A stretch of DNA of 64,000 nt from the NCBI GenBank assembly GCA_018670825.1, contig JABHIW010000114.1:1-64000 (forward strand), in the 5' to 3' direction. The stretch comes from Candidatus Scalindua sp. (GTDB lineage Bacteria; Planctomycetota; Brocadiia; Brocadiales; Scalinduaceae). This document shows positions 1-64,000 of the stretch, in pieces; the first letter of the stretch is position 1, and the number at the start of each line of letters is the position of its first letter. The translations under genes were made by a program, and so were the position numbers. The notes beneath the pieces are model-generated. The model worked only from the letters and a program-made list of their open reading frames with translations. It ran no database searches and was not told the DNA's origin.

Positions 1-2431
1 ATGAACCGATAACAGAATCATCCATTGTCAGATGATAACTTCCCTGTTGCGGCCCGTTGCCGGTAGTCACCTGTATCCTGCCTTCCGCAGTACTGTTAGT
101 GATCCAGTGTGAGGCTAGTGATCCGCTTTCAAAATCCTCCGTAAAAGGGAATGAAGCTTCTTTGAATATTGTAAAGTCTGAATTGCTCGTGTCCGTATAA
201 GAGCTGTTTGATGTAGACATTACTCTTACCCTGGCACTCGTGGTAAGCGTGTTGGGCACTGTCCAGCTATGACTGCCATCATTCGGTGTACTGCTGATTA
301 CGGTGTTCCAACTCGATCCACCATCTGTACTATACTCTAGATTTACATTGCCGCCCGGATAACTGGCATTGGCCCATGTAATATTATGACTCGTTCCTAC
401 CTGCCAGAACTCTCCTCCATTGGGAGAAGTAACCGTGATGGATTGACATGTCGTCACAGTAAGTGATATGCTATAGCTTGTAATTGGATTATTATCTCCA
501 TATTCATCAATTTTTACGTAATAGGTGCCGGCAGGTAATTCATCAGTATCACAAATACGATCGATCTTGGAAAAATAGCCTGCTCCACCATCGTCGTTGT
601 ACTCGATCTGGTTGATACTACTGTCATAGAGCCACATCCGTGTATCACCGCTCGTGCCGGATGTTTGAAGGAGCACTCCGGATGGAGTTGCAAGTGTAAA
701 TTTTAACCAATCTTCATCACCAACAGGATTTATGCTGTGGGTCTGCGGATTACCTGACGTGATGTTTGTGGCCTCGGTAGGGCTGTTGTCAGGCTCATAA
801 GCGTCTCCGGAAGAGGAAGAAGAGGAAACCCCACAAGCATCCCATACAGCCTCTACTGTTGTAGTGGAGTAACCCAGGTCTTCGGCTGCACTGATCCATG
901 CAGCACGTGCATCTGAATATTGAGAACTGGAGGTCAGGTATACCATGTTGGCTCGCATGGCGATTTGCCCTGCTGCTACTACTCCAATGCCCGTAATTGG
1001 ACCGTATGAATGATCGTCATTTGTGCCTGACCCGCCGACTGCAAGCAGATAAAACGCAAAATTTTGTACTCCACTGTTGTAATGCACACCTCCATTGTCA
1101 CCACTTCCGCTATACCAATAAGTGCCTTGGTAATAAGACGGCTGCCCATAATGTTGAGGATTTCGCATGTCTCTGAGTGCGTCACCGGTGTTTGGCAGCC
1201 AGCAGTCTTCACCCATCAACCAATCAGAGTGGCCGGGTGTCGCGTCCGGGTAAACTGCCGTTCCGTCCGTTTGTTTGGCAAACTCAACGAGTGTACCCAT
1301 GATATCAGAGAAAGATTCATTGAGCGCTCCTGATTCATATGAATATATGAGATTGGACGTATATTGAGTGATAGCATGCCCGTATTCATGTCCAACTACA
1401 TCCAGTACGGTAAGTGCGTTGGACGTACTACCATCACCATCACCAAAGTAAAAAGCAGAACCATTCCAGTAAGCATTGACATAGTTGGCACCTTCATGGA
1501 CATAGGCTGTGGCAAATGCCCCGGCATTGTTAATACTGTTCCTTCCTAATACGTTAGTGACCCAGTCTTGTACATCCTGAAAGTTCTTTCCGGCAGATAC
1601 AGCAGCCTGGTCCGTTGTATTCCAATTGTTGGAAGTACTCTGCTCCCAGTCAGGAACGTCCCGGTCATAAACTCCCCATTTTTCATCAAAATTATACAGG
1701 AAATAATTTTCACTCCCTGAGCTTTCATTATAGCCGTTCATTGACACGGATGAGCCATCCTCTCCTGCGAGGCGATTACCATTTACACTTACATGAGAAC
1801 CAAGTGACTGGTTGGGTGGAGCATGTTGGATATTGTTGTAATGTTCAATTAGTTTACCCGAATGAGCGTCTACATAGTACCACCATTGCCCGATCTTTTT
1901 GTCATCATAAGAGATCACATAGTGATACGCCAAATACTGGCCATAAATCAACAGGGAGGGTTTGCTGCTTACCCGCAAACCGGCCTTGCTTTTATGCTCT
2001 TCGAGACCAATCTGCAGTGCTACATCTGCATCAATATCAGGTATTATAGAGATATTGATATCCGGGTAACAACACTTTCCATTGACCTTGCAGACGACAT
2101 TCTGACTGTTGATGTGGACAATGCTCTCAGCACCAACTACCGGCAATCCTTTGTAACGCTGTTCCAGACGAACATGCCGATAACCAAGGTCGTCATATTG
2201 TGATTTTTCCAAGACAAATTCAGTATCTTGATCCAGTGCTTCGTGTTCATGCTCCTCTCCGGCGGGATGCAGCAGATTGTCCATCGTACCGATCGCCATA
2301 TCAGCATCTTCACCCTGTACGGCCAGATTGAGACGTTGTTCAGAAATGGTATTTAACCCGTCCAACAGCGAAGCCCCGGGAGTATGAACCTCTTCTTCAT
2401 CTGCAAATACTACGCAACAAAACAGAATCAT
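1..2431 (-). CDS. secreted M4 (thermolysin-family) metalloprotease, 3' end beyond the window
   Basis: The frame is open without a stop from 2431 down to base 1, so the C-terminus lies outside the window. Domains in order: hydrophobic signal segment, FTP/PepSY-type propeptide (to about residue 190), M4 catalytic domain with HEYGH at residues 348-352 and the third zinc ligand Glu372 in NESFSD, exactly 24 residues after the first His as in thermolysin. These are followed by a pre-peptidase C-terminal (PPC) domain (about 540-650), a Ser/Thr-rich beta domain and the start of a MAM/ConA-like domain. It probably degrades extracellular protein after autocatalytic propeptide removal. Start is uncertain: the frame contains a fuller signal peptide upstream of Met at 2431 but no ATG, GTG or TTG. 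An ATG at 2472 is in another frame, next to an A5 run. The 216-residue gene just upstream is a paralogue of its propeptide. Confidence 0.9.
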   Translation of the reverse strand, partial: MILFCCVVFADEEEVHTPGASLLDGLNTISEQRLNLAVQGEDADMAIGTMDNLLHPAGEEHEHEALDQDTEFVLEKSQYDDLGYRHVRLEQRYKGLPVVGAESIVHINSQNVVCKVNGKCCYPDINISIIPDIDADVALQIGLEEHKSKAGLRVSSKPSLLIYGQYLAYHYVISYDDKKIGQWWYYVDAHSGKLIEHYNNIQHAPPNQSLGSHVSVNGNRLAGEDGSSVSMNGYNESSGSENYFLYNFDEKWGVYDRDVPDWEQSTSNNWNTTDQAAVSAGKNFQDVQDWVTNVLGRNSINNAGAFATAYVHEGANYVNAYWNGSAFYFGDGDGSTSNALTVLDVVGHEYGHAITQYTSNLIYSYESGALNESFSDIMGTLVEFAKQTDGTAVYPDATPGHSDWLMGEDCWLPNTGDALRDMRNPQHYGQPSYYQGTYWYSGSGDNGGVHYNSGVQNFAFYLLAVGGSGTNDDHSYGPITGIGVVAAGQIAMRANMVYLTSSSQYSDARAAWISAAEDLGYSTTTVEAVWDACGVSSSSSSGDAYEPDNSPTEATNITSGNPQTHSINPVGDEDWLKFTLATPSGVLLQTSGTSGDTRMWLYDSSINQIEYNDDGGAGYFSKIDRICDTDELPAGTYYVKIDEYGDNNPITSYSISLTVTTCQSITVTSPNGGEFWQVGTSHNITWANASYPGGNVNLEYSTDGGSSWNTVISSTPNDGSHSWTVPNTLTTSARVRVMSTSNSSYTDTSNSDFTIFKEASFPFTEDFESGSLASHWITNSTAEGRIQVTTGNGPQQGSYHLTMDDSVIGS

Positions 2432-2524
2432 AAAAAGAGAAACATAATTGATAATAAGTTTATTTAACATGAGACTTTTTCACAAATAATAAGGTTCACT
2501 CGTGTTTTGTCATTCATCAGGCCG

Positions 2525-3175
2525 TCAGGGAGACGGATACTGGATATTGTTGTAATGGCCAATGAGCTTACCCGAATGAGCATCTATATAGTACCACCAT
2601 TGTCCGGGCTCTGTACCTTCATAGGAGATCACATAGTGATACGCCAAATGCTGACCAAAAATCACCAGAGACGGTTTCTTGCTCACCTGTAAACCGGCCT
2701 TGTCTTTATGCTCTTTGATGGCAATCTGCAGTGCTGCATCGGCATCAATATCAGGGTTTACCGAGATCTTAAAGTCTGGAAGATATTTACCGTTAACCCG
2801 ATAAATGACATTCCGGTTGTTGATATGGACAATACACTCTGCGCCAACCACACGTAATCCTTTGTAGCGCTGTTCCAGGCGAATGTGTTTAAAACCAATG
2901 TTATCACTTTCTAATTTCTTCAAAGTAAATTCTGTATCTTGTGACTGTATCCCGTTTGCCAGTTCCCCCGCATCTGCCTGCATCAGGTTGGATATTGTAC
3001 CGATCGCCATCTCAACATCGTCACCTTGTACGGTCAGATTGAGACTTTGTTCAAAAATGGTTCTCAATCCATCCAGCGGTAATGTCCCAGGATTATTAAC
3101 TTCAGCTTCATCTGCAAATACCACGCTATAAAATAGAATCATGAAAAGAGATAAGTAATGGATAAAATAGTTCAT
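2525..3175 (-). CDS. stand-alone exported propeptide paralogue of the M4 protease
   Basis: 216 residues: a signal peptide (hydrophobic stretch ending near VVFADE) and then only the FTP/PepSY propeptide of an M4 protease. It aligns nearly residue for residue with the N-terminus of the downstream protease, sharing LEQRYKGL, VGAE, IVHINN, QWWYYIDAHSGKLI and HYNNIQ, and it stops at YPSP exactly where the protease runs on into its catalytic domain. It is either the remnant of a tandem duplication or a functional free propeptide. M4 propeptides are known intramolecular chaperones and inhibitors, so a trans-acting inhibitor is possible (inference). The open frame, intact signal peptide and conserved residues argue against simple decay. 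Both genes run the same way, about 90 bases apart. Confidence 0.85.
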   Translation of the reverse strand: MNYFIHYLSLFMILFYSVVFADEAEVNNPGTLPLDGLRTIFEQSLNLTVQGDDVEMAIGTISNLMQADAGELANGIQSQDTEFTLKKLESDNIGFKHIRLEQRYKGLRVVGAECIVHINNRNVIYRVNGKYLPDFKISVNPDIDADAALQIAIKEHKDKAGLQVSKKPSLVIFGQHLAYHYVISYEGTEPGQWWYYIDAHSGKLIGHYNNIQYPSP

Positions 3176-4408
3176 GAGAACATTCCTTATATAAACTGTA
3201 ACTTTTTAGGTACTAAATTATTTCTAAGGCTTGCTTAGAAATAATACTGATGATAACGGATACAAACAGCCTTCTCTGTGAATCTTATTTGTGAGTTAAG
3301 TACTTCAATGTTTCCATTCCTGAATCCATGCTTGAAAAATGTGCAAACGTTCTTCATCGGAACTGATAAAGAACAAATGTGAAAAGAAAGATGATTAATG
3401 AAATGTATCTGTACCTCTTTCCTTTCACCTTATATTAATAATGACAGCTTCAATAAAACGTATAACTAATTTAAAACTGCATATATCGTGGCTGAAAGAA
3501 GCCCTGCTTCTGCTTTAAAAGACAGAAGTAGAAAGATATTGAAAAAATCCAAGTATCCCTTTTTACAATAATTCTGAAGAACATTATTTTGTACTAAAGA
3601 CCATAAGTTAACCTTGCTAAAACATAGCAGGCTTCAAAACTTAAGATTCTCTTATTGGTAACAGATTTCTTCATTCTAATACATTATAAAATACGTTGTC
3701 AATTGTAATCAGGCCATTTGAGCAAGTATTATCAGGCCAATCTGATTAGGAAAACTGCATTATCTTTGTTATATGACAACACTTAAGTAAGTGCTTTAGA
3801 CAAGCAAATTAAGTACCAAGGTGAAAGTGGGATATATTGCCTTATTTCTACTTTGATTGTTATGTATTTAAGTTGTTGTAATGGTTGTGCTTGTGTTGGC
3901 GTATATTTTTTTATTATTGTTGTTTTTCTGATATATATGCAGGAGGGAAACTGGGTAAAAGTGTGCCATATTACCTTATTGTGCCTTCACCGTTCTGTGC
4001 CATGACACACTTTTTTTGTTTTCCAAGTAGGTAAACAGAGAACGTCACTGAATGATTACACAAACATTAGAGACAACTCCGTGAAGCAAGGATATCACGA
4101 TTTGAGAATTGCTAAATGTGGTAATAAAGTTCATTTTAATTACACCCATGCAAAATAAGCTTTGTTAATTATGATTCAACTACATCATGATTTGTGGTTT
4201 CGTTTTAGGTGCTGTTAAATATGAAGATATAAGCACTCGTACAGCCACACTAAAGTTTTGCTCTAATCAACAGAAAGTTACACAAATCACTCAATTAGGG
4301 TATTATTCTGATCTTATTTCATATGACTAAAATAATACCCTGAATTCAAGTAATAATTGCAAATTTCGAGAGTTGACAAAGTGGGTTAGCTGTAAATGAC
4401 AACTCTAT
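3176..4408. other. gene-free stretch of 1.2 kb
   Basis: AT-rich with no credible reading frame. Two imperfect copies of an AAGTG-(n)-ATATT-CCTTATT phrase occur near 3824 and 3958. The second begins an imperfect hairpin (about 3957-4018) whose 3' arm runs into a T7 tract, a possible terminator or small RNA end. A clear inverted repeat lies at 4297-4341 and is listed separately. I see no tRNA or rRNA. Confidence 0.6.
4297..4341 (-). terminator. hairpin downstream of acr3
   Basis: AGGGTATTATT (4297-4307) and AATAATACCCT (4331-4341) form an 11-bp perfect stem with a 23-base loop, about 70 bases past the acr3 stop. It is AT-rich without a long T tract, so a terminator role is likely but not certain. 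Confidence 0.5.
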
Positions 4409-5497
4409 TCACTCTTGATCATAGGATCCTTTAAACAAATGCGGTGTTCTTTTGCAGACAGAGACAAGCATGAGCATTAAGGGAACTTCAATTAGAACTC
4501 CAACTACCGTAGCTAACGCGGCACCGGAAGAGAGACCAAACAGCATCGCTGAAGTTGCAATTGCAACTTCAAAGTGATTTGATGAGCCAATCAAAGCTGA
4601 AGGTGCGGCATCACGATAAGAGAGTTTTAATACTCTTGCCAGGAGGAAGTAGCCGAGGCAGAAAATGAAGAGTGTCTGGATGAATAGTGGGATTGAGATC
4701 CATAATATTGTTAACGGATTATTTACAATAATCTCGCCCTTAAAAGAGAATAAAAGTACTAATGTGGTCAAGAGTGCTATTATACTGACCGGCGTAAGCC
4801 AATGAATGAATTTGTCATTAAACCAATTGAGTCCCTTGAATTTGATAATTGCCTTACGCGTAAAGTATCCGGTAACCAATGGCAGGGCGACATAAACAGC
4901 TACAGAAAATAGTATGGTCTGCCATGGTATTGTCATGGAATTTACCCCTAACAGAAAACCACCAAGAGGTGCATAAAGCACAAGCATAGCCAAAGAGTTG
5001 ATGGCTACCATTACCAGGGTAAGGCCGTCATTGCCTCTCGCAAGATAACCCCACATCAATACCATCGCCGTACAGGGTGCGATGCCCAGAAGGATTGCAC
5101 CTGAAATATAGCTTCTCCACAATTCTACCTCTTCACCGTTTTTGAGGATCTCTGTACCAGGAATAAAATCTTTAAAAAGATAGCCAAGAAAAAACCAGGC
5201 AATGAAAAACATAGAAAACGGTTTGATTATCCAATTTATAAAAAGAGTCAGGCCAACGGCTTTAGGAGTTTTAGCCGCTTTTAGCACTTCCGCAAAGTCT
5301 ATCTTTACCATGATTGGATACATCATAAAAAAAAGGCATATGGCAATAGGTATGGATACCCGGTATATTGAAAGTGAATCAAGCTTAAAGGCAAGATCGG
5401 GCATTGCTTCTCCCATGCCGATTCCCGCGCCTATACAGAGCATGACCCAGAGTGTTAGATATTTTTCAAAAAAAGATAATTTTTTCATTTCAGCCAT
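4409..5497 (-). CDS. acr3: ACR3-type arsenite efflux permease
   Basis: 362 residues, about ten membrane helices, the usual length for ACR3 of the BASS transporter superfamily. The signature [17 protein letters not shown] carries the conserved Cys142, and [10 protein letters not shown] holds the conserved helix-9 Glu; both are needed for arsenite transport in characterised ACR3 proteins. It exports As(III) across the cytoplasmic membrane using the proton motive force. It lies 60 bases downstream of an arsR on the same strand and is presumably co-transcribed and derepressed by arsenite. The start at the first ATG lacks a strong Shine-Dalgarno; Met4 is an alternative. A second, unrelated arsenic locus sits at 14.9-17.6 kb. 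Confidence 0.93.
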
Positions 5498-5522
5498 ATT
5501 GTTTTAATTTAAGTTTTATTCT

Positions 5523-5548
5523 CGTTCCCATGCTCCAGCGTGGGAACG
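5523..5548. repeat. palindromic repeat between arsR and acr3
   Basis: CGTTCCCA (5523-5530) and TGGGAACG (5541-5548) form an 8-bp stem around TGCTCCAGCG. This GTTCCCA...TGGGAAC element is a common dispersed palindrome in many bacterial genomes. Here it could also weaken read-through from arsR into acr3. Confidence 0.7.
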
Positions 5549-5557
5549 TCCACGCCG

Positions 5558-5890
5558 TCAACAAGGTTTTCCTGCCTGAATTGTTTCCTGTGACAAAAAC
5601 AGATTTATGATTTTTCCTGCCTCATCCCATTTCTCCTGGTCAATACAGTAGCAGACCCTGGGGCCGTCTATGTCACCTTTTATTAGTCCGACATTCTTCA
5701 GCTCTTTCAGGTGTTGTGATACCGTAGATTGTGAAAGGGGAAGCTCGTTGACAACATCGCTGCAGATACACTCTCTTTGTTTGATCAGAAAGTTGATAAT
5801 GGCAATCCGTGCCGGATGCGCTAATGCCTTGCAGATCTCAGCAATCTTCCGCTCTTTCGTGTTAAATTCCTTAACTTTGGTTATCGCCAT
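5558..5890 (-). CDS. arsR: ArsR-family metalloregulatory repressor
   Basis: 110 residues with a winged-helix fold: [13 protein letters not shown], then the recognition helix [13 protein letters not shown] and the wing with RVCYCI. Cys41 and Cys43 in ECICSDVV match the metalloid-binding ELCVCD motif of ArsR proteins, where bound As(III) or Sb(III) releases the repressor from DNA. It is the first gene of an arsR-acr3 unit. A 27-bp palindrome begins 8 bases upstream of its start codon, the expected operator for autoregulation. Confidence 0.93.
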
Positions 5891-5897
5891 ATTTTAA

Positions 5898-5924
5898 TTA
5901 TCCTATATCGCAAATATACGATAA
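5898..5924. promoter_or_regulatory. ArsR operator of the arsR-acr3 unit
   Basis: Interrupted palindrome TTATC-n-TATAT-n5-ATATA-n-GATAA. All ten paired positions are complementary, and it lies 8-34 bases before the arsR start. Size, AT-richness and position fit ArsR/SmtB-family operators (family knowledge). Binding by this ArsR is inferred. Confidence 0.75.
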
Positions 5925-6028
5925 TAGAAAGTGAAGTCAATAGAAAATTTAAGAATTTAGATTTTACTGAAATCTAGTTTCTTGTTTAAACACTTGTCTC
6001 AGTCTCTTAATATATGTGTCTGGATTAG

Positions 6029-6186
6029 TCATTCGTTATTTGTCATTCGTAAATTTTCCTTTGCATTTGACTTCAGCGTTAAGATTTGTTTTTTTAGTGA
6101 TATGTCCTCGGCGTTTTCTGTCCGGGGAAATCCGTAAATTCGTCTCTTTTGCCTTGCAAAGCAACTCACTCTTTTATAACATCGAT
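6029..6186 (+). repeat. dispersed non-coding repeat, copy 1
   Basis: Contains the phrases CATTCGTTATTTGTCATTCG, TCCTCGGCGTTTTCTGTCC, GGGGAAATCCGTAAATTCG and TTGCAAAGCAACTCACTC, which recur near 8.1, 8.4 and 9.5-9.8 kb and inverted near 47.9 kb. It lies between arsR and hicA. No protein is encoded; the short open frames inside are chance. Confidence 0.75.
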
Positions 6187-6241
6187 GGTTTACAGCAACT
6201 TTATTATGTTTTTTCTGTAGTAATCTAATACGGTAAAATTA

Positions 6242-6433
6242 ATGAAATTTAGCGAGTTGGTAAGGCTTCTTGAAAAAGAGGGGTTCAAAATTGTTAAAGA
6301 AAAAGGCTCAATCAGGTACTATGGAAAACGAGGATGGAATAAATTAGTTCGTGTAGATTATCATGGTTCAAAGGAAGTTCCAAAAGGTACATGTCACGCT
6401 ATACTCAAGTCAGCAGGGATAAAGAAGAAATAA
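6242..6433 (+). CDS. hicA: HicA-type mRNA interferase toxin
   Basis: 63 residues, the normal size for HicA. It has the double-stranded-RNA-binding-like fold with the catalytic His in RVDYHGSKEVPKGT and the N-terminal pattern KFSELVRLLEKEGF. HicA toxins cleave mRNA independently of the ribosome and are neutralised by HicB. The partner gene starts 15 bases downstream, giving the usual toxin-first order. It is preceded by a dispersed repeat, as other accessory genes in this part of the window are. Confidence 0.88.
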   Translation: MKFSELVRLLEKEGFKIVKEKGSIRYYGKRGWNKLVRVDYHGSKEVPKGTCHAILKSAGIKKK

Positions 6434-6448
6434 AAGGAGAGAAATGAG

Positions 6449-6694
6449 ATGATTGAGTTAGAGTATTCATTGATTATTGAAGCAACGGAAGAGCCGGATT
6501 ATTTTGGGTTTTATTCAACAGATTTAGAAGGTTTTACCGGAATAGGCCACTCAATAGAAGATTGCATTTACAAGGCAAAGTGGGGGATGAAAGAACATAT
6601 AAAACTGCTGAAAGAGAAGGGTCTTCTAATCCCACCAAAAAGCAAAAATCCCAGAATCGTTATACAAAATGAAGATGAAGTGGTTGTCGCTTAA
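6449..6694 (+). CDS. hicB: HicB-like antitoxin
   Basis: 81 residues with the HicB fold (YSLIIEATEEPDYFGFYSTDLEGFTGIGHSIEDC), followed by a short KPPKSKNP-like tail rather than a long helix-turn-helix. It should bind and block HicA. The start is supported by AGGAG about 8 bases upstream. Without a clear DNA-binding domain, autorepression is less certain than in two-domain HicB proteins. Confidence 0.85.
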   Translation: MIELEYSLIIEATEEPDYFGFYSTDLEGFTGIGHSIEDCIYKAKWGMKEHIKLLKEKGLLIPPKSKNPRIVIQNEDEVVVA

Positions 6695-6921
6695 ATACAC
6701 CAATAAATAATTGTATTAAGACAGACTGAAATGGCTAGCATACAGATTCAATCTGACAGACACACATCTTCTGGCTTTAACCCAGTTATTCTTTTATCTT
6801 TCAATTACTCAATCTGAAATTGAGATATTTCGATTTTAACTTCTACACTTATCGGTGAAAATCCCTGTCCGACGATCTGTTTGGCGCGTATGGCTAGTTT
6901 TCCCCTTTTTAGAATGTTTTT

Positions 6922-7479
6922 ATGAAGAAAATAAAAGCGGTATTTATAGACAGGGACGGAACATTGAATTATGAAAAAGAGTATGTTTATAAGATTGATG
7001 ATTTTGAGTTATTACCTGGAGCTATTGAAGCCCTCAAGCTGCTTACAGACAGCAATACGAAGATTTATATAATTACAAACCAGGCAGGTATTGCAAGGGG
7101 TTATTTTACCGAAGAGCAATTCCATGAATTAACGCGGTACATGATTAGTTATTTTGAAAAGATGGAGTGCAAAATAGAAGATGTCTTATATTGCCCTCAT
7201 CATCCGGATGGCGTTGTACCGGAATATACCCAAAAATGCTTATGCAGAAAACCCAATACTAAACTAATAGAAGATGTCATTGAAACAGAAGGTTTTGATG
7301 TAAACGAGATTGCGCTTATTGGTGACAAAGACACCGATATAGAAGCCGGGCTGAAATTGGGATTAACTACCTATTTGGTATTGACCGGCTATGGTAGAGA
7401 ATACCAGGATGACACCAGAGCTGATTATATAAAACCGGATATTTTAAGCGCGGTAAAACATCTTTTAGAAATCCGTTGA
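6922..7479 (+). CDS. gmhB: D-glycero-D-manno-heptose 1,7-bisphosphate 7-phosphatase (HAD family)
   Basis: 185 residues, typical GmhB length. The HAD motifs are visible: DRDGT (nucleophile Asp10, acid Asp12), ITNQAG, and GDKDTDIEAG. A zinc-binding loop, CPHHPDG...CLCRKP, is diagnostic for GmhB/histidinol-phosphate phosphatases. It would remove the 7-phosphate in ADP-heptose synthesis for lipopolysaccharide core. No other heptose gene lies nearby, so it seems to stand alone in an accessory stretch. Confidence 0.9.
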   Translation: MKKIKAVFIDRDGTLNYEKEYVYKIDDFELLPGAIEALKLLTDSNTKIYIITNQAGIARGYFTEEQFHELTRYMISYFEKMECKIEDVLYCPHHPDGVVPEYTQKCLCRKPNTKLIEDVIETEGFDVNEIALIGDKDTDIEAGLKLGLTTYLVLTGYGREYQDDTRADYIKPDILSAVKHLLEIR

Positions 7480-7614
7480 GTAAATACCGGAAGAGCGTCA
7501 GTATGTTCCATTTCAATTCTTATAAAAAAGCAACTTCCTATCATCTCATCTATAATCTACTGTCACTACTTGTTACCTGAACCTGACAAGTCTTAATAAT
7601 TTTTGAGAACATTT

Positions 7615-7986
7615 ATGGACAATAAAAAGCTGGCGGTTATTCATATTGTTAAGAGAGAACTCTCTTTGAGAGATGATGAGTACCGTAATATTCTTGAACG
7701 AGTTGTAGGCGTCCGTTCATCCAGGGATTTAACCGACAGCCAGTTCCACAAACTGATGCGCTATTTTGTTCGTACGCGGCACTATCGTGCAACAGACAAA
7801 GGGATGACTTTACGGCAAAAATATTATATAAACCGGTTAAAGAAAGACCTTGACTGGGATGATTCTCATTTCCAAAACTATATAAAAAAATATTTTCACA
7901 ACCGTGATCTCGACACCTATTCCAAACACGATGCCAGTAATCTTATCGTGGCATTAAACACTATCCTTAGCAGACATCGTCACTAA
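7615..7986 (+). CDS. phage Mu gp16-like (DUF1018) protein
   Basis: About 123 residues from ATG 7615; a TTG at 7603 would add four residues. It is basic and helical: KKLAVIHIVKRELSLRDDEYRNIL at the start, GVRSSRDLTDSQFHKLMRYF, then LRQKYYINRLKKDLDWDD and a closing helix. This layout matches the Mu gp16/DUF1018 family of small phage regulatory proteins. No other phage genes are nearby, so it is an orphan domesticated or decayed prophage gene. I infer the family from pattern memory. Confidence 0.6.
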   Translation: MDNKKLAVIHIVKRELSLRDDEYRNILERVVGVRSSRDLTDSQFHKLMRYFVRTRHYRATDKGMTLRQKYYINRLKKDLDWDDSHFQNYIKKYFHNRDLDTYSKHDASNLIVALNTILSRHRH

Positions 7987-8000
7987 TAAGGTAAGTTTTT

Positions 8001-8055
8001 CCTTCCCTACTGAGTCGGATCTTGAAGCCACCCGAGGGGACGTCTCTGGTGACCT
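8001..8055 (+). repeat. 55-bp repeat R1, copy 1
   Basis: TTCCTTCCCTACTGAGTCGG and ATCTTGAAGCCACCCGAGGG follow the gp16-like gene. A clearly related copy (about 80% by eye) follows the exported unknown at 9428-9472. Confidence 0.7.
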
Positions 8056-8082
8056 GCCCTCGACGACTTTTGCTCAGGGAAA

Positions 8083-8275
8083 GTCGTCGGCGTTTTCTGT
8101 CCGGGGAAATCCGTGAAATTCGTGTCTAAAGTCCTTTGCCTTTTGTTTTTCTCCCTCTATCTTTTAAGTCTTTCTTTGCGTTCTTTTAGTCTCCTTTTTC
8201 ACGGCGTCTTTTGGCCGGGGAAAGGTGAACTATCTTTTATATTGCAAACCAGCCTCACTCTTTTATAATATTCTT
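8083..8275 (+). repeat. dispersed non-coding repeat, copy 2
   Basis: TCGGCGTTTTCTGTCCGGGG followed by AAATCCGTGAAATTCGTGTC, a CTTTGCGTTCTTTTAG phrase, a second GGCCGGGGAAAGGTGAAC and the terminal CACTCTTTTATAAT. It shares the order of blocks with copies at 6.1 and 9.7 kb. A 61-codon open frame across it is not a gene. Confidence 0.7.
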
Positions 8276-8382
8276 GTGAAGGTAGCAGTTGAAAATCTCT
8301 TCACTGTTAAGAGACTATGTGAAGAGATGTATGAGAATATACGTGATAGGGGAGACACACCATACCTATTTAACAATATTTC

Positions 8383-8515
8383 TCTGCGTTCTCCGCGAAC
8401 TCTGCGTTGAGATTTGTTTTCTCTTTTAGTGTCTTGTCCTCGGCGCCTTATGTCCGGGGAAATCCGTGAAATTCGAATTTGGTTTCTTGCATCTAGCCTT
8501 TGACTTCTGTGTCTA
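8383..8515 (+). repeat. dispersed non-coding repeat, copy 3
   Basis: CTGCGTTCTCCGCGAACTCT, GCGTTGAGATTTG, TGTCCTCGGCGCC and GTCCGGGGAAATCCGTGAAA, directly abutting the start of the next gene at 8519. Confidence 0.7.
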
Positions 8516-8518
8516 TTT

Positions 8519-9379
8519 ATGAAAATCAAGCTGATATCTTTTATGATCCTGTGTTTATTAAGTGTTCAATCACTAGTGGTAGCTCAACAGACGAAAGGGC
8601 CTTTCAGGACAGTTGACCAGGAAAGCCTTGAGCGTGCAATGGAGATTGTTTTGAAGAAAGACACCGGTCCGGAACATGCCTACGATCCGACTGCTACACC
8701 AAACGGTGTGAGGTACCAGATAGATGTCATTGCTTATCTGTTACAAAATGAGGCAGGTCAGGACCAGGAACCGCCGGGAGAGAGGCTTCCCCTCCTTATC
8801 GGTTACAAAGAGTGGTACCTGGCTTTTAAGAACGTGCATTGCCGTCACCGGGATGTCCCTGAATACGTAGAGAGGGCCAACGAATTTGAACAGAACCTGG
8901 TAGTAGACTATAATCGGAACAAGGTAATCAGGGAGACATTAGATGCCGGCAGACTGGAAATAGCTGCCAATATCACACTATTCTGGGATTCTGCAAAAAA
9001 GAGTGTCTCTTATAAAGACCTGGATTCAAAACCACCACTGAAGATTATCTACGATAGAATAATTACCTATCGGCTGCTTAAATACAGGGACGATAATCTT
9101 GTAGTATGTGACCATGTAAATGGACTGAGGGGGAAAGCCCTCAAAGGTTTCCTCAGGATCTTCGGGCAGGCACACATGATACAATATCGGACCATGGCCG
9201 TGAAAGATGGTCCGCAGTATGTGTCGGTGGAATTAAGGAAATTCAGGTGGCTTTTTGGTGCCAAGACTGATTTGACAATAACACCGGACGGTGAGACCCT
9301 GGAAGGTGTACCAGAGGAAGTAAAACAGAGACTTCGCCGCAAACTCAATATTCAGTATGAACCCCTGAAGCCAGGTTAA
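8519..9379 (+). CDS. exported protein of unknown function
   Basis: 286 residues with a clear Sec signal peptide (MKIKLISFMILCLLSVQSLVV then AQQTKG). The rest is soluble, mixed alpha/beta and basic, with no cysteine-pair, transmembrane or catalytic motif that I recognise. Recurrent features are a central KIIYDRIITYRLLKYRDD block and a C-terminal strand-rich part, VSVELRKFRWLFGAKTDLTI. A periplasmic or outer-membrane-associated role is all that can be inferred. It is bracketed by dispersed repeats on both sides with no operon partner. No good ribosome-binding site is visible. Confidence 0.7.
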   Translation: MKIKLISFMILCLLSVQSLVVAQQTKGPFRTVDQESLERAMEIVLKKDTGPEHAYDPTATPNGVRYQIDVIAYLLQNEAGQDQEPPGERLPLLIGYKEWYLAFKNVHCRHRDVPEYVERANEFEQNLVVDYNRNKVIRETLDAGRLEIAANITLFWDSAKKSVSYKDLDSKPPLKIIYDRIITYRLLKYRDDNLVVCDHVNGLRGKALKGFLRIFGQAHMIQYRTMAVKDGPQYVSVELRKFRWLFGAKTDLTITPDGETLEGVPEEVKQRLRRKLNIQYEPLKPG

Positions 9380-9427
9380 GGGTTCAGATTCTGTCTGTAA
9401 TCTTTTCCTGGCCTCTGGCAATATTCC

Positions 9428-9472
9428 TTCCTGACTGAGTCGCGGATCTTGAAACCACCTGAGAGGCATCTC
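9428..9472 (+). repeat. 55-bp repeat R1, copy 2
   Basis: TTCCTTCCTGACTGAGTCGC and GGATCTTGAAACCACCTGAG begin about 50 bases past the stop of the exported unknown. They match the copy that follows the gp16-like gene at 8001-8055. Confidence 0.7.
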
Positions 9473-9514
9473 TGTCGGCTTGTTCAACACGTTGTTTGGC
9501 GGGTGTAGTTAAAT

Positions 9515-9810
9515 AATCATTCGCTATTTGTCATTCGTAAATCCAAAATCGTAATTTGCAAATTAATGCTTCTGATTCTTGCTTCTCAATCCCTTAATTT
9601 CCATGTCTCTTACCTCTTACTTCTCATCTTGTCCTCGGCACCTTTTGTCCGGTGAGCGGTGAGTCTATTTCTCTTCTTTTTTAGCTTTAACATCAATATT
9701 TGTCTGTGAAAATCTGTGGCTAAAATTCTCTGTTTTCTTTTCTTTGCGTTCTTTGCGGTGAACAATCTTTTATCTTGCAAAGCAACCCCACTTTTTTATA
9801 ATACCCTGAA
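9515..9810 (+). repeat. dispersed non-coding repeat, copy 4 (longest)
   Basis: Contains CATTCGCTATTTGTCATTCG, TAAATCCAAAATCGTAATTT, TTGTCCTCGGCACCTTTTGT, TTTGCGTTCTTTGCGGTGAA and TTGCAAAGCAACCCC...TTTTTTATAATACC. It carries the same blocks, in the same order, as the copy ahead of hicA. It fills the 500-base gap before the BRCT gene. Confidence 0.75.
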
Positions 9811-9884
9811 CCGGAAGCTGCTCGTTAGTAATGATTTTAAAACGGTATTTGTAACCTTATAAGGAAGTAAGGAGAAAGACAATC

Positions 9885-10499
9885 ATGGAAGAATCTTTCG
9901 CGAGACGTACTTGGACAGACGCACGGCTTCTAAAACGCTCCTGCGAATCGCTACTCGGTATTAACGCAGGCATCCTGGCCGATGGAGAGCTGAACAACCA
10001 GGAGATCAGATATCTGGAAAATTGGCTCTGCGACAATATGGCAATTGCATCAACCTGGCCAGGAGAGGTCATATACTCACGCATCAAGACAATATTTGCC
10101 GATAATAAAATCACCGAGGACGAACGCGAACATCTCAAACAAACACTCTCAGATCTGATAGGCTTCACTCTCCAGGAGACCGGAGCGGCATTCGGTGCCT
10201 CAATCAATCATCCGATAAACGAAGTAGATTTGATTAGAATCAGGAACAATATATTCTGCTTCACCGGCAACTTCCTCTACGGCACCCGCAACGCTTGCGA
10301 ACGTGCCATTACCGAAAGAGGCGGTACCGCCATTCCCAGAATAAAAAAAGACCTCAACTATCTCGTTATAGGGACAATGGTCAGTAACGATTGGGTGCAC
10401 ACCAGTCACGGAAGAAAGATCGAGAATGCCCTGGAATTCAAGAAAGACAACTGCCCGATCTACATCGTCAGCGAGAAACAATGGGTTGAAAGTTTATGA
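9885..10499 (+). CDS. BRCT-domain protein with N-terminal TerB-like helical domain
   Basis: 204 residues. Residues about 120-204 form a BRCT domain like that of NAD-dependent DNA ligase: IFCFTGNF, RGGTAIPRIKKDLNYLVIGT, and the closing IVSEKQWVESL. Residues 1-110 are helical with GILADGELNNQEIRYLENWL and FADNKITEDEREHL, acidic repeats resembling TerB/tellurite-resistance-type domains. No ligase catalytic domain is present. It probably binds DNA ends or phosphoproteins; the role is unknown. AAGGAAGTAAGGAG sits before the start. The next gene begins 46 bases on behind a similar leader. Confidence 0.8.
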   Translation: MEESFARRTWTDARLLKRSCESLLGINAGILADGELNNQEIRYLENWLCDNMAIASTWPGEVIYSRIKTIFADNKITEDEREHLKQTLSDLIGFTLQETGAAFGASINHPINEVDLIRIRNNIFCFTGNFLYGTRNACERAITERGGTAIPRIKKDLNYLVIGTMVSNDWVHTSHGRKIENALEFKKDNCPIYIVSEKQWVESL

Positions 10500-10545
10500 A
10501 GGATTGCAACTGCAACCTTAAAGGGAAGTAAGGGAGGGTCGTTTT

Positions 10546-10875
10546 ATGGATAAAGTAATCACATGTAAAAATTGCAAAATGACGTTTCCGGAAGATGCAA
10601 TTGACAAGTCACAAGACCCGAAGTGTAAATGCGGAACAAGGCTCTGGCCTGTCAATGCTCTCCTCAAAGAAACACCACCACTGCACCTCACCGTTCCCGC
10701 TCTGCCGAGCGAGGTTGCAATCACGGATATAGTTAGCAGCATGGTCGTATTCGTGGTTAAGTGGGCACTTGCGGCGATACCTGCCATTATCATATTGGCA
10801 CTTGTATTTGCTCTTATATCTGCCATGGCCGGAGGCACTTTGATGGGTATTTCAGATACAATGAAACATAGATAA
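10546..10875 (+). CDS. small zinc-ribbon membrane protein
   Basis: 109 residues. A zinc ribbon at the N-terminus (CKNCKM, then CKCG at about 27-29) is followed by a Pro/Leu linker and one or two hydrophobic helices (VVFVVKWALAAIPAIIILAL and VFALISAM). Likely a cytoplasmic metal-stabilised head on a membrane anchor. Function unknown. It follows the BRCT gene at 46 bases with a similar GGGAAGTAAGGGAGG ribosome-binding leader, so the two may be one unit. Confidence 0.7.
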   Translation: MDKVITCKNCKMTFPEDAIDKSQDPKCKCGTRLWPVNALLKETPPLHLTVPALPSEVAITDIVSSMVVFVVKWALAAIPAIIILALVFALISAMAGGTLMGISDTMKHR

Positions 10876-11199
10876 CCGGTAACGAGGGGTCAGGACTCAA
10901 CCGGCTGTACGAGAATACATCCCGCCACTTGACAAATAATCAAATCTTCATACCTATTATTTTAACATTTCTCTCATCTTAAAAAATCTTATCTCTGGAT
11001 AATGGCTTTAAAGGAACTTTATCAAGTATTCTTTTGAAGCTTAAATAATAAAAATATTCATATTTTACTTTAATAAACAAACATTTGACACTTTACAATC
11101 CACTTAAATTTTGATTATACTCCACTTTAATGAAGTGTACAAAACAGGGCAAATTTGCATATGGAGAAAATGATAAATTTCGTAGAAGGGGGGAGTAAT
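10876..11199 (+). other. AT-rich intergenic region before the CBS gene
   Basis: No gene. TTGACA near 11092 and TATACT near 11124 are spaced 25 bases apart, too far for a standard sigma-70 pair, so no promoter is claimed. GGGGGGAG sits about 6 bases before ATG 11200. Confidence 0.4.
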
Positions 11200-11658
11200 A
11201 TGGATCGTAAACAACCAATTTCTGTTATTATGACATCTGATGTATCAACCGTAAACGTGGATCAGGATATTAGCGATGTACGCAAAATTTTGGAGGCAAA
11301 TCCATTTCATCACATTCCTGTAGTAACGGACCGCAAAATTGTCGGTCTCATAAGTTCTTCCGATATGAATAAACTAACGTTTGCGCTGTCATACTCCAAC
11401 GAACCGTTAGACGATGAGACCCTTAACAAACGATTTACCATCAAGGAGATTATGCAAAAGGACGTATATACTATCAATGATAAGGAAACGACACTTCGAG
11501 CTGCCGAGATGTTTTGTGGCGGTTGTTTTCACTCACTCCTGGTGGTAGATAAAGAAGACAATCTTGTCGGTATTGTCACGAGTACGGATATGGTTATGCT
11601 TTTGCTCGAACAATATAATATCAAAATTGATTGGAATAATTCGGTAAATCATAATTAA
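11200..11658 (+). CDS. tandem CBS-domain protein
   Basis: About 152 residues from ATG 11200, chosen because GGGGGGAG lies just upstream; an upstream TTG at 11155 would add 15 residues unlike the family. Two CBS domains: ISVIMTSDVSTVNVDQDISD...HHIPVV...GLISSSD and IKEIMQKDVYTINDKETTLR...HSLLVVDKEDNLVGIVTSTD. Paired CBS domains bind adenine nucleotides and act as energy or redox sensors. No fused effector domain, so it probably modulates another protein. It appears monocistronic. Confidence 0.85.
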   Translation: MDRKQPISVIMTSDVSTVNVDQDISDVRKILEANPFHHIPVVTDRKIVGLISSSDMNKLTFALSYSNEPLDDETLNKRFTIKEIMQKDVYTINDKETTLRAAEMFCGGCFHSLLVVDKEDNLVGIVTSTDMVMLLLEQYNIKIDWNNSVNHN

Positions 11659-11871
11659 CAGAGTATGTGGTGATTCAAAGACGTGATTGTTCGTCTCATG
11701 AAGCCAGGATCTCATATCTCTATTCCATAAACAATTCAATTCATCATACCTGTTTTTGATACCAGATGCCCGCCAATCAGCCTATACCGAATGGTATGCT
11801 TGGTAAACGTGCTTGGATAAATCTGTTTGGAGTTCAAAGGTATATTCCGATATTTTTGTAAATGGTAAAAA

Positions 11872-12567
11872 TTGAGGTTCAATTTGTTAATTGGAAGGGT
11901 TAAAGAAGTAGAAGAGATTGTAGATGCTGTTGCGCAGAGGAAGAACCTGTTTCTTTTCGGTGAGGAGAACGTGGGTAAGTCATTTATCGTAAAGCATGTT
12001 CTTGATGAGACAGGTGGTAAGGGAGTTCTCTATTCCGATGACTGTTCTACTATCAAGACCTCTCTTGCCGGATTCCTGAAAGATGATTATGCTCCTGCAT
12101 TTCTCTCCAGCCAGAATATTTCATCATTAAGGAAGTTATTTTATAAAAAGGTACAGAAAGAGAAGCCATATCTTATATTCGATCATATAGGAAGTGTAGG
12201 GCCAAAGTTCTTTTCGTATTTGGAAAATCTTCTTGACGAGCATCCGGCACTTTTTATTGCACGGAGCCCAGATCCCGGAGAGATTGGTGGTTTATCTCTG
12301 CTTCTATTTTCCTTTGACAAGGTGGAGGTCCACAATCTGAATAGGAAGCACGCTTTCGAGTTGATAACGCATTTTATAGAGAGTTACCGCCTTGTGATAG
12401 ATAAAGTGGACTATTTCAGAAAAGAAGTTTTCCGCTTATCAAACGGTAACCCTTCAGCAATCAGGGAGATCTGCCAGTATGCGGGGAGAGATGAGTATAA
12501 GGTTGGAAAGGAGATAAAGTTCAAGCTCTTAAATCTGGACAGGAAGATAGACTCTTTGAAGTTGTGA
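11872..12567 (+). CDS. small AAA/STAND-like ATPase
   Basis: 231 residues. Walker A GEENVGKS at residues 30-37, Walker B YLIFDHIG at about 99-106, then an arginine-bearing sensor-like IARSPDPGEIGG and a C-terminal winged-helix-like FRLSNGNPSAIREICQYAG. The pattern (LIGRVKEVEEIVDAV before Walker A) resembles archaeal-type ATPase/STAND modules that regulate or deliver other proteins. The start is a TTG at 11872 or 11884; no ATG is in frame nearby. No partner is identifiable. Confidence 0.7.
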   Translation: MRFNLLIGRVKEVEEIVDAVAQRKNLFLFGEENVGKSFIVKHVLDETGGKGVLYSDDCSTIKTSLAGFLKDDYAPAFLSSQNISSLRKLFYKKVQKEKPYLIFDHIGSVGPKFFSYLENLLDEHPALFIARSPDPGEIGGLSLLLFSFDKVEVHNLNRKHAFELITHFIESYRLVIDKVDYFRKEVFRLSNGNPSAIREICQYAGRDEYKVGKEIKFKLLNLDRKIDSLKL

Positions 12568-12575
12568 GAATCACA

Positions 12576-12938
12576 AATTACGATTTTTTTGATGTTTTTA
12601 ATGCAGCAGTAAAAATAGCTACCAACTCATCTGCTTCATTAATCAAGTCTTTCAATAGTTTCTCAGGGATGAGTTCTAATTCTGAGATAAATTCTAACCA
12701 AAATAGAGATTCGTCTGATTCTTCTTCCACTATTTTTAATTTATTAATAAAATCTGCTTTTGATTTAGCTCTACAAACTGCTCTATAATTAGCAGCAACA
12801 GAACTAGATGCTTTAATAAGCTGATAAATAATCACATCAGCCCCTTTTGACTTAGGTAACTTTTCGACCATCTTAAAAACTCTAATTGCAAATCTTTTTG
12901 TTCTATTTTGAAGTTGAACTTTATCCATAATCGTAATT
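12576..12938. mobile_element. possible inverted-repeat cassette carrying a four-helix-bundle gene
   Basis: AATTACGATT (12576-12585) and AATCGTAATT (12929-12938) are perfect 10-bp inverted repeats. They hug one gene: the stop codon lies inside one repeat and the ATG directly abuts the other. The same AATCGTAATT/ATTCGTAAAT words occur in dispersed repeats elsewhere in the window. A mobile or once-mobile cassette is inferred. Confidence 0.45.
12578..12928 (-). CDS. four-helix-bundle (23S rRNA intervening-sequence type) protein
   Basis: 116 residues, the standard length of the S23/IVS-type four-helix-bundle family. Recognisable are IRVFKMVEKLPKSKGADVIIYQLIKASSSVAANYRA, KADFINKLKIVEEESDESLFWLE and the closing helix ELVAIFTAAL. 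Members occur inside rRNA intervening sequences and scattered through genomes; function is unknown. It is convergent with the ATPase gene, stopping 11 bases from that gene's stop. Another family member is at 51.4 kb. Confidence 0.85.
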   Translation of the reverse strand: MDKVQLQNRTKRFAIRVFKMVEKLPKSKGADVIIYQLIKASSSVAANYRAVCRAKSKADFINKLKIVEEESDESLFWLEFISELELIPEKLLKDLINEADELVAIFTAALKTSKKS

Positions 12939-12963
12939 CGTAAATCCCAAATCGTAAATTATA

Positions 12964-14730
12964 TTAGGTATTATTTATCTCATTCCATACGCCTTCAAGT
13001 TTTTTCATGTTTTCATCGAGTTTTCCTGATGTAGTCGATAGAGTGGTAAGTTCGTTTTGTATAGATTCTGCACTGTCCTTACGTATATCTTTGCCTTTTT
13101 GCATAGCCTGTTCTATGTTTTCAATAAGTTCATTTCCCAGATTACTGATCTCTTTGGTATATTGTTTAAATGTGCTGCCTATTCTTGTAGCAAGCGAAGA
13201 ACGTGTTCTTCCGCAGTTTCTGCCAACTTCAGAGGCCACAAAATCGATCATCTCCTTCAGTACCATTTTTCTACTGATAGATTTAGGCATGAAAGTCCTC
13301 AGTATAGATTTAACCTCTTCTTCAGTCATAGACATGCTTTCCTGTACCATATAGTAAAATCTTTTATCTTCTGCCAGATCAATAGTGAATTCAGATTGCT
13401 GCATTGGTACTTCAAAGAGTTGCTCGGCAGCCGTCTTAAACTCTTGTATAATATCGTTGGAACGTTTTGTGAAACGATTGAATGTCTCCTGGATACTGTC
13501 AGATATCACCGGTTCAACATCTTCTTTGAAGGCATCAAATCCTTTAACGATCTCTGCCTTGATCATTTTTTGCATATCGTCCTTTAAGGCGGTTGGCTTG
13601 GCGTTATTATTGTCTTCGTTAAAACTTTGCAGGCAATTCCTTATCCTGGCAGTTTCAGGCTCTTCAAAATCCTTTAACATCTCTTCTACCTTTTTATTTA
13701 ATTTAATCGTTTCGCCCTTGATCAAATAAGCAATATCTTCTTTGTCCTTCTTGAGATTAGCATTGAGCTTATGAAAGGTGCTTATCTTGTTTTCCAATTC
13801 CTCTTCAGAATCGGTCAGCGTTTTAGTCTCAATAGCTATCTGAGACTGTATTTGAAGCGTGATTCGCTTTAGTTTGGAAATTGCAGTGTTTAAGACTATT
13901 TTACCTTTTTCTGACGCAAGAAAATTCCCTATGGCATCCTCAAGGTCTGAAAGGCCACTTTGTAAAAGCAGCTCTTCATCTTTAGACGTTTTTCCCTCAA
14001 GTGCTTTTCTGGCAGAAATTGGCCATATTTCCTGAACAGTGAAACCCATCTCTTTAAGCACATTATTGTTATAGGCAGACATTTCCTCAATCTCTTTTGG
14101 GATCAAATTATCAACCTTATTCAAAACAAAGAATATCTTCTGTGTAGAACTTTTAATTGTTTCAAGCAGCTCCTTTTCTACCTGAGAAATGGGAACGTCT
14201 GCGCTCATGAGAAAAACTGCCGCATCCAGATGGTCCAGAAATTCATAGGTAGTTTCCGTATTATGGAGAAATGTAGAACCTATACCCGGCGTGTCTACAA
14301 GCTGCATTCCCTTTTCAAGGAGTGGAATTGGGTATTCAATACACGCGCATTTAACCCCGCGTCTGTTTTCCGGATTGCCACTTTCCGTTACGTAATCATG
14401 GATTTCCTCTAACTGGACATCTTGTTCAGTACCGTCATTCAAGAAAATAGTGCACTTGACTTCATTGCCGAATTTCAGAATCGTTACAATGGATGTTAAC
14501 GGTACGACGGAAGAGGGGAGGATTTCATTGCCGACCAGGCTGTTAATAAGCGTGGTCTTTCCTCTTTTAAACTGTCCGAGTACGACGAGGTTAAAATGGT
14601 TTGAAATTAACTGCTCTCTGACAGCGATTAAACGTTCGTTACCTGCCTTGTTGTTTTCCTTTTGCAGGCTATTTATATCTGCTACGACGCCTAGAATATC
14701 GGACTTGTGGTTTATAAATTCTTCTAACAT
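12964..14730 (-). CDS. bacterial dynamin-like GTPase
   Basis: 588 residues. The GTPase domain (about 40-290) has G1 GQFKRGKTT (52-60), G2 Thr in VVPLTSIVT, G3 DTPGIGS and G4 NKVD. It is followed by a long helical and coiled-coil region with a hydrophobic patch near FRTFMPKSIS, as in bacterial dynamin-like proteins that bind and remodel membranes. It likely acts at the cytoplasmic face in membrane repair or fusion. It is single rather than the tandem pair seen in many bacteria, with no obvious operon partner. Confidence 0.9.
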   Translation of the reverse strand: MLEEFINHKSDILGVVADINSLQKENNKAGNERLIAVREQLISNHFNLVVLGQFKRGKTTLINSLVGNEILPSSVVPLTSIVTILKFGNEVKCTIFLNDGTEQDVQLEEIHDYVTESGNPENRRGVKCACIEYPIPLLEKGMQLVDTPGIGSTFLHNTETTYEFLDHLDAAVFLMSADVPISQVEKELLETIKSSTQKIFFVLNKVDNLIPKEIEEMSAYNNNVLKEMGFTVQEIWPISARKALEGKTSKDEELLLQSGLSDLEDAIGNFLASEKGKIVLNTAISKLKRITLQIQSQIAIETKTLTDSEEELENKISTFHKLNANLKKDKEDIAYLIKGETIKLNKKVEEMLKDFEEPETARIRNCLQSFNEDNNNAKPTALKDDMQKMIKAEIVKGFDAFKEDVEPVISDSIQETFNRFTKRSNDIIQEFKTAAEQLFEVPMQQSEFTIDLAEDKRFYYMVQESMSMTEEEVKSILRTFMPKSISRKMVLKEMIDFVASEVGRNCGRTRSSLATRIGSTFKQYTKEISNLGNELIENIEQAMQKGKDIRKDSAESIQNELTTLSTTSGKLDENMKKLEGVWNEINNT

Positions 14731-14750
14731 GCTACAAAGATTCCTCTAAT

Positions 14751-14791
14751 AAAAAAACTCCTATCGAAGTATAAAACCTCCAATAGGAGTT
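14751..14791 (-). terminator. Rho-independent terminator of the arsJ operon
   Basis: Read on the minus strand: AACTCCTAT (14791-14783), loop, ATAGGAGTT (14765-14757), then a run of Ts. The 9-bp stem with T tract lies about 137 bases past the arsJ stop and before the dynamin gene. Confidence 0.75.
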
Positions 14792-14927
14792 GTTATTCAC
14801 AATGTAGTCTATAACTAATAATATTTTTAAATAGTAGTAACTATAATATCTGTTGTCAAGCTGATTTAGCTTTCGGCAAAATCCGGTAAATACCTTTTCA
14901 AAATTTAATATATTTATTCTAAATTAT

Positions 14928-16166
14928 TCATTGCATTTGTTGTTTAGCAAGGTTTATCTGATTTGATGATTTAGGGAGATATATAGAGATAATAACGGTT
15001 AATAGAAGAAAAACAGAAGACATGAATAAACAGCCTTCAAGTGCATAGTATTGGTATAATGCACCGGACAAAATCGTACCAATTAATCTGCCAAGTGCGT
15101 TAGCCATATAATAAAATCCAACGTCAAGCGATACACCCTCACTCTTTGAGTATGCCAGTATTAGAAACGAGTGCACAGACGAATTAATGGCAAAAAGTAC
15201 TCCAAAAACAGAAAGTCCAATAATTAATAGCCACTCTCTGCTCAGAAATGATATTTCATAGGGCAGGAACATCGCTATGCCAAAAGGAACGAATGTTAAT
15301 GGAATAGTCCATATCAGTGCGATTCTCCCGTCAGGGACCTTAGAGTGCTTGTTACCGGTTATCGAGGGGACTACACTTTGAATACAGCCATAACCAATTA
15401 TCCAGGCAGCCATAAATGTTCCAACCTGTGTATGTGACCAATGAAATACCGCTTGAAAATAAACGGGAATGGCCACAACAAACCAGACATCTCTGGCACC
15501 AAATAAACACAACCGTGCAGCAGATAGAATATTAACAGATCGGCTTTTAGAAAACAGCTGTGAAAACTTCGGTCTGTTTTTACTCTTTTCCTCTTGTTGG
15601 TTTAAACAGACTATATTAATAACCAATGCAACGGCGAGAGCTATCATCATCGACACGAGTGCATAATAGAACCCTATCCCACTCAATAGAGCAGCGCCTA
15701 AGAAAAAACCACCTCCTTTGAGTGCATTCTTAGACCCCGTTAAAGCAGCGACCCATTTATAAAGTTTTTCCTGTTGGTGTTGTTCCGGCATTAATAGTTT
15801 AATTGCACTCTTGGCGCTCATTTTATTCAGGTCTTTAGCAATACCTGAAATTGCCTGTGCAATCATCACATATGGTACCGTTAACCAACCGGCATCAGCA
15901 GCTAACATTCCCAATGCCATAATTTGTAAAATTATACCTATGCGTGTAGTAAAATTGAGCCCGATCCTGGCCCCAATCCAACCTCCAATCAGATTTGTAA
16001 TGACCCCAAAAAACTCATATAAAAGAAACAGGGACGCAATTTCCATCGGTGAAAACCCCTGCTCATAAAAAAATAGAAGAACGAGCATGCGCAATGCACC
16101 ATCCGTAATAGTAAAAACCCAGTAAGTCCCTGTTACAACCATATATTGTTGTGATTCTCTGCTCAT
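14928..16166 (-). CDS. arsJ: ArsJ organoarsenical (1-arseno-3-phosphoglycerate) efflux MFS permease
   Basis: 412 residues, about 12 membrane helices, MFS fold. The start [29 protein letters not shown] and the mid-part [17 protein letters not shown] match ArsJ. ArsJ is known to export 1-arseno-3-phosphoglycerate, the unstable product that GAPDH makes from arsenate; the compound breaks down outside to arsenate. The gene overlaps the upstream GAPDH by 4 bases (ATGA), which couples their translation and confirms the pathway. A terminator follows. Confidence 0.93.
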
Positions 16167-17167
16167 AAGTACTGTGCCACCTTGTTAACGAGTTCCATCA
16201 TTCGATTAACATAGCCGATTTCATTATCATACCAGGCAAGAACCTTAACTTGAGTTCCGTTAATGACCCGCGTTGATAAAGCATCTATAATACCGGAGCG
16301 TTTATCGTTGGTATAATCAACGGACACTAAGGGTCGTTCTTCATAACCCAGTATATTCTTTAGTTCATGTTCTGACGCTTGCCGTAAAGCGGTATTGACC
16401 TGATTGACCGTTACAGGGTTTCCTACCTCAAAAACACAATCGGTTAACGAAGCATTGGCTATAGGAACTCTAACGGCTATACCGTCTAGTTTTCCCTGTA
16501 ACTCAGGAAAAATTAATCCAATAGCGGTTGCTGAACCTGTTGATGTTGGAATTAAGGATAGGCTGCTTGCACGAGCCCGTCTTAAATCTTTATGTGGTGT
16601 ATCCAATATACTCTGTGTGTTGGTAAAATTATGAATTGTCGTAATTGATCCATGAATAATACCAAATTGTTCATGGATGATTTTAACCACTGGCGCTAAA
16701 CAATTAGTGGTACATGATGCAGCGGTAACAATATCGTGTTGAGAATGATCGTATAATGCGTCATTAACCCCCATAACGACGTTCAGTGCTCCATCTTTTA
16801 CTGGACAAGACACAACAACCTTTTTTACGCCAGATTCAAGATAAGCTTGTAAGCAGTTATTACTTTTATGCTTCCCTGTACATTCAACAACAATATCAAC
16901 ACCATACGATTTCCAGTTTGTCTCCGTAATAGCATTATTTCTTGAATAAGATACTTTTTTACCATCGATGATTAATGAATTATTAGCGACCGTTACCTCT
17001 TTTTCCCATTTACCATGAATAGAATCAAAGCATAATAAATGTGCGGCAGTATGCACATCACCGTAAAGTTCATTGATATGGACAATATCAAAATCAAAAT
17101 TCCATGCAGTCCTCAAGGCAAGTCTGCCCATTCTTCCAAAACCATTGATTGCTACTTTCTTTCTCAT
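16163..17167 (-). CDS. ArsJ-associated glyceraldehyde-3-phosphate dehydrogenase
   Basis: 334 residues, full-length GAPDH: NAD-binding INGFGRMGR, the active-site [10 protein letters not shown] with Cys152, [16 protein letters not shown], and the C-terminal [12 protein letters not shown]. In arsJ operons this enzyme uses arsenate instead of phosphate to form 1-arseno-3-phosphoglycerate, which the overlapping arsJ product expels. It sits between arsR and arsJ, with a second ArsR-box-like sequence just before its start, so it is expected to be arsenic-induced rather than a housekeeping glycolytic copy. Confidence 0.93.
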
Positions 17168-17182
17168 ATCACTTTATCCTTT

Positions 17183-17202
17183 TATACGTATAAGCATATA
17201 TA
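17183..17202. promoter_or_regulatory. second ArsR-box-like site, upstream of the GAPDH gene
   Basis: TATACGTATAAGCATATATA lies between arsR and GAPDH, 16 bases before the GAPDH start. Its right half, AAGCATATATA, is identical to that of the palindrome before arsR. Suggests an internal regulated promoter. Confidence 0.55.
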
Positions 17203-17216
17203 ACTTTCAAAAATTT

Positions 17217-17555
17217 TTACTTGCAGGTATTCTGAAGTTCAGAAAACTTTGTTAAATCAATTTTAAATTCAGGAGTTTCAACACCATTAACTTTAAGTTG
17301 TGTCATAATAGTATGAGCAAGTTTATCTTTTCCTATTATTTGATAGTAAATCCAGGTTCCTTCACGTCTTGACTTAAGGATATTATTATTACGTAGATAG
17401 GCGAGATGACGGGAAATTACACCCTGAGAAATTTCTAATGTGTCAACGATATTACAGACACAAAGCTCTCCATGTGTTAGCAGTAGATTTAAAATGCGAA
17501 GCCTGATAGGCTCTGACAAACACTTAAATAGTTGTGATAAATCGTTTGTATTCAT
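17217..17555 (-). CDS. arsR: ArsR-family repressor of the arsJ operon
   Basis: 112 residues with the classic ArsR arrangement: LSEPIRLRILNLLL, the metalloid-binding GELCVCNIV (Cys32, Cys34), recognition helix SQGVISRHLAYLR and wing SRREGTWIYYQI. It should release DNA on As(III) binding. It is only distantly similar to the ArsR at 5.6 kb, and its operator has a different sequence, so the two arsenic loci look independently acquired. GAPDH follows after 49 bases. Confidence 0.92.
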   Translation of the reverse strand: MNTNDLSQLFKCLSEPIRLRILNLLLTHGELCVCNIVDTLEISQGVISRHLAYLRNNNILKSRREGTWIYYQIIGKDKLAHTIMTQLKVNGVETPEFKIDLTKFSELQNTCK

Positions 17556-17564
17556 GAGGCGAAT

Positions 17565-17586
17565 TATATATGCGTAAGCATATATA
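17565..17586. promoter_or_regulatory. ArsR operator upstream of arsR
   Basis: Perfect palindrome TATATATGC-GTAA-GCATATATA, ending 10 bases before the arsR start. Nine paired positions per arm. A half-conserved copy lies before the GAPDH gene. Confidence 0.75.
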
Positions 17587-17615
17587 TCAATTTTATAATG
17601 AAATGTTTTTTATTA

Positions 17616-17948
17616 TCAAGTATTCCGTGGCCAGTACATGATTATAAATACACCAACCAGGCAAACTATACCGCCTATAATATCATATTTGTCTGGAGTT
17701 GTTTTGTCTATCTTCCATCCCCATAAGATCGACATTACAACAAATACCCCTCCATATGCTGCGTAAACCCTACCAAAGTGAGCGGGTTGAAGAGTTGGTA
17801 TAATTCCATAGAGTACCAGGATAATTCCACCCAATACACCGATTAAGAGACTCTTACCTTCGCGAAGCCAGAGCCAGACAAGATATCCACCGCCAATCTC
17901 ACATAATCCTGCCAGTACAAATAGTATGATAGATTTAGTAATTAGCAT
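17616..17948 (-). CDS. ynfA: YnfA/UPF0060-family small membrane protein
   Basis: 110 residues with four membrane helices, usual family length. Recognisable are the start [20 protein letters not shown], then [26 protein letters not shown] and a closing [19 protein letters not shown]. YnfA is related to small multidrug resistance transporters; its natural substrate is unclear. It lies 60 bases upstream of arsR in the same direction, with the ArsR operator between them, so it may be outside the arsenic regulon or read through into it. Confidence 0.9.
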
Positions 17949-18009
17949 TGTATAAGGTTAAAAACTCCTTTTAGCGTTAGTGCTAATGAATGTAAATATA
18001 CTATTATTT

Positions 18010-18675
18010 TCAGTAGTTTGATACCTTAATTTCGTCCATTGTTCCCGTTATGAGAAAAACTATACGTTCACAGATGTTAGTTACACGGTCTGCGATTCTT
18101 TCAAGGTTATGGGCTGCCCATAGCAGGTAAGTGGCCCTTGTTATTTTTGTAGGGTCCTCAGTCATAAATGTTAGAAGTTCTCTGTATGTCTGGTCGTAAA
18201 GAGCATCAACCTCGTCGTCTTCTTCGCAGATTGCTTTTGCTGTTTCGGCATCTCTGTTTATAAAAGCGTCAATACTTCTCATAAGCATGTCAGATGCCTT
18301 CTCGGCCATCCTTGGAATATCAACTAATGGTTTTATAAGAGGATTGTCTCCGTGCATAATTGCAATCTTGGCGATACCTTCAGCATGATCACCCATGCGT
18401 TCCAGATCAGTAGAAATACTCAGCACGGCTATCAATTCACGTAAATCAGTTGCAACCGGCTGTTGAGTTGCAAGCAGATTTATGCATTTCTCTTCAATAT
18501 CCCATCGTTTTCTGTTTATAAGTTGATCATCTTTAATTACTTTTTCCGCCTTTGTGATATCAAGATTTCTTAAGGCATCAACGGAACGGTATAGTGCTTC
18601 ATTAACCATTTCTCCCTGGACAATTATCTCTTTTTCAAGTGCCTTCATATTTTCTCTGAAAGTCTTTCTTCCCAT
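18010..18675 (-). CDS. phoU: phosphate-signalling regulator PhoU
   Basis: 221 residues from ATG 18675, chosen because GAGGAG lies directly upstream; a TTG at 18687 is inside that ribosome-binding site. The two PhoU three-helix repeats are visible, each with the metal-binding pattern: DLERMGDHAEGIAK and NLERIADRVTNICE. PhoU links the Pst transporter to the PhoR kinase and keeps the Pho regulon off when phosphate is plentiful. Last gene of the pst cluster. No phoB or phoR in the window. Confidence 0.93.
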   Translation of the reverse strand: MGRKTFRENMKALEKEIIVQGEMVNEALYRSVDALRNLDITKAEKVIKDDQLINRKRWDIEEKCINLLATQQPVATDLRELIAVLSISTDLERMGDHAEGIAKIAIMHGDNPLIKPLVDIPRMAEKASDMLMRSIDAFINRDAETAKAICEEDDEVDALYDQTYRELLTFMTEDPTKITRATYLLWAAHNLERIADRVTNICERIVFLITGTMDEIKVSNY

Positions 18676-18727
18676 AATTCTCCTCAATTAATAATCCTTA
18701 CAAATAAATAATATATGGTTTTTTCTC

Positions 18728-18768
18728 TTACCCTAATCATCTCCACTTCTGGGAGAGGGTTAGGGTAA
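18728..18768. repeat. palindromic repeat between pstB and phoU
   Basis: TTACCCTAA (18728-18736) pairs with TTAGGGTAA (18760-18768), with CTCC/GGGAG in the interior. The GGGAGAGGGTTAGGGT element is a widespread REP-like palindrome and may moderate read-through into phoU. Confidence 0.7.
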
Positions 18769-18777
18769 AAGGTTGAT

Positions 18778-19530
18778 TCAACCAAAATTGCCGCTGATAT
18801 AATCTTCAGTGAGTTTTTCTTTGGGATTTGTGAACAACGTATTAGTATCTCCATATTCAATGAGTTCTCCCATATAGAGAAAACCGGTAATATCTGAAGC
18901 TCTCGCTGCTTGCTGCATATTATGGGTAACAATGATAACTGTGTACCGTTTCTTCAGCTTCATCATTAATTCTTCTATCTTGAAAGTGCTGGATGGATCA
19001 AGGGCAGAGCATGGTTCATCCATCAAAATTATTTCAGGTTCAATTGCAAGTGCCCTGGCAATACACAGTCTCTGCTGCTGACCACCTGATAATTCCATAG
19101 CAGGTGTATGTAATCGGTCTTTAACCTCTTTCAGTAATCCGCAATCTTGCAGAGTTGTTTCCACCGTCGTAGAGATTTTCCTTTTATCTTTTATACCATT
19201 AATTCTTAAACCGTAAGCAATATTATCAAAGATTGACTTTGGGAATGGATTTGCCTTCTGAAACACCATACCAATCTTTCTCCTGATCTCTGTTACATCA
19301 GTATCACCGGCATAAATATTTTTATTATGAAACAATATTTCACCTTCTACCCTTGAATCAGGTATGAGTTCATTCATCCTGTTTATACACCTTAAAAGGG
19401 ATGATTTCCCGCACCCAGATGGGCCTATAATAGCTGTTATCTTTTTTTCTTCTATCTCCTTATTGATTTTATTTAAAACCTGTTTCTTGCCATACTTTAA
19501 ACTTAGGTTATTAATTATAATATTATTCAT
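18778..19530 (-). CDS. pstB: phosphate ABC transporter ATP-binding protein PstB
   Basis: 250 residues, normal PstB length. Walker [11 protein letters not shown]-loop [13 protein letters not shown], signature LSGGQQQR, Walker [12 protein letters not shown] and the switch His in [13 protein letters not shown]. It powers phosphate import through PstC and PstA. The PstB-type ending [12 protein letters not shown] is present. It lies about 137 bases from pstA, a gap containing a palindromic repeat. Confidence 0.95.
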
Positions 19531-19567
19531 TTTTTTTTATAATGGTTTAAAATTCAAGGTTATTGAC

Positions 19568-19640
19568 ACTTCGACTCCGCTCAGTGTGACGTTGTACTAT
19601 GCACCGGAGTGACGTCATCCTGAACGGAGTCGAAGGATGG
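19568..19640. repeat. palindromic repeat between pstA and pstB
   Basis: CTTCGACTCCGCTCAGTGTG and its partner CATCCTGAACGGAGTCGAAG form an inverted pair. A second copy lies between pstC and pstS at 23537-23585. This CTTCGACTCCGCTCAG...CGGAGTCGAAGG element is a common dispersed palindrome. Confidence 0.75.
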
Positions 19641-19666
19641 TTTTTTACTTATTTTCAACCTATTGT

Positions 19667-21265
19667 CTATAACGCAGAGGTTACATATTTCTTTCTCAGT
19701 TTATTTCTTACGATAATTGCAACCAGATTTAGACTAAGTACGGTAAGGAGCAATATAAGCGTTGTAGTGTAAACCATTGGTAATGCGGCCTCAACGTTGG
19801 GAGATTGAAATCCCACGTCGTAAATATGGAACCCGAGATGCATAAATTTTCTTTCCAGATGGATAAACGGAGAATAACTGTCAAGTGGAAGAGATGGAGC
19901 CAGCTTTACAACGCCAGTTATCATCAGTGGTGCGACCTCTCCCGCAGCCCTTGCCATAGCCAGTATCATGCCGGTAAGGATTCCCGGAGTAGCCTGAGGA
20001 AGAGTTACTCTCCATAGTGTTTCAAACTTTGTGGCTCCAAGACCATAAGAAGCTTCTTTTAAAGATCTTGGAACAGAAGATATTCCTTCTTCAGTGGCAA
20101 CGACTACAACAGGCACAGTCATGAGTGCCAGAGTAAGTGATGCCCAGAGAATACCGCCTGTTCCGAAAGTAGGTGTTGGCAAAGATTCGCTGAAGAACAT
20201 TTTATCTATACCTCCACCGATAAAGTATATGAAAAATCCTAACCCGAATACTCCGAATACTATTGATGGAACACCTGCCAGATTATTTACAGAGATTCTG
20301 ACAACCCGTGAAAAAATATTGTCACTTGTATATTCCTTTAGAAAAACTGCCGTCAGTACACCTAGCGGTGTAACAACCAGGCTCATGATGAGGACCATTA
20401 TAACTGTTCCAAAGATGGCAGGGAAAACTCCTCCTTCAGTATTGGCCTCTCTTGGTTCTGCTGATATGAATTCCCAGAACTTAAGGAGATAAAAACAGGA
20501 TTTTGCATAAACGCCCATTTGGTTTGGATCATATATACGGATAATCTGAAAGACAGGTAGTATCTCATCTCTGCCGTCGGCCAATTGTATTATCACTTTT
20601 TTTTCTTTCGCTGAAGTGTAAAGGTTAGTAAGGTTATCTACCTTTTCTGTATACAGCTTTTCAAGTTCCTCCACTTTTGAATTTATAGTGCCAATCTTCC
20701 TCAGGGTACTATCTGATTGCGACTCTCGTTCCAGTCTCTTCAGCGCTAGTCGATATTTTTCCATCTTATGATTAATTTTGGCAATCTCTTTTTTTTCAAT
20801 GCGCCTGATACTTTTGTAAAGGGCCTTGCTTTCCTTTAATAGCGGTTTCAGATCAGTCAGACTCAAGGTCTCAATCCCATTGTCATGTTTCATGCCTTTT
20901 AAAAAGCCATACATGTTGCCCCACTCACGCCTTTCAATAGTCAATGCAGTTGGAGGGAAATCCTGATTAAGGATGTTTGAATTATCAAACCATCTGAAGT
21001 CCATACCATAAATATCTCTATTTCCAACTTTCAATTTTGTTCTATAAGCGTCTTTCAGATTGGGTATGGGTTCTACCTTGGCTATCTCTCCAATGACCGC
21101 ACTGTTGTCATTCAACATAAACCTGGTGACATTGTGCGGCCAGAATATTCCAAGTCCTTTTATCATGATAAGTGTGACCAGTCCAAAGATCATCAAAAGG
21201 CTGATTGTCAGAGTGCCACCTGATAACCAGATATATGGCTTTCCTGTTTTAAATATCTTTTTCAT
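19667..21265 (-). CDS. pstA: phosphate ABC transporter permease PstA, long form
   Basis: 532 residues, about twice the E. coli protein. TM1 (about 14-35) is followed by a large extracytoplasmic insert (40-250) with a charged coiled coil near IRRIEKKEIAKINHKMEK. The standard permease core then runs from GVFPAIFGTVIMVLIMSL with the EAA-type loop EASYGLGATKFETLWRVTLP. Long PstA proteins of this type occur in gamma-proteobacteria alongside long PstC, and both are long here. It starts 5 bases after pstC. Function: transmembrane phosphate channel with PstC. Confidence 0.92.
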   Translation of the reverse strand: MKKIFKTGKPYIWLSGGTLTISLLMIFGLVTLIMIKGLGIFWPHNVTRFMLNDNSAVIGEIAKVEPIPNLKDAYRTKLKVGNRDIYGMDFRWFDNSNILNQDFPPTALTIERREWGNMYGFLKGMKHDNGIETLSLTDLKPLLKESKALYKSIRRIEKKEIAKINHKMEKYRLALKRLERESQSDSTLRKIGTINSKVEELEKLYTEKVDNLTNLYTSAKEKKVIIQLADGRDEILPVFQIIRIYDPNQMGVYAKSCFYLLKFWEFISAEPREANTEGGVFPAIFGTVIMVLIMSLVVTPLGVLTAVFLKEYTSDNIFSRVVRISVNNLAGVPSIVFGVFGLGFFIYFIGGGIDKMFFSESLPTPTFGTGGILWASLTLALMTVPVVVVATEEGISSVPRSLKEASYGLGATKFETLWRVTLPQATPGILTGMILAMARAAGEVAPLMITGVVKLAPSLPLDSYSPFIHLERKFMHLGFHIYDVGFQSPNVEAALPMVYTTTLILLLTVLSLNLVAIIVRNKLRKKYVTSAL

Positions 21266-21270
21266 AGTAA

Positions 21271-23499
21271 TTATAAATGACTATATTTTTTTTTCATTTT
21301 CTGCCTTATAAGTTCGGCAATAGTGTTTACGATAAAAGTTGTCATAAAGAGGATCAAGGCTGCTAGGAACAGCACCCGATAGAGTGTTCCTCCCAAAGGA
21401 GCTTCAGGTATTTCAACCGCAATATTCGCGGCAAGTGCTCTGAAACCATTAAAAATATTCCAGTCCATAATAGGAGTATTTCCGGTTGCCATGAGAACAA
21501 TCATAGTCTCGCCTACTGCTCTTCCAAAACCAAGCATAACTGCAGAGAAAATTGCCGGACTTGCGATAGGCAAGACAATTCTTATGGCTGTCTGCCATGG
21601 AACGGCACCAAGTGCAAGGGAGGCAGAGGTGAGGTTTTTGGGAACATTGCTCATTGCGTCTTCGGATATCGTAAAGATAATCGGTAATACGGCGAACCCC
21701 ATTGCAAATCCTACAACAACTGCATTTCTCTGGTCGTACTGTAGACCCAGAACATCCAGAAACCATTGGCGGTAATCTCCCTTTAAAAGAAATGACTCAA
21801 AAGATCCACCTAGATAGATAGATGCTAAAATGGCTACGATAAAAAACGGTATGAGAAAAATGGCTTCCGTACCATTACGATACTTACCTTTTACATAACC
21901 AGGAAGGCATTTCCATATACAAAACGCTACCGCAATAAATAGTAAAAGGAAAAAAGGCATTATTATAATTGCCGGAAAGATCCTTTCCATTAAGGGCGCA
22001 AGCCACAGACCGGCAAGAAAGCCTAGAATAACACTTGGGAGAGCTGCCATAAATTCGATAGAAGGCTTTATAATTTTCTTTAAGGAGTCATGGAGAAATT
22101 GAGATGTATATAGTGCCGAAAGTATTCCAATCGGTATTGCAATGATTAAGGCATAAATAGTCCCCTTAATAGTACCAAAGATCAGAGGTACTAGTCCGAA
22201 CTTTGGTTCGAAATCATCAGTTCCTCCTGTGGATTGCCAGGAATGCTCTGGCTTTTCATATCCCTCATACCACACTTTTCCAAAGAGGGTCCTGAAGGTA
22301 GTTTCCGGATGTGGATTTGAAATACTCCAATGAGTTAGACTACCTGCAGAATCTGCCACAAGAATCCCATTAGACTTTGGCGAATAGGCGATGGCAGTAG
22401 GCATTGACTTTGATTTCAGGTTTAATAGAGTCTGCTCTGATGTAGCATGTTTCAGATGGATTGTTCCGTCGGACGCAGCAGTTACAAAGCACTTGTTTCT
22501 TATGGAAGAAGCTATAGATGTTATGTCTGATTGATGTGGCTTGCCGACATGCACCTTTTTAAGGGTCCAACCTGATGATGTTGCTTCGTCTCTTACCTGC
22601 ATCCATATGTTTACATTACCTTTCTGATCTCCTGCTACAAGAGAAACATCTCCCAGCAAAAACCCGAGTGAAGTTATTGGCTCTTCAGACACCTTTATCT
22701 TTTCTTCCAGGAAAGAATTTTCCTTCTCTCTCACATTTATATGGACGATCTCTCCGTGTTCAGTTCCGACATAGAGATTCTCCATAAAGTAGTCAATAGC
22801 CAGCGATGTTACAGGTAATTCTTCTCTTTGTTCTGTTGATTTATAAGATACTGCCTGCTCCAGTATTGCAGTAATGTCAGTTATTACTTCACTTTTCTCT
22901 TCCCCGCCAAAGAGATTTTCTTCTATCTCTGTGGACTTGAGTAAGAGTCTGCCGTCTTCCGTATTAAAAACTGTAGTTGTTACTCCCTCATCACTCTTTG
23001 AGGTAATATACTGTATTTCTTTTCCTGCTTCATCAGTAAAGATAACTTCTTCGTCAGATACGACAGGGGTAATAATTCTTTCTTCGTCTTCAAAGGATAC
23101 GGAAAACTCAATATTTACACGGAAAACCCTGCCGTCATTAGTTCCCATTACAATATGGCCTTTGTCATTACAGGCCGCAGTGATGGTAGAATTGTTGATT
23201 CCTTTAATATCATGCATCTTGATCAGCTTACCGTTTGAAAGAGAGAGAAAGTCGATATTGCCATCTTCATACACCGCGTATGCAATCTCCTGATACTCGT
23301 CTAAGCCAACTGAAATGGCTTTTCCACTCAATGAACAGGTATGTTCTTCCAGTACACTGGCACCCTTTAAGAGAGGAAATACTTCAAGGAAGATGAATAC
23401 AAATAGAGTAAGGATAACAAGTATAACAGCCGCACCACCTAAGGTAATGCCCCAGTGTGCGGTTTTGTCAATCAATTTTCTTTTATTAATGATTTTCAT
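21271..23499 (-). CDS. pstC: phosphate ABC transporter permease PstC, long form with beta-propeller insert
   Basis: 742 residues. TM1 (about 18-42) is followed by a periplasmic region of about 340 residues with WD40-like repeats, for example VAGDQKGNVNIW, VTAASDGTIHL and LYVGTEHGEIVHI. The permease core from about 425 has PLIFGTIKGTIYALIIAIPIG and the coupling loop ASLALGAVPWQTAIRIVLP. Such extended PstC proteins are known in Pseudomonas and Vibrio; the propeller's role is not established. It pairs with long PstA. Confidence 0.92.
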   Translation of the reverse strand: MKIINKRKLIDKTAHWGITLGGAAVILVILTLFVFIFLEVFPLLKGASVLEEHTCSLSGKAISVGLDEYQEIAYAVYEDGNIDFLSLSNGKLIKMHDIKGINNSTITAACNDKGHIVMGTNDGRVFRVNIEFSVSFEDEERIITPVVSDEEVIFTDEAGKEIQYITSKSDEGVTTTVFNTEDGRLLLKSTEIEENLFGGEEKSEVITDITAILEQAVSYKSTEQREELPVTSLAIDYFMENLYVGTEHGEIVHINVREKENSFLEEKIKVSEEPITSLGFLLGDVSLVAGDQKGNVNIWMQVRDEATSSGWTLKKVHVGKPHQSDITSIASSIRNKCFVTAASDGTIHLKHATSEQTLLNLKSKSMPTAIAYSPKSNGILVADSAGSLTHWSISNPHPETTFRTLFGKVWYEGYEKPEHSWQSTGGTDDFEPKFGLVPLIFGTIKGTIYALIIAIPIGILSALYTSQFLHDSLKKIIKPSIEFMAALPSVILGFLAGLWLAPLMERIFPAIIIMPFFLLLFIAVAFCIWKCLPGYVKGKYRNGTEAIFLIPFFIVAILASIYLGGSFESFLLKGDYRQWFLDVLGLQYDQRNAVVVGFAMGFAVLPIIFTISEDAMSNVPKNLTSASLALGAVPWQTAIRIVLPIASPAIFSAVMLGFGRAVGETMIVLMATGNTPIMDWNIFNGFRALAANIAVEIPEAPLGGTLYRVLFLAALILFMTTFIVNTIAELIRQKMKKKYSHL

Positions 23500-23536
23500 A
23501 AACTAATTTAATGCATAGGAATCTCAATGTTAATGA

Positions 23537-23585
23537 TCCTTCGGCTCCGCCCAGTGTGACATCATCCTGAGCGGAGTTTAAGGAT
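23537..23585. repeat. palindromic repeat between pstS and pstC
   Basis: CCTTCGGCTCCGCCCAGTGT and CATCCTGAGCGGAGTTTAAG: a diverged second copy of the palindrome found at 19568-19640. Confidence 0.7.
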
Positions 23586-23606
23586 TGTTTGTGTCCCGAT
23601 AGTGAA

Positions 23607-24575
23607 CTACTTTATTTTCCCAAGTTCTTCATCGATAACGGAAGCAGGTAAAGGAATATAACCGTCTTTTATAACTACTTCCTGTCCTTCCTTGCTTAAA
23701 ATGTATTTCACAAACTCTAATATCAGAGGATCAAGTGGTTTGCCTGGCTTTTTATTAACATAGACATAAAGAAACCTTGCCAGTGGATATGATCCATCTA
23801 ATACGTTTTCTATTACCGCCTCTTTATAAGAGTTACCTTTCTTAACAAGAGGTACGGTACGTACACCGGAAGTTTTATACCCGATACCACTATATCCTAT
23901 TCCGAACCTGTCTTCTGTAACTCCCTGCACAACAGATGCGGAGCCAGGCTGTTCCTTGACCGTATTCTTGTAATCACCCTTAAAAAGTGCCTTTTTTTTA
24001 AAATAGCCATAAGTTCCGGATGCGGAATTCCGTCCGTAAAGGCTTACGGGTCTGTTTCCCCATTCTCCTACTAATCCAACCTTTCCCCACGTCGTAATAT
24101 CCTCTCTGTAACGACCTTTTCTTGTTTTTGAGAAGATCGCATCCACCTGTGCAAAGTTCAGACCTTTTATAGGATTGTCCTTGTTTACGTATACTGCCAG
24201 GGCGTCAAGGGAGGTCCTTATCTGTGTAGGTTTGTAACCGTATCTCCTCTCAAAATTATCGACTTCAGTTGGTTTCATTGCTCTACTCATAGGACCTATC
24301 TGAGCGGTTCCCAGGATTAAAGCCGGTGGGGCGGTCGATGACCCTTTACCTTCTATCTGGACTTTTACACTAGGATATAACCTGTTAAAACCTTCAGCCC
24401 AAAATGTCATTAGGTTGTTTACCGTATCAGATCCGATGCTGTTCAGGTTTCCAGAAACGCCGCTGACTTTTGCATAGGGTTTGATATCAGAATCAACTTC
24501 CACTGCCCATCCGGTAGAAGATATACCTACCAGAACCAGACTGAAGAGAATCACTGCCAGTAGTAATCTTTTCAT
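23607..24575 (-). CDS. pstS: phosphate-binding periplasmic protein PstS
   Basis: 322 residues with a Sec signal peptide (hydrophobic to about residue 24, cleaved after GWA). The PBP-like fold is recognisable from LNSIGSDTVNNLMTFWAEGF, GKGSSTAPPALILGTAQIGPMSR, the phosphate-loop SLYGRNSASGTYGYF and the closing GQEVVIKDGYIPLP. It captures phosphate and delivers it to PstCA. First of the pst genes after the porin; GGAG is upstream of the start. Confidence 0.93.
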   Translation of the reverse strand: MKRLLLAVILFSLVLVGISSTGWAVEVDSDIKPYAKVSGVSGNLNSIGSDTVNNLMTFWAEGFNRLYPSVKVQIEGKGSSTAPPALILGTAQIGPMSRAMKPTEVDNFERRYGYKPTQIRTSLDALAVYVNKDNPIKGLNFAQVDAIFSKTRKGRYREDITTWGKVGLVGEWGNRPVSLYGRNSASGTYGYFKKKALFKGDYKNTVKEQPGSASVVQGVTEDRFGIGYSGIGYKTSGVRTVPLVKKGNSYKEAVIENVLDGSYPLARFLYVYVNKKPGKPLDPLILEFVKYILSKEGQEVVIKDGYIPLPASVIDEELGKIK

Positions 24576-24649
24576 AATAACTATTGCTCCTTTTTGTAAT
24601 TAGAATTATTTGTTTATTTAATATTCTGACATACAGGTTCTTACACCGC

Positions 24650-26092
24650 TTAAAATGCCAGCTGGTACTGCATGCGGAAAGTGTTGTCTATATCATCTGA
24701 TCTGCTAACAGAATTTGGTAGTTCGTTGTCCTGACGGATCCAGTTAAGTTGAAGTTTATTGTCGTGAGTCCCGTTAATGAACCAGTTCACACCTAAAGTG
24801 GTTTCCCTTACAGCGTCTTCATCTCTTTCATCATCAAAGTCAACAAGCGAATACCGGCCTGCTAACTCAACCTTCTTTGGCAGAATAAAATATCCTCCCT
24901 GTACAAAGAAACCTCTGTCAATGATGGTACCAGAACCAACAGAACCACTATTGTCAGAGCCGATGTCATCAAACCTTCGCCAGTAAGCCTCTGCACTGGT
25001 TGAGAAACCCCTGTATTTAAGACCATACTCGGCCACAACACTGGTCTTGTCTACTTCCTTAAGTGTTACACCAGTACCAACGGGAGAATCCAGATCAATG
25101 GTAGTACTACTAAATTTTTCTCTATCTCCAGCGCTGTCATAAGATATGGCAGCTGACAGGTGGGCAATTGGTTTTTCTGAGAAATTAATATCGCTTTCCA
25201 CTTCTCCTATACCCTTTCCATATGCACCAAAAGGGTTCCAGGAAGCCCTTGCTATATAGAGCATTTCGTTGTTACCATTTGTGCTCTGATTCCTGGCGTT
25301 ACCGTTAAATACTCCTGTGTAATACTCAAACTTCTTATTAAGCAGTTTTCCGTGCAGCATTACCCCGATCTGTCGATCCATGGTAAACTCATCCTGTGAG
25401 CTAGCACGGTCTATCATCTGCAGGTTCTGAGAAGAAACCACACGCTGACGGTTCCACGGGACCTTCCACTGTCCGAATTGGATAGATGCGGCAGGGTTCT
25501 TGTTCCATGATGCCCAGAAGTCGTATAGCTCTATTGCCTTGCTGCCGTCTACGGTGCCTGTAGAGGCGAGTGCCAGCTCTATCTTATACTTAAAGTGTTT
25601 GTACGCCTTACCAGAAAATTTAACTCGCGCACGGCGTAGCCTGAATGAACTGTCATCCTCATCCTGAGCTTTGTTATTAGTGTCTCTATCCTCGTAGCTA
25701 TATCTAAACTGAATCCTTCCATTTATCTTCATACTGAAGTTTTTGTCCTGTGTCTCAAAGACGAACCCCTTCTTGTAGGCTAATTTGGGCCTCTTCATAA
25801 TCTCAGCCCACATCCCCTTGCCTTCGCCTTTTTGGAGATATTCGTCAACCCTCTTTCCAATTACTTCTTCGTCTATGGCAGTTACATAAGATTTGGAAAT
25901 ATCCTCCTGCATCTCTATCTTGCTCTTCAGATTGTTAATCATTCCCTGTTGCTTTTGCATCATCTCTTCCATCTTCTTCAATTGGATTTTTAAATCATCA
26001 TCCTGGGCCGCTACTTCCTTTATTGGCAGAGAAAATAGATTCATGGCTAAAAAACCAACTATTAACCAACTTGCAACTAAAAATGCTCTCAT
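24650..26092 (-). CDS. phosphate-selective porin (OprO/OprP family)
   Basis: 480 residues. Signal peptide, an N-terminal coiled coil (LKIQLKKMEEMMQKQQGMIN), then a 16-strand-type beta-barrel with the family phrases MKINGRIQFRYSYED, FRLRRARVKFSGKAYKHFKY, IQFGQWKVPWNRQR and a terminal Phe (RMQYQLAF). It should form an anion channel for phosphate in the outer membrane ahead of PstS. It is the first gene of the cluster, with AAGGAG before its start. The upstream region carries a Pho-box-like element duplicated ahead of glgC. Confidence 0.9.
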   Translation of the reverse strand: MRAFLVASWLIVGFLAMNLFSLPIKEVAAQDDDLKIQLKKMEEMMQKQQGMINNLKSKIEMQEDISKSYVTAIDEEVIGKRVDEYLQKGEGKGMWAEIMKRPKLAYKKGFVFETQDKNFSMKINGRIQFRYSYEDRDTNNKAQDEDDSSFRLRRARVKFSGKAYKHFKYKIELALASTGTVDGSKAIELYDFWASWNKNPAASIQFGQWKVPWNRQRVVSSQNLQMIDRASSQDEFTMDRQIGVMLHGKLLNKKFEYYTGVFNGNARNQSTNGNNEMLYIARASWNPFGAYGKGIGEVESDINFSEKPIAHLSAAISYDSAGDREKFSSTTIDLDSPVGTGVTLKEVDKTSVVAEYGLKYRGFSTSAEAYWRRFDDIGSDNSGSVGSGTIIDRGFFVQGGYFILPKKVELAGRYSLVDFDDERDEDAVRETTLGVNWFINGTHDNKLQLNWIRQDNELPNSVSRSDDIDNTFRMQYQLAF

Positions 26093-26223
26093 TTTAAATC
26101 TCCTTTTTCTGTTTCTGTTTTCGTTAACTTGTTGTTCTAAATTTCTAAGTTATCGCAAAGTTCTCAAGATGTTTGGCTTTTCTCTACGACTTTTGCGCTT
26201 TGGAGGAAAGATAGTTATTGCAT

Positions 26224-26297
26224 TCAGGTGAGATATTACGTTTGTATTGTTAACTGAGTATAAAGAAATTGTTAATTTTTGGTTAATTTTTGGTAAT
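26224..26297 (-). promoter_or_regulatory. Pho-box-like promoter element of the porin-pst cluster
   Basis: On the minus strand TTAACCAAAAATTAAC then AATTTC: TTAA words at an 11-bp period (plus-strand TTAA at 26272 and 26283, a degenerate third at 26294), followed by TATACT, a possible -10. Cyanobacterial Pho boxes are 8-bp TTAA-centred repeats spaced by 3, the same period. About 60 bp are near-identical to a site upstream of glgC at 36325-36390. Confidence 0.65.
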
Positions 26298-26574
26298 ACT
26301 GGCAATTAGGTAGAAGTATTTTTGAGGCGAGGGCAATATATTGGTGATTTAGATGTTTTAATCACCTTTCCTGATTGTTTCTATGCACAATCCGAAAAAT
26401 ACTGTTTAAGTTTTCAACAATATGTTCAGACTACAGCAAGATGATCTGCTCTGTTTTGGGAGAAAACAAGTTTTATAGACTTTTTCTCATGTAATTAACC
26501 ATATCAATCATAAATTATCGAAAAAAGTGAACTTTTCTAAGGAAATAAATAGATATTGTCACTGTATACAAAAC
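26298..26574. other. intergenic region between divergent porin and receiver-fragment genes
   Basis: AT-rich; I see no gene and no repeat matching others in the window. Confidence 0.4.
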
Positions 26575-26590
26575 TGGCATATGCTTCGCT
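26575..26590 (+). promoter_or_regulatory. sigma-54-type promoter
   Basis: TGGCATATGCTTCGCT has the GG-N10-GC spacing of -24/-12 promoters, with two mismatches to TGGCAC-N5-TTGCT. It lies 60 bases before the receiver fragment and about 380 bases before the first TonB receptor gene. A perfect site lies before the second TonB receptor gene. Confidence 0.5.
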
Positions 26591-26650
26591 TATAATTATC
26601 TAAATTTCAACCAGCACGATATTTAGTGAAAAAGAAGATAAGCATAAAAT

Positions 26651-26776
26651 ATGAAAAAAGTATTAGTAATTGAAGATAACGCGGCGAATATGACGCTCTT
26701 CCGCATTCTGCTTCACTTAGGTAAATTTAATCTATTAGAAGCAGATGATGCTAAAAGCGGAGTCTACTTATCTTGA
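26651..26776 (+). pseudogene. truncated response-regulator receiver (41 codons)
   Basis: The reading frame begins like a receiver domain (MKKVLVIEDNAANMTLFRIL, with the acidic ED pair and the first helix), continues to AKSGVYLS and stops. The phosphorylation-site Asp strand and everything after it are missing. Either a decayed remnant of a response regulator belonging with the signalling genes downstream, or a short expressed peptide. The sigma-54-type promoter ahead of it may once have served the whole cluster. Confidence 0.65.
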
Positions 26777-26971
26777 TGGCGATTTAACCTCCTATTATTG
26801 ATTGATTAAGAGCAACATGATTATTAAAAATGATACAGTCATGATATCTATACTAGGAGTGGTAATAACTACATATACTGTGTTTAGTACTGAAAAGAAT
26901 ACAAAAAAGGATGGTTGTAGCGGATACTAAACAAAGCCAATTAAACCAAAACACTTTTGGTATAAAAATAC

Positions 26972-28987
26972 ATGAAAAATACGCAGAGCAAGTTTAAAAA
27001 TACTCTGGTCCTTGCCACATTTCTTGTATTATTGTTTACACCTGTCCTGGCTCAAAACGTATTCGCCGACGATGACCTTACAAGTTTGAGCCTTGAAGAT
27101 TTGATGAACATTAATGTCACGTCGGTATCCAAAAGACCGCAAAAACTAATAGATGCTGCTTCTGCAATCTATGTGATAACTCAGGAGGATATTCGGCGCT
27201 CCGGTGCAACTAATATTCCTGATGCACTGCGCAGAGTACCGGGTATACAAGTTGCACATATTAACGCGAATACATGGGCTATCACTTCGCGCGGACTTAA
27301 TAGCTTTTTATCCAATAAGTTATTGGTCCTTATTGATGGTCGCTCTGTGTATTCACCAATGTTCTCCGGAGTATACTGGGACGTTCAGGACACTCTACTC
27401 GAAGACATTGACCGTATTGAAGTAATACGTGGTCCCGGAGCTTCGCTTTGGGGTGACAATGCCGTCAATGGTGTTATTAACATTATTACTAAACATGCAG
27501 AAGATACACAAGGGGGCCTATTAAGTACCGGATATGGGAACGAACAACAGGGATTCGGCAACCTGAGATACGGAAGTAAAATTGGAAACGATGCATATTT
27601 TCGAGTTTACAGCAAATACTTTAATCGAGATAATGCGGTCGATGCATCTGGCAAAAAAACAGATGACAGCTGGTATGCTCAACGTGGTGGCTTTCGCATC
27701 GATTGGGATGTTAACAAACAAGACTCCTTAATCGTTCAGGGAGATATATATAATTCAAAATTTGGAGAATCTGTTGAGACGGTATCGTTGACTTCTCCTT
27801 TCTCAAATACTATTAACGATGACTCAGACTTTGCCGGTTGGAATGTATTGACACGGTGGAAGCATACGTTTTCTGACTCCTCAAATCTTGAACTTCAACT
27901 ATATTATGACCGGACGGAAAGGGAATCAATTACGCTGAGAGAAGATCGAGACACTTATGACCTTGATTTTCAGCATAGGTTTAAATTTGGAGAAAGACAG
28001 GACATTATGTGGGGACTTGGGTATCGTCTTACTCATGACAACATCAGGAATTCGTTTGATTTCTCCTTCAATCCGGATAACCGTGATATGTCTCTCTATA
28101 GCGGTTTTGTTCACGATGAAATCACACTGATTGAGGATAAACTACGGCTAACGGTTGGTTCAAAACTATCATACAATGTGTTTACCGGTTTAGAGATCCA
28201 ACCAAATGCTCGACTACTATGGAAACCGCTTGAACGCCATTCAACCTGGTTATCTTTGTCACGTGCAGTAAGGACTCCATCTCGTGCAGAAAATGATATT
28301 CGAATCAATCAAGAGGTGCTTTCATCCGGTGCGCTTGTGTCATTGTTTGGTGATCATGGCTTTGATTCCGAAGTACTTTATTCCTATGAACTGGGTTATC
28401 GTTTTGCTCCTTCAGATAATCTCTCTGTAGATCTTGCCTTGTATTATAGTAACTACGATAAGCTGCTCACCCTTGAGCCTGGCACGCCATATCTTGAAAC
28501 CTTACCGACACCGGCACATATAGTCGCTCCTTTTATTGGTAGAAACGAGATGGATGGAGAGGTTTTTGGTATGGAGATGGCTGTTGATTGGCGGCCCGTT
28601 GATTGGTGGCACTTGAAAGCGTCATATAGTTATCAACAGATACTAATGCATCTCAACAAAAGTAGTCTTGACACTACGTCAGAGAGTATTGAGGGGGCAA
28701 CTCCTCATAATATGTTCTTCTTAAGATCATCTTTCGATCTACCCGGGAATGTGGAGCTTGATTTGTCACCTCGCTATACTGATACTCTTCCTTCTGTGAA
28801 AGTTGACAGTTTTGTGGAACTAGATGCACGCTTGGCCTGGAAACCATTTGAAAACTTGGAAATATCACTGATTGGTCAACACTTGCTTGACAATCACCAT
28901 CCGGAGTACAAACAAAGTGTGATTGTGTCAACCGGATCCACTGAAATCGAGCGCTCTGTTTTTTTTAAAATAGAATGGAGCTTCTGA
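26972..28987 (+). CDS. TonB-dependent outer-membrane receptor
   Basis: 671 residues with a signal peptide (to about residue 32). The plug domain (about 55-165) has SAIYVITQEDIRRSGATNIP, LRRVPGIQV, LVLIDGRSVY and IDRIEVIRGPGASLWGDNAV; the barrel ends in aromatic WSF. The N-terminal SLSLEDLMNINVTSVSKR is typical of receptors found with YfiR and sensor kinases, which is exactly the arrangement here. Substrate unknown; no N-terminal signalling (STN) domain. First complete gene of the TonB receptor-YfiR-kinase cluster. Confidence 0.92.
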   Translation: MKNTQSKFKNTLVLATFLVLLFTPVLAQNVFADDDLTSLSLEDLMNINVTSVSKRPQKLIDAASAIYVITQEDIRRSGATNIPDALRRVPGIQVAHINANTWAITSRGLNSFLSNKLLVLIDGRSVYSPMFSGVYWDVQDTLLEDIDRIEVIRGPGASLWGDNAVNGVINIITKHAEDTQGGLLSTGYGNEQQGFGNLRYGSKIGNDAYFRVYSKYFNRDNAVDASGKKTDDSWYAQRGGFRIDWDVNKQDSLIVQGDIYNSKFGESVETVSLTSPFSNTINDDSDFAGWNVLTRWKHTFSDSSNLELQLYYDRTERESITLREDRDTYDLDFQHRFKFGERQDIMWGLGYRLTHDNIRNSFDFSFNPDNRDMSLYSGFVHDEITLIEDKLRLTVGSKLSYNVFTGLEIQPNARLLWKPLERHSTWLSLSRAVRTPSRAENDIRINQEVLSSGALVSLFGDHGFDSEVLYSYELGYRFAPSDNLSVDLALYYSNYDKLLTLEPGTPYLETLPTPAHIVAPFIGRNEMDGEVFGMEMAVDWRPVDWWHLKASYSYQQILMHLNKSSLDTTSESIEGATPHNMFFLRSSFDLPGNVELDLSPRYTDTLPSVKVDSFVELDARLAWKPFENLEISLIGQHLLDNHHPEYKQSVIVSTGSTEIERSVFFKIEWSF

Positions 28988-29039
28988 TTTTTCTATAGAA
29001 CAAGAGTTGATATAAATAATTACAATCATTCGTAATTTG

Positions 29040-29618
29040 ATGTTTTATAAAATGTATTTATATACCAAAAACAAAATAACTTATATTAGCCTCATCATCA
29101 TTCTCATTTGCTACTGTATAGGTAATGGTGTCTCCAATACCTATGCAGCGCCGAAGAGTAAAGAATACTATGTCAAGGCCGCATTTCTATTAAACTTTGT
29201 TAAATTTATTGAGTGGCCTTCTCATGATCTTTCCGACACTTCCTCATCGTTAACCCTTTGTATCCTCGGTAATGACCCATTTGATGAAGCACTTAAGACT
29301 ATAGAAGATAAAATAGTCAAAAATAAGAAATTGGTTATTAAAAGATGCTCAAGGGTAGAGGATATTGGAGAGAGTCAAATCATATTTATCTGTACATCAG
29401 AAAGGAAAAAGCTACCAGAGATTCTTACAAAGATAAAAGATAGGCCGATATTAACGGTGGCAGAAACCAAAAACTTTTGTCAATCCGGTGGAATCGTAAA
29501 CTTCATAGTTATAAAGAATAAGGTTCGTTTTGAAATTAATGTAGATGTTGCAAAACGTTCAGGATTGAAAATAAGTTCAAAGCTCCTGAAGCTCGCAAAA
29601 ATTATTAAAGAAAGGTAG
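29040..29618 (+). CDS. YfiR-family (DUF4154) periplasmic protein
   Basis: 192 residues from ATG 29040; a TTG at 29037 directly precedes it. An N-terminal hydrophobic segment ([14 protein letters not shown]) exports it. The family signature is clear: [56 protein letters not shown] and [20 protein letters not shown]. In Pseudomonas, YfiR represses a membrane diguanylate cyclase from the periplasm. Here the membrane partner would be the hybrid kinase, whose start lies 9 bases on. Confidence 0.9.
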
Positions 29619-29626
29619 TTTTCATT

Positions 29627-32284
29627 TTGAGATTTCGAGATTTTTCTATAAAGCATAAACTTTCATTGATCACAATGCTGGTATGCAGCATTGTATTACT
29701 GATAACCTCTGCAATATATATAATCAATGACATTATAACACTCAAAAAGACAATTGCAGAAAAACTATTTATCATTTCAAAAGTAATAGGTTCAAATAGT
29801 ACAGCAGCATTATCTTTTGAAGATGAAGATGCTGCTGTTGAAATTCTTGCTTCTTTAAGTGAAGAGCCTCATGTTCTCTCTGCGATTCTCTACGATAAGG
29901 AAGGAAATGTATTTGTTAAATATCTTAGTAATGGCCCCAACTGGGATTCACTAGCACTTCGTAGGATGAATGATATCTCGCAGAGTGAAGAGAAATTAAA
30001 GGATTTTCAATTTGAACACGTGGTAAAACTAAGCGGAGTTTTGACTATAGAACAGGATATGGGCCCTATCAAGTTGGAAAGAGGTACTCCGGCTCGACGT
30101 ACTACTAAGATGGTGTCTCATGAGCCAAAAGGTAGAAACGTACACCAGGGATCAAAACATTTTTTAGAAATGGAACACCATTTTTGGGACAGTCACACGA
30201 AATTACCAGAAAATTTTGAAAGTAGTTATACATTCTGGAAAGATCACCTGGATACGCTTCATAGTATTTCTCTCGATGGAGAAAAAATTGGTGCCATTAG
30301 CCTACAGTATAGTCTAGAGGAACTGTACTCCCTTATAAACTGGTATATTATTACCGGTGGAATTGTTCTTATTATTTCGTTAACTATTACCTATTTTCTT
30401 TCTTTACGATTCCAGATTTTGATATCCAGACCAATATTACATCTGATTAAGACTATGAAAGAGATTTCTGATAAGAAAAACTACTCTATCAGGGTAACAA
30501 GTGAGAGAAAGGATGAGTTTGGTATCCTTACTGATAGCTTTAATGATATGTTGGGACAGATATATAGTCGTGATGAAGAGCTTGAAGGACATCAAAAAGA
30601 TCTTGAGAGAAAAATTGCCATTCGCACCGATGAATTGCACAAGGCTACTGAAAAAGCGATGACAATGGCACAGCAAGCCAAGGCCGCCAATACTGCCAAG
30701 AGTGTGTTTCTGGCCAACATGAGCCATGAAATAAGAACACCAATGAATGGTATAATGGGTATGACTGAATTTTTGTTAGAGACTAATCTGACTCATGAAC
30801 AGCGTGAACTTACTGATACCGTACGTGAAAGTACGGATGCTTTAATGACTATTATCAATGATATTCTGGACTTCTCCAAGATAGAGGCGGGAAAGCTGGA
30901 GCTGGATAATATTGACTTTGATCTATGCGTTACAGTGGAAAGTTCCTTTAATCTCTTTGCTGTTAAGGCAGACAAGAGTGGTCTCAGTTTTTCCTACTTT
31001 ATAGATCCGGAAGTTCCATCCATATTGAATGGTGATCCTGGAAGATTGAGACAAGTGATAAATAATTTCATTAGCAATGCAGTTAAATTTACTGAGAAAG
31101 GTGAAGTTGTTGTCAACGTGACACTGACAGAGGAAACAGATTCTGATGCTATTGTACGGTTCGCTGTACAAGATACCGGTATTGGTGTTCCTGCCAATCG
31201 TAAGGATCATTTGTTTAGGTCATTTACACAGGTAGATACTTCTACCACCAGAAAGTATGGTGGCACCGGACTTGGATTGGCGATTTCTAAACAGATTGCC
31301 GAGATGATGGGAGGACAAGTAGGTCTGGAAAGTGAAGAGGGCAGAGGGTCTACTTTCTGGTTTACGGCGGTACTGAAAAAATCGCCTTCTGGGCAGCAAC
31401 GTGTTCCATTAGACTTGGGAGATATCAAGAATCTATACGTACTGGTTGTAGATGACAACGATACAAATCGCAACATTCTAAGGAAATATCTCGAATCATG
31501 GCATTGCCGGGTTGAGGAAGCTGTCTCTGCTGAGGAAGCCATGAAGAGATTGTTTAATGCTGTTAAAAGAAATGACCCATTTCAGATTGCCTTGATTGAT
31601 TTTTGTATGCCTGAGATGGATGGAAGCTCACTTTGTAGAAAGATCAAGGCAGAACAACAATTCAAGGATTTAGTCATTGTAATGCTGACGTCACTCAGTA
31701 ACCGAGGGGATACTGAGCATTATAAAAAATTGGGATTTGCGGCATATCTGCACAAACCCGTAAAGCAGTCACAATTGTTTGATTGCCTCAGGATAGTTGC
31801 GGATGAATCTGCAGGCATTGAGAATGAGCCATCCAGGCAAATAGTTACGCAGAATTATATATCTGAGGGCCATAAGCAACATGTTCGTATACTTCTGGTA
31901 GAGGACAATATCATTAATCAGAGGGTTGTCTTGCGTATTCTGGAGAATAAGCTTGGATATCATGTTGATGTTGCTAATAACGGAAAAGAGGCTATTGAGC
32001 GTCTGGAGGGGTTTGATTATGACCTGGTAGTGATGGACTGTCTGATGCCGGAGATGGACGGTTACGAGGCTACTCGCAAAATACGTGATAAGAGTTCACA
32101 TGTTAAGGACCATAACATACAGATAATAGCCATAACTGCCAATGCCATGGAAGGAGATAGGGAAAAGTGTCTTGAAGCTGGCATGGATGATTACGTTGCC
32201 AAACCGATCAGCACAAAGAAACTGGAAGATGCAATAAACAGGAACCTGGGTAACGACAAAAAAAAGAACTTACCACCAGTATAG
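29627..32284 (+). CDS. hybrid sensor histidine kinase with two receiver domains
   Basis: 885 residues, TTG start. TM1 about 14-36, a periplasmic sensor region (37-235) rich in charged residues, TM2 about 237-262, HAMP, then HisKA with the phospho-accepting His367 in [13 protein letters not shown]. HATPase_c ([36 protein letters not shown]) follows, and two receivers with Asp658 and Asp804. No Hpt domain and no DNA-binding output, so phosphate must pass to a separate partner absent from the window, apart from the broken receiver at 26.65 kb. Probably controlled by the YfiR protein encoded just upstream. Confidence 0.93.
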
Positions 32285-32456
32285 CTGGCGGTTTAATTTA
32301 TTAGTTATAGTAATAATTTTATCATGTAGTCAGGGTGAACGAGCTTCTAGATATCAGAGAAAGACACTTGAGTATGACAAAAATTTTATGCGCAAATTTA
32401 TAACCGGACACTACTGATATTTACTAAACCATTGTAGATAATACAATGGTTTACAA

Positions 32457-32472
32457 TGGCACAATAATTGCT
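32457..32472 (+). promoter_or_regulatory. sigma-54 promoter of the second TonB receptor gene
   Basis: TGGCACAATAATTGCT matches TGGCAC-N5-TTGCT at every consensus position, with GG-N10-GC spacing. It ends 45 bases before the ATG at 32517. Transcription would need an enhancer-binding activator; none is in the window. Confidence 0.75.
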
Positions 32473-32516
32473 ATTTTAACAAGTGTTTTTTTACATATAA
32501 ATCGAGCTACTTATTA

Positions 32517-34550
32517 ATGGTATACAGAATTACAGTTGGTTACATTATTTCTATCTGCATCTCCAGTATGCTCATACTCTTATCTTGTGATATAGCAAGA
32601 GCGAAATCTGAGGATATAGATTTGACAGAACTTGACATAAGCGATCTTATGGAGATAGAGGTGGAAACAACTTCCGCTAGAAGGGAATTAAAGGTAACAG
32701 AGTCGCCTTCTACCACGTCAATCATTTCAAGAGAAGATATTGAAAATTCATGGGCTACAAATATTCCTGATCTCCTTAGAAATACCCTCGGTATTGATGT
32801 AATTGGTATTTACAGCGGAGCACACATGGTCAGCCTCAGGGGTTCAAATCCATTCTCCTCGCTGAAGGTTGCAATACTAATAGACGGGCAGCTGCTGGAA
32901 CCACTTATGTATGGTACAGCCGTTTGGAATCAATTACCTGTTCCCATAAATGATATTGAAAGAATTGAAGTGGTACGCTCACCTGGTGTTTTGTATGGTG
33001 CAAATGCATTTCATGGGCTTGTCAATATCATCACTAAATCTCCGACGGAAAAGGCCACACACACCGTTTCAACCACTGGAGGAGAAATAGAAACTTTTAT
33101 CGGTACAGCACAAACATCAGGGAAAATTGGTCGGTTCGGGTACCGTGTCAGTTTGGAAAAATATCAAGCGGATGAATATCCTAAGGAAGAGGATAAATAC
33201 AAATTTGACCGTACCTCTGACAGACACGCCACAGGCAACGCATTATTAAATTATACCAGCAAAGATGGAACTTCCGTTACCACTGCAACTCTTGCTGATA
33301 ATCGTTATCATCACTGGGATCGGTTACCTGACCGTCTATGTGAAACATATGTTCAGGGTGACCACAGGTATGCACGTTTAAAGTACAAAAAAAATCTTTC
33401 AGATGAGTCAAATTATGAGATTAGCCTAAACCATAATTTCAGCTCTTTTGAACTGACTAATAATAGGGCACGGATAGCTGACCCCTTTGTTCCTGATTTA
33501 CATAAAAGTAAGAGTTCTCTCTTATTTCAGCACTCATTACCTTTTATGGAGAGGCATTATTTTGTCTGGGGATCACAGGCAACGCTTGAGAAAACGAGAG
33601 ACAGAGGTGAAAATGATTTTATGAGAGACGACATGAACAGAGGGCTCTATGGGTTCTATTTACAGGATCAAATATCTCTAACAGATAACTTAAAATTGTT
33701 TATCGGTGGTCGTGTTTCACATCATTATGTAACTGATTTCAACGTTTCTTCTTCTGCTAACCTGGTCTACACATTTAATGCATGGCACACGATACGTCTG
33801 TCAGCTACACGAGTTGTGCGTGAGCCCAATATTTATGAAACGTATATGAACTACGCTCAACCCAGTGGTGTAAGTGGTAAGGTTGGCTGGTATAAAGGTA
33901 ATACCGATCTGGATGCCGAGATCAACCACGCACTTGAATTGGGTTATCAATTCCAAAAACCGGGAATAAAATTTGAGGCAGTGGGGTTCATATATGATAC
34001 AAAAGATATAATCGAGAATCGACATACCGGCAATGCTACGGTTAATGGTGTTTTTCTGCCGGTAATGCAGTTTTTCAACATGACAGACACAAGAGTTGTT
34101 GGGGTGGAAGTTGGTGGAGAGTGGGCTCTTAATGACAAACTGAAATTCACTTTAAACACATCCTTTCAATCACTTGATAGCGACAGCCACATTCCTACTC
34201 ACTCTGAAGGCAGAATGGGAGACGGGTATGCACCGGAATGGAAGGTAAACGCTGGTGTCGATTATCAACTCAATAGTAAGTTGCGGGGAACATTATTTAT
34301 GAATTATGTAGACGATGTAGTTTGGGAAAGACCAGTATGGAAGTCCTCAACAGGAGCGGAATCAATTGCGACTCCAAGCGAGGGCAGTTACAATACCGTG
34401 AATCTAAATATTGCCTGGAAGCCTATTGATCGCGTGAAGATCTCATTCAAAGCTTTCAATTTGCTTGACACCCAACATATGGAATGGGCACCAGTTGCAT
34501 CTAGTTTCAATTCAAGAAGAGCATTAATCAATATTACCTTTAACTTCTAA
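32517..34550 (+). CDS. second TonB-dependent outer-membrane receptor
   Basis: 677 residues. Signal peptide to about residue 28, then LTELDISDLMEIEVETTSAR, plug motifs SIISREDIENSWATNIP, VAILIDGQLL, IERIEVVRSPGVLYGANAFHG, and a barrel ending in Phe (INITFNF). It resembles the receptor at 27.0 kb in plan but is clearly diverged, so not a recent duplicate. The perfect sigma-54 promoter makes it a separate transcript. Substrate not deducible. Confidence 0.92.
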   Translation: MVYRITVGYIISICISSMLILLSCDIARAKSEDIDLTELDISDLMEIEVETTSARRELKVTESPSTTSIISREDIENSWATNIPDLLRNTLGIDVIGIYSGAHMVSLRGSNPFSSLKVAILIDGQLLEPLMYGTAVWNQLPVPINDIERIEVVRSPGVLYGANAFHGLVNIITKSPTEKATHTVSTTGGEIETFIGTAQTSGKIGRFGYRVSLEKYQADEYPKEEDKYKFDRTSDRHATGNALLNYTSKDGTSVTTATLADNRYHHWDRLPDRLCETYVQGDHRYARLKYKKNLSDESNYEISLNHNFSSFELTNNRARIADPFVPDLHKSKSSLLFQHSLPFMERHYFVWGSQATLEKTRDRGENDFMRDDMNRGLYGFYLQDQISLTDNLKLFIGGRVSHHYVTDFNVSSSANLVYTFNAWHTIRLSATRVVREPNIYETYMNYAQPSGVSGKVGWYKGNTDLDAEINHALELGYQFQKPGIKFEAVGFIYDTKDIIENRHTGNATVNGVFLPVMQFFNMTDTRVVGVEVGGEWALNDKLKFTLNTSFQSLDSDSHIPTHSEGRMGDGYAPEWKVNAGVDYQLNSKLRGTLFMNYVDDVVWERPVWKSSTGAESIATPSEGSYNTVNLNIAWKPIDRVKISFKAFNLLDTQHMEWAPVASSFNSRRALINITFNF

Positions 34551-34618
34551 TGAAATACAGACGGTAATTAAGCAGTACTTTTTATTGTCAGAGTGTATTT
34601 GCCTTGTTATGTGTGTTT

Positions 34619-34843
34619 TTATTTCTGTTTAAGAATTTCTTTGATTTCACTCAATTCCTTTTCCAGCTTCTGGCTGTGAACACAGTTTTTGTAAGACATT
34701 ATAATCAATTTTACTGAAATCAAAAAGACGCCAGCTTCTAATAAAAGATCATGCGTAAAACCTTTGGTAAATAATGCAACACCAAAAAGTATAAGGGTAA
34801 TTATTATGATGAATACGGATCCCGTATCGATATTTTTTATCAT
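34619..34843 (-). CDS. small membrane protein with coiled-coil tail
   Basis: 74 residues: two hydrophobic helices (VFIIIITLILFGVALF and LLLEAGVFLISVKLIIMSY) and a charged coiled-coil tail, LEKELSEIKEILKQK. No family recognised. It lies 53 bases downstream of glgC on the same strand and may be its operon partner. AGGTCAA-type spacing before the ATG is weak. Confidence 0.6.
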   Translation of the reverse strand: MIKNIDTGSVFIIIITLILFGVALFTKGFTHDLLLEAGVFLISVKLIIMSYKNCVHSQKLEKELSEIKEILKQK

Positions 34844-34896
34844 TAAATTGACCTCATATTTTCAAACCTACTAAAAAGTTTTATAGCTTATTTATG

Positions 34897-36183
34897 TCAA
34901 ATAATAGTCCCATCGGGGATTACAGCTCCTTTTTCAACGACGACAATACCGTCCTTTATCACATATCCTTCTCCTTCTGAATCGTCTAGTTTCTTCTGAT
35001 TGATAATCTTCACATCATTCCCTATATAAGCATTCTTATCAATAATTGCCCGTTCAATGATACAGTTGCTCCCAATACCCATCTGTATCCGTTTCTCTTT
35101 CTTGATTTCATTCGTTTCATAAAAATCGGCTCCCATAATAATAGAGTCTGTGATGATTGTGTTTTTTTTAATTACACTTCGCACTCCAATGACAGATCGG
35201 TTAATAGATACGTTGTGAACAATACATCCGTCAGAAATGAGTGAGTCTCGAATATCACACTGTTCTAACCGTGAAGGGGGTAAGAATAACGGTTGCGCAT
35301 AAATAGGATATTCCGTGTCGTAAAACGTCATCTGTGGAGAAGGAGATGCCAGACTAAGATTGGCTTCGTAAAATGCCCGTATTGTACCAATATCTTCCCA
35401 ATAATCCTTATGGAAGAAACCGGTCAGCTTTTTTTCTCCGAGTAGGCTGGGGATAATATGCTTTCCAAAATCAGGCTCATCTGTGCTTTCCATAAGCTCA
35501 CAGAGATAATCTTTCGAAAACACATAGATTCCCATATTGGCCAATACATAATCTTTGTCTGCGTTCAACCCTTCAGACTGTTTAACTGATGAGGGGACAT
35601 AATATGATTCAATTAGTGAAGCATCTTTTGGCTTCTCGGTAAATGCATTGATATCTCCTTTATCATCTACTCTGGCAAGACCAAATTCTGATGCCTTCTC
35701 TTTGTCTACAACAGTCAGTGCGATGGTAACATCCGCTCGGCTCTCCTCATGCTTTGCAATAATCATCTTATAGTCCATTTTGTATAATTGATCACCTGAA
35801 AGGATCAGGCAATATTCAACATTCATGTCTGCTGAAATGTGTCTGATATTTTTCCTTATGGCATCTGCAGTTCCCTGTAACCACTCTTTGTTCTCCATGC
35901 TCTGTTCAGCAGCAAGGATACGTATATATCCACGGGAGAAATGATCGAATTTATAGGTTTCGTAAACGCTTCTATTAAGGGACTCTGAATTAAATTGGGT
36001 GATGACAAAAATCTTTTTTATTCCTGAATTAATACAATTGCTTACCGGAATGTCAACAAGCCGGTATTTTCCTCCAAGCGGGACAGCAGGTTTTGACCTC
36101 TCTTTTGTTAAAGGATACAGTCTTGTCCCTTTTCCTCCTCCCAGAATAACTCCAGCTACATGGTTCATGTTTATATTGCTCAT
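34897..36183 (-). CDS. glgC: glucose-1-phosphate adenylyltransferase
   Basis: 428 residues, full length. N-terminal nucleotidyltransferase motif GVILGGGKGTRLYPLTKERS, KPAVPLGGKYRLVDIPVSNC, the catalytic-region LILSGDQLYKMDY, FTEKPKD, and a C-terminal left-handed beta-helix (NAYIGNDVKI). It makes ADP-glucose for glycogen and is normally allosterically controlled. AAAGGAG precedes the start. About 142 bases upstream lies the element shared with the phosphate porin, suggesting induction under phosphate limitation. Other glg genes are not in the window. Confidence 0.95.
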   Translation of the reverse strand: MSNINMNHVAGVILGGGKGTRLYPLTKERSKPAVPLGGKYRLVDIPVSNCINSGIKKIFVITQFNSESLNRSVYETYKFDHFSRGYIRILAAEQSMENKEWLQGTADAIRKNIRHISADMNVEYCLILSGDQLYKMDYKMIIAKHEESRADVTIALTVVDKEKASEFGLARVDDKGDINAFTEKPKDASLIESYYVPSSVKQSEGLNADKDYVLANMGIYVFSKDYLCELMESTDEPDFGKHIIPSLLGEKKLTGFFHKDYWEDIGTIRAFYEANLSLASPSPQMTFYDTEYPIYAQPLFLPPSRLEQCDIRDSLISDGCIVHNVSINRSVIGVRSVIKKNTIITDSIIMGADFYETNEIKKEKRIQMGIGSNCIIERAIIDKNAYIGNDVKIINQKKLDDSEGEGYVIKDGIVVVEKGAVIPDGTII

Positions 36184-36324
36184 CGCTCTGCTCCTTTCAC
36201 TCCAATAACGTTAGATTATAGAATGAAATTAAACATTTACGGGAAAAGTTCAACAAAATTATTTACCACTCTGAAAAAACTTTTGTATCCAGTCCCTGCT
36301 CTCTTCTCTCTCCATTCTATCATA

Positions 36325-36390
36325 TTCAGGTTAAATATTACGGTTGTATTGTTAATAGAGTATAAGGAAATTGTTAATTTTTAGTTAAGT
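36325..36390 (-). promoter_or_regulatory. Pho-box-like promoter element of glgC
   Basis: Near-identical to the element ahead of the porin: shared words include ATATTACG, TTGTATTGTTAA, GAGTATAA and GAAATTGTTAATTTTT in the same order, orientation and spacing. TTAA occurs at 36374 and 36385, an 11-bp period. It lies about 142 bases from the glgC start, against about 132 for the porin. Confidence 0.65.
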
Positions 36391-36626
36391 ATCGGGAAGA
36401 ATAATTTAATATTATCTGGCCATTGTCTTAATATCATTTTAATAGTTATTTGCGATATTTGCAGTTGTATCTGGATATAATCCATTATTATATTTAAGGA
36501 ATTGAATAATGCCGTTTTGTGTGTAAAATACAACGTATATTATGAGAGAAATTAATAAGAAATACATTAATGGTTATGAGGCAGTTAAGCCAATTGCTTT
36601 ATCCATATAAAGAAAGGGTAATAACA

Positions 36627-37478
36627 GTGAAAATATCAGTAAATATAACAAAACATCTGGCTTTCCGTGGAGCTGAAGTTTTTTTGATGATGGCCCTGTT
36701 GGCATTGATCACTTTACCAACTTTTGCCCAGGAGGACTTGTGGGAGGAACTAAACGATCAAGCTGCTAAACTTTTACAAGAGCGGAGATATGCGGATGCA
36801 ATTAAAGTGTGTGAGGAAGCAATACAGGTTGCCACGGACACATTTACTCCTGACCATCCTTGTGTTGCCATTTCCAAAAACTTGCTGGGAACACTTTATT
36901 GGACTTATGGTAGATTCTCCGAAGCGGAACCTCTCTTTATGCAGGCTCTTCGGATTTATGAAAAGGGGCTTGGGTCGGACCATCCCAAAGTTGCTACAGT
37001 CCTGCAGAATTTAGCGGATATGTATCTGGCCCAGGACAGGTATGCTGAGGCAGGGCCCTTTTACCGGCAGGCTATTACAATATACGAGAATGCTTTTGGA
37101 CCGGAACATCCCAGTGTTGTGGCCGCATTGAACAGCCTGGGAGGACTCTTTCAAGATCAGGGTAAATACTCGGAAGCGTTACCGGTTTTCGAACGGGCGT
37201 TGAGAATCGAAGAAAAAACCCTTGGTCAAGATCATCCTGATATTGCTACGTCGCTGAATAATCTGGCAACACTTAATTTCTACCTCGGTGCAAACGAGAT
37301 GGCTGAGTCCCTTTATATACGGTCACTTGAAATATATGAAAACGCTTATGGTAAAGAACACCCTTTTGTTGCAACTGTGCTGGTTAACATGGTAGAGTTC
37401 TATGAAAAAACAGGAAGAAGAGGTGAAGCGGGAATATTCGCAGAAAGATTGAAACAAATTCAATCAAGGTATCAGTGA
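36627..37478 (+). CDS. exported tetratricopeptide-repeat protein
   Basis: 283 residues from a GTG at 36627 that follows AAAGGG and directly begins a good signal peptide (KISVNITKHLAF...LITLPTFAQ). An ATG at 36570 would add 19 residues in front. It holds about five 42-residue kinesin-light-chain-like TPR units, each with a phrase such as YAEAGPFYRQAITIYENAFG and EHPSVVAALNSLGGL. Probably a periplasmic protein-interaction scaffold; partner unknown. Divergent from glgC. Confidence 0.85.
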   Translation: MKISVNITKHLAFRGAEVFLMMALLALITLPTFAQEDLWEELNDQAAKLLQERRYADAIKVCEEAIQVATDTFTPDHPCVAISKNLLGTLYWTYGRFSEAEPLFMQALRIYEKGLGSDHPKVATVLQNLADMYLAQDRYAEAGPFYRQAITIYENAFGPEHPSVVAALNSLGGLFQDQGKYSEALPVFERALRIEEKTLGQDHPDIATSLNNLATLNFYLGANEMAESLYIRSLEIYENAYGKEHPFVATVLVNMVEFYEKTGRRGEAGIFAERLKQIQSRYQ

Positions 37479-37504
37479 GGGAAGTTTAAAGTGTGCTAAA
37501 GTGT

Positions 37505-37575
37505 AAAGTGCCTAAAGTTGCGTACCGATGTATAGTACCCAGACGGTAGAATTTTTTTTTTTACTTTAGGCACTT
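37505..37575. repeat. inverted repeat, dispersed AGTGCCTAAAG element
   Basis: AAGTGCCTAAAGT (37506-37518) and ACTTTAGGCACTT (37563-37575) form a 13-bp perfect stem, with a T11 run before the second arm. The CACTTTAGGCACTTCAAACTTG word recurs at 45048-45082. It may end the TPR transcript and the convergent DUF5661-like one. Confidence 0.65.
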
Positions 37576-37590
37576 CAAACTTGTTTGCAG

Positions 37591-38037
37591 TTATGTATCC
37601 TTTTTGAGTTGATCGGCAACTGATGTAAAGAGGATGTTCTGCGCTTCAATAAGTTTCTTATATTTGGATTCAATCCTTTCAAGGTTTTTTGATTTTACGG
37701 CATCAAGCAGATCACCTTCGATTTCGGCAACCTCAACTCTTTTATAATAATCCATAGTCTCTTTAAGATGTGCCAATACGATCTTTCCGGTAAGTACCGG
37801 ATGGTTATTTGTCACATTTGCGTCTTTAAATATCGTACCATGTTCCAACTCAACTTCCAATCCCTGTCGGAAAGTATCAAGTGCGATATCCATGTTTGTC
37901 GTATTTACCATTTTCAGGATCGTAGTAGCCTCTTCATCTGAAACTACGGGATCAGTTATTAAAGACCAATCTCTCAATTCAAGTATATCGCATACTCTCT
38001 TTACCTCAGCTTTTGTTACGTGTTCAGTTAAAGGCAT
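37591..38037 (-). CDS. DUF5661-like protein
   Basis: 148 residues, soluble and helical. The phrase FRQGLEVELEHG, followed by NVTNNHPVLTGKIVLAHLKETMDYYKR, matches the core of the DUF5661 family (my recollection of the family pattern). Function unknown; the conserved His and Glu residues hint at metal binding. AAAGGAGCGCACA before the ATG supports the start. It follows the XXXCH gene on the same strand at a gap of about 150 bases. Confidence 0.7.
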   Translation of the reverse strand: MPLTEHVTKAEVKRVCDILELRDWSLITDPVVSDEEATTILKMVNTTNMDIALDTFRQGLEVELEHGTIFKDANVTNNHPVLTGKIVLAHLKETMDYYKRVEVAEIEGDLLDAVKSKNLERIESKYKKLIEAQNILFTSVADQLKKDT

Positions 38038-38185
38038 TGTGCGCTCCTTTTCTTAACAATAATGATTTCATTTTAATTCCTAAGTCTAATAGATTGTTTT
38101 TTAGAAAGCAAGTTAAAATTCACGTCTACACAAGGAAAGAGCCTCTCTCGATTTTGAGCATGAAAACATGCTTTGTTGACTCCTT

Positions 38186-38743
38186 TTACTTGTGCTTTTC
38201 GTGGCAACCACTTCTGCTCTGAGCAAGTGATTCTACAGCTGAACTCATTGCGTTCAGGTCGGAAACTTTAAACGCATCGAGCAAAGAACTTGCCTGTTTC
38301 AAAAAGGTCTCATAAAACTCTTCTCCTTTGTTCGGGTAAGTACACATTGCTTTTGAATCCTGATAAAATCGTTCTACCAGGTCAGGTTCCGGGAGAGCTT
38401 GCTCTACCACGCAACTCTTCTTAATGGCTTTGAAGTCTTTTGACATACGCCTTTTCAAATCACTGTAGTTTTCAACACCTGGTTCAATGGATGGTGTGGG
38501 TTCGCCTGCCCTTTCCTCTGCTTCTGGTAAGGGGTTTGCTAATTTAAATTTGAGTTTAGAGGAGAAGGTGTCACCCTTGACTTTCAGACTTATCTTTACC
38601 TCTGTATCAGCAGCTATCGAGCATTTTTCTCCGTTTATAGAGACCGCTCCACTCTCCAGTTCATCTGCTAGCGCTCTCAGCTTCTCAGCCGTCTCCTTGA
38701 CTGAAAGATAAATCTCTTGTTTTTGCTTTTTTGAGTCTGACAT
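38186..38743 (-). CDS. amphi-Trp-like / XXXCH-domain protein
   Basis: 185 residues from ATG 38743, chosen because GGAGG lies 7 bases upstream; an ATG at 38755 overlaps that site. The N-terminal part (EIYLSVKETAEKLRALADELESG...KISLKVKG) resembles the amphi-Trp domain, though its Trp is missing. The C-terminal helices end in SRSGCHEKHK, a degenerate cytochrome c' haem motif with only the second Cys-His, as in the XXXCH domain of the GAK system. No signal peptide, so cytoplasmic and not a conventional c-type cytochrome. A true cytochrome c' lies divergently 380 bases away. Confidence 0.7.
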   Translation of the reverse strand: MSDSKKQKQEIYLSVKETAEKLRALADELESGAVSINGEKCSIAADTEVKISLKVKGDTFSSKLKFKLANPLPEAEERAGEPTPSIEPGVENYSDLKRRMSKDFKAIKKSCVVEQALPEPDLVERFYQDSKAMCTYPNKGEEFYETFLKQASSLLDAFKVSDLNAMSSAVESLAQSRSGCHEKHK

Positions 38744-39128
38744 TATTACCTCCATTTTCTGGAATATATATTAAAAGCTATTTGGCAGTAGTTGTTAAGT
38801 TTACTTCCCTCTGCATATTGCAATATAAAAAGCAGAAGAAAAATGGATAAGTATTTTATCACATGCGCTATGGAATGCAAGAGTCACATTATATGAGATT
38901 CTATGAAACGACATGAGACAGAGTGTGGTAAATTTCATAAGGAAGCTCCGGTGAAAATAAATTAACGGTATTTAGAATAATTAATTTGATATTAAGTTTC
39001 TAATGTTTTACTCTAATATGCATCGATGGAGACATAAAGATACGGAGAAATAAGCCAGGAATTTAAATATGAAATTTGTGATTAATAAGTAACGCTAATT
39101 AATATGATATTTAAAGGAGAGTTGTGGA
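38744..39128. other. intergenic region between divergent XXXCH and cytochrome genes
   Basis: AT-rich. A short GAGACATAAAGATACGGAGA phrase at 39029-39048 resembles the GAAGACACAGAGACACAGAG repeat at 44519. AAAGGAGAG precedes the cytochrome start. Otherwise I see nothing. Confidence 0.4.
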
Positions 39129-39674
39129 ATGAAAAAAATCGGTTATGTATCTATCATTATGCTTTTTGCGTTTATACTGACTACCGGTATTTTAACTTGC
39201 GGATGGAAGTGCAGTGAGGCGTTATGTGAAGATATCGAATCACGTCATACAGATAAATCGACACCAACTCAGGGACTGATGCGCATAATCAGCTCACATA
39301 CCTCTAAAATGCTTGATGCAATAATGATTGGTGATTTCGATGCGGTTCTTAAGGAGTCGGTAGAGATCATCAATGCAAGTGATGTTGTCATGCGTATGTT
39401 TTTTTCTGATGGTGGAAAGGTGGGAGAGTGGTTCAGTAGAGCAGGTAATGATCCTGACGATCCAAAAGCCGTTCAATCGATGAGGGAGGGCTTTGAGAAA
39501 TACCTGAAACTGGTTACTGATGCCTCCAGGAATGTCGCTGAAACATCTAAGAGTAAAAACATTGTAGAAACCTATAACAGCTTTGATGCAATGTTGAGAA
39601 AGGCGTGCTTTGCGTGTCATCAAACATCCCGTTTGGAATGGCCGGGATGGATGAGGCAGGTGGAGGAGAAATAA
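39129..39674 (+). CDS. exported cytochrome c'-type protein
   Basis: 181 residues: signal peptide (hydrophobic to about residue 24), four-helix region, and a C-terminal CFACH haem-attachment motif at residues 160-164, the placement typical of class II cytochromes c. The segment WFSRAGNDPDDPKAVQSMREGFEKYL is helical. It would bind one haem covalently in the periplasm or equivalent compartment. The terminator hairpin follows 50 bases downstream. Confidence 0.85.
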   Translation: MKKIGYVSIIMLFAFILTTGILTCGWKCSEALCEDIESRHTDKSTPTQGLMRIISSHTSKMLDAIMIGDFDAVLKESVEIINASDVVMRMFFSDGGKVGEWFSRAGNDPDDPKAVQSMREGFEKYLKLVTDASRNVAETSKSKNIVETYNSFDAMLRKACFACHQTSRLEWPGWMRQVEEK

Positions 39675-39724
39675 TTCTGGAATAAGCGTACCTCGAAGAG
39701 GGTGATCAGTTATAAGAACACCTT

Positions 39725-39752
39725 ACACTTTATCTGAAAAGGGATAAAGTGT
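39725..39752 (+). terminator. terminator after the cytochrome gene
   Basis: ACACTTTATC-TGAAAAGG-GATAAAGTGT is a perfect 10-bp stem followed by TGAATCTTTTATTATTTT. It lies between two convergent genes and may serve both. Confidence 0.7.
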
Positions 39753-39781
39753 TGAATCTTTTATTATTTTAAATATCCTGA

Positions 39782-40705
39782 TCAACTACCCTCAATAACT
39801 CTTTCATGTATTTCCTGGATTTGTCGGGCATTATGACCCTCAATTTTTTCAATAGTGTGGATCTGCTCCGGAGATGCTTCATAAGTGTGCTTATCAATAT
39901 ACCAGTTCACACTTTCTGTAAAAGGCGGTGTGGTGAGCGAGCCTTTGTAGAAATAGAGCCCCTCCTCGGATTTATCCTTCCGAGTGACCATTAAGAGATC
40001 ACTCAATCTTACACGGCCTGCCTGGATATTATGGACCGAGTGTATTTCCTCCGGAATGAGATCACGGAAGTCACTGATAAACTTATTCTCTCCTCCCATC
40101 TTAAAGAGAATACTTACCACCAGATACTCGATCCTGCCATTTTCCTGATCTTCAGCAGCATTTACAATATGCATCTCCATTGGATATGTCATACCGTCCA
40201 ACTGATGCTCTGATGGTGTATGAAAATGCATCTGCTTGAATTGGAATGTTTTACCGTGAGCCGAGATAGTGCTACCCTCAGCAAAATAGAGCTGTATTGT
40301 GTGGCCCAGATTTGCGACAGCATTAACTTCATCCTTGTATCTGACAGTAATGGTTCGACTATCTACATGCTCAACCGATTTAGTCAGAACATTAATAGGC
40401 GACTGGATCAATCCGTGGTCAAGTCCCGGCAAGGCAAACCCCTGTTTGTTTTCTTCTGAAATATCAAAAAATTGTGCTTCTAACTCTTCAGTTTGTCTAT
40501 TATCCTGTAGAATCTTCCTGATATTAATCTCTTCTAACTCTTCAGTTTGTCTATTATCCTGTAGAGTCTTGCTGATGTTAATCTCTTCTAACTCTTCAGT
40601 TTGTCTATTATCTTGTAGAGTCTTGCTGATGTTGATTTCTTTGCTTGAATTACAGGCGGTTGACAGGAGAATTGACAGTAAGATTACATAGATTAATTGC
40701 TTCAT
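39782..40705 (-). CDS. alpha-type carbonic anhydrase lipoprotein with 18-residue tandem repeats
   Basis: 307 residues. A lipoprotein signal with LLSTAC lipobox Cys18, three near-identical 18-residue repeats (23-76; EINISKTLQDNRQTEELE), and an alpha-CA domain. Zinc ligands are His160 and His162 in KQMHFHTPSEH and His179 in MEMHIVN; QSPINV and the C-terminal GSLTTPPFTESVNWYI are also standard. The usual N-terminal Trp-rich motif before QSPI is missing, the repeats standing in its place. It hydrates CO2 on the outer side of a membrane. Convergent with the cytochrome gene. Confidence 0.92.
   Translation of the reverse strand: MKQLIYVILLSILLSTACNSSKEINISKTLQDNRQTEELEEINISKTLQDNRQTEELEEINIRKILQDNRQTEELEAQFFDISEENKQGFALPGLDHGLIQSPINVLTKSVEHVDSRTITVRYKDEVNAVANLGHTIQLYFAEGSTISAHGKTFQFKQMHFHTPSEHQLDGMTYPMEMHIVNAAEDQENGRIEYLVVSILFKMGGENKFISDFRDLIPEEIHSVHNIQAGRVRLSDLLMVTRKDKSEEGLYFYKGSLTTPPFTESVNWYIDKHTYEASPEQIHTIEKIEGHNARQIQEIHERVIEGS
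40478..40639 (-). repeat. 3 x 54-bp in-frame tandem repeat in the carbonic anhydrase gene
   Basis: Three units of 54 bp differ at only a few positions, the third most diverged. The unit length is a multiple of three, so copy number can change without breaking the frame. Confidence 0.95.
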
Positions 40706-41109
40706 AAGAGATATATACTTAACATAAAAAACAAGTGTATTGCAATACTATATAGCTTAAGCAAGATTCATACCGAATATTTATCTATAAGATAGAATCA
40801 TCTCGTAATTCATAAGTAATATAACAGGAATACTTTACAAAGAAAAATAGAGGTAGATAATACTCTCTATACTTGTATCCTAGTAGTAGCTGCTAAAATT
40901 TTACGCAAAAAAGAGAACTTGAACGAAAAATATTCATGTGTAATTGGTCTTGCAACCTTGGCCAGCCGACTTTTTACGGGAATATCAGCTCTTGAAACCA
41001 GAACAGATCATTAAGGCCGATCCTAAAAATTAGGTTGAAGAGGAAGAAGTGAGTTCATCTGTGAATTAGCTTATTATGAGGTCGTGAAGGAGATTGATGA
41101 GAGTAATGG
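40706..41109. other. intergenic region
   Basis: No gene seen. Short phrases only; no repeat matching elsewhere in the window apart from the hairpin that follows. Confidence 0.4.
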
Positions 41110-41144
41110 GCCGCAGTTGTGTATTCTAAATACACAACTGCGGC
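41110..41144. terminator. perfect 16-bp hairpin
   Basis: GCCGCAGTTGTGTATT-CTA-AATACACAACTGCGGC. It ends 26 bases from the stop of the alternative frame of the Cys-rich gene and 108 bases from the stop of its main frame. No T tract on the minus strand, a short one on the plus strand. Confidence 0.6.
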
Positions 41145-41251
41145 TTTAAAATATGTGGTATGATTTGAATTAATGCGCAATTTTCGCTTTAGGTTTTTCA
41201 GCAGCTTCTGTTCCATGTTCGGAGGCAGCTTCCGCTGCATCTTTAACTACC

Positions 41252-41707
41252 TCATTTTCCTTCGCCACCACATTTTCCTTCGCCACCGCATTTGCTTTCG
41301 CCACCGCATTTACTTGTGCCTTTTTTCTCCTCAACTGCCTCAGTAGCTTCTGCTTTAAATCCCTCTGCTTTTTTAGCAATTTCAGTTTTCACCACTTCTA
41401 CTTTTTCAATAATCTCAGTTTTAGTTTCTTCAACAATCTCAGTAACTTCTGCTTTCTTTTCCGTGACTACTTCTCTTGTTTCAGTAACTATTTCAGTCGT
41501 TTTCTCTTTTACTTCGACTACAGTTGTTGCTTTCTCACCCTTTTTTGCATCTACCGTAGCAGTATACTCCGCTTTTAATGCAGCTATCATTTTATCTCTT
41601 CTGGCTATTCTTGCAGCGTCATCTGCTGCAAATGCAGAGGAAATTGCAGTTCCCACAAAGGCAATTGCAAGTACTATAAATACGAAAGATATTTTTTTGA
41701 CAACCAT
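41252..41707 (-). CDS. exported Lys/Glu-rich protein with Cys-Gly repeats at the C-terminus
   Basis: 151 residues: signal peptide (to about residue 28, SAFA), a long charged Val/Glu/Lys/Thr-rich helix, then KCGGES-KCGGEG-KCGGEG-K and a stop. The EGKCGG words resemble the Cys motif of exported metal-binding peptides modified by MNIO (DUF692) enzymes; no such enzyme is in the window. A fourth repeat is cut by TGC to TGA. Past an AAAAAA run near 41330, the +1 frame reads on to 41170 as an Ala/Lys/Glu-rich tail with coding-like codons. Metal binding is inferred. Confidence 0.65.
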   Translation of the reverse strand: MVVKKISFVFIVLAIAFVGTAISSAFAADDAARIARRDKMIAALKAEYTATVDAKKGEKATTVVEVKEKTTEIVTETREVVTEKKAEVTEIVEETKTEIIEKVEVVKTEIAKKAEGFKAEATEAVEEKKGTSKCGGESKCGGEGKCGGEGK

Positions 41708-42035
41708 GGCTATTTTCCCTTCCTTTCTATAAAAACAGATTGTTCGGATATGTGCCCTTCATCCGTGTCAGTAAAATACTAAATCAGTTTCCAAGTTATG
41801 TACAGTTACAAGATTATTGAATACTTACAGAATTGTATCCTCAGCCTATCTCTTGTCAAATAGTTTTTCTGGCTAAACATTGTAGTTTGTACCTGGTAAA
41901 TTGAGAGATCTTATTTATTATTAGATATTTACGCTATTGCAGTCTCCCGACTAGGCGGGTGTTTATTGCTATCCGATAGGTGTATGTAAATTTCTCATAA
42001 ATTACGTAACCTGAAGATTGCAGCTACTGAATAGA
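41708..42035. other. intergenic region upstream of the Cys-rich gene and downstream of hemA
   Basis: GAAGGGAA lies just before the Cys-rich gene start. CCCGACTAGGCGGG near 41948 forms a short stem. Nothing else is recognised. Confidence 0.4.
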
Positions 42036-43322
42036 CTATTTCTTAGAGTCGTCTTTTTTGTGGTGGATGCCGAAAAGATGTTTTATCGTTTCTACATATT
42101 GGAATCCGCCGCCGTTCTTTGCTTTCTCTTTTCCTACTTTAGCGGGTTTGTGGAGGATTTTGTTGAGTGTTCGCTGCATTGAATAGACTATGTGTTCCCA
42201 CTCTTCATGTGCAAGCTCTCCCAGTTTAGGACGTAGTCTTTCAAGCTCCTGTTCGCCTATTTCGTGGAAGTGGTTTCTCAATTGAGAAATAGCGGGACCG
42301 ATTTTCAATTCCTCTGTCCATGCCATATATTTTGCCACTTCCTTATCGATGATTGTAACGCATTTGCTGATATCCTTCTTTCTCTCTTCTGCGTTGCCGT
42401 TAGCGACTTTGTTCAAATCATTTATGTCATATAGGTATACGTTATCGATCTTTGCTATTTCAGGGTCAATATCCCTCGGGAAAGCAATATCTATGAGCAG
42501 CATGGGGTTACCTCTGCGTGCCTTTATAGCATTTTTTACGTGTTCTGTGTGGATTACATGACGAGGGGATGCGGTAGAACTGATGATTATGTCTGCCTGT
42601 GGGAGATATTCATCAAGTTTTTCGTAGTTTATGGCCTTTCCGTCATATTCTTCAGCAAGGGACTTTGCTTTGTCGTAGTTTCTGTTTGCTACTATTGCCG
42701 TCTTTGCGCCACGCTCCACCAGATGTTTCAATACAAGTTCGCACATCTCACCTGCACCGATTATGAACAGCGTCTTCTCTGAGAAGTCCTTGAATATCTT
42801 TATGGCAAGGTCAACGGCTACCGTACTCACAGATATATTTCCTTTGCCGATGGCTGTCTTAGTGTGTACGTCCTTGGCAACGTTCAGTGAACGCTGGAAG
42901 AGCTGGTTCAGGATACTGCCGGTTGTCTCTGCAGTAGTCGCTGTCATATATGCTTCCTTTACCTGAGAGATGATCTGTGTCTCTCCCAGGACGCCTGAGT
43001 TGAGGCTGGAGGCAACAAAGAAAAGGTGCCTGACGGCATTGATACCCTGGTGGTGGTACATGTGATTAGCGAATTCCTCTTTAGGCAGGCCGTGGAAGGC
43101 TGAAAAGAAATCCAGCAGTGTCTCCTTGTCTAAACTGTCATCGGGTGATGTTGCATAAATCTCAACACGATTACACGTGGAGAGTATTACTATTTCTGAA
43201 GACGGAAAAGACTGTGCAAATGAAGAGAGTGCGATTGGCACTGATGAAGGACTGAAGGCAATCTTCTCCCTTACTTCTACTGGTGCAGAGTCATGATTTA
43301 GACCGAGAGTATGTAAATTCAT
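42036..43322 (-). CDS. hemA: glutamyl-tRNA reductase
   Basis: 428 residues. Catalytic Cys50 in ILSTCNRVEIYA, substrate-site GLNHDSAPVEVREKIAF, NADPH-binding LFIIGAGEMCELVLKHL, and the C-terminal dimerisation helices. It reduces glutamyl-tRNA to glutamate semialdehyde, the first step of C5 haem synthesis. The catalytic and NADPH motifs are intact and the length is normal. It follows a CcsA/HemX gene by 12 bases, a common pairing that links haem supply to cytochrome c assembly. Confidence 0.95.
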   Translation of the reverse strand: MNLHTLGLNHDSAPVEVREKIAFSPSSVPIALSSFAQSFPSSEIVILSTCNRVEIYATSPDDSLDKETLLDFFSAFHGLPKEEFANHMYHHQGINAVRHLFFVASSLNSGVLGETQIISQVKEAYMTATTAETTGSILNQLFQRSLNVAKDVHTKTAIGKGNISVSTVAVDLAIKIFKDFSEKTLFIIGAGEMCELVLKHLVERGAKTAIVANRNYDKAKSLAEEYDGKAINYEKLDEYLPQADIIISSTASPRHVIHTEHVKNAIKARRGNPMLLIDIAFPRDIDPEIAKIDNVYLYDINDLNKVANGNAEERKKDISKCVTIIDKEVAKYMAWTEELKIGPAISQLRNHFHEIGEQELERLRPKLGELAHEEWEHIVYSMQRTLNKILHKPAKVGKEKAKNGGGFQYVETIKHLFGIHHKKDDSKK

Positions 43323-43334
43323 AATTAGTAAATT

Positions 43335-44240
43335 TTAAGATTCAACTTTTATCATTCCGGCTTCATCCGGTATTATTATCTCTTGTTCGAGTGTCGCCGA
43401 GCTTTTCTCGTATCCATGTTTATGTCCCATCAAGAATGGACCGATAAAAGTAAGTATTACGATAACAAATCCTGCTATGGTAACCACCGCCACTCTTGTT
43501 CCGTGAAAAGAGGCCCCGAGCCTCAAGTGTAATATTGCGGCATAGATAAGCCATGTCAAAGATCCCAATAATACTTTTGGATCCAGGTACCAGTCTAGTC
43601 CCAGTATATTAGTCGTTTTAGCCCATACAGTACCTGAAATAAGACCAATCGTCAGTAAAGGAAAACCCATCGTGATTGTTTTCCACATTAACGCATCCAG
43701 GTTCTCAAGAGATGGCAAACTCTCAAAAAGAGGGCCAAAGGACTTTTTCTTCAACTGCCTTTCCATTGTCAGGTACATTATGCTGAATATGAAAGAGACC
43801 GTAAATGAGGCATAGCCCAGAAATATCGGTATAATATGGGCAAACAGCCAGAATGTCTTTAAGTCTGCTGTCAGTGCCAGGTCGTTTTTAACCAGGGTAA
43901 CTGCGGCAATCGAAAACCCCGTAACTATCGGCATAACAAATGGAGTCAGTGATTGCAGCCTGTACAAAAATTTGAGTATCACAGAGAGTAAAACAATAAG
44001 AGACAGGTAGAACGTGGATGACTCAAAAAGTGTTGATATCGGCAATGTGCCTGATTGTGAACTTAGAGTAATTAAAAAAGCGCAGTGGATTGCTAAACCG
44101 GTAAGGATAAAATAATCGGCCAGCCTTTTACTGAATCTGTTCGGATTGAATATAGATCCTACTTCCCATATAGAATCCAGGAGATAGAGGACTATTGCTG
44201 CTATAAAAACATATTGTATCGGACTGAACATGCTCGCCAT
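43335..44240 (-). CDS. CcsA/HemX-family cytochrome c assembly protein
   Basis: 301 residues, about eight membrane helices. The motif region GTVWAKTTNILGLDWYLDPKVLL is a degenerate WWD haem-handling motif (canonical proteins have WGxxWxWDPKE). Conserved histidines such as LFAHIIPIFLGYASF and LHLRLGASFHGTR are kept. Its position directly upstream of hemA, with an altered WWD motif, fits HemX better than a main CcsA. The start is Met at 44240 or 44231. Confidence 0.85.
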   Translation of the reverse strand: MASMFSPIQYVFIAAIVLYLLDSIWEVGSIFNPNRFSKRLADYFILTGLAIHCAFLITLSSQSGTLPISTLFESSTFYLSLIVLLSVILKFLYRLQSLTPFVMPIVTGFSIAAVTLVKNDLALTADLKTFWLFAHIIPIFLGYASFTVSFIFSIMYLTMERQLKKKSFGPLFESLPSLENLDALMWKTITMGFPLLTIGLISGTVWAKTTNILGLDWYLDPKVLLGSLTWLIYAAILHLRLGASFHGTRVAVVTIAGFVIVILTFIGPFLMGHKHGYEKSSATLEQEIIIPDEAGMIKVES

Positions 44241-44886
44241 AAAAAATCATTTATCATAGTACGGAAAATCTGTACTATGTCTATGTCAGATAACCATTTG
44301 CATAAACCTTGCCGGGCTAAGCAAATTAAAGAAACATATGATTCTATACAAAAAAAGTAATTAATCAAACAAAAAAATGCATTGTGATGGTAGTGAGAAA
44401 ATGACGGTAAATAGTTTGATAGAATTTCTGTTTAAGCATTTATAGTAAAATGTGTTATGAAAATTTTGCTGTCAGTTTTTAAACGAAGAGAAGAATAATA
44501 TTTAATGAAGGTAATCATACGAAGACACAGAGACACAGAGATTGATGCTGGACTATGAGAATGGAAAAGCTTGAAATCTTATAATAGTAGAAACAAAAAA
44601 TGCAATAATATTCTCTTTTATAGTATCAGGACGCTAGTTTATAAACAATGTACTTTAAGTGCAGGGCTTTTAGCTATAGTTTTAATCAGGTGTAGAGTGT
44701 TAGCATACTGAAGTGAAATAAGAGTGAAAAGATCTAATTTAAACAATCTCTTAGTTTCCTGGCTTCCTTATAAAAAATTACTATTTAGTTGCTTTAAAAA
44801 AACTACTCTAAGGAGGTCAGGAATGCAGGAGAGAAGCAACAATTATAGATATATTTGGTACATTTCCTCGCCTGAATAGCGAAGTT

Positions 44887-44922
44887 GCCTGCCCGGCCAG
44901 ATCCGTTCGGACGGGGGCAGGC
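44887..44922. repeat. GC-rich dispersed hairpin
   Basis: GCCTGCCC (44887-44894) pairs with GGGCAGGC (44915-44922), with CCG/CGG inside. It is strikingly GC-rich against its surroundings. Confidence 0.7.
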
Positions 44923-45083
44923 CTACGAGCCGACCAATGCTTAAGGTAGGTATTGAAACCAGACTTAAATGCTTATTTCCCTCATACGAATGCTAATGAA
45001 GTATACAAAGGGTAAAAACTATTCTCTTTTGTTATATTATTCACTTTAGGCACTTTAGTTCACTTAAGGCACTTCAAACTTGG

Positions 45084-45100
45084 TTGCGGCTGTGCCGCAA
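45084..45100 (-). terminator. hairpin after the OPT/cNMP unit
   Basis: TTGCGGC-TGT-GCCGCAA, 7-bp stem, 7 bases past the stop of the cyclic-nucleotide-binding gene. No clear T tract. Confidence 0.5.
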
Positions 45101-45106
45101 TTGTGA

Positions 45107-45640
45107 CTAACCGGTTATATTAAATGTCCTGGTCATTCTAAAGAATCTCTTAAGATGACGTTTAAAATTCAAACCTGTTTCTTCAAGGCGTTGGGCTTGT
45201 GACTCAACAACTTTCCTCATAAATCTCTCATTATTTTTGAGATTGGCATCAAATGTTTTCTTGTCCATAATGTTGAGCTTACAATCAGTAAGAGCTATTG
45301 CGGTAGCAAAGCGTTTGTTCCCCGTTATCAGTGACATCTCGCCAAAGAAATCACCTGAATCAAGAGTAGCCAGTATTATCTCATTGTCTTCCGCACTCAT
45401 TACTATCTTTACCCTTCCCGAATGGATAATATACATTTCCCTGCCTTCTTCCTGCTCGTCAATAATAACTTCTCCACTTTTATAACGTCGCTTCTTTTCG
45501 GTAAAAAGCAAACCATCCAGGGTCATCATATTTTGTAACCTCCTTAATGTAGGTCGGGTTTCCCGATATTTACTATATAATGGGTACTTATCCATTATAT
45601 TAAACAGCCTTCCTCCAAACAAGCTAGAAAAGAAGTTCAT
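45107..45640 (-). CDS. cyclic-nucleotide-binding domain protein
   Basis: 177 residues. The CNB beta-roll is clear: YKSGEVIIDEQEEGREMYII, SGRVKIV, and phosphate-cassette-like SGDFFGEMSLITGNKRFATA. The canonical Arg of the cAMP pocket may be this last RFATA Arg. No helix-turn-helix follows; instead there is a basic helical C-terminus, so not a Crp transcription factor. It starts 7 bases after the OPT transporter stop, in one operon, suggesting nucleotide control of that transporter (inference). Confidence 0.85.
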   Translation of the reverse strand: MNFFSSLFGGRLFNIMDKYPLYSKYRETRPTLRRLQNMMTLDGLLFTEKKRRYKSGEVIIDEQEEGREMYIIHSGRVKIVMSAEDNEIILATLDSGDFFGEMSLITGNKRFATAIALTDCKLNIMDKKTFDANLKNNERFMRKVVESQAQRLEETGLNFKRHLKRFFRMTRTFNITG

Positions 45641-45647
45641 CGCTCGA

Positions 45648-47585
45648 TTACTTTTTATTGGTATAGTTCCATAGCAGTAGAGCTAACCCAGCAAAAATAA
45701 ACAGTGATGCTATATTGTTGTATGGCCCCATCCACAGATAGCCAATTTCAAGTGTGGTAGAAAATGTCCCGCTATATGATGCTGCCAGCGCCAACCCGAC
45801 GCCTATAAGCGCGCTTCCGGCTATCAAGCCGGAACTGAACAAAATCCCGCTTTCACGTCTTCTCTTCAGCAGACTGTCGTCTTTTGTTTTTTCCGTTAAA
45901 TATCTCAGTAGTCCACCTGCCATTATGGGCGTAGTGAGATATAACGGTAAATAGACACCTACCGCAAATGGGAGAGAACGAATACCTATAAGCTCTACAA
46001 TAGCTGCCATAAATATTCCAATGATTACAAATCTCCAGGGAAGGTCACCCGTAATCACACCCTTGACTACCAGCGACATCAGTGTTGCTTGAGGTGCCGG
46101 TAGTTCCTCTGATCCGATTCCCACGCCTTTGTGGAGTCGTAATATAACCCAACCTACAAAAATGGCGGATGTCAGTACCCCGATAAATTCTCCAATCTGC
46201 TGTTTCCATGGTGTGGCTCCTACCAGGAAACCGGTCTTCAGGTCCTGCGATGTGTCTCCCGCAATCGCTATCGATATGCAGACAACAGCGCCAACACTCA
46301 GCGCTATTACCATGTGCGCGTCTGAGGTCCATCCCATAAAGGAAAAGATCAGGCTTGTTAGTAAGAGTGTAGTAATTGTCATGCCGGAAACGGGGTTTGA
46401 GGATGATCCGATGAGTCCGACAATTCTTGAAGATACGGTAACAAAGAAGAATGAAAATATGATCATAAGTAGTGCCACTAACAGGTTGGAAATAATCCCT
46501 ATTTCGGTTGCGGTCCAGAAAGAGAGTATTAGCCATAGGCATATTCCTAATATGACAGCTCCGCCAATAACAACCACCATGGGAAGATCTCTGTCAGTTC
46601 TCTCCTCATTTTTCCTGTTCTTATTTGAGACTTTGCTTAAGCCTGTTTTGAATGTCTCCAGAATGGTTGGTATTGCTCGAATTAATGTTATCAGGCCGCC
46701 GAAAGCTACCGCACCGGCCCCTATATATCTTATATAATAGTGCCATATCTCTTTAATGCTCATCTGGGAGATTAAGATTTTAGCCGGGTAGATCGGTTCG
46801 GTAGAGTTTTCACCAACTGCCATAATCAATGGTATTATCACCAGCCAGGCCAGGGCGCCTCCGCTTAACATAATGGCCGAGATCTTTGACCCTATAATAT
46901 ACCCGACGCCAAGAAGGGCGGGTGTAATTTCCCCTATTACTTTGCCGCCTTTATAGAAGGGGATGTCCCATGACGGCCTGAAGTTCCATAATTTAAGTCC
47001 ATTCATCAGGAACTCGTAAAGACTGCCTATACCTAATCCCATGAATACCGTTTTTGCTTCTGTTCCCCCTTTGTCGCCTGCGACTAATACCTCCGCACAG
47101 GCTGTACCCTCAGGATAAGGCAGACGTCCGTGCTGCCTGGATATAAGAAGGCTTCGCAGCGGTATCATAAATAACACACCCAATAATCCGCCCAAAAGAG
47201 AGAAGACAAATATTTTGGTCAGTTCGGGTTTCATTCCCCAGATGATGAGGGCCGGAAAAGTGAAAATGACTCCGGCTGCCAGAGATTCACCAGCTGACCC
47301 TACTGTCTGGACCATGTTATTTTCAAGGATGCTGCCTTTGCCCAGAATACGGAATATAGCAACAGCCATAACGGCCACCGGAATGGATGCGCTTACGGTC
47401 AGCCCCACCTTGAGTCCTATGTACGCATTTGCTGCGGCAAAGATAATTCCCAGGATTATTCCCGTGAAAACAGCTCTAAAGGTAAATTCCGGCAGAAATT
47501 CTTGTTTACCTATATACGGCTTATACTTATCACCCGGGATTTTCTTATATGCATCTGAAGATAATTCTCTGGTCTCTTTTTTCAT
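45648..47585 (-). CDS. OPT-family oligopeptide transporter
   Basis: 645 residues with about 14-16 membrane helices. Family phrases: FTFRAVFTGIILGIIFAAANAYIGLKVGLT, GSAGESLAAGVIFTFPALI, LPYPEGTACAEVL and SSNPVSGMTI. OPT proteins import peptides or metal-siderophore complexes using protons. The bacterial branch is poorly characterised. Full length, followed directly by a CNB-domain gene. Substrate unknown. Confidence 0.92.
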   Translation of the reverse strand: MKKETRELSSDAYKKIPGDKYKPYIGKQEFLPEFTFRAVFTGIILGIIFAAANAYIGLKVGLTVSASIPVAVMAVAIFRILGKGSILENNMVQTVGSAGESLAAGVIFTFPALIIWGMKPELTKIFVFSLLGGLLGVLFMIPLRSLLISRQHGRLPYPEGTACAEVLVAGDKGGTEAKTVFMGLGIGSLYEFLMNGLKLWNFRPSWDIPFYKGGKVIGEITPALLGVGYIIGSKISAIMLSGGALAWLVIIPLIMAVGENSTEPIYPAKILISQMSIKEIWHYYIRYIGAGAVAFGGLITLIRAIPTILETFKTGLSKVSNKNRKNEERTDRDLPMVVVIGGAVILGICLWLILSFWTATEIGIISNLLVALLMIIFSFFFVTVSSRIVGLIGSSSNPVSGMTITTLLLTSLIFSFMGWTSDAHMVIALSVGAVVCISIAIAGDTSQDLKTGFLVGATPWKQQIGEFIGVLTSAIFVGWVILRLHKGVGIGSEELPAPQATLMSLVVKGVITGDLPWRFVIIGIFMAAIVELIGIRSLPFAVGVYLPLYLTTPIMAGGLLRYLTEKTKDDSLLKRRRESGILFSSGLIAGSALIGVGLALAASYSGTFSTTLEIGYLWMGPYNNIASLFIFAGLALLLWNYTNKK

Positions 47586-48127
47586 TTGAAGGATACTTTA
47601 TAATACATGATAATTTCATGATTAAGTTGAGCATAATAAAGCATTTATTTGATAGTATTACAATATTCTCTTTTGCATTTTGATGTTCTTCGTGTCTTGG
47701 CGTCTTAGTGGCTAATGTACCTGTTTTTTTAATCCCTTGAATATTAAACCTGAACTGATATAATTGCAAAAAATCTAACTCCTTTGGTCTTTTAGCCTTA
47801 GGATTTTGGCATTCGTTAAATTGTGTAGGTAAATAAATAATTATTCACGCTCCCCGGACAAAAGGCGCCGAGGACAAGAAGTCGCAAAGAGAGCAAAGTT
47901 TCAAGAATTAATCAAAATTTCTGATTATAAATCTGTTTGGGTAGGATGGGTTAAACGGAGTGAACCCACCACCGTTGTTTAGTTGGGTGTGTTTTGCTTC
48001 ACCCAACCTACAATTTATCTGTTGATATCCACAGTCAAATACCCTTGATCTTCTTTGCGATCTTTGCGATCTTTGCGGTGAGCCATTTCTTTTCCGACTT
48101 GTTCGGTTAAGGTTTTATAGGAATAAA
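47586..48127. repeat. repeat-rich intergenic region before hisS (inverted copy of dispersed repeat)
   Basis: Holds TTCGTGTCTTGGCGTCTTAG (47689), the inverted dispersed repeat CTCCCCGGACAAAAGGCGCC then GAGGACAAGAAG (47850-47881), a GGTAGGATGGGTTAAACGGA...TTCACCCAACCTAC pair (47940-48011; a widespread repeat type), and TTTGCGATCTTTGCGGTGAG (48063-48082). No gene. The hisS promoter must lie within or close to these. Confidence 0.7.
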
Positions 48128-49426
48128 ATGGAAAAAAGTGACGAAAAATATGTGAAAGCACCGTTGGGCATGAAAGATCTCTTCCCTGAGGAGAGGCAGC
48201 TGTGGGTAGAGATGGAAAACGCGGCAAGGGAAGAGTTTGAAATAGCCGGATATCATGAGATAAGGACTCCCGTTTTCGAAGATACACGCCTCTTTGTCCG
48301 GAGCATTGGAGAGGCGACTGACATAGTAGAGAAGGAGATGTACACTTTTGGTGATGCTGCTGGCTCAACCATTACACTTCGTCCTGAAAATACGGCATCC
48401 GTAATGAGGGCATATTTACAATATGAGTTGTATAAGACAAAGAAATTTCAGAAATTTTATTATATCGGGCCGATGTTCAGGAAAGAACGTCCTCAGGCAG
48501 GGCGGTTAAGACAGTTTCATCAGATGGGCGTTGAGGCGATAGGGTCTTATGATCCACTGCTTGATGTTGAGACAATAAAGGTCGCCACGAGGGTATATGA
48601 CCGGCTTGGATTGGGTGGATATGTGGTCAAGATTAATACTATCGGATGTGAAAAATGCAGGCCAGGCTACAGAGAAGTATTGAAAAATGAACTATTACAA
48701 TATAAAGATGAACTATGTGAACTCTGTAAAGCAAGGATAGACAGAAATGTATTCAGGGTACTTGACTGTAAAAATAATAAATGCAAAGAGATACGCAAGA
48801 ATGTACCAAATACCGAAGACCATACCTGTAATGACTGCCTCGAACATTTTAAGATCGTCAAAGGTGCATTTGAAAATATCAATCTTGAATATACTTTAGA
48901 CCCGCACCTTGTCAGGGGTTTGGATTACTATACAAAGACGGTTTACGAGATAACACATTCGGCAATGGGTGCCAGGGATACCATATGCGCGGGAGGGCGT
49001 TATGACAACCTGATATCAGATATTGGAGGGCCTCCAACGGGTGCGGTAGGTTTTGCTGCCGGGATGGAAGCATCAATGATAGCCATTTTAAAAACAAGAG
49101 AGAAAAACCAGGAATCAAAATCCGATACTTCTCCATTGGCACCGGACGTATATATCGTGTCAATTGGAGCGGAGTCCAGAAATTACTGTTTCAAACTGCT
49201 CAATGAACTGAGACTGGGTGGAATAAAGGCTGACATGGACTACGAATGCCGGACCACAAAGGCACAGATGAAAATAGCCAACAAACTTGATTCAAGATTT
49301 ACTATCATAATGGGCAGTGACGAAATAGAAAAAGGGATAATTAAATTAAAGAATATGCAGACGGGAGATGAAAACTTCTCGGAAGATACTGATAAGATTA
49401 TAGAGATAGTGAAAGGAAATAGATAA
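48128..49426 (+). CDS. hisS: histidyl-tRNA synthetase
   Basis: 432 residues, class II synthetase. Motif 1 YHEIRTPVFEDT, motif 2 FYYIGPMFRKERPQAGRLRQFHQMGVE, the histidine-specific LVRGLDYYTKTVYE and AGGRYDNL, and the anticodon-binding C-terminus. A four-Cys zinc-ribbon-like insert, CEKCR...CELCK...CKNNKC...CNDC, lies in the insertion domain, as in some bacterial HisRS. The aspS start codon immediately follows its stop, so the two are co-translated. Confidence 0.95.
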   Translation: MEKSDEKYVKAPLGMKDLFPEERQLWVEMENAAREEFEIAGYHEIRTPVFEDTRLFVRSIGEATDIVEKEMYTFGDAAGSTITLRPENTASVMRAYLQYELYKTKKFQKFYYIGPMFRKERPQAGRLRQFHQMGVEAIGSYDPLLDVETIKVATRVYDRLGLGGYVVKINTIGCEKCRPGYREVLKNELLQYKDELCELCKARIDRNVFRVLDCKNNKCKEIRKNVPNTEDHTCNDCLEHFKIVKGAFENINLEYTLDPHLVRGLDYYTKTVYEITHSAMGARDTICAGGRYDNLISDIGGPPTGAVGFAAGMEASMIAILKTREKNQESKSDTSPLAPDVYIVSIGAESRNYCFKLLNELRLGGIKADMDYECRTTKAQMKIANKLDSRFTIIMGSDEIEKGIIKLKNMQTGDENFSEDTDKIIEIVKGNR

Positions 49427-51199
49427 ATGTCTGATTTACAAAGAACACATACATGCGGGCAACTTCGCAAGGCGGATGCCGGGAGTGATATTACACTTTC
49501 TGGTTGGGTAGACACCAGAAGAGATCATGGTGGTGTTATTTTTATTGATTTAAGAGACAGATACGGTAAGACACAGATCGTATTTAATCCGGAACATAAC
49601 GCTGATACTCACGAAGCCGCGTCAGTGCTCAGGTCGGAATTTGTTATATCAGTGAGGGGTAAGGTTGAGGAGAGGCCGGATGGTATGGCGAACCCGGATT
49701 TAGATACGGGTGATATAGATGTGATGGTTGATACTCTTGACATATTAAATACATCTGAGACAACACCATTTGAGATTACCGGTGATACAGAAGTCTCAAC
49801 TGAATTAAGGCTCAAGTATAGATACCTCGATCTCAGACGGCCGCAAATGCAGAAGTATTTAACCTCAAGGCACAAAGTGTATCAGATTACCAGACGGTAT
49901 TTTGATAGTAATAATTTCATTGAAATAGAAACGCCGTTTTTGACCAAGAGCACACCGGAAGGTGCTAGAGACTACCTTGTACCAAGCAGGATAAACAGAG
50001 GTCAGTTTTATGCATTACCGCAATCTCCGCAGCTCTTTAAACAGATCTTAATGGTTTCCGGCTTCGATAGATACTTTCAGATAGTCAAATGTTTCAGGGA
50101 TGAAGACCTGCGCGCGCAGCGCCAGCCTGAATTTACACAAGTTGATTTGGAAATGTCGTTTGTACGTGAAGATGACGTTATCAATATGATAGAGGGTTTG
50201 ATGGTAGAGATTTTTAAAGAGGTGCTTGGTAAAGAGGTCTCCACTCCTTTTCCTCGGCTTCCATACAAGGATGCTATGAATCTATACGGGTGTGATGCGC
50301 CTGACCTGAGATTTGATATGACGATAAAGGAGATCACAGACTTAGCGGAGAAATCTGATTTTAAGGTGTTTAAAAGTGTAGCGGAGGCAGGAAATCAAAT
50401 AAGGGGTATCAATGCTACCGGGTGTGGAACTCTGTCCAGGAAGGATATAGACGGGCTTACAACATTTGTAAATCAGTTTGGGGCTAAGGGCCTTGCATGG
50501 TTTAAGGTTGATGAAAACGGGCTCACTTCTCAGATTGCAAAGTTCTTTAGTGACGATCTGCAGAAGGAGATAATCGAACGCTTCAATGCTGTTCCCGGTG
50601 ACTTGCTCCTGTTTGTTGCTGACAAGGAGAGTGTGGCATCACAGGCACTTTCCCAACTCAGGCTTAATATTGCAAAGAGTAACGGCATGATCAAGGAGGA
50701 CGAATTTAATTTGTCCTGGGTTGTTGATTTTCCGTTATTTGAATATAACGAAGAAATGGATAGAAACGATTCACTGCATCACCCTTTTACATCACCGCAC
50801 CCTGACGACCTTGATCATCTTGAAGAACGTCCGCTCGATGTCAGGGCAAGGGCTTATGATCTTGTACTGAATGGTGTTGAGCTGGGAGGTGGTAGTATCA
50901 GAATACACAAGCAGGATATACAGAAAAAGATTTTCAACCTGCTCAATATAGATGAGACAACTGCACAGGAAAGATTTGGATTTCTGCTCGAAGCTCTCAA
51001 ATATGGTGCGCCGCCGCATGGTGGTCTTGCGTTGGGACTTGACCGAATGGTTACGTTACTCTTAGGACTTGACGATATAAGAGAAGTAATCGCATTCCCG
51101 AAAACCCAGAAGGCAACATGCCTCATGGTGGATGCTCCTTCAGATGTCGACGATAAACAGCTCAAAGATCTCGGTCTTTCACTTCTGAAACCGGATTAA
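49427..51199 (+). CDS. aspS: aspartyl-tRNA synthetase
   Basis: 590 residues, the long bacterial form. OB-fold anticodon domain (LSGWVDTRRDHGGVIFIDLRDR), motif 2 FRDEDLRAQRQPEFTQVDLEMSF, a GAD insert domain, and motif 3 GLALGLDRMVTLL. It starts on the base after the hisS stop, an arrangement seen in several phyla. No tRNA-specificity feature stands out; whether it also charges tRNA-Asn cannot be told here. Confidence 0.95.
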   Translation: MSDLQRTHTCGQLRKADAGSDITLSGWVDTRRDHGGVIFIDLRDRYGKTQIVFNPEHNADTHEAASVLRSEFVISVRGKVEERPDGMANPDLDTGDIDVMVDTLDILNTSETTPFEITGDTEVSTELRLKYRYLDLRRPQMQKYLTSRHKVYQITRRYFDSNNFIEIETPFLTKSTPEGARDYLVPSRINRGQFYALPQSPQLFKQILMVSGFDRYFQIVKCFRDEDLRAQRQPEFTQVDLEMSFVREDDVINMIEGLMVEIFKEVLGKEVSTPFPRLPYKDAMNLYGCDAPDLRFDMTIKEITDLAEKSDFKVFKSVAEAGNQIRGINATGCGTLSRKDIDGLTTFVNQFGAKGLAWFKVDENGLTSQIAKFFSDDLQKEIIERFNAVPGDLLLFVADKESVASQALSQLRLNIAKSNGMIKEDEFNLSWVVDFPLFEYNEEMDRNDSLHHPFTSPHPDDLDHLEERPLDVRARAYDLVLNGVELGGGSIRIHKQDIQKKIFNLLNIDETTAQERFGFLLEALKYGAPPHGGLALGLDRMVTLLLGLDDIREVIAFPKTQKATCLMVDAPSDVDDKQLKDLGLSLLKPD

Positions 51200-51269
51200 A
51201 TTGTCCATTATAATTAAAATATAGTATGGACGTCATTTTAGTCTGCTTTGCAAACTGTCATAAGCCAAT

Positions 51270-51289
51270 CGGCCCGCCTTGGCGGGCCG
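51270..51289. terminator. GC-rich hairpin after aspS
   Basis: CGGCCCGCC-TT-GGCGGGCCG, 9-bp stem, about 70 bases past the aspS stop. No T tract, so either a dispersed palindrome or a Rho-independent-like end. Confidence 0.55.
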
Positions 51290-51409
51290 TCATTAACCGC
51301 TCACAAAAATCTTCTAAACATTCACTATAAATAATTCGTAATCCAGTAACTTATATTATTACAATTTCTGATCAATTTTTTATGGTATTAAGATAGGGGG
51401 GCGATTTTA

Positions 51410-51766
51410 ATGAAATTGGAAGAGCTTAAAGTTTATCAGTTGGCAATGGATGTTGGCGAGAGAGTTTGGGTAGTTGTATGTAAGTGGGATTATTTTGCCA
51501 AAGATACGGTAGGCAAACAGTTAGTTAAATCCGTTGATTCAATAGCAGCGAACATAAGCGAAGGTTATGGCCGTTTTCATTATAAAGAAAACAAACAGTT
51601 TTGCTATTACAGCCGAGGCTCGCTTTACGAGACAAAGACGTGGCTCAAAAAAGCACACGGCCGTCGTTTGATTATTGACAACGATTTTCAATCGTTAGAA
51701 AAAGATATTGAAACAATTGCTTATAAGTTAAACAATTACATTAAATCCATAGGTACAACAAAATAG
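51410..51766 (+). CDS. four-helix-bundle (IVS-type) protein, second copy
   Basis: 118 residues of the same S23/four-helix-bundle family as 12578-12928, but a different subgroup: LEELKVYQLAMDVGERVWVV, LVKSVDSIAANISEGYGR, FCYYSRGSLYETKTWL. AGGGGGGCG precedes the start. AATTCGTAAT, a word of the dispersed repeats, lies about 75 bases upstream. Function unknown. Confidence 0.85.
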   Translation: MKLEELKVYQLAMDVGERVWVVVCKWDYFAKDTVGKQLVKSVDSIAANISEGYGRFHYKENKQFCYYSRGSLYETKTWLKKAHGRRLIIDNDFQSLEKDIETIAYKLNNYIKSIGTTK

Positions 51767-51810
51767 TAATCTCAATGATGGTGAACCTACTGACAGCGAA
51801 GCTCATGACC

Positions 51811-51825
51811 ACTGGCGGCGCCAGT
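51811..51825. repeat. small palindrome before recG
   Basis: ACTGGC-GGC-GCCAGT, ending 25 bases before the recG start. Could be the end of the four-helix-bundle transcript or an operator. Confidence 0.4.
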
Positions 51826-51850
51826 AAATGACTTAATCCATTTAAAACAA

Positions 51851-53929
51851 ATGTCTACATCCGATTTAGACAAATCCATTCAATACATCAAAGGTGTTGG
51901 CCCAAAAAGAGCCCTGTCTCTTGGAAGATTGGGAATTCACACGGTAAAAGATCTTCTCTATTGCTTTCCACGCACATACCAGGACAGGTCCAAGGTAGAG
52001 AAAATATCCAATTTGACGGATGGTGCTACTGCAATGGTGAAGGGTATTGTTATCAATATTAAGTCATTCAGGACCAGAGGGTGGAAGAGCATTTTTGAGG
52101 CGTCAATTGGTGACGGGACCAGTATGCTTCAGGTCAAATGGTTCAACCGACCCTATCAGAGTGAAATATTCCAGGTGGATGACCATGTGTTTCTCTATGG
52201 CAAGGTCTCTTTATATAAGCAGTCACTTCAGATGGTAAATCCTGAGTATGAGATAGCGTCAGAGGAAGATGCTCCAGGTAAGAGCGTGGGTATATTGCCA
52301 ATATATTCACTGACAGAGGAGATGAGACAAGTCAGTTTCCGTAAACTGGTGAAAATGGTTGTTGATGAACATTACCACAAAGTTGAAGAGATATTTACGG
52401 ATGATATTATCAGTAAACATAAGTTTGTACCAATTACCTCTGCAATAAAAAATATTCACTTTCCCGATTCCATGGACAGTCTGAAAGATTCTAAGAGACG
52501 GCTCAAGTATGAGGAATTCTTCCTGTTTGAAACAGCAATGGCACTTCGCAAACGCGGTATAAAAGAAGTGAGTGGGTACAAATTTTGTATTGGAAAAAAC
52601 GTAGAGACTCATATCTACAAGCTCTTTCCATTCGTGCTTACCAAAAGCCAGCAGAAAGTAATCAGTGAAATCCACGAAGACATGTGCAGTGAGAGACCAA
52701 TGAACCGATTGTTGCAGGGGGACGTTGGATCCGGCAAGACAGCAGTTGCCGTTTACGCATTGCTTGCTGCCGTTGCAAACGGTTTTCAAACTGCATTTAT
52801 GGCGCCGACAGAGATCCTTGCCGAACAACACTATCGTACACTCACCCTCATGCTGGAAAAGGCAGAGGTGAAAATACTGCTCCTCACTGGTGGAGCTAAG
52901 ACGAAGATAAAGAAAGAAAATATTGAACGGATAAAACAGGGAGATATTGACCTTGTGATTGGTACACACGCATTGATCGATAAAGGTGTGGAATTTAAGA
53001 AGCTGGGATTGATCGTAATTGACGAACAGCACAAGTTTGGTGTGATGCAGCGTACACGCCTGAGACAAAAGGGACACAAACAGATGCCAGATGTACTCGT
53101 CATGACGGCAACCCCCATCCCCAGGAGTCTCTCTTTGACCGTGTTTGGTGATCTTGATATCTCAACTATTGATGAACTTCCACCCGGTCGTACACCGGTG
53201 GAGACATATCGTGTGCCAGTAAAGAAAGAGAATGATGCTTACGGGTTTATTCGTAAAGAAGTGGAGAAAGGGAGACAGGCATTTGTCGTATACCCGCTGG
53301 TGGATGAATCTGAGAAACTCGACCTCAAGTCTGCAACTGTTGAAGCGGAGAGGCTCAGGGATGAAGTATTCTCCGGATTAAACGTCGGACTGCTACACGG
53401 CCAGTTAAAGCCTGAGTTGAAGGAGTTGATAATGTCTGATTTTGTTAATCACAAGTACGACATCCTCGTATCAACTATTGTAATTGAGGTGGGGATTGAT
53501 GTGCCGAATGCCACCGTAATGGCGATTGAACACGCGGAACGGTTTGGCCTCGCTCAGCTTCACCAGCTCAGGGGTAGGATAGGGCGCAGTTCACACCAAT
53601 CCTATTGTCTCCTTTTTGGTATACAAAAGAGTGCCGAATCCCGTCAAAGGATCAAAACAATGCTGGAAACAAATGATGGTTTCAAGATTGCGGAAGAAGA
53701 TCTAAAGATCAGAGGCCCAGGTGAATTCTTTGGCACAAGACAGCATGGTCTGCCTGAGTTCAAGATAGGTGACATCATAAATGATTTCGACATAATAAAA
53801 CTGGCTCGTGCAGATGCTTTTGATCTGGTGAAAGAGGGCCATAAATCAAAGGACTCAAAGGAACAGATGCTGCTTAAGAGGATAATGGAAAGTTTTAAGG
53901 ATAAACTTGATTTGATAAATACGGGGTGA
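51851..53929 (+). CDS. recG: ATP-dependent DNA helicase RecG
   Basis: 692 residues, full length. Wedge/OB domain (YCFPRTYQDRS), Walker A QGDVGSGKTAVA, DEQH box VIDEQHKFGVMQR, TATPIPRSL, motif V STIVIEVGIDVPNA and motif VI QLRGRIGRS. It remodels stalled replication forks and Holliday junctions. The ATG follows a short unit boundary; no clear Shine-Dalgarno. Convergent with the SIR2-like gene. Confidence 0.95.
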   Translation: MSTSDLDKSIQYIKGVGPKRALSLGRLGIHTVKDLLYCFPRTYQDRSKVEKISNLTDGATAMVKGIVINIKSFRTRGWKSIFEASIGDGTSMLQVKWFNRPYQSEIFQVDDHVFLYGKVSLYKQSLQMVNPEYEIASEEDAPGKSVGILPIYSLTEEMRQVSFRKLVKMVVDEHYHKVEEIFTDDIISKHKFVPITSAIKNIHFPDSMDSLKDSKRRLKYEEFFLFETAMALRKRGIKEVSGYKFCIGKNVETHIYKLFPFVLTKSQQKVISEIHEDMCSERPMNRLLQGDVGSGKTAVAVYALLAAVANGFQTAFMAPTEILAEQHYRTLTLMLEKAEVKILLLTGGAKTKIKKENIERIKQGDIDLVIGTHALIDKGVEFKKLGLIVIDEQHKFGVMQRTRLRQKGHKQMPDVLVMTATPIPRSLSLTVFGDLDISTIDELPPGRTPVETYRVPVKKENDAYGFIRKEVEKGRQAFVVYPLVDESEKLDLKSATVEAERLRDEVFSGLNVGLLHGQLKPELKELIMSDFVNHKYDILVSTIVIEVGIDVPNATVMAIEHAERFGLAQLHQLRGRIGRSSHQSYCLLFGIQKSAESRQRIKTMLETNDGFKIAEEDLKIRGPGEFFGTRQHGLPEFKIGDIINDFDIIKLARADAFDLVKEGHKSKDSKEQMLLKRIMESFKDKLDLINTG

Positions 53930-54020
53930 TACGTTAACTAAATTACAAAAAGTAATGATGAAAGACCTGGTCCTGAGCATCTTTAAAGTTAAGAAAGAAA
54001 AGGGAGGCCATTACGGCCCA

Positions 54021-55178
54021 TTAGCCTTGCAGTATCTTGCCGAGAATTACAGGGATGTCAGGAAATTTATTAAACCAAATTGGCGTGATTCCCAATTGTT
54101 CCAGAACATTTTGTTGCTGTTTCTGATTAAGTTTCTTTACTTGCCCAATTATTCCTGAGATTTCTCTTTGATATCTTGGCCCTTTTCTTCCGGGCATAGC
54201 TGGCCGAGCCGACTTAATACCCGATCGGCTGAAAAGAACACCACTTGATTCATTCTGTTCACTCTTTATTCCACTTTTTTTAAACTTATCAAGATAGCTA
54301 ATTGCTTTTGCATGAATTTCATCTAAAACTCTATCTTCCGGAGGATCTTCATCGGGGACTTGTAGTAGTGCATAACTGATGGAGTTAACCGGTGCATTTC
54401 TGACAGCATCAAGCAAGCGTCTCATGTTTCTATCTGAGAGAGATAAGCCTATCATCAGGCCTACAGAGTTAGTCATTGATTGAAGCTGAACAAGGTTAGA
54501 CCAGTTGTAAGGGTCTCTTGCAACTAGGTGATATTGATCCTCTGTAAAAACAATATCATCAAAAGTTGATCCAGGAGTGTTTTTATCAAATGGAACATAT
54601 CCATGAACATGATAGACTGGGAGCTTATCGTTTTCTAATGAAGTTGCGGAGTAAACAGTTTGATATGGATGTTTGCCTAATGAAATTTCAAGCAAATTAT
54701 CATAGTTATAGGTAATTACTGAGCGAATTCCTCCTCTCTTTGATTCGCACAGTTTCGCAACAGCATCCAGAGTCCTATTCTTACTTCTGAGAAATCTTTT
54801 GTTTATATCCTGGTGTGGTTCGCCATATCCATCTAACATACTCCCATATAGTATCCGATATAAATCTTCCATAAAAATACCACCTTCATGGCCGTTTTCT
54901 GTATCATAATATGTGTGTAGTTTTCTGGCTGTTATCTCAAGTGGTTCTGTACTATTAGCTAAATGCCATTCAGCAATCGCAAAAAGATAATTTGAGAAGG
55001 GACGCCACCCTTCCATTTCTTGCTCACTTATTTTAGCGAAATAGAGAGCTAAGACCAGCTTCTCCCATGAAGGCAGGCTGTTGGCAATTGAGACACCTGC
55101 TCCAAGATATAATGAGAGATTCTTCTTTTTAAAGCTTTTGCGTAGATCTCGTATTGATTTGTTTGTTGTATTTGACAT
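54021..55178 (-). CDS. SIR2-like NAD-binding protein (probable defence effector)
   Basis: 385 residues. A SIR2/TIR-like Rossmann module (about 20-265): SLYLGAGVSIANSLPSW (Gly26-Gly28), ITYNYDNLLE with Asn158 and Asp160, the YHVHG motif with His190 and His192, and MIGLSLSDRNMRRLLD. These match the catalytic Asn and His of anti-phage SIR2 NADases (ThsA, DSR, SIR2-pAgo partners). The C-terminal 120 residues are basic and unfamiliar. It lies 72 bases downstream of a SLATT membrane gene, same strand. It likely depletes NAD on infection; biological role inferred. Confidence 0.85.
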   Translation of the reverse strand: MSNTTNKSIRDLRKSFKKKNLSLYLGAGVSIANSLPSWEKLVLALYFAKISEQEMEGWRPFSNYLFAIAEWHLANSTEPLEITARKLHTYYDTENGHEGGIFMEDLYRILYGSMLDGYGEPHQDINKRFLRSKNRTLDAVAKLCESKRGGIRSVITYNYDNLLEISLGKHPYQTVYSATSLENDKLPVYHVHGYVPFDKNTPGSTFDDIVFTEDQYHLVARDPYNWSNLVQLQSMTNSVGLMIGLSLSDRNMRRLLDAVRNAPVNSISYALLQVPDEDPPEDRVLDEIHAKAISYLDKFKKSGIKSEQNESSGVLFSRSGIKSARPAMPGRKGPRYQREISGIIGQVKKLNQKQQQNVLEQLGITPIWFNKFPDIPVILGKILQG

Positions 55179-55249
55179 GTAATCTTCTAAAAATACAAAA
55201 TGAATAATTACGGATACAATATTCTCTTTTTCACTTTGCCTTGTGCATA

Positions 55250-56098
55250 CTAGACCATTTCTAATTCAATCCTTATAATGTTACCAAGAGGTATCGGAAC
55301 TGCATTTTCTGCCTGGACTACTTTATCCCCAACCTTGCCTTCAACTCGAATCGTATGTATTCCTGGAGTTAGATTACTGAGTGCAGCGGATTTTCCCGTA
55401 TAATGTTTACGGCTACCATCATTAATTGAAAGGTCCCATCCACTGTCGCACTTATCACCATTCTTGATGATAACATTAGCGCCTCCCAGCTTACTTACTT
55501 CTGCCTGCGCTTTTGCTGCATCATCGATTTGTTTCAATGCCGCCTGGAATTCTTGCTTCCATGCAATCATCTCATTTTCGAGAATCACATTTATCTGTGT
55601 CAAGAAGGTTTTACATCGCACCAACATATCTTGCACTTGTTCGTCAGATGGGCCAGCTCCTTTCAAGGTTGCTTTTTGAATTTCCCAGTCTATTTGGAAA
55701 GCTTGCAACGTTTTGCGTATTTGTACTTCTGTTGTCAGAAATCTTATCCATGCGCTGGAAAATCCAAAAAATTTATCGAAACCTACTAAAGCAACAGCAA
55801 CCACTAAGGCAACAGAAGCCCATGCTGGTGATACACTTATTTTTTGATTAGATATAAATATTTGAGACAAAAGAGGAATTAAACCAGCCACGGTAGTTGC
55901 TAAAATAGCCGCAAAGCGTAAAATTCGTGCCCAAATACGTTTTGAATTTTTTTTGCTAAGATACCAATTTATTGCTTGCTGCGCCTCGCTTGATACATAC
56001 TTAAAAACCTGTTCGAGTGAATTTATTCGTTCATCAGAGGTCCATGAGAAACCTTCCAGATTGACAAACTTTAAGTCATTACTTTTATTATTTGTCAT
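55250..56098 (-). CDS. SLATT (DUF4231-like) two-TM membrane protein with beta-sandwich tail
   Basis: 282 residues. Region 1-55 is helical with AQQAINWYLSKKNSKRIW, the amphipathic lead of SLATT/DUF4231 domains. Two membrane helices follow (about 58-82 and 92-110), then a coiled region to 205. The C-terminus (205-282) is an extracellular-type beta domain of PEGA/CarboxypepD_reg-like character (NLTPGIHTIRVEG). SLATT proteins are predicted pore-forming effectors linked to SLOG, SMODS and SIR2 sensors. Its SIR2-like neighbour fits that pattern. First gene of the pair. Confidence 0.82.
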   Translation of the reverse strand: MTNNKSNDLKFVNLEGFSWTSDERINSLEQVFKYVSSEAQQAINWYLSKKNSKRIWARILRFAAILATTVAGLIPLLSQIFISNQKISVSPAWASVALVVAVALVGFDKFFGFSSAWIRFLTTEVQIRKTLQAFQIDWEIQKATLKGAGPSDEQVQDMLVRCKTFLTQINVILENEMIAWKQEFQAALKQIDDAAKAQAEVSKLGGANVIIKNGDKCDSGWDLSINDGSRKHYTGKSAALSNLTPGIHTIRVEGKVGDKVVQAENAVPIPLGNIIRIELEMV

Positions 56099-56668
56099 TA
56101 GATGTGCCTTTCTTGCCTGATCTGCTTTAGCATTAAACAGTCACGGTCATTAGATATCATGTTTTTGGAATTACTTTGAGTTATCTTCAAAGAATATTGT
56201 GATTTGAAAAGAAACATTTTTGGTAAGAAAGTTCATGTATTTACATCCTTGCAATAATAAACTTAATCTCAGGTGGTTAAACCACGTACACTACGTGTTA
56301 TAGATTTTGTGATTACAGAACTGAATCTGTCGGGATAATAAAACGACACATCATCAAAGTCAAGAAAAAAGAGATCAAAAACTTACGATTCGAGATTTGC
56401 GAATTACAATCTTAGCCTGCCTTGGTGTGACTTGCTCTGCGGTCTAGGCTGGTATTTACGATTTGAAAAGCAGATACTAGTGTGCCATCCTAATTAGCCT
56501 CATAAAGTTAGCAATAACATTAACCTTCCTTCCCCTGACAATACAATTTATCAGTAGACACGGTAAATATGTTATATTACATTTATGCAAATGGCATGTA
56601 TTGACGATGAATGTATAAAATAAAAAAATATTATTAGGACGTATCGGAAAGAAGGTAAGGGAGTAGTT
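56099..56668. other. divergent promoter region between SLATT and GH42-like genes
   Basis: A palindrome GTGGTT-A-AACCAC (56273-56285) runs into ACGTACACTACGT. AAAACTTACGATTCGAGATT and GCGAATTACAATC at 56381-56412 are a fragment of the dispersed repeats. AAGGTAAGGGAG at 56651-56663 is a good ribosome-binding site. No gene. Confidence 0.5.
56273..56285. promoter_or_regulatory. palindrome upstream of the SLATT/SIR2 pair
   Basis: GTGGTT-A-AACCAC, a perfect 6-bp inverted repeat with one central base, 174 bases from the SLATT start and about 385 from the GH42-like gene. A candidate repressor site. Confidence 0.35.
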
Positions 56669-59600
56669 ATTATTAAGAACATAAGCGTTTACTGTTTATC
56701 ATTATTTATACTAATACTCTGTATAAATTCTATCTCTTTTGCATATACACTCATTGCAACAGAAACAGTTCGCGGGGAGTATCAAAATGGGATATTTATG
56801 AGAAGTGTGGGAGAATATGAATATTATTTTGAAGTAGACGAAGAGTCAGGGATCGTTAATCTAGTAAAAAAGACACTTCTAAAAAAGACACTTCTACAAG
56901 ACAATACATCGATAGAGTCAAAAGTTGAATATCTCATCGTTTCAGTTGAAGATAGCACATTACCCAGCAGTTTTCTGAGAAGTGAGGAAAAGCGAAACCA
57001 GAAAATTATTACCATTGTTGGAAAACCGGGAAAGTTTGAAACAGAAACAATAATACTGGGAGAGGATTTTTTTGAATATTGTAAGGCTTCTTCAGGACGG
57101 TTTTATCTGGCAGCCGGTACCGTTATAAAATCAATTTCATCTCATTTTAACCCCCAAAAAGATCTATTAGCAAATGAACTATATACTAAATCTACAGTTA
57201 CGGAGTGGCAGAGAAAACTATACAGGGATTGGAAGAGTTTGCCAGAGCCTCCGATCACTCCTTATCATGGTCCTTTTGGTGGAGATGCAAGGGCCTTTGT
57301 AGGTGATATAAACAGTTACAAGGGGAACGATCCAAAGATCAGGGAGAATGTCGAACGCTTCACGGACTATTCCTACACAGCCGCTAAAGGCCCCTATGAC
57401 CCAGAACTGGACAGGCGTCCGATTAACCATGAATTTGAGGAGGCAATGATTGAGGACTGGAGACGCATGGGATACAACTGTGCTTACAAGGGCAGCATTA
57501 ACACATTTCGTGTAGGCAAGTACCTGAAGGATAAATATGGTATGCTTGGTGCAATAGAGCAGACTCTCTGGGGCCAGGGGACTGGAGAGGAACCTCCTTT
57601 TGACTATACCGGTAAGAAGATTGGAAAAGGGGTGAGAGAAGGGTGTAATAGTTTTTTCGTTAAGAAATACTATGACCAGGGAGTTGCTGCGGTGTCGGGA
57701 CAGGTTATTAATTACCCCGACGCCCTCTTCCAGGTGGGTGATCATCGCCTGACGTGCTCGTGGGATGAGGTGGGTATGCGCACCCGTTCCTACATTGATT
57801 ATCATCCCCAGGCTGCTGTAGAATTTCGCAAATATCTGAAAGATGTCTGGTTTGGTGACTCCGCGCCAGACAAGGATACAAACAGTGACGGACGCACGTA
57901 CAACCAGTTTACCGGGGAGAATCTGACCAACTGGGACCAGGTACAAGCTCTTCAATTGTCACCTTACTATAGAGATGCGTGGGGAGGACGTGAAAAGCCG
58001 GAAATAGATAAGGTCATGTGGGAACAACCTGGCCGTTTTAAACTCTTGCTCGACTTTCAAGGTTACTGGACAATTGAGTATTTTCGCCGAATCAACGATG
58101 ATGCTACTAAAGTTATCAACGCAAAAGATATCAAAGGACGTGTGAGTTGTTATCCTTTCATGCAGCACTTTATCATATGGCCGAGCGCCAATGCAACGGC
58201 AGGCAATAGTTTCTATTGGTACTGCCGGCTGAGCCCGGTTGTGAATATTGAACATATGTGGCCTGACGCTCCGGCAATGAATCTCAGCTATGCAGTTACC
58301 GATCGTCTTGCTCCGCGTTTCAATACACCGGTGATGGGGTGGGTCTGGTTCTACTTTGGTAGAGAAGGTCGTGACATGTACAGAGGTCCGAACGATTGTG
58401 CTCGCGCTATGGCTCGCTTGATGGGGCATCGTGTCGACGGCACACATCACTGGTTGTATAGTCCCATATATCGCGGGGTTGATCGGAAACAACGCCTACA
58501 GATCGCTTACTGGCAGAACTTTCTTGCCATGCATTATAATGGCTATATTTCCGGTTCCGCTCCTCCTGAGACGCAAATTGCTATGTTAATGCCGAATTAT
58601 ACTGGCTATTTTTACCGCTATTTCCAGCATCCAAAAGCTGATTGGGCTTATACAGCCGAAGGTTTCCAGAATTCACAGTTAAGCTTCGAAATGGTGACAG
58701 AAGAAGAACTCGAACTGGACGAAGGTGTACTGGATCAATACAAGGTGTTATATGTTGTAGGAGGCGAGTGGACCACACCAACCATTAAGAAAAGGATTAA
58801 TACTTTTATAAAGAATAGTGGAATTGTCTTTGCCAATGTTGACAGCTTGAGCCTGGATATCGTCAGGAACGAAAGGACCGATTATCTTGAGAAGACATTC
58901 GGTGTGAAGATTACTCATAAATATAAGAATGGATTCTTTCCATCTGCTCAGACCATGGAAGAGTCTGCCTGGGCAAAAACTCTCGATACTTGGGGATTTC
59001 CTGCCAAGCTACAAGGGCATAGTGTCCAATGGAACAAGGAGGATGATCCACGATCTTTTGCAAAGATCTGGGCCAGGACTCCTTTAAGTGTAGTAAAGGA
59101 ACAGGATGGTAAGGTTAAAAGAGATGCACTTAGAAGGATGATTCGCAAACCCGAATGGAAAATCATTCGCGGTAAAGATGGCCATCCCATGGTAGATGAA
59201 AAGGAATTCAAGAAATATGATGAAGTTATGGGAAAGATGCCAAAAAAAGTTCGAGGAATTACACAGAGTCCGTTAGATATGCGCAAGGAACATATAATTA
59301 CTTTCAAGGACGGTAAAGCAGTACCAACATATGGTGAGATTGATACTGCCAGGGCTGTTAACAAGGGTAAGCCCATTGCCTGGTATGGTAAGGAGATCGT
59401 TGGGATTGAAACGAAAAACACTGTTTGGCTTGGATTACGACTGGGTAATGACCTGCATGCGATCTCTCCGCGCATGTCAATGCATCGATCATTAGAACCC
59501 GTCAACCCATTTGTGACAGATCCGCCTGACCTGTATCAGTCACACAAGCCCTACGCCGACATACTTGCATATGCCGCAGAGAAGGCCGGTGTTAAAAGAG

Positions 59601-60001
59601 TCGTTCAAATGACAAAAGGCGGTAGGAAGGTCTACAATCTAGAGGTCCTCCCGCGCATCAATACTGATGGTACTCTTATGGTTATTGTCATTAACCACGA
59701 TAAGACGGAGGCTAGATATGATGTCAAGGTTGATCAGGTCTATATAAAGAAGGGTATGGAGGCGTGGAGCATGTTAGATGAAAAGACCATTGAAAAGAGG
59801 ACTGACGGTAAGTTCAAGTTTAGTGTGCCGAGTTGGGGTGTTTCAGTTTTTATGCTTGGAACACCGAAAAACCTGGGACAAATCAAATCAGTCCAAGCCA
59901 GGCTTAACAAGAAGGACATGAGCGTACCTCGTTACTTCCTCGATCGCCCTGATCTCCTGAAACCTGAGTATAGTGTGCCAATTCCTAAGATTGGAGAGTG
60001 A
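56669..60001 (+). CDS. large exported GH42-like (beta-galactosidase trimerisation-domain) protein
   Basis: About 1110 residues if read from ATT 56669; the first canonical ATG is 56798 (1067 residues). The frame from 56675 carries a perfect signal peptide, NISVYCLSLFILILCINSIS, ending near FAYT, with AAGGTAAGGGAG just upstream of ATT. There is no ATG, GTG or TTG between the in-frame stop at 56621 and 56798. Domains: a unique N-terminal region, a TIM-barrel-like part (about 150-560) with WDEVGMRTRSYIDYHPQAAVEF, and a GH42 trimerisation-like domain (about 590-700; IAMLMPNYTGY, VLYVVGGEWTT). Glycosidase activity is inferred; catalytic Glu residues not assigned. Confidence 0.75.
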   Translation: MIKNISVYCLSLFILILCINSISFAYTLIATETVRGEYQNGIFMRSVGEYEYYFEVDEESGIVNLVKKTLLKKTLLQDNTSIESKVEYLIVSVEDSTLPSSFLRSEEKRNQKIITIVGKPGKFETETIILGEDFFEYCKASSGRFYLAAGTVIKSISSHFNPQKDLLANELYTKSTVTEWQRKLYRDWKSLPEPPITPYHGPFGGDARAFVGDINSYKGNDPKIRENVERFTDYSYTAAKGPYDPELDRRPINHEFEEAMIEDWRRMGYNCAYKGSINTFRVGKYLKDKYGMLGAIEQTLWGQGTGEEPPFDYTGKKIGKGVREGCNSFFVKKYYDQGVAAVSGQVINYPDALFQVGDHRLTCSWDEVGMRTRSYIDYHPQAAVEFRKYLKDVWFGDSAPDKDTNSDGRTYNQFTGENLTNWDQVQALQLSPYYRDAWGGREKPEIDKVMWEQPGRFKLLLDFQGYWTIEYFRRINDDATKVINAKDIKGRVSCYPFMQHFIIWPSANATAGNSFYWYCRLSPVVNIEHMWPDAPAMNLSYAVTDRLAPRFNTPVMGWVWFYFGREGRDMYRGPNDCARAMARLMGHRVDGTHHWLYSPIYRGVDRKQRLQIAYWQNFLAMHYNGYISGSAPPETQIAMLMPNYTGYFYRYFQHPKADWAYTAEGFQNSQLSFEMVTEEELELDEGVLDQYKVLYVVGGEWTTPTIKKRINTFIKNSGIVFANVDSLSLDIVRNERTDYLEKTFGVKITHKYKNGFFPSAQTMEESAWAKTLDTWGFPAKLQGHSVQWNKEDDPRSFAKIWARTPLSVVKEQDGKVKRDALRRMIRKPEWKIIRGKDGHPMVDEKEFKKYDEVMGKMPKKVRGITQSPLDMRKEHIITFKDGKAVPTYGEIDTARAVNKGKPIAWYGKEIVGIETKNTVWLGLRLGNDLHAISPRMSMHRSLEPVNPFVTDPPDLYQSHKPYADILAYAAEKAGVKRVVQMTKGGRKVYNLEVLPRINTDGTLMVIVINHDKTEARYDVKVDQVYIKKGMEAWSMLDEKTIEKRTDGKFKFSVPSWGVSVFMLGTPKNLGQIKSVQARLNKKDMSVPRYFLDRPDLLKPEYSVPIPKIGE

Positions 60002-60088
60002 AATGTGTCTGTTACTCAGTAAAAGAGTTTCTTTGGTCATATCTTGATTTCAAAATGCTTTATCTGTATCAATTTGAGTCCTGAGAAA

Positions 60089-60472
60089 TTAGACTTGAGC
60101 ATAAAACATCCTTGTTCTGGGCCCGTCAAACTCGCAGAAGAAGATTGATTGCCAGGTTCCTAATAAAAGCCGGCCGTCTTTGACGATAACACTTACAGAT
60201 GAACCGAACAGGGACGCTTTGATGTGGGCGTCACTGTTTCCTTCCATGTGAGAGTAGTTGTCACTCTGAGGGATCAACGACTCAAGTTTCTTCAGTATAT
60301 CCCGGGGGACATCCGGGTCTGCGTTCTCATTAATGGTAATTCCGGTTGTGGTGTGAGGGACGAATACCGTAACCACACCTTCAGAAACCTCTCCAACTAT
60401 TTCTTGAATCTGTGAAGTAATATCAATAAATTCGTTACGTCTTGATGTTTTAATAGAAAATTGTTTGATCAT
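60089..60472 (-). CDS. yjbQ: YjbQ/UPF0047-family protein
   Basis: 127 residues. Signature VPHTTTGITINENADPDV, YSHMEGNSDAHIKASLFG and LGTWQSIFFCEFDGPR are typical of YjbQ. The family was linked to a side activity of thiamine-phosphate synthesis; its true role is unclear. The conserved His and Glu residues suggest a metal site. Convergent with the GH42-like gene. No operon partner. Confidence 0.92.
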   Translation of the reverse strand: MIKQFSIKTSRRNEFIDITSQIQEIVGEVSEGVVTVFVPHTTTGITINENADPDVPRDILKKLESLIPQSDNYSHMEGNSDAHIKASLFGSSVSVIVKDGRLLLGTWQSIFFCEFDGPRTRMFYAQV

Positions 60473-60565
60473 ATTACATTAAAATATTGTTTTTTTGGAA
60501 TTTACGCTCTACCCGTCCGTACCGGCTGGCCGGGCTGGCCGGCTGCTAGCGAATGATACACTTAA

Positions 60566-61114
60566 TCAGTTTGTTTCTGTTTTTAGCATCTTCACTTTGC
60601 CGCTGAATGTTCCGCCCTTTTTCACGATTAATTTACGACAGCTTATTTCGCCGAATACTTCACCATTTTTAGAAATTTCAATTGTACCCATTACGTTGAC
60701 ATTACCGTTAATTTTACCTTCTATTATGGCATTGCCAACATGAATACTTGAAATTTCTATTACACCCTTCTTCTTTAAATGAAGTGTACCATAGGTCTCA
60801 AGATTTACGCCCAGAAGGGTTTTTACTTTATGATTGCTCAAGTCGTTACGGTTGTAACAGTGCTGACATGTAACTGCCTGTGATTTTTCATCGGTAAAAA
60901 TCTCTTTACTACATTTAAAGCAGTTAATTCTCCTTTTCCCGATAGGAGATATTAGCTTCTTTTCAGATGGGAAAATAATCTCTTTAACATTAATGTGTTT
61001 ATTGCAATGGAGGCACGGCATTGAGATACAATTGACCGATACTCTTAGACCGCCATTACAATAAGGACATGCTATGTTCCTGATGTCAGACAACTCGTTT
61101 GATTTAGTACTCAT
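60566..61114 (-). CDS. zinc-ribbon bactofilin
   Basis: 182 residues. Two N-terminal zinc ribbons, CPYC...CLHC (about 16-37) and CFKC...CQHC (about 65-86), precede a bactofilin beta-helix (about 115-178) with the typical VIEISSIHVGNAIIEGKINGN and GEVFGEISCRKLIVK. It overlaps functionally with a plain bactofilin encoded 36 bases upstream. Bactofilins polymerise without nucleotide into membrane-linked filaments. The zinc ribbons may bind nucleic acid or a partner. Confidence 0.85.
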   Translation of the reverse strand: MSTKSNELSDIRNIACPYCNGGLRVSVNCISMPCLHCNKHINVKEIIFPSEKKLISPIGKRRINCFKCSKEIFTDEKSQAVTCQHCYNRNDLSNHKVKTLLGVNLETYGTLHLKKKGVIEISSIHVGNAIIEGKINGNVNVMGTIEISKNGEVFGEISCRKLIVKKGGTFSGKVKMLKTETN

Positions 61115-61150
61115 AAATCATTTTCTATTTAAACGATACTGTTTTTCTCT

Positions 61151-61543
61151 CTATTGTATGTTTTTAATTACTTTAATATTCTGCCTTTCCGTATTTTGTT
61201 TTTCCAACTTTGTGCCATCAGGATTCACATTGCACTGACCAACAAAGACAACACCCTCTTCAATGACTAATGTCTTTGCCTGTAAGTCACCAATGAGCTG
61301 TGCATTTTGTTTAAGTTCAACTTTTTCAGCCGCTTCTATGTTTCCGTCCAAGCGGCCTTCAATAGTGGCATTTTTCACCTTAACATTTGCTTTGACCGCG
61401 CCTGTCTTACCAACAATAAGTTCGCCTTGATTTGCTATCAGTTCTCCTTCAAATTTTCCATCAATATTCATGACCTTTTCAAACTTTATCGTACCCTTGA
61501 TTTCTACATCGGTTGTCAAATTAGTTACACTGTTTTCACTCAT
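61151..61543 (-). CDS. bactofilin
   Basis: 130 residues, standard bactofilin size. The core NIDGKFEGELIANQGELIVGKTGAVKANVKVKNATIEGRL is the beta-helix repeat. Short disordered ends (TDVEIKGTIKF; NTERQNIKVIKNIQ) are typical. AAAGGAG precedes the start. First gene of a two-bactofilin unit; probably co-assembles with the zinc-ribbon one. Confidence 0.92.
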   Translation of the reverse strand: MSENSVTNLTTDVEIKGTIKFEKVMNIDGKFEGELIANQGELIVGKTGAVKANVKVKNATIEGRLDGNIEAAEKVELKQNAQLIGDLQAKTLVIEEGVVFVGQCNVNPDGTKLEKQNTERQNIKVIKNIQ

Positions 61544-61999
61544 CTAAATCTCCTTTCAGGTTATTTGTTTTGGGAATAAACTGGCCGTCGATAGGTACTT
61601 CTTTTAATCACACTTTAAGTATAGGTTAGTTTTGTTTCCTTGGTTTTGCATCAAGGATAAATAAAATTTCGTAAATATCAATAGTTTTATTCAGTAAAGG
61701 TAACTTATTACATTGGTGACTTCTGTATAATCATAAAATCTAACACCAGAGTGCCGGTAAAATCTCTTATTATGCCAATTTGACATTTGGGTTAATATTT
61801 AGAAATAGACGACTGCCAAAATGGCATTTTGTAGATTGCTGTTGAGGATTCTGTGATATGCTAATTTGTTATTAAGTATGTAACCTATTATGTAACAGTA
61901 GTATAAGATGTTTCTATGTGTATTGGTACATATTTTGCGAATACAGCATTACATTGAATCTAAAAATATCGAGCTTGCAATTTTAAAAGGAGGTATGTA
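61544..61999. other. promoter region between bactofilin and groEL
   Basis: 456 bases, divergent promoters. A palindrome TGCCA-AAA-TGGCA (61814-61826) lies about 175 bases before groEL; no CIRCE element (TTAGCACTC-N9-GAGTGCTAA) is present. AAAGGAGG lies 6 bases before the groEL ATG. Confidence 0.55.
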
Positions 62000-63718
62000 A
62001 TGGCAGCAAAGCAGTTGTTATTCAAAGAAGATGCAAGGATGGCAATTAAAAGGGGAGTCACCAAGTTGGCCAGTGCGGTCAAATGCACACTGGGTCCAAG
62101 AGGTAGAAACGCTGTTCTTGATAAAGGATGGGGAAGTCCCACAATAACAAAAGACGGTGTATCCGTTGCAGAGGAAATTGAGTTGAAAGATCCATATGAG
62201 AATATGGGTGCAAAACTAGTAAAAGAGGTGGCATCAAAAACCAGTGATATTGCTGGAGATGGAACTACTACAGCCACAGTACTGGCTGAAGCTATTTTCA
62301 ATAATGGCTTGAAATGTGTTTCAGCAGGTGTAGACCCTGTCGCTCTTAACCGTGGCATGAAGGTTGCCGCTGACGCGGTAGTGGAAACACTTCAAAGCAT
62401 GAGTAAGAAGATAAAGGACCAGACTGAAATTGCTAATATTGGTACTATCGCATCCAATAACGATAGTGAAGTTGGTAAAATGATTGCAAACGCAATGGAA
62501 AAAGTTGGTAAAGACGGTGTTATTACAGTTGAAGAGGGAAAGAGTATCACTTCAGACGTTGATGTGGTTGAAGGTATGCAGTTTGATCGTGGTTATTTGT
62601 CACCTCATTTTGCAACAGATAAAGATAATATGAAGGTGGAGCTGAAGGATGCTTATGTATTAATCCACGAAGAAAAGATATCAAACATAAAGGGGATTGT
62701 TCCTTTACTTGAAAAGGTTTCAAAAACCAAAAAGCCTCTTTTGATAATTGCAGAGGATGTAGATGGTGAGGCGTTAGCAACATTAGTCATAAACAATATT
62801 CGTGGTACTATTGTTTGTGCTGCTGTTAAGGCTCCTGGTTATGGAGACCGAAGGAAAGCAATGATGGATGATATCGCAATACTAACTGGTGGTAAGGCTG
62901 TTGTTAAGGATTTAGGCATAGAGCTTGAGAATATTGAGCTAACTGATCTTGGAACGGTAAAAAAGGTTAATATAGATTCTGAAAATACGATTATTGTAAA
63001 TGGTGGAGGCAGCACGAAAGATATAAGTGCACGTGTAAACCAGATAAGAAGAGAGGTTGAAGATACAACCTCTGACTATGATCGTGAAAAATTACAGGAA
63101 AGATTGGCTAAATTATCAGGTGGTGTTGCTCAGATAAATGTGGGTGCAACGACTGAAACAGAGATGAAAGAGAAGAAGGCACGTGTAGAGGACGCTTTGC
63201 ATGCTACACGAGCTGCAATTGCCGAAGGTGTATTGCCTGGTGGTGGCGTTGCTCTATTAAGGGCAGCCGAGAAGTTAGATGATCTTAAGTTGAAAGGTGA
63301 CGAACATTTCGGTGTTGACATCATAAAAAATGCTCTCAGTGAGCCAATAAAGCAGATATCCAGAAATGCGGGATTGGAAGGCGCGATTGTAGTAAGGAAT
63401 ATTTTAAAATCAAAAGATAAGTCATTTGGTTATGATGCAGAAAAAGAAGTATATGGTAACCTTATTGAGGCTGGTGTGATTGATCCTACAAAAGTTACAA
63501 GAAGTGCATTGCAAAACGCCTTAAGCATTGCCAGTATTCTGCTTACCAGTGATTGCCTTATTTCAGAAATACCTAGTAAAGAAGATGCTATGATGCCTCC
63601 TGGTGGTGGTATGCCCGGTGGTGGCATGGGCGGCATGGGTGGCGGTATGCCTGGAATGGGTGGAATGCCTGGTATGGGCGGCATGGGCGGCATGGGCGGA
63701 ATGCCTGGAATGATGTAA
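62000..63718 (+). CDS. groEL: chaperonin GroEL
   Basis: 572 residues. ATP-binding [10 protein letters not shown], Asp in [12 protein letters not shown], and the equatorial/apical domain motifs intact. The C-terminal tail of GGM/MPGMG repeats is unusually long. It forms the 14-mer folding chamber. groES follows, reversing the usual groES-groEL order, and is separated by a terminator-like hairpin. Anammox and planctomycete genomes often carry several groEL copies, so this may be one of several (inference). Confidence 0.97.
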
Positions 63719-63724
63719 GAGATA

Positions 63725-63752
63725 CCCTGATAGATCCGTCAGGGAGTTTTTT
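63725..63752 (+). terminator. terminator-like hairpin between groEL and groES
   Basis: CCCTGA-TAGATCCG-TCAGGG followed by AGTTTTTT. A 6-bp GC-rich stem with a T tract: an intrinsic terminator or attenuator that would lower groES transcription relative to groEL. Confidence 0.7.
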
Positions 63753-63811
63753 CCTGGCGATGCAAATAATTTAGTTTTACGTGGTAATTAAAATAAAAGG
63801 AGGTATTTAGT

Positions 63812-64000
63812 ATGGCTGTTAGACCTTTAGATGATAGAGTTGTAGTTGAACCGCTTGAAGCGGAAGAAAAAACACAGGGTGGAATTGTTCTGCCGGATTC
63901 AGCAAAGGAAAAACCAACAAAAGGTAAGGTTATCTCTGTGGGAGAGGGTAAACTCCTTGATAGCGGAAAAAGAGCAGAAATGTTAGTAAAAAAAGGTGAC
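63812..64000 (+). CDS. groES: co-chaperonin GroES, 3' end beyond the window
   Basis: 63 codons are visible. [20 protein letters not shown], then [20 protein letters not shown], is canonical GroES with the mobile loop [18 protein letters not shown] lies before the start. It caps GroEL. Partial only because the window ends. Confidence 0.97.

Follow-up and report, generated by a model that had tools for sequence, protein, structure and literature searches.

A cysteine-rich C-terminus probably acquired by capture in a small exported protein of Candidatus Scalindua, with the ancestral tail persisting out of frame

With regard to its 3' end, a small gene situated downstream of hemA in the anammox bacterium Candidatus Scalindua sp. 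poses the question of which of two open reading frames accounts for the C-terminus of its product. The gene is located on a stretch of 64,000 nucleotides (GenBank assembly GCA_018670825.1, contig JABHIW010000114.1), here termed the window, and the source genome comprises 4.45 Mb in 178 contigs with a completeness of 93.5%. The frame-0 product starts with MVVKKISFVFIVLAIAFVGTAISSAFA-ADD, which by eye resembles an export signal (Sec-type signal peptide, judged without a predictor) and is probably cut near the junction of AFA and ADD. Its middle part is probably helical, and its C-terminal end reads KCGGES-KCGGEG-KCGGEG-K-TGA. As stated in the initial annotation, the stop falls within a fourth, degenerate copy of the 18-bp unit that encodes the KCGGE repeats, because GGT AGT TAA follows in the same frame. 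In the +1 frame no stop interrupts the stretch between 41379 and 41170, whose translation ends in ...VVKDAAEAASEHGTEAAEKPKAKIAH.

All features of the locus are compiled in Table 1. We take the anchor gene to be hemA from sequence recognition, and the same gene order around it is present at three further loci (L003, L005, L006). For the frame-0 protein, no match above cut-off was obtained in Pfam or NCBIfam; the curated families Apolipoprotein and Slr1339 yielded weak sub-threshold matches only, which were taken as a reflection of composition. A neighboring carbonic anhydrase-like gene (39782-40705) carries three near-perfect copies of the repeat EINISKTLQDNRQTEELE at 40500-40705, directly after its signal or lipoprotein start.

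Table 1. Coordinates of the features of the small gene and its surroundings in the window, and loci of the related gene cassette.
Feature	Position	Strand	Description
hemA (presumed glutamyl-tRNA reductase)	42036..43322	-	upstream synteny anchor
Frame-0 ORF	41252..41707	-	151 aa; signal peptide-like N-terminus, K/E/T/V-rich middle, KCGGE tail, TGA
A6 tract	41321..41326	-	GAG GAG AAA AAA GGC; frame 0 reads Lys-Lys; no role is indicated
Three 18-bp units	41258..41311	-	frame 0: KCGGES, KCGGEG, KCGGEG; +1 frame: NAVAKA/NAVAKE/NVVAKE
Fourth, degenerate unit	41243..41257	-	AAA TGA GGT AGT TAA; compare donor ending AAA TGT GGT AGT TAA (KCGS-stop)
Ancestral C-terminus, now in +1 frame	41170..41247	-	VKDAAEAASEHGTEAAEKPKAKIAH-stop
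Strong hairpin	41110..41144	-	-26.8 kcal/mol, z = -8.6; 3' of the ancestral stop
Cassette loci	L009:1678-6021 (G000 C133); L045, L046, L047, L048, L049; L055, L056		exported Cys-rich protein, Gluconate_2-dh3 protein and GMC oxidoreductase

Codon usage differs along the two frames. Frame 0 shows good usage as far as the repeats and also across them; there its mean ln RSCU of +0.08 is normal, as opposed to a poor value of -0.22 for +1, the latter frame using GTG and GCG for valine and alanine in most units although each makes up less than 0.2 of its synonyms in the window. Beyond the TGA, codon usage is good in +1 alone. Over the repeats, the +1 opening is a shadow of the KCGGE-encoding DNA, since KCGGE codons contain no stop when shifted; genuine Cys-rich genes likewise have an open +1 frame of Val, Ala, Lys and Asn (e.g., RENVVAK, EKVNAAV). 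The initial annotation had let the +1 frame be entered at the A6 tract. While the open frame to 41170 is real, entry is possible anywhere from about 41379 to 41254 and the frame is stop-free before as well as after the tract, which is therefore not singled out.

Syntenic orthologues at the hemA locus were identified in genomes G010 and G007 (Candidatus Scalindua sp. OFTM180), and their N-termini correspond to that of the window gene. In the OFTM180 relative, hemA is accompanied by a cytochrome c assembly-like gene in the same order as in the window. Neither orthologue contains KCGGE repeats. The G010 protein consists of 126 amino acids and ends in VKDAAEAASEHGTEAAEKVKAEITC, the G007 protein ends in VEAESEHETENVESAH, and both possess one continuous frame. 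Alignment matches the G010 tail VKDAAEAASEHGTEAAEKVKAEI with VKDAAEAASEHGTEAAEKPKAKI in the +1 frame of the window. Because both orthologues end in this sequence, the +1 tail is, as judged by sequence comparison, the ancestral C-terminus, and its coding appearance is real. Two coding-like C-termini, as originally proposed, are thus present: the orthologues use the +1 tail, and codon usage supports frame 0 over the repeats. A dual reading of both frames, on the other hand, does not agree with relatives that carry the +1-type tail only.

Between the window and G010, 15 codons counted from DAAEAASEHGTEAAE exhibit five synonymous and no nonsynonymous changes, while the last eight codons of the tail carry four nonsynonymous changes and not one codon change that is purely synonymous. 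Small as these numbers are, they fit a long period of protein constraint and possibly recent decay. A family profile search recovered the window gene as two pieces, i.e., the frame-0 body and a separate +1 tail; as the window's +1 translation was itself among the sequences of the profile, this split illustrates the finding without being independent proof, and the evidence is the pairwise match to G010. Searching the genus with the profile returned the same three genomes and no further orthologues. As noted in the initial annotation, a strong hairpin is positioned close to the end of the +1 frame. It probably marks the 3' end of the transcript, and in the alignment the G010 orthologue is likewise trailed by a similar inverted sequence.

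For hemA, identity amounts to 94.4% between window and G007, 84.1% between window and G010 and 83.0% between G007 and G010. Given these values and the lack of repeats in both relatives, the most parsimonious history is that the lineage of the window gained KCGGE. Although hemA of the window is nearest to that of G007, the small gene looks nearer to G010 than to G007; the locus may have been exchanged or may be evolving unevenly.

The KCGGE repeats point to a source within the same genome. A codon pattern for KCGGExKCG occurred in six of 62 Brocadiales genomes, and all matches except the window gene belonged to a single family of exported Cys-rich proteins; the reversed pattern, searched as a control over the same 62 genomes, gave none. 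The source genome contains two members of this family on contig C133. The end of one of these (L009:5644-6021) aligns with the window without gaps at 54 of 60 bases, through the stop codon of the presumed donor, and it scores best among seven Cys-rich genes from six genomes (42 vs. 18-36). Five of the six differences are at third positions of frame 0; in their effect, four are synonymous, one exchanges Ser and Gly and one exchanges TGT and TGA. The TGA of the window gene stands exactly where the donor has its last cysteine codon and is followed by GGT AGT TAA, the Gly-Ser-stop of the donor. The hexamer AGTTAA also occurs at the matching place in the G010 orthologue (GAAGTTAAG) and is therefore a candidate crossover point; being ancestral too, it counts for the joint and not for homology with the donor. 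The window gene contains one unit more than can be aligned with the donor. Over 24 nucleotides and with the peptide kept fixed, DNA identity mildly exceeds that of synonymous shuffles (P = 0.011 with the codon usage of the window, P = 0.043 with that of the Cys-rich genes), so the case for copying depends mainly on how exclusive the motif is. A proteobacterial match (L004) was set aside, as the Cys repeats alone aligned, and the short EGKCG pattern by itself proved too unspecific for mapping the family. The literature searched yielded no paper on KCGGEGKCG or on Scalindua in combination with GMC oxidoreductase.

Based on the tails of the orthologues, their lack of KCGGE, the uniqueness of the motif and the similarity to the donor, it is likely that the gene, known in this form from one genome, is a chimera, i.e., that a tail captured from a Cys-rich gene was joined in frame and the old C-terminus was left behind out of frame. 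The starting state would have been a small, exported, K/E-rich and probably helical protein ending in ...VKDAAEAASEHGTEAAEK... We infer that the KCGGE tail was copied, most likely from the exported Cys-rich gene on C133, and joined ahead of the old C-terminus. The 3' joint probably formed by microhomology at the common AGTTAA, the last six bases of GGT-AGT-TAA in the donor. A change of TGT to TGA would then have trimmed the new tail by three residues (Cys-Gly-Ser) before the donor's end. The old C-terminus would persist downstream as an out-of-frame remnant that is still open because the event was presumably recent. The product made today would be exported and probably helical and would carry three cysteines in KCGGE context at its C-terminal end; by analogy, this new tail may bind metal or offer thiols outside the cytoplasm.

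Since the stop codon of the donor lies at the joint, the change of frame is explained by tail capture without any slip at the A6 tract. An assembly or sequencing indel is nevertheless the strongest competitor, albeit an unlikely one: with one base fewer near A6 the gene would encode a single protein of 178 amino acids with NVVAKE repeats followed by the ancestral tail. In accordance with this, the +1 frame runs without a stop from a point ahead of A6 into the C-terminus conserved in the orthologues, and skipping one base yields a read-through product that can be written out. However, the frame-0 match to KCGGEGKCGGEGKxGS-stop, a pattern confined elsewhere to one family in the 62 genomes, would become a coincidence, and the +1 frame would have to be translated over the repeats with the poor codons described above. 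An unsystematic look at the long ORFs of the window noticed no other frameshifted gene. Moreover, an indel is not needed, as frame 0 continues without interruption into the KCGGE stretch and the frame changes where the donor has its stop.

Slightly less probable still is a tandem expansion of an 18-bp unit within the ancestral tail that created a Val/Ala/Lys repeat and KCGGE merely as a chance by-product. Units 1 to 3 indeed differ from their neighbors by one to two or three bases and unit 4 merges into ancestral sequence, but the 15 bases of unit 4 differ from unit 3 at four positions and from the donor ending at only one. Frame-0 codon usage and motif exclusivity speak against chance, and the G010 orthologue is devoid of such a unit.

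The initial annotation considered programmed frameshifting, which in its +1 form would supply a product with the Cys tail beside another that has the ancestral tail. Both tails are open and 15 codons of the ancestral tail lack nonsynonymous changes relative to G010, yet such conservation can predate the capture, and the last eight codons show the opposite pattern. No prfB-type +1 site was recognized by eye, G-AAA-AAA-G departs from the canonical -1 heptamer and slippage on it would reach the wrong frame, no structure is apparent over the repeats (fold z = -0.47) and neither relative conserves both frames. In sum, frameshifting appears improbable and, of this proposal, the open +1 frame is what stands. 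Phase variation through the A6 tract, also suggested originally and prompted by a homopolymer near the frame change, is very improbable, six A's being a short run of a kind ordinary in an AT-rich, lysine-rich gene. Least credible of all is decoding of TGA as selenocysteine to give a tail ending K-U-G-S: TGA does replace the Cys codon exactly, ahead of the donor's Gly-Ser-stop, and a small hairpin follows (z = -1.5), but the 93.5% complete genome contains neither a tRNA-Sec above the gathering score nor SelB above cut-off, and the hairpin lies in ancestral coding sequence.

Repeats of the EGKCG type are a hallmark of MNIO substrates. The resemblance of the KCGGE repeats to MNIO-type Cys motifs, noted in the initial annotation, is genuine, while an MNIO-modified peptide is not indicated here: PF05114 (DUF692, MNIO) was found in none of 13 Scalindua genomes (controls were detected in 2). 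The tail, without MNIO, would stay free of MNIO-type modification. Among all 62 Brocadiales genomes, PF05114 was found in one, which does not belong to Scalindua; this single match is L073 (G052 C20:1345-1782).

The donor family forms part of a conserved cassette, in which the exported Cys-rich protein is encoded together with a Gluconate_2-dh3 protein (PF13618) that has a twin-arginine-like start and a GMC oxidoreductase. Six Scalindua genomes possess the cassette, and two other Brocadiales genomes, G026 and G042, contain it in a version with classical EGKCG 5-mers. A search for PF05114 gave no match in any of these genomes, including the single-contig genome G026. In the source genome, the pair of Cys-rich and Gluconate_2-dh3 genes is tandem-duplicated ahead of the GMC gene (L009:3357-6021), and the second Cys-rich copy there features long KCGS/KCGG and His-rich repeats. 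Beside the window gene itself, neither a GMC nor a Gluconate_2-dh3 gene was recognized. A tentative and rather doubtful idea would make the KCGGE/EGKCG tail a C-terminal tag that is portable in anammox bacteria and that the Gluconate_2-dh3 and GMC oxidoreductase cassette, lacking MNIO, processes or loads with metal; the window gene would then be a second carrier, having acquired the tag.

The locus offers a readable case of a probable C-terminus swap with donor, recipient and plausible joint in one genome and the old tail intact out of frame; a donor-like tail is identifiable in the same genome and the ancestral tail of the recipient in the orthologues. It also provides a warning, in that dual coding can be mimicked by the open Val/Ala/Lys shadow frame of Cys-Gly repeats. 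Furthermore, the donor family points to an anammox cassette, so far unstudied, that encodes EGKCG-type proteins in genomes without detected MNIO, and this cassette is a more novel lead than the window gene.

In EGKCG proteins, MNIO enzymes modify Lys-Cys motifs and copper is bound (PMC13097082, PMC12452194). The window protein shares with Buf_EGKCG and oxazolin (HvfA, FonA-type) precursors (PMC12452194, PMC13097082) the repeated Lys-Cys-Gly in Gly/Glu context and, judging from its signal-like start, may also share their export. It differs in that just three KCGGE units end an unrelated, probably helical protein, in a spacing of six residues (K-C-G-G-E-G 6-mers) instead of EGKCG 5-mers, as well as in lacking any NCBIfam or Pfam match above cut-off and in stemming from a genus with MNIO in 0 of 13 genomes. 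Much closer is the Scalindua Cys-rich protein (L009:5644-6021 and relatives), which has a similar tail, KCGGEGKCGGEGK-C-GS-stop, and similar DNA (54/60), whereas the remainder of the protein is unrelated and the window gene resides elsewhere in the genome. With respect to process, the known counterpart is gene chimerism in which a C-terminus is replaced by illegitimate (microhomology) recombination. Although the window case is known from one assembly and its direction is one that we infer, it likewise displays a new tail in frame, an old tail out of frame and a short common sequence at the joint.

Follow-up and report, generated by a model that had tools for sequence, protein, structure and literature searches.

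Two adjacent genes lie behind recG in the 64-kb stretch of Candidatus Scalindua sp. DNA that was analysed (the window): one for a protein of the SLATT_2 family and one for a SIR2-like protein (Table 1). As both are on the minus strand, the SLATT gene is upstream of the SIR2 gene. The preliminary description had already placed the two genes on the same strand, with a gap of 72 rather than the actual 71 bases. Neither a promoter-like nor a terminator-like site was found on the minus strand of this gap by the signal search. Promoter-like and terminator-like matches at this locus occur at about chance frequency, and the number of terminator-like sites (2 found, 2.0 expected) equals chance. The pair is flanked by RecG, recognised by eye, and by a protein of 1067 aa that had no match in Pfam. 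No further defence gene was recognised by eye in the ORF list of the window, and no Rfam family was found across positions 50000–61000.

Table 1. Features of the SLATT_2–SIR2_2 locus (positions in the window).
Feature	Position	Strand	Remark or basis
SLATT_2 gene	55250..56098	-	282 aa ORF
Beta-sandwich tail of SLATT, residues ~202–282	55253..55495	-	AlphaFold2 model
Promoter-like site within the SLATT gene	55603-55574	-	Single minus-strand one; signal search
Gap between the SLATT and SIR2 genes	55179..55249	-	71 bases; signal search
SIR2_2 gene	54021..55178	-	385 aa ORF, single SIR2 domain
Codon of catalytic Asn158	54705..54707	-	Invariant, n=47; aligns with DSR2 Asn133
Codon of catalytic His192 (His of the HG motif)	54603..54605	-	Invariant, n=47; KomC His146 by profile alignment
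Disordered basic loop inside the SIR2 fold, residues ~302–333	54180..54275	-	Model, composition, alignment
Terminator-like hairpin immediately past the SIR2 stop codon	54005..54019	-	Signal search

When each protein was modelled alone, as the preliminary description had proposed, the downstream one gave a SIR2 fold and the upstream one SLATT helices with a sandwich tail. The SIR2 protein matches the Pfam family SIR2_2 (PF13289) with an E-value of 2.4e-15. Its AlphaFold2 model (pLDDT 88.7) is a complete single SIR2 domain, for which the top structural matches are ThsA (Z 25.0), KomC (Z 24.6) and DSR2 (Z 23.2), over 249–269 residues. Asn158, Asp160, His190 and His192, which had been named as conserved residues, indeed do not vary in either of two alignments, one of 11 and one of 47 sequences, the window sequence counted. 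Judged from sequence and model, the protein would be a defence-type SIR2 with NADase residues, and cleavage of NAD is predicted. The last 120 residues had been taken for a basic C-terminus, yet most of this part belongs to the SIR2 fold, arranged around a ~32-residue loop with repeated G-I/V-K-S motifs (mean pLDDT 65, 47 and 54 across residues 301–330). Residues 266–385 contain 18 K+R and 13 D+E, and the basic portion is confined to residues 299–338 (10 K+R, 2 D+E). Behind the loop the model has a strand (364–369) and a helix (374–383), both part of the SIR2 fold. The protein falls into a clade of 12 sequences spanning at least six phyla, and its nearest relatives in the tree are two Bacteroidota proteins (support 99/94).

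The upstream protein is assigned to SLATT_2 by both Pfam (PF18183; E 5.4e-27, 95.4 bits against a cut-off of 25) and NCBIfam (NF033633; 141 bits against a cut-off of 40). It had been introduced as a SLATT/DUF4231 protein with two TM segments; the SLATT part stands, and two hydrophobic stretches could be identified at residues ~55–84 and 85–118 (19-residue windows with a hydropathy above 1.3), while the DUF4231 score of 23.1 bits is below the cut-off of 24.7. In the AlphaFold2 model (pLDDT 83.1, pTM 0.57) the TM stretches are found in helices 24–84 and 92–111, followed by helices 113–144 and 152–201 and finally by the beta tail, a 7-strand sandwich with strands spanning residues 205–280. The top structural match of this tail is 6hif_Y (Z 9.9, rmsd 1.7, 74 residues), a small chain from the Kuenenia hydrazine dehydrogenase complex. 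Its earlier description as PEGA-like found no backing in Pfam, where three tails that were scanned gave no PEGA match up to E 1. The label of an extracellular-type beta tail is borne out by the model as far as the beta sandwich is concerned. The tail is, however, predicted to lie on the cytoplasmic side and not outside, since there are two TM stretches and four of the eight K+R within residues 1–56 stand immediately ahead of the first (hydropathy and composition).

The beta tail recurs in other SLATT_2 proteins. Comparison with a 71–72% identical gene from a sister genus, where no SIR2 accompanies it, gave dN 0.20 and dS 1.45, and the resulting dN/dS of ~0.14 (0.11 for the tail), a rough figure because dS exceeds 1, points to purifying selection with the tail included. 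No solved structure was found to be related to the SLATT protein by sequence, two designed proteins reaching E 0.24 and 0.32. Structural likeness of the helical part to F-BAR domains (Z up to 12.2) was discarded because it is under Z ~13, below which helical bundles may match through arrangement alone, and matches to STAT were discarded for an rmsd above 30. A pore-forming effector activity, and not a sensor role, has been predicted for SLATT proteins in the part of the published text available.

The two genes had been proposed as a probable undescribed two-gene defence system, but no linkage between SLATT_2 and SIR2 was found in the relatives searched. With the SLATT_2 profile, the flanks of 80 SIR2 loci gave no significant match; this result covers SLATT_2 alone, as the profile overlooked the SLATT_5 gene of one of them (L054). 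SLATT_2 was found in 0 of 49 genomes carrying SIR2 relatives, a search in which the control genomes gave no match either. Conversely, at 12 other intact SLATT_2 loci, no adjoining SIR2 gene was recognised by profile, motif search and Pfam analysis of selected neighbours. As the whole-domain profile can miss SIR2_2 proteins (a divergent SIR2_2 control, L040:3643-4692, reached only E 0.28), a motif search and an extra Pfam scan were added. The motif search of 198 ORFs from 14 SLATT loci returned a single match, a fragment in a sister genome (L103), and ten further direct or near neighbours at SLATT loci, scanned with Pfam, included no SIR2_2.

The members of the SIR2 clade have no common partner gene. 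The Pfam tally of neighbours of SIR2 relatives covered 50 of the 77 same-strand ones plus L018:8456-8923, with 25 of 62 families listed; 27 were left out by hand, L054:4556-5239 among them, and a scan of ten additional neighbours brought in four new ones. SLATT families other than SLATT_2 are thus only partly excluded beside SIR2 relatives. Membrane genes, counted as same-strand neighbours of 80–350 aa with a TM stretch, made up 6/16 of the downstream and 5/19 of the upstream neighbours, against a background of 24% of 499 other ORFs. We claim no excess, as upstream genes are at background level and the surplus downstream is too small.

Neither viral contigs nor phages contained SLATT_2 relatives, and a single one was found in plasmids (L148). 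For SIR2, a single-protein query confirmed no relatives in viral contigs, while a query with the 11-sequence alignment gave 14 distant ones, next to which no SLATT_2 match reached significance (best E 0.33). Besides L148, an annotated SLATT–SIR2 pair was seen in 0 of 7 plasmid loci (four of them taken from 30 records; L149 bore no annotation).

Elsewhere SLATT_2 genes have varied company. Some are found beside metallophosphoesterase-NACHT-FGE-sulfatase genes (L104 and L112), beside DUF4062-NB-ARC (L110) and beside PRTase-CE with a reverse transcriptase (L122), and tailed members also lie among ordinary-looking genes (L102, L111 and L148). In L054 a SLATT_5 gene directly precedes a SIR2_2 gene in an integron-like array. 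Repeats resembling attC follow each of the two genes, which makes them separate neighbouring cassettes and weakens the pair as support; the adjacency may be without meaning.

Among 17 genomes of the same bacterial family, SIR2 occurs in one and SLATT in three, one of them broken. The nearest relatives of the SLATT protein belong to this family, while those of the SIR2 protein are from Bacteroidota, and the two genes therefore probably have different histories. One sister genome (G355, assembly 92% complete) has an intact tailed SLATT under selection, yet no match to the window SIR2 at E 1e-5. In another (G356, locus L103) the broken SLATT is followed by a same-strand open frame with the SIR2 motif FLGAGVS, which begins 1 base (GTG start) or 28 bases (ATG start) past the SLATT stop. 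This fragment reached only E 0.1 with the whole-domain SIR2 profile and had no PADLOC match. Behind recG, other genes were found in all seven relatives that were read.

That the pairing fits no system that can be named agrees with the PADLOC analysis, in which no single system clearly matched the two genes. The SIR2 protein scored best with ThsA (45.2 bits, part of the profile only) and at most 15 bits with Dsr1, and the SLATT protein had no match up to E 1. Thoeris includes a TIR gene, and none was recognised by eye in the ORF list. The window protein has the Asn/His pair in common with ThsA, and also the SIR2 fold (8bto, Z 25.0 over 269 residues), but has no SLOG match in Pfam, and the SIR2 domain of ThsA aligns across model residues 1–385. 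According to the available text, ThsA holds SIR2 and SLOG domains, and NAD cleavage was abolished when N112 or H152 was mutated, although the effect of H152 may be due to oligomer loss (PMC7272460). KomC of the Kongming system (KomABC) is likewise a SIR2-domain NADase without further domains. Its entire chain can be superposed on the window protein (9xvc, Z 24.6, rmsd 2.5, 249 residues, 23% identity), and by sequence it is the top hit of the 11-sequence profile (8zsf, E 1.5e-10). In contrast to Kongming, the SIR2 neighbour is a SLATT gene and KomA or KomB were not recognised, a comparison in which no KomA or KomB model was used. DSR2 chains are ~1000 aa, with SIR2 at the N-terminus and a long C-terminal part, compared with 385 aa in all here, and mutation of their N133 (Asn158 of the window protein) or H171 is described as lowering NAD cleavage (PMC10981675, in excerpt).

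On the SLATT side, the closest parallel arrangements combine a SLATT protein with a second gene. In firmicute phages, SLATT and TIR genes side by side have been described as forming conserved neighbourhoods (PMC9503650, in excerpt). There, too, an NAD-processing enzyme is encoded beside a SLATT protein; at our locus SIR2 replaces TIR, and such conservation was not found. DRT10 consists of a UG17 reverse transcriptase, an ncRNA and a SLATT protein, of a subfamily that the source text available leaves unnamed, which is required for defence; what gates SLATT proteins is left open there (PMC12632851). No reverse transcriptase was recognised by eye in the window. The NACHT and NB-ARC loci (L104, L110 and L112) share the SLATT family, and in L112 also a tail of the same kind, but the neighbours are STAND-type NTPases and not SIR2. 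Among the matches listed, neither a SLATT–SIR2 nor a DUF4231–SIR2 pair was found in the literature, the original SLATT description being outside that search, and no description of the SIR2 clade of 12 or of the tailed SLATT_2 architecture was found in the literature searched. SLATT was reportedly first described in a 2015 paper, which might include a SIR2–SLATT pair.

In the relatives examined, SLATT_2 and SIR2 are not kept as a pair. Because relatives of both genes mostly occur apart, the two have probably been combined locally and are probably not an established two-gene system. Tentatively, and somewhat short of calling it probable, we read the locus as a two-gene operon put together locally from two conflict modules, each of a family that changes partners. 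The genes would be co-transcribed, and once a trigger appears the SIR2 protein would cleave NAD. SLATT would act as a second, membrane effector with its helices and tail in the cytoplasm, and what opens it could be the SIR2 product or the loss of NAD, in line with predictions for SLATT encoded next to TIR; the infected cell would be arrested in growth or die. The SIR2 fold with its invariant catalytic residues, the purifying selection on SLATT, the conflict-type neighbours of SLATT_2 elsewhere, TIR–SLATT and DRT10 are consistent with such an operon. An alternative of equal weight, quite conceivable though not probable, is that two independent accessory genes occupy the same variable site behind recG, the SIR2 protein working as an NADase alone or with unlinked partners and SLATT as a membrane protein that likewise acts alone or with unlinked partners, and that their adjacency is a by-product of genes collecting there. 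The missing linkage at the 80 SIR2 and 12 intact SLATT_2 loci and the selected SLATT of G355 without SIR2 argue for independence and against the operon. The probably different histories and the other genes behind recG in the relatives also favour independence, and the lack of a common SIR2 partner, of another recognised defence gene in the window and of transcription signals clearly above chance speaks against the operon. The shared strand, the 71-base spacing and the absence of a terminator-like site between the genes favour the operon instead. So do the G356 fragment and the L054 pair, for all the low score of the former and the separate cassettes of the latter; they are weak hints of a functional link, and may keep such a pairing possible.

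More specific versions appear less credible. It is unlikely, if worth stating, that SLATT_2 with its cytoplasmic tail is an exchangeable membrane effector open to various driving enzymes or sensors, at this locus a SIR2 NADase like KomC, and thus the SIR2 equivalent of TIR–SLATT, in which a product of NAD cleavage or NAD loss opens the channel, and that sister loci swapped SIR2 types behind the same SLATT. We give still less weight to SLATT as a sensor or anchor that detects damage done by a phage to the envelope and frees or recruits SIR2 as the only killer. The SIR2 protein has an NADase core and no added sensor domain, so the trigger must come from elsewhere, as dITP does for the KomB–KomC complex (PMC12774641, in excerpt), and the predicted helical stalk and tail could bind a partner; yet members of the SIR2 clade occur without an adjoining SLATT_2, and the published prediction makes SLATT the effector. 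A role outside defence, in which membrane and NAD metabolism are paired for the upkeep of the cell envelope or internal membranes, seems very improbable. The Kuenenia match of the tail and the tailed SLATT_2 genes among ordinary-looking genes would fit it, whereas the patchy occurrence in the family and the phage-defence proteins as top structural kin of SIR2 speak against it.

The SLATT_2 and SIR2 families both occur in variable or conflict-type loci. Even if the two proteins do not act together, the locus illustrates that a pairing seen once can mislead and that only comparison reveals partner exchange. If they do, SIR2 would link the cleavage of NAD to a membrane effector, and the pair would offer a test of how SLATT proteins are gated.

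The window's pair comprises a SLATT_2 membrane protein gene and, downstream of it, a SIR2_2 gene, separated by a gap of 71 bases in an assembly of 4.45 Mb and 178 contigs (phylum Planctomycetota). The positions of both ORFs in the preliminary description agree with the ORF coordinates. Loci cut from other genomes, plasmids or viral contigs are numbered with L and genomes with G.

Features of the SLATT_2-SIR2_2 pair and of the broken sister locus L103
Feature	Coordinates	Strand	Remarks
SLATT_2 gene	window 55250-56098	minus	family match over cut-off
SIR2_2 gene	window 54021-55178	minus	family match over cut-off
Loop outside SIR2 fold	residues ~302-333, window 54180-54275	minus	basic residues, repeated G-I/V-K-S motifs
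Group II intron piece (RF02005)	L103 9567-9836		

The SIR2 model, built from 47 sequences (mean pLDDT 88.7), forms one SIR2 domain, and structural alignments span residues 1 to 385. Most of what had been described as a basic C-terminal extension belongs to this fold, with only the basic loop lying outside it. The loop differs in length among relatives, and its repeats are present in several of them too. The best structural matches (VIA-align) were ThsA (Z 25.0), KomC (24.6) and DSR2 (up to 23.2), followed by SPARSA (20.1), Avs5 (17.6), human FAM118B (16.7) and SIR2-HerA (15.3); KomC, DSR2 and ThsA are also the best solved sequence relatives of an 11-sequence SIR2 profile. The active site is conserved: Asn158 aligns with Asn133 of DSR2, and His192 with His146 of KomC, the latter placed by its HG motif and the 11-sequence profile, as the single-sequence DSR2 alignment is shifted two residues at that His. 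ThsA is reported to lose NAD cleavage when the equivalent residues are mutated, where the effect of H152A possibly came via oligomer loss (PMC7272460), and in DSR2 such mutations reportedly lowered it (PMC10981675); the KomB-KomC complex is reported to be triggered by dITP (PMC12774641).

A scan of genome contigs gave 150 SIR2 relatives, the best 80 of which were kept. The tree holds the window protein and 46 of these 80; the other 34, which include near-copies and the split genes of L017 and L019, were omitted by hand. The window protein falls in a group of 12 (support 100/99; one member, L021, is partial) that covers Planctomycetota, Bacteroidota, Acidobacteriota, Verrucomicrobiota, Gemmatimonadota and Thermodesulfobacteriota, and it is closest to a pair of proteins from Bacteroidota (support 99/94); long branches are flagged at the junction of L070 with the group. 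Among 343 genomes from the phylum only 7 have a relative, own genome counted (E 1e-10), and within the family the own genome alone does (1/17), a pattern which suggests horizontal transfer.

The neighbours of the 12-member group differ from member to member (by eye unless Pfam is given). An LCAT/PGAP1-like hydrolase lies close to SIR2 in L015:6001-10402, with a CHAT domain, and in L018:4417-7101 (Pfam), nucleotidyltransferase/HEPN-like pairs are near it in L013 and L017, and the remaining members are mostly surrounded by ordinary-looking genes. N-terminal additions occur in more distant relatives: TIR in L048 (a TIR-SIR2 fusion, L048:5536-6948), a weakly matching HARE-HTH in L044, and stretches with no family assignment in L026 and L037. 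On plasmids, SIR2 genes lie between or before TIR genes in Thoeris-like sets (L166:3001-6599; L167:3498-6033). L154 and L157 hold distant relatives amid tail and lysis-type genes of apparent P2-like prophages (by eye), and the viral contig L163:4758-7490 has three genes in a row, for SIR2_2, for a 155-aa protein that matches no Pfam family, and for DUF4062.

The SLATT model was built from 12 sequences, few of which cover the tail (pLDDT 83.1, pTM 0.57), and shows four long helices and a 7-strand C-terminal tail. In structure the tail resembles 6hif_Y (Z 9.9, rmsd 1.7, 74 residues, 19% identity; Foldseek E 5.3e-4), one of the small chains in the hydrazine dehydrogenase complex of Kuenenia. It also matches a DUF4876 protein, at Z 9.4, and two carboxypeptidases, D at Z 9.0 and N at Z 8.5, whose matched domains we take to be transthyretin-like. 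The preliminary description had called it PEGA-like and unusual. Neither reading survived: when three tails were scanned, neither PEGA nor any other Pfam family came up at a significant level (best E 0.19), and the tail is a recurring SLATT_2 trait, since tails also occur in five further SLATT_2 loci (L102, L109, L111, L112 and L148). Tails are missing from L009, L110, L124 and L125, and L120-L122 have short, unlike ends only. The SLATT protein of G355, a genome of a sister genus, is tailed and 72% identical to that of the window (dN 0.20, dS 1.45; tail alone, dN 0.22, dS 2.0). Body and tail both look to be under purifying selection, although dS is saturated.

A local SLATT_2 profile, run with filters, gave no hit up to E 10 in the sequence around the 80 SIR2 loci, taken to at most 6 kb on either side; the unfiltered search gave a best E of 0.21, which is not significant. 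As positive control the latter had six SLATT sequences, five of them part of the profile, and the one outside it, L148, came out at E 2e-56. Of the 49 genomes with SIR2 relatives none had Pfam SLATT_2, and no control genome gave a hit either; as few genomes have the family in any of the four phylum samples (over cut-off in 2/337, one being the own genome, 4/296, 4/259 and 1/257 genomes), this count is by itself weak evidence, and the search of the flanks weighs more. In L054, which belongs to the 80 SIR2 loci, a SLATT_5 gene (E 8e-47) lies directly before SIR2. There, a 73-base site recurs in four copies (63-100% alike; L054:1873-7030), one after each of four genes; one copy lies between SLATT_5 and SIR2. 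This looks like an integron cassette array, so the two genes may be independent neighbouring cassettes.

From the SLATT side, 14 SLATT_2 loci outside the window were read (L102, L103, L104, L109-L112, L120-L125 and L148), two of which are broken (L103, L123) and one under the family cut-off (L125); the sub-threshold match L098 was left out. Among 301 ORFs from these loci, the window and controls, a whole-domain SIR2 profile picked out the window SIR2 at E 3e-123 and the SIR2 genes of three controls at E 1e-112 or better; then came another window ORF (0.008) and an L104 ORF (0.037). With a fourth control, whose SIR2_2 protein is divergent, the profile gave no better than E 0.28, and therefore distant SIR2 genes can escape it. 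The SIR2 motif matched a single ORF of the 198 in the 14 loci, a fragment in L103, and Pfam scans of 16 neighbours gave no SIR2_2. Profile, motif and Pfam scans thus brought no SIR2_2 gene to light next to any of the 12 intact loci. For the two-gene system proposed in the preliminary description, no conserved linkage was found, neither in the 80 SIR2 flanks nor beside these loci.

SLATT_2 keeps varied company. It lies next to metallophosphoesterase, NACHT and FGE-sulfatase domains in L104:3625-8139 (two genes) and L112:2765-7556 (one fused gene), follows a DUF4062-NB-ARC-TPR gene on the same strand, tail-less, in L110:3653-7083, and is flanked in L122:5263-9948 by a RhuM-family gene and a retron-like set (a PRTase-CE/wHTH gene plus reverse transcriptase). 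The G355 gene adjoins an IS200-like transposase (Pfam), and nothing in that genome, which is 92% complete, matches the window SIR2 at E 1e-5. By eye, L104 (genome G153) also has two near-identical CobB-like sirtuin copies, one shorter, flanking another gene (L104:1-677 and 3023-3532), several kilobases off SLATT_2.

Locus L103 comes from the sister genome G356, where the SLATT gene is reduced to two pieces, covering residues 134-211 and 221-282. An open frame follows on the same strand, with GTG 1 base and ATG 28 bases past the SLATT stop. The L103 fragment contains FLGAGVS and ends at L103:9402. A pattern including FLGAGVS occurs in 53/79 SIR2 ORFs versus 1/849 others, that one being itself SIR2_2. 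In a set of 1,050 sequences, including 200 shuffles of the fragment, the fragment ranked first with a profile of SIR2 N-termini (E 0.0014; next 0.018); with the whole-domain profile it reached only E 0.1, and nothing in PADLOC or among plasmids and phages matched it. It is a probable remnant of another SIR2 kind behind the same SLATT, which is a hint only.

The pair sits behind recG, a gene found in 14/17 family genomes (13 besides the own). The stretch behind it was read in seven relatives (L141-L147), none of which has SIR2 or SLATT there. As all seven carry other genes instead, of differing content (compared with window 53929-60089), the pair's site is a variable one, in keeping with the patchy occurrence of the pair. 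Small toxin-antitoxin-like genes lie there in four (L142, L144, L145, L147; by eye). In L142 and L145 the 3' end of recG recurs as partial copies. L143, L144 and L147 have the homologue of window gene 60089-60472 further along, as in the window; in the other four it was not within the fetched stretch. Window 56450-56627 resembles, partly or wholly, the leader of a two-gene cassette in L142, L145 and L147 (a remnant), and the 1067-aa protein of window 56798-60001 has no Pfam family at E 0.001. Upstream of SLATT, window 56190-56375 is a dispersed repeat with similar copies in many contigs of the genome, genus and family.

Such a variable site could have brought SIR2 and SLATT together by chance, and that the two are independent cargo is a serious possibility, if somewhat short of an even chance; that they form a coupled pair is about equally plausible. 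SLATT is reported to be needed by DRT10 (PMC12632851), to be part of GAP1 systems (PMC7159879) and to adjoin TIR (PMC9503650); in PMC12409358 only a surname matched. The literature matches listed hold no published description of a SIR2-SLATT pair. As a coupled pair, the two genes would be co-transcribed, the SIR2 protein would cleave NAD and be coupled to SLATT, and the pair may have a role in defence.
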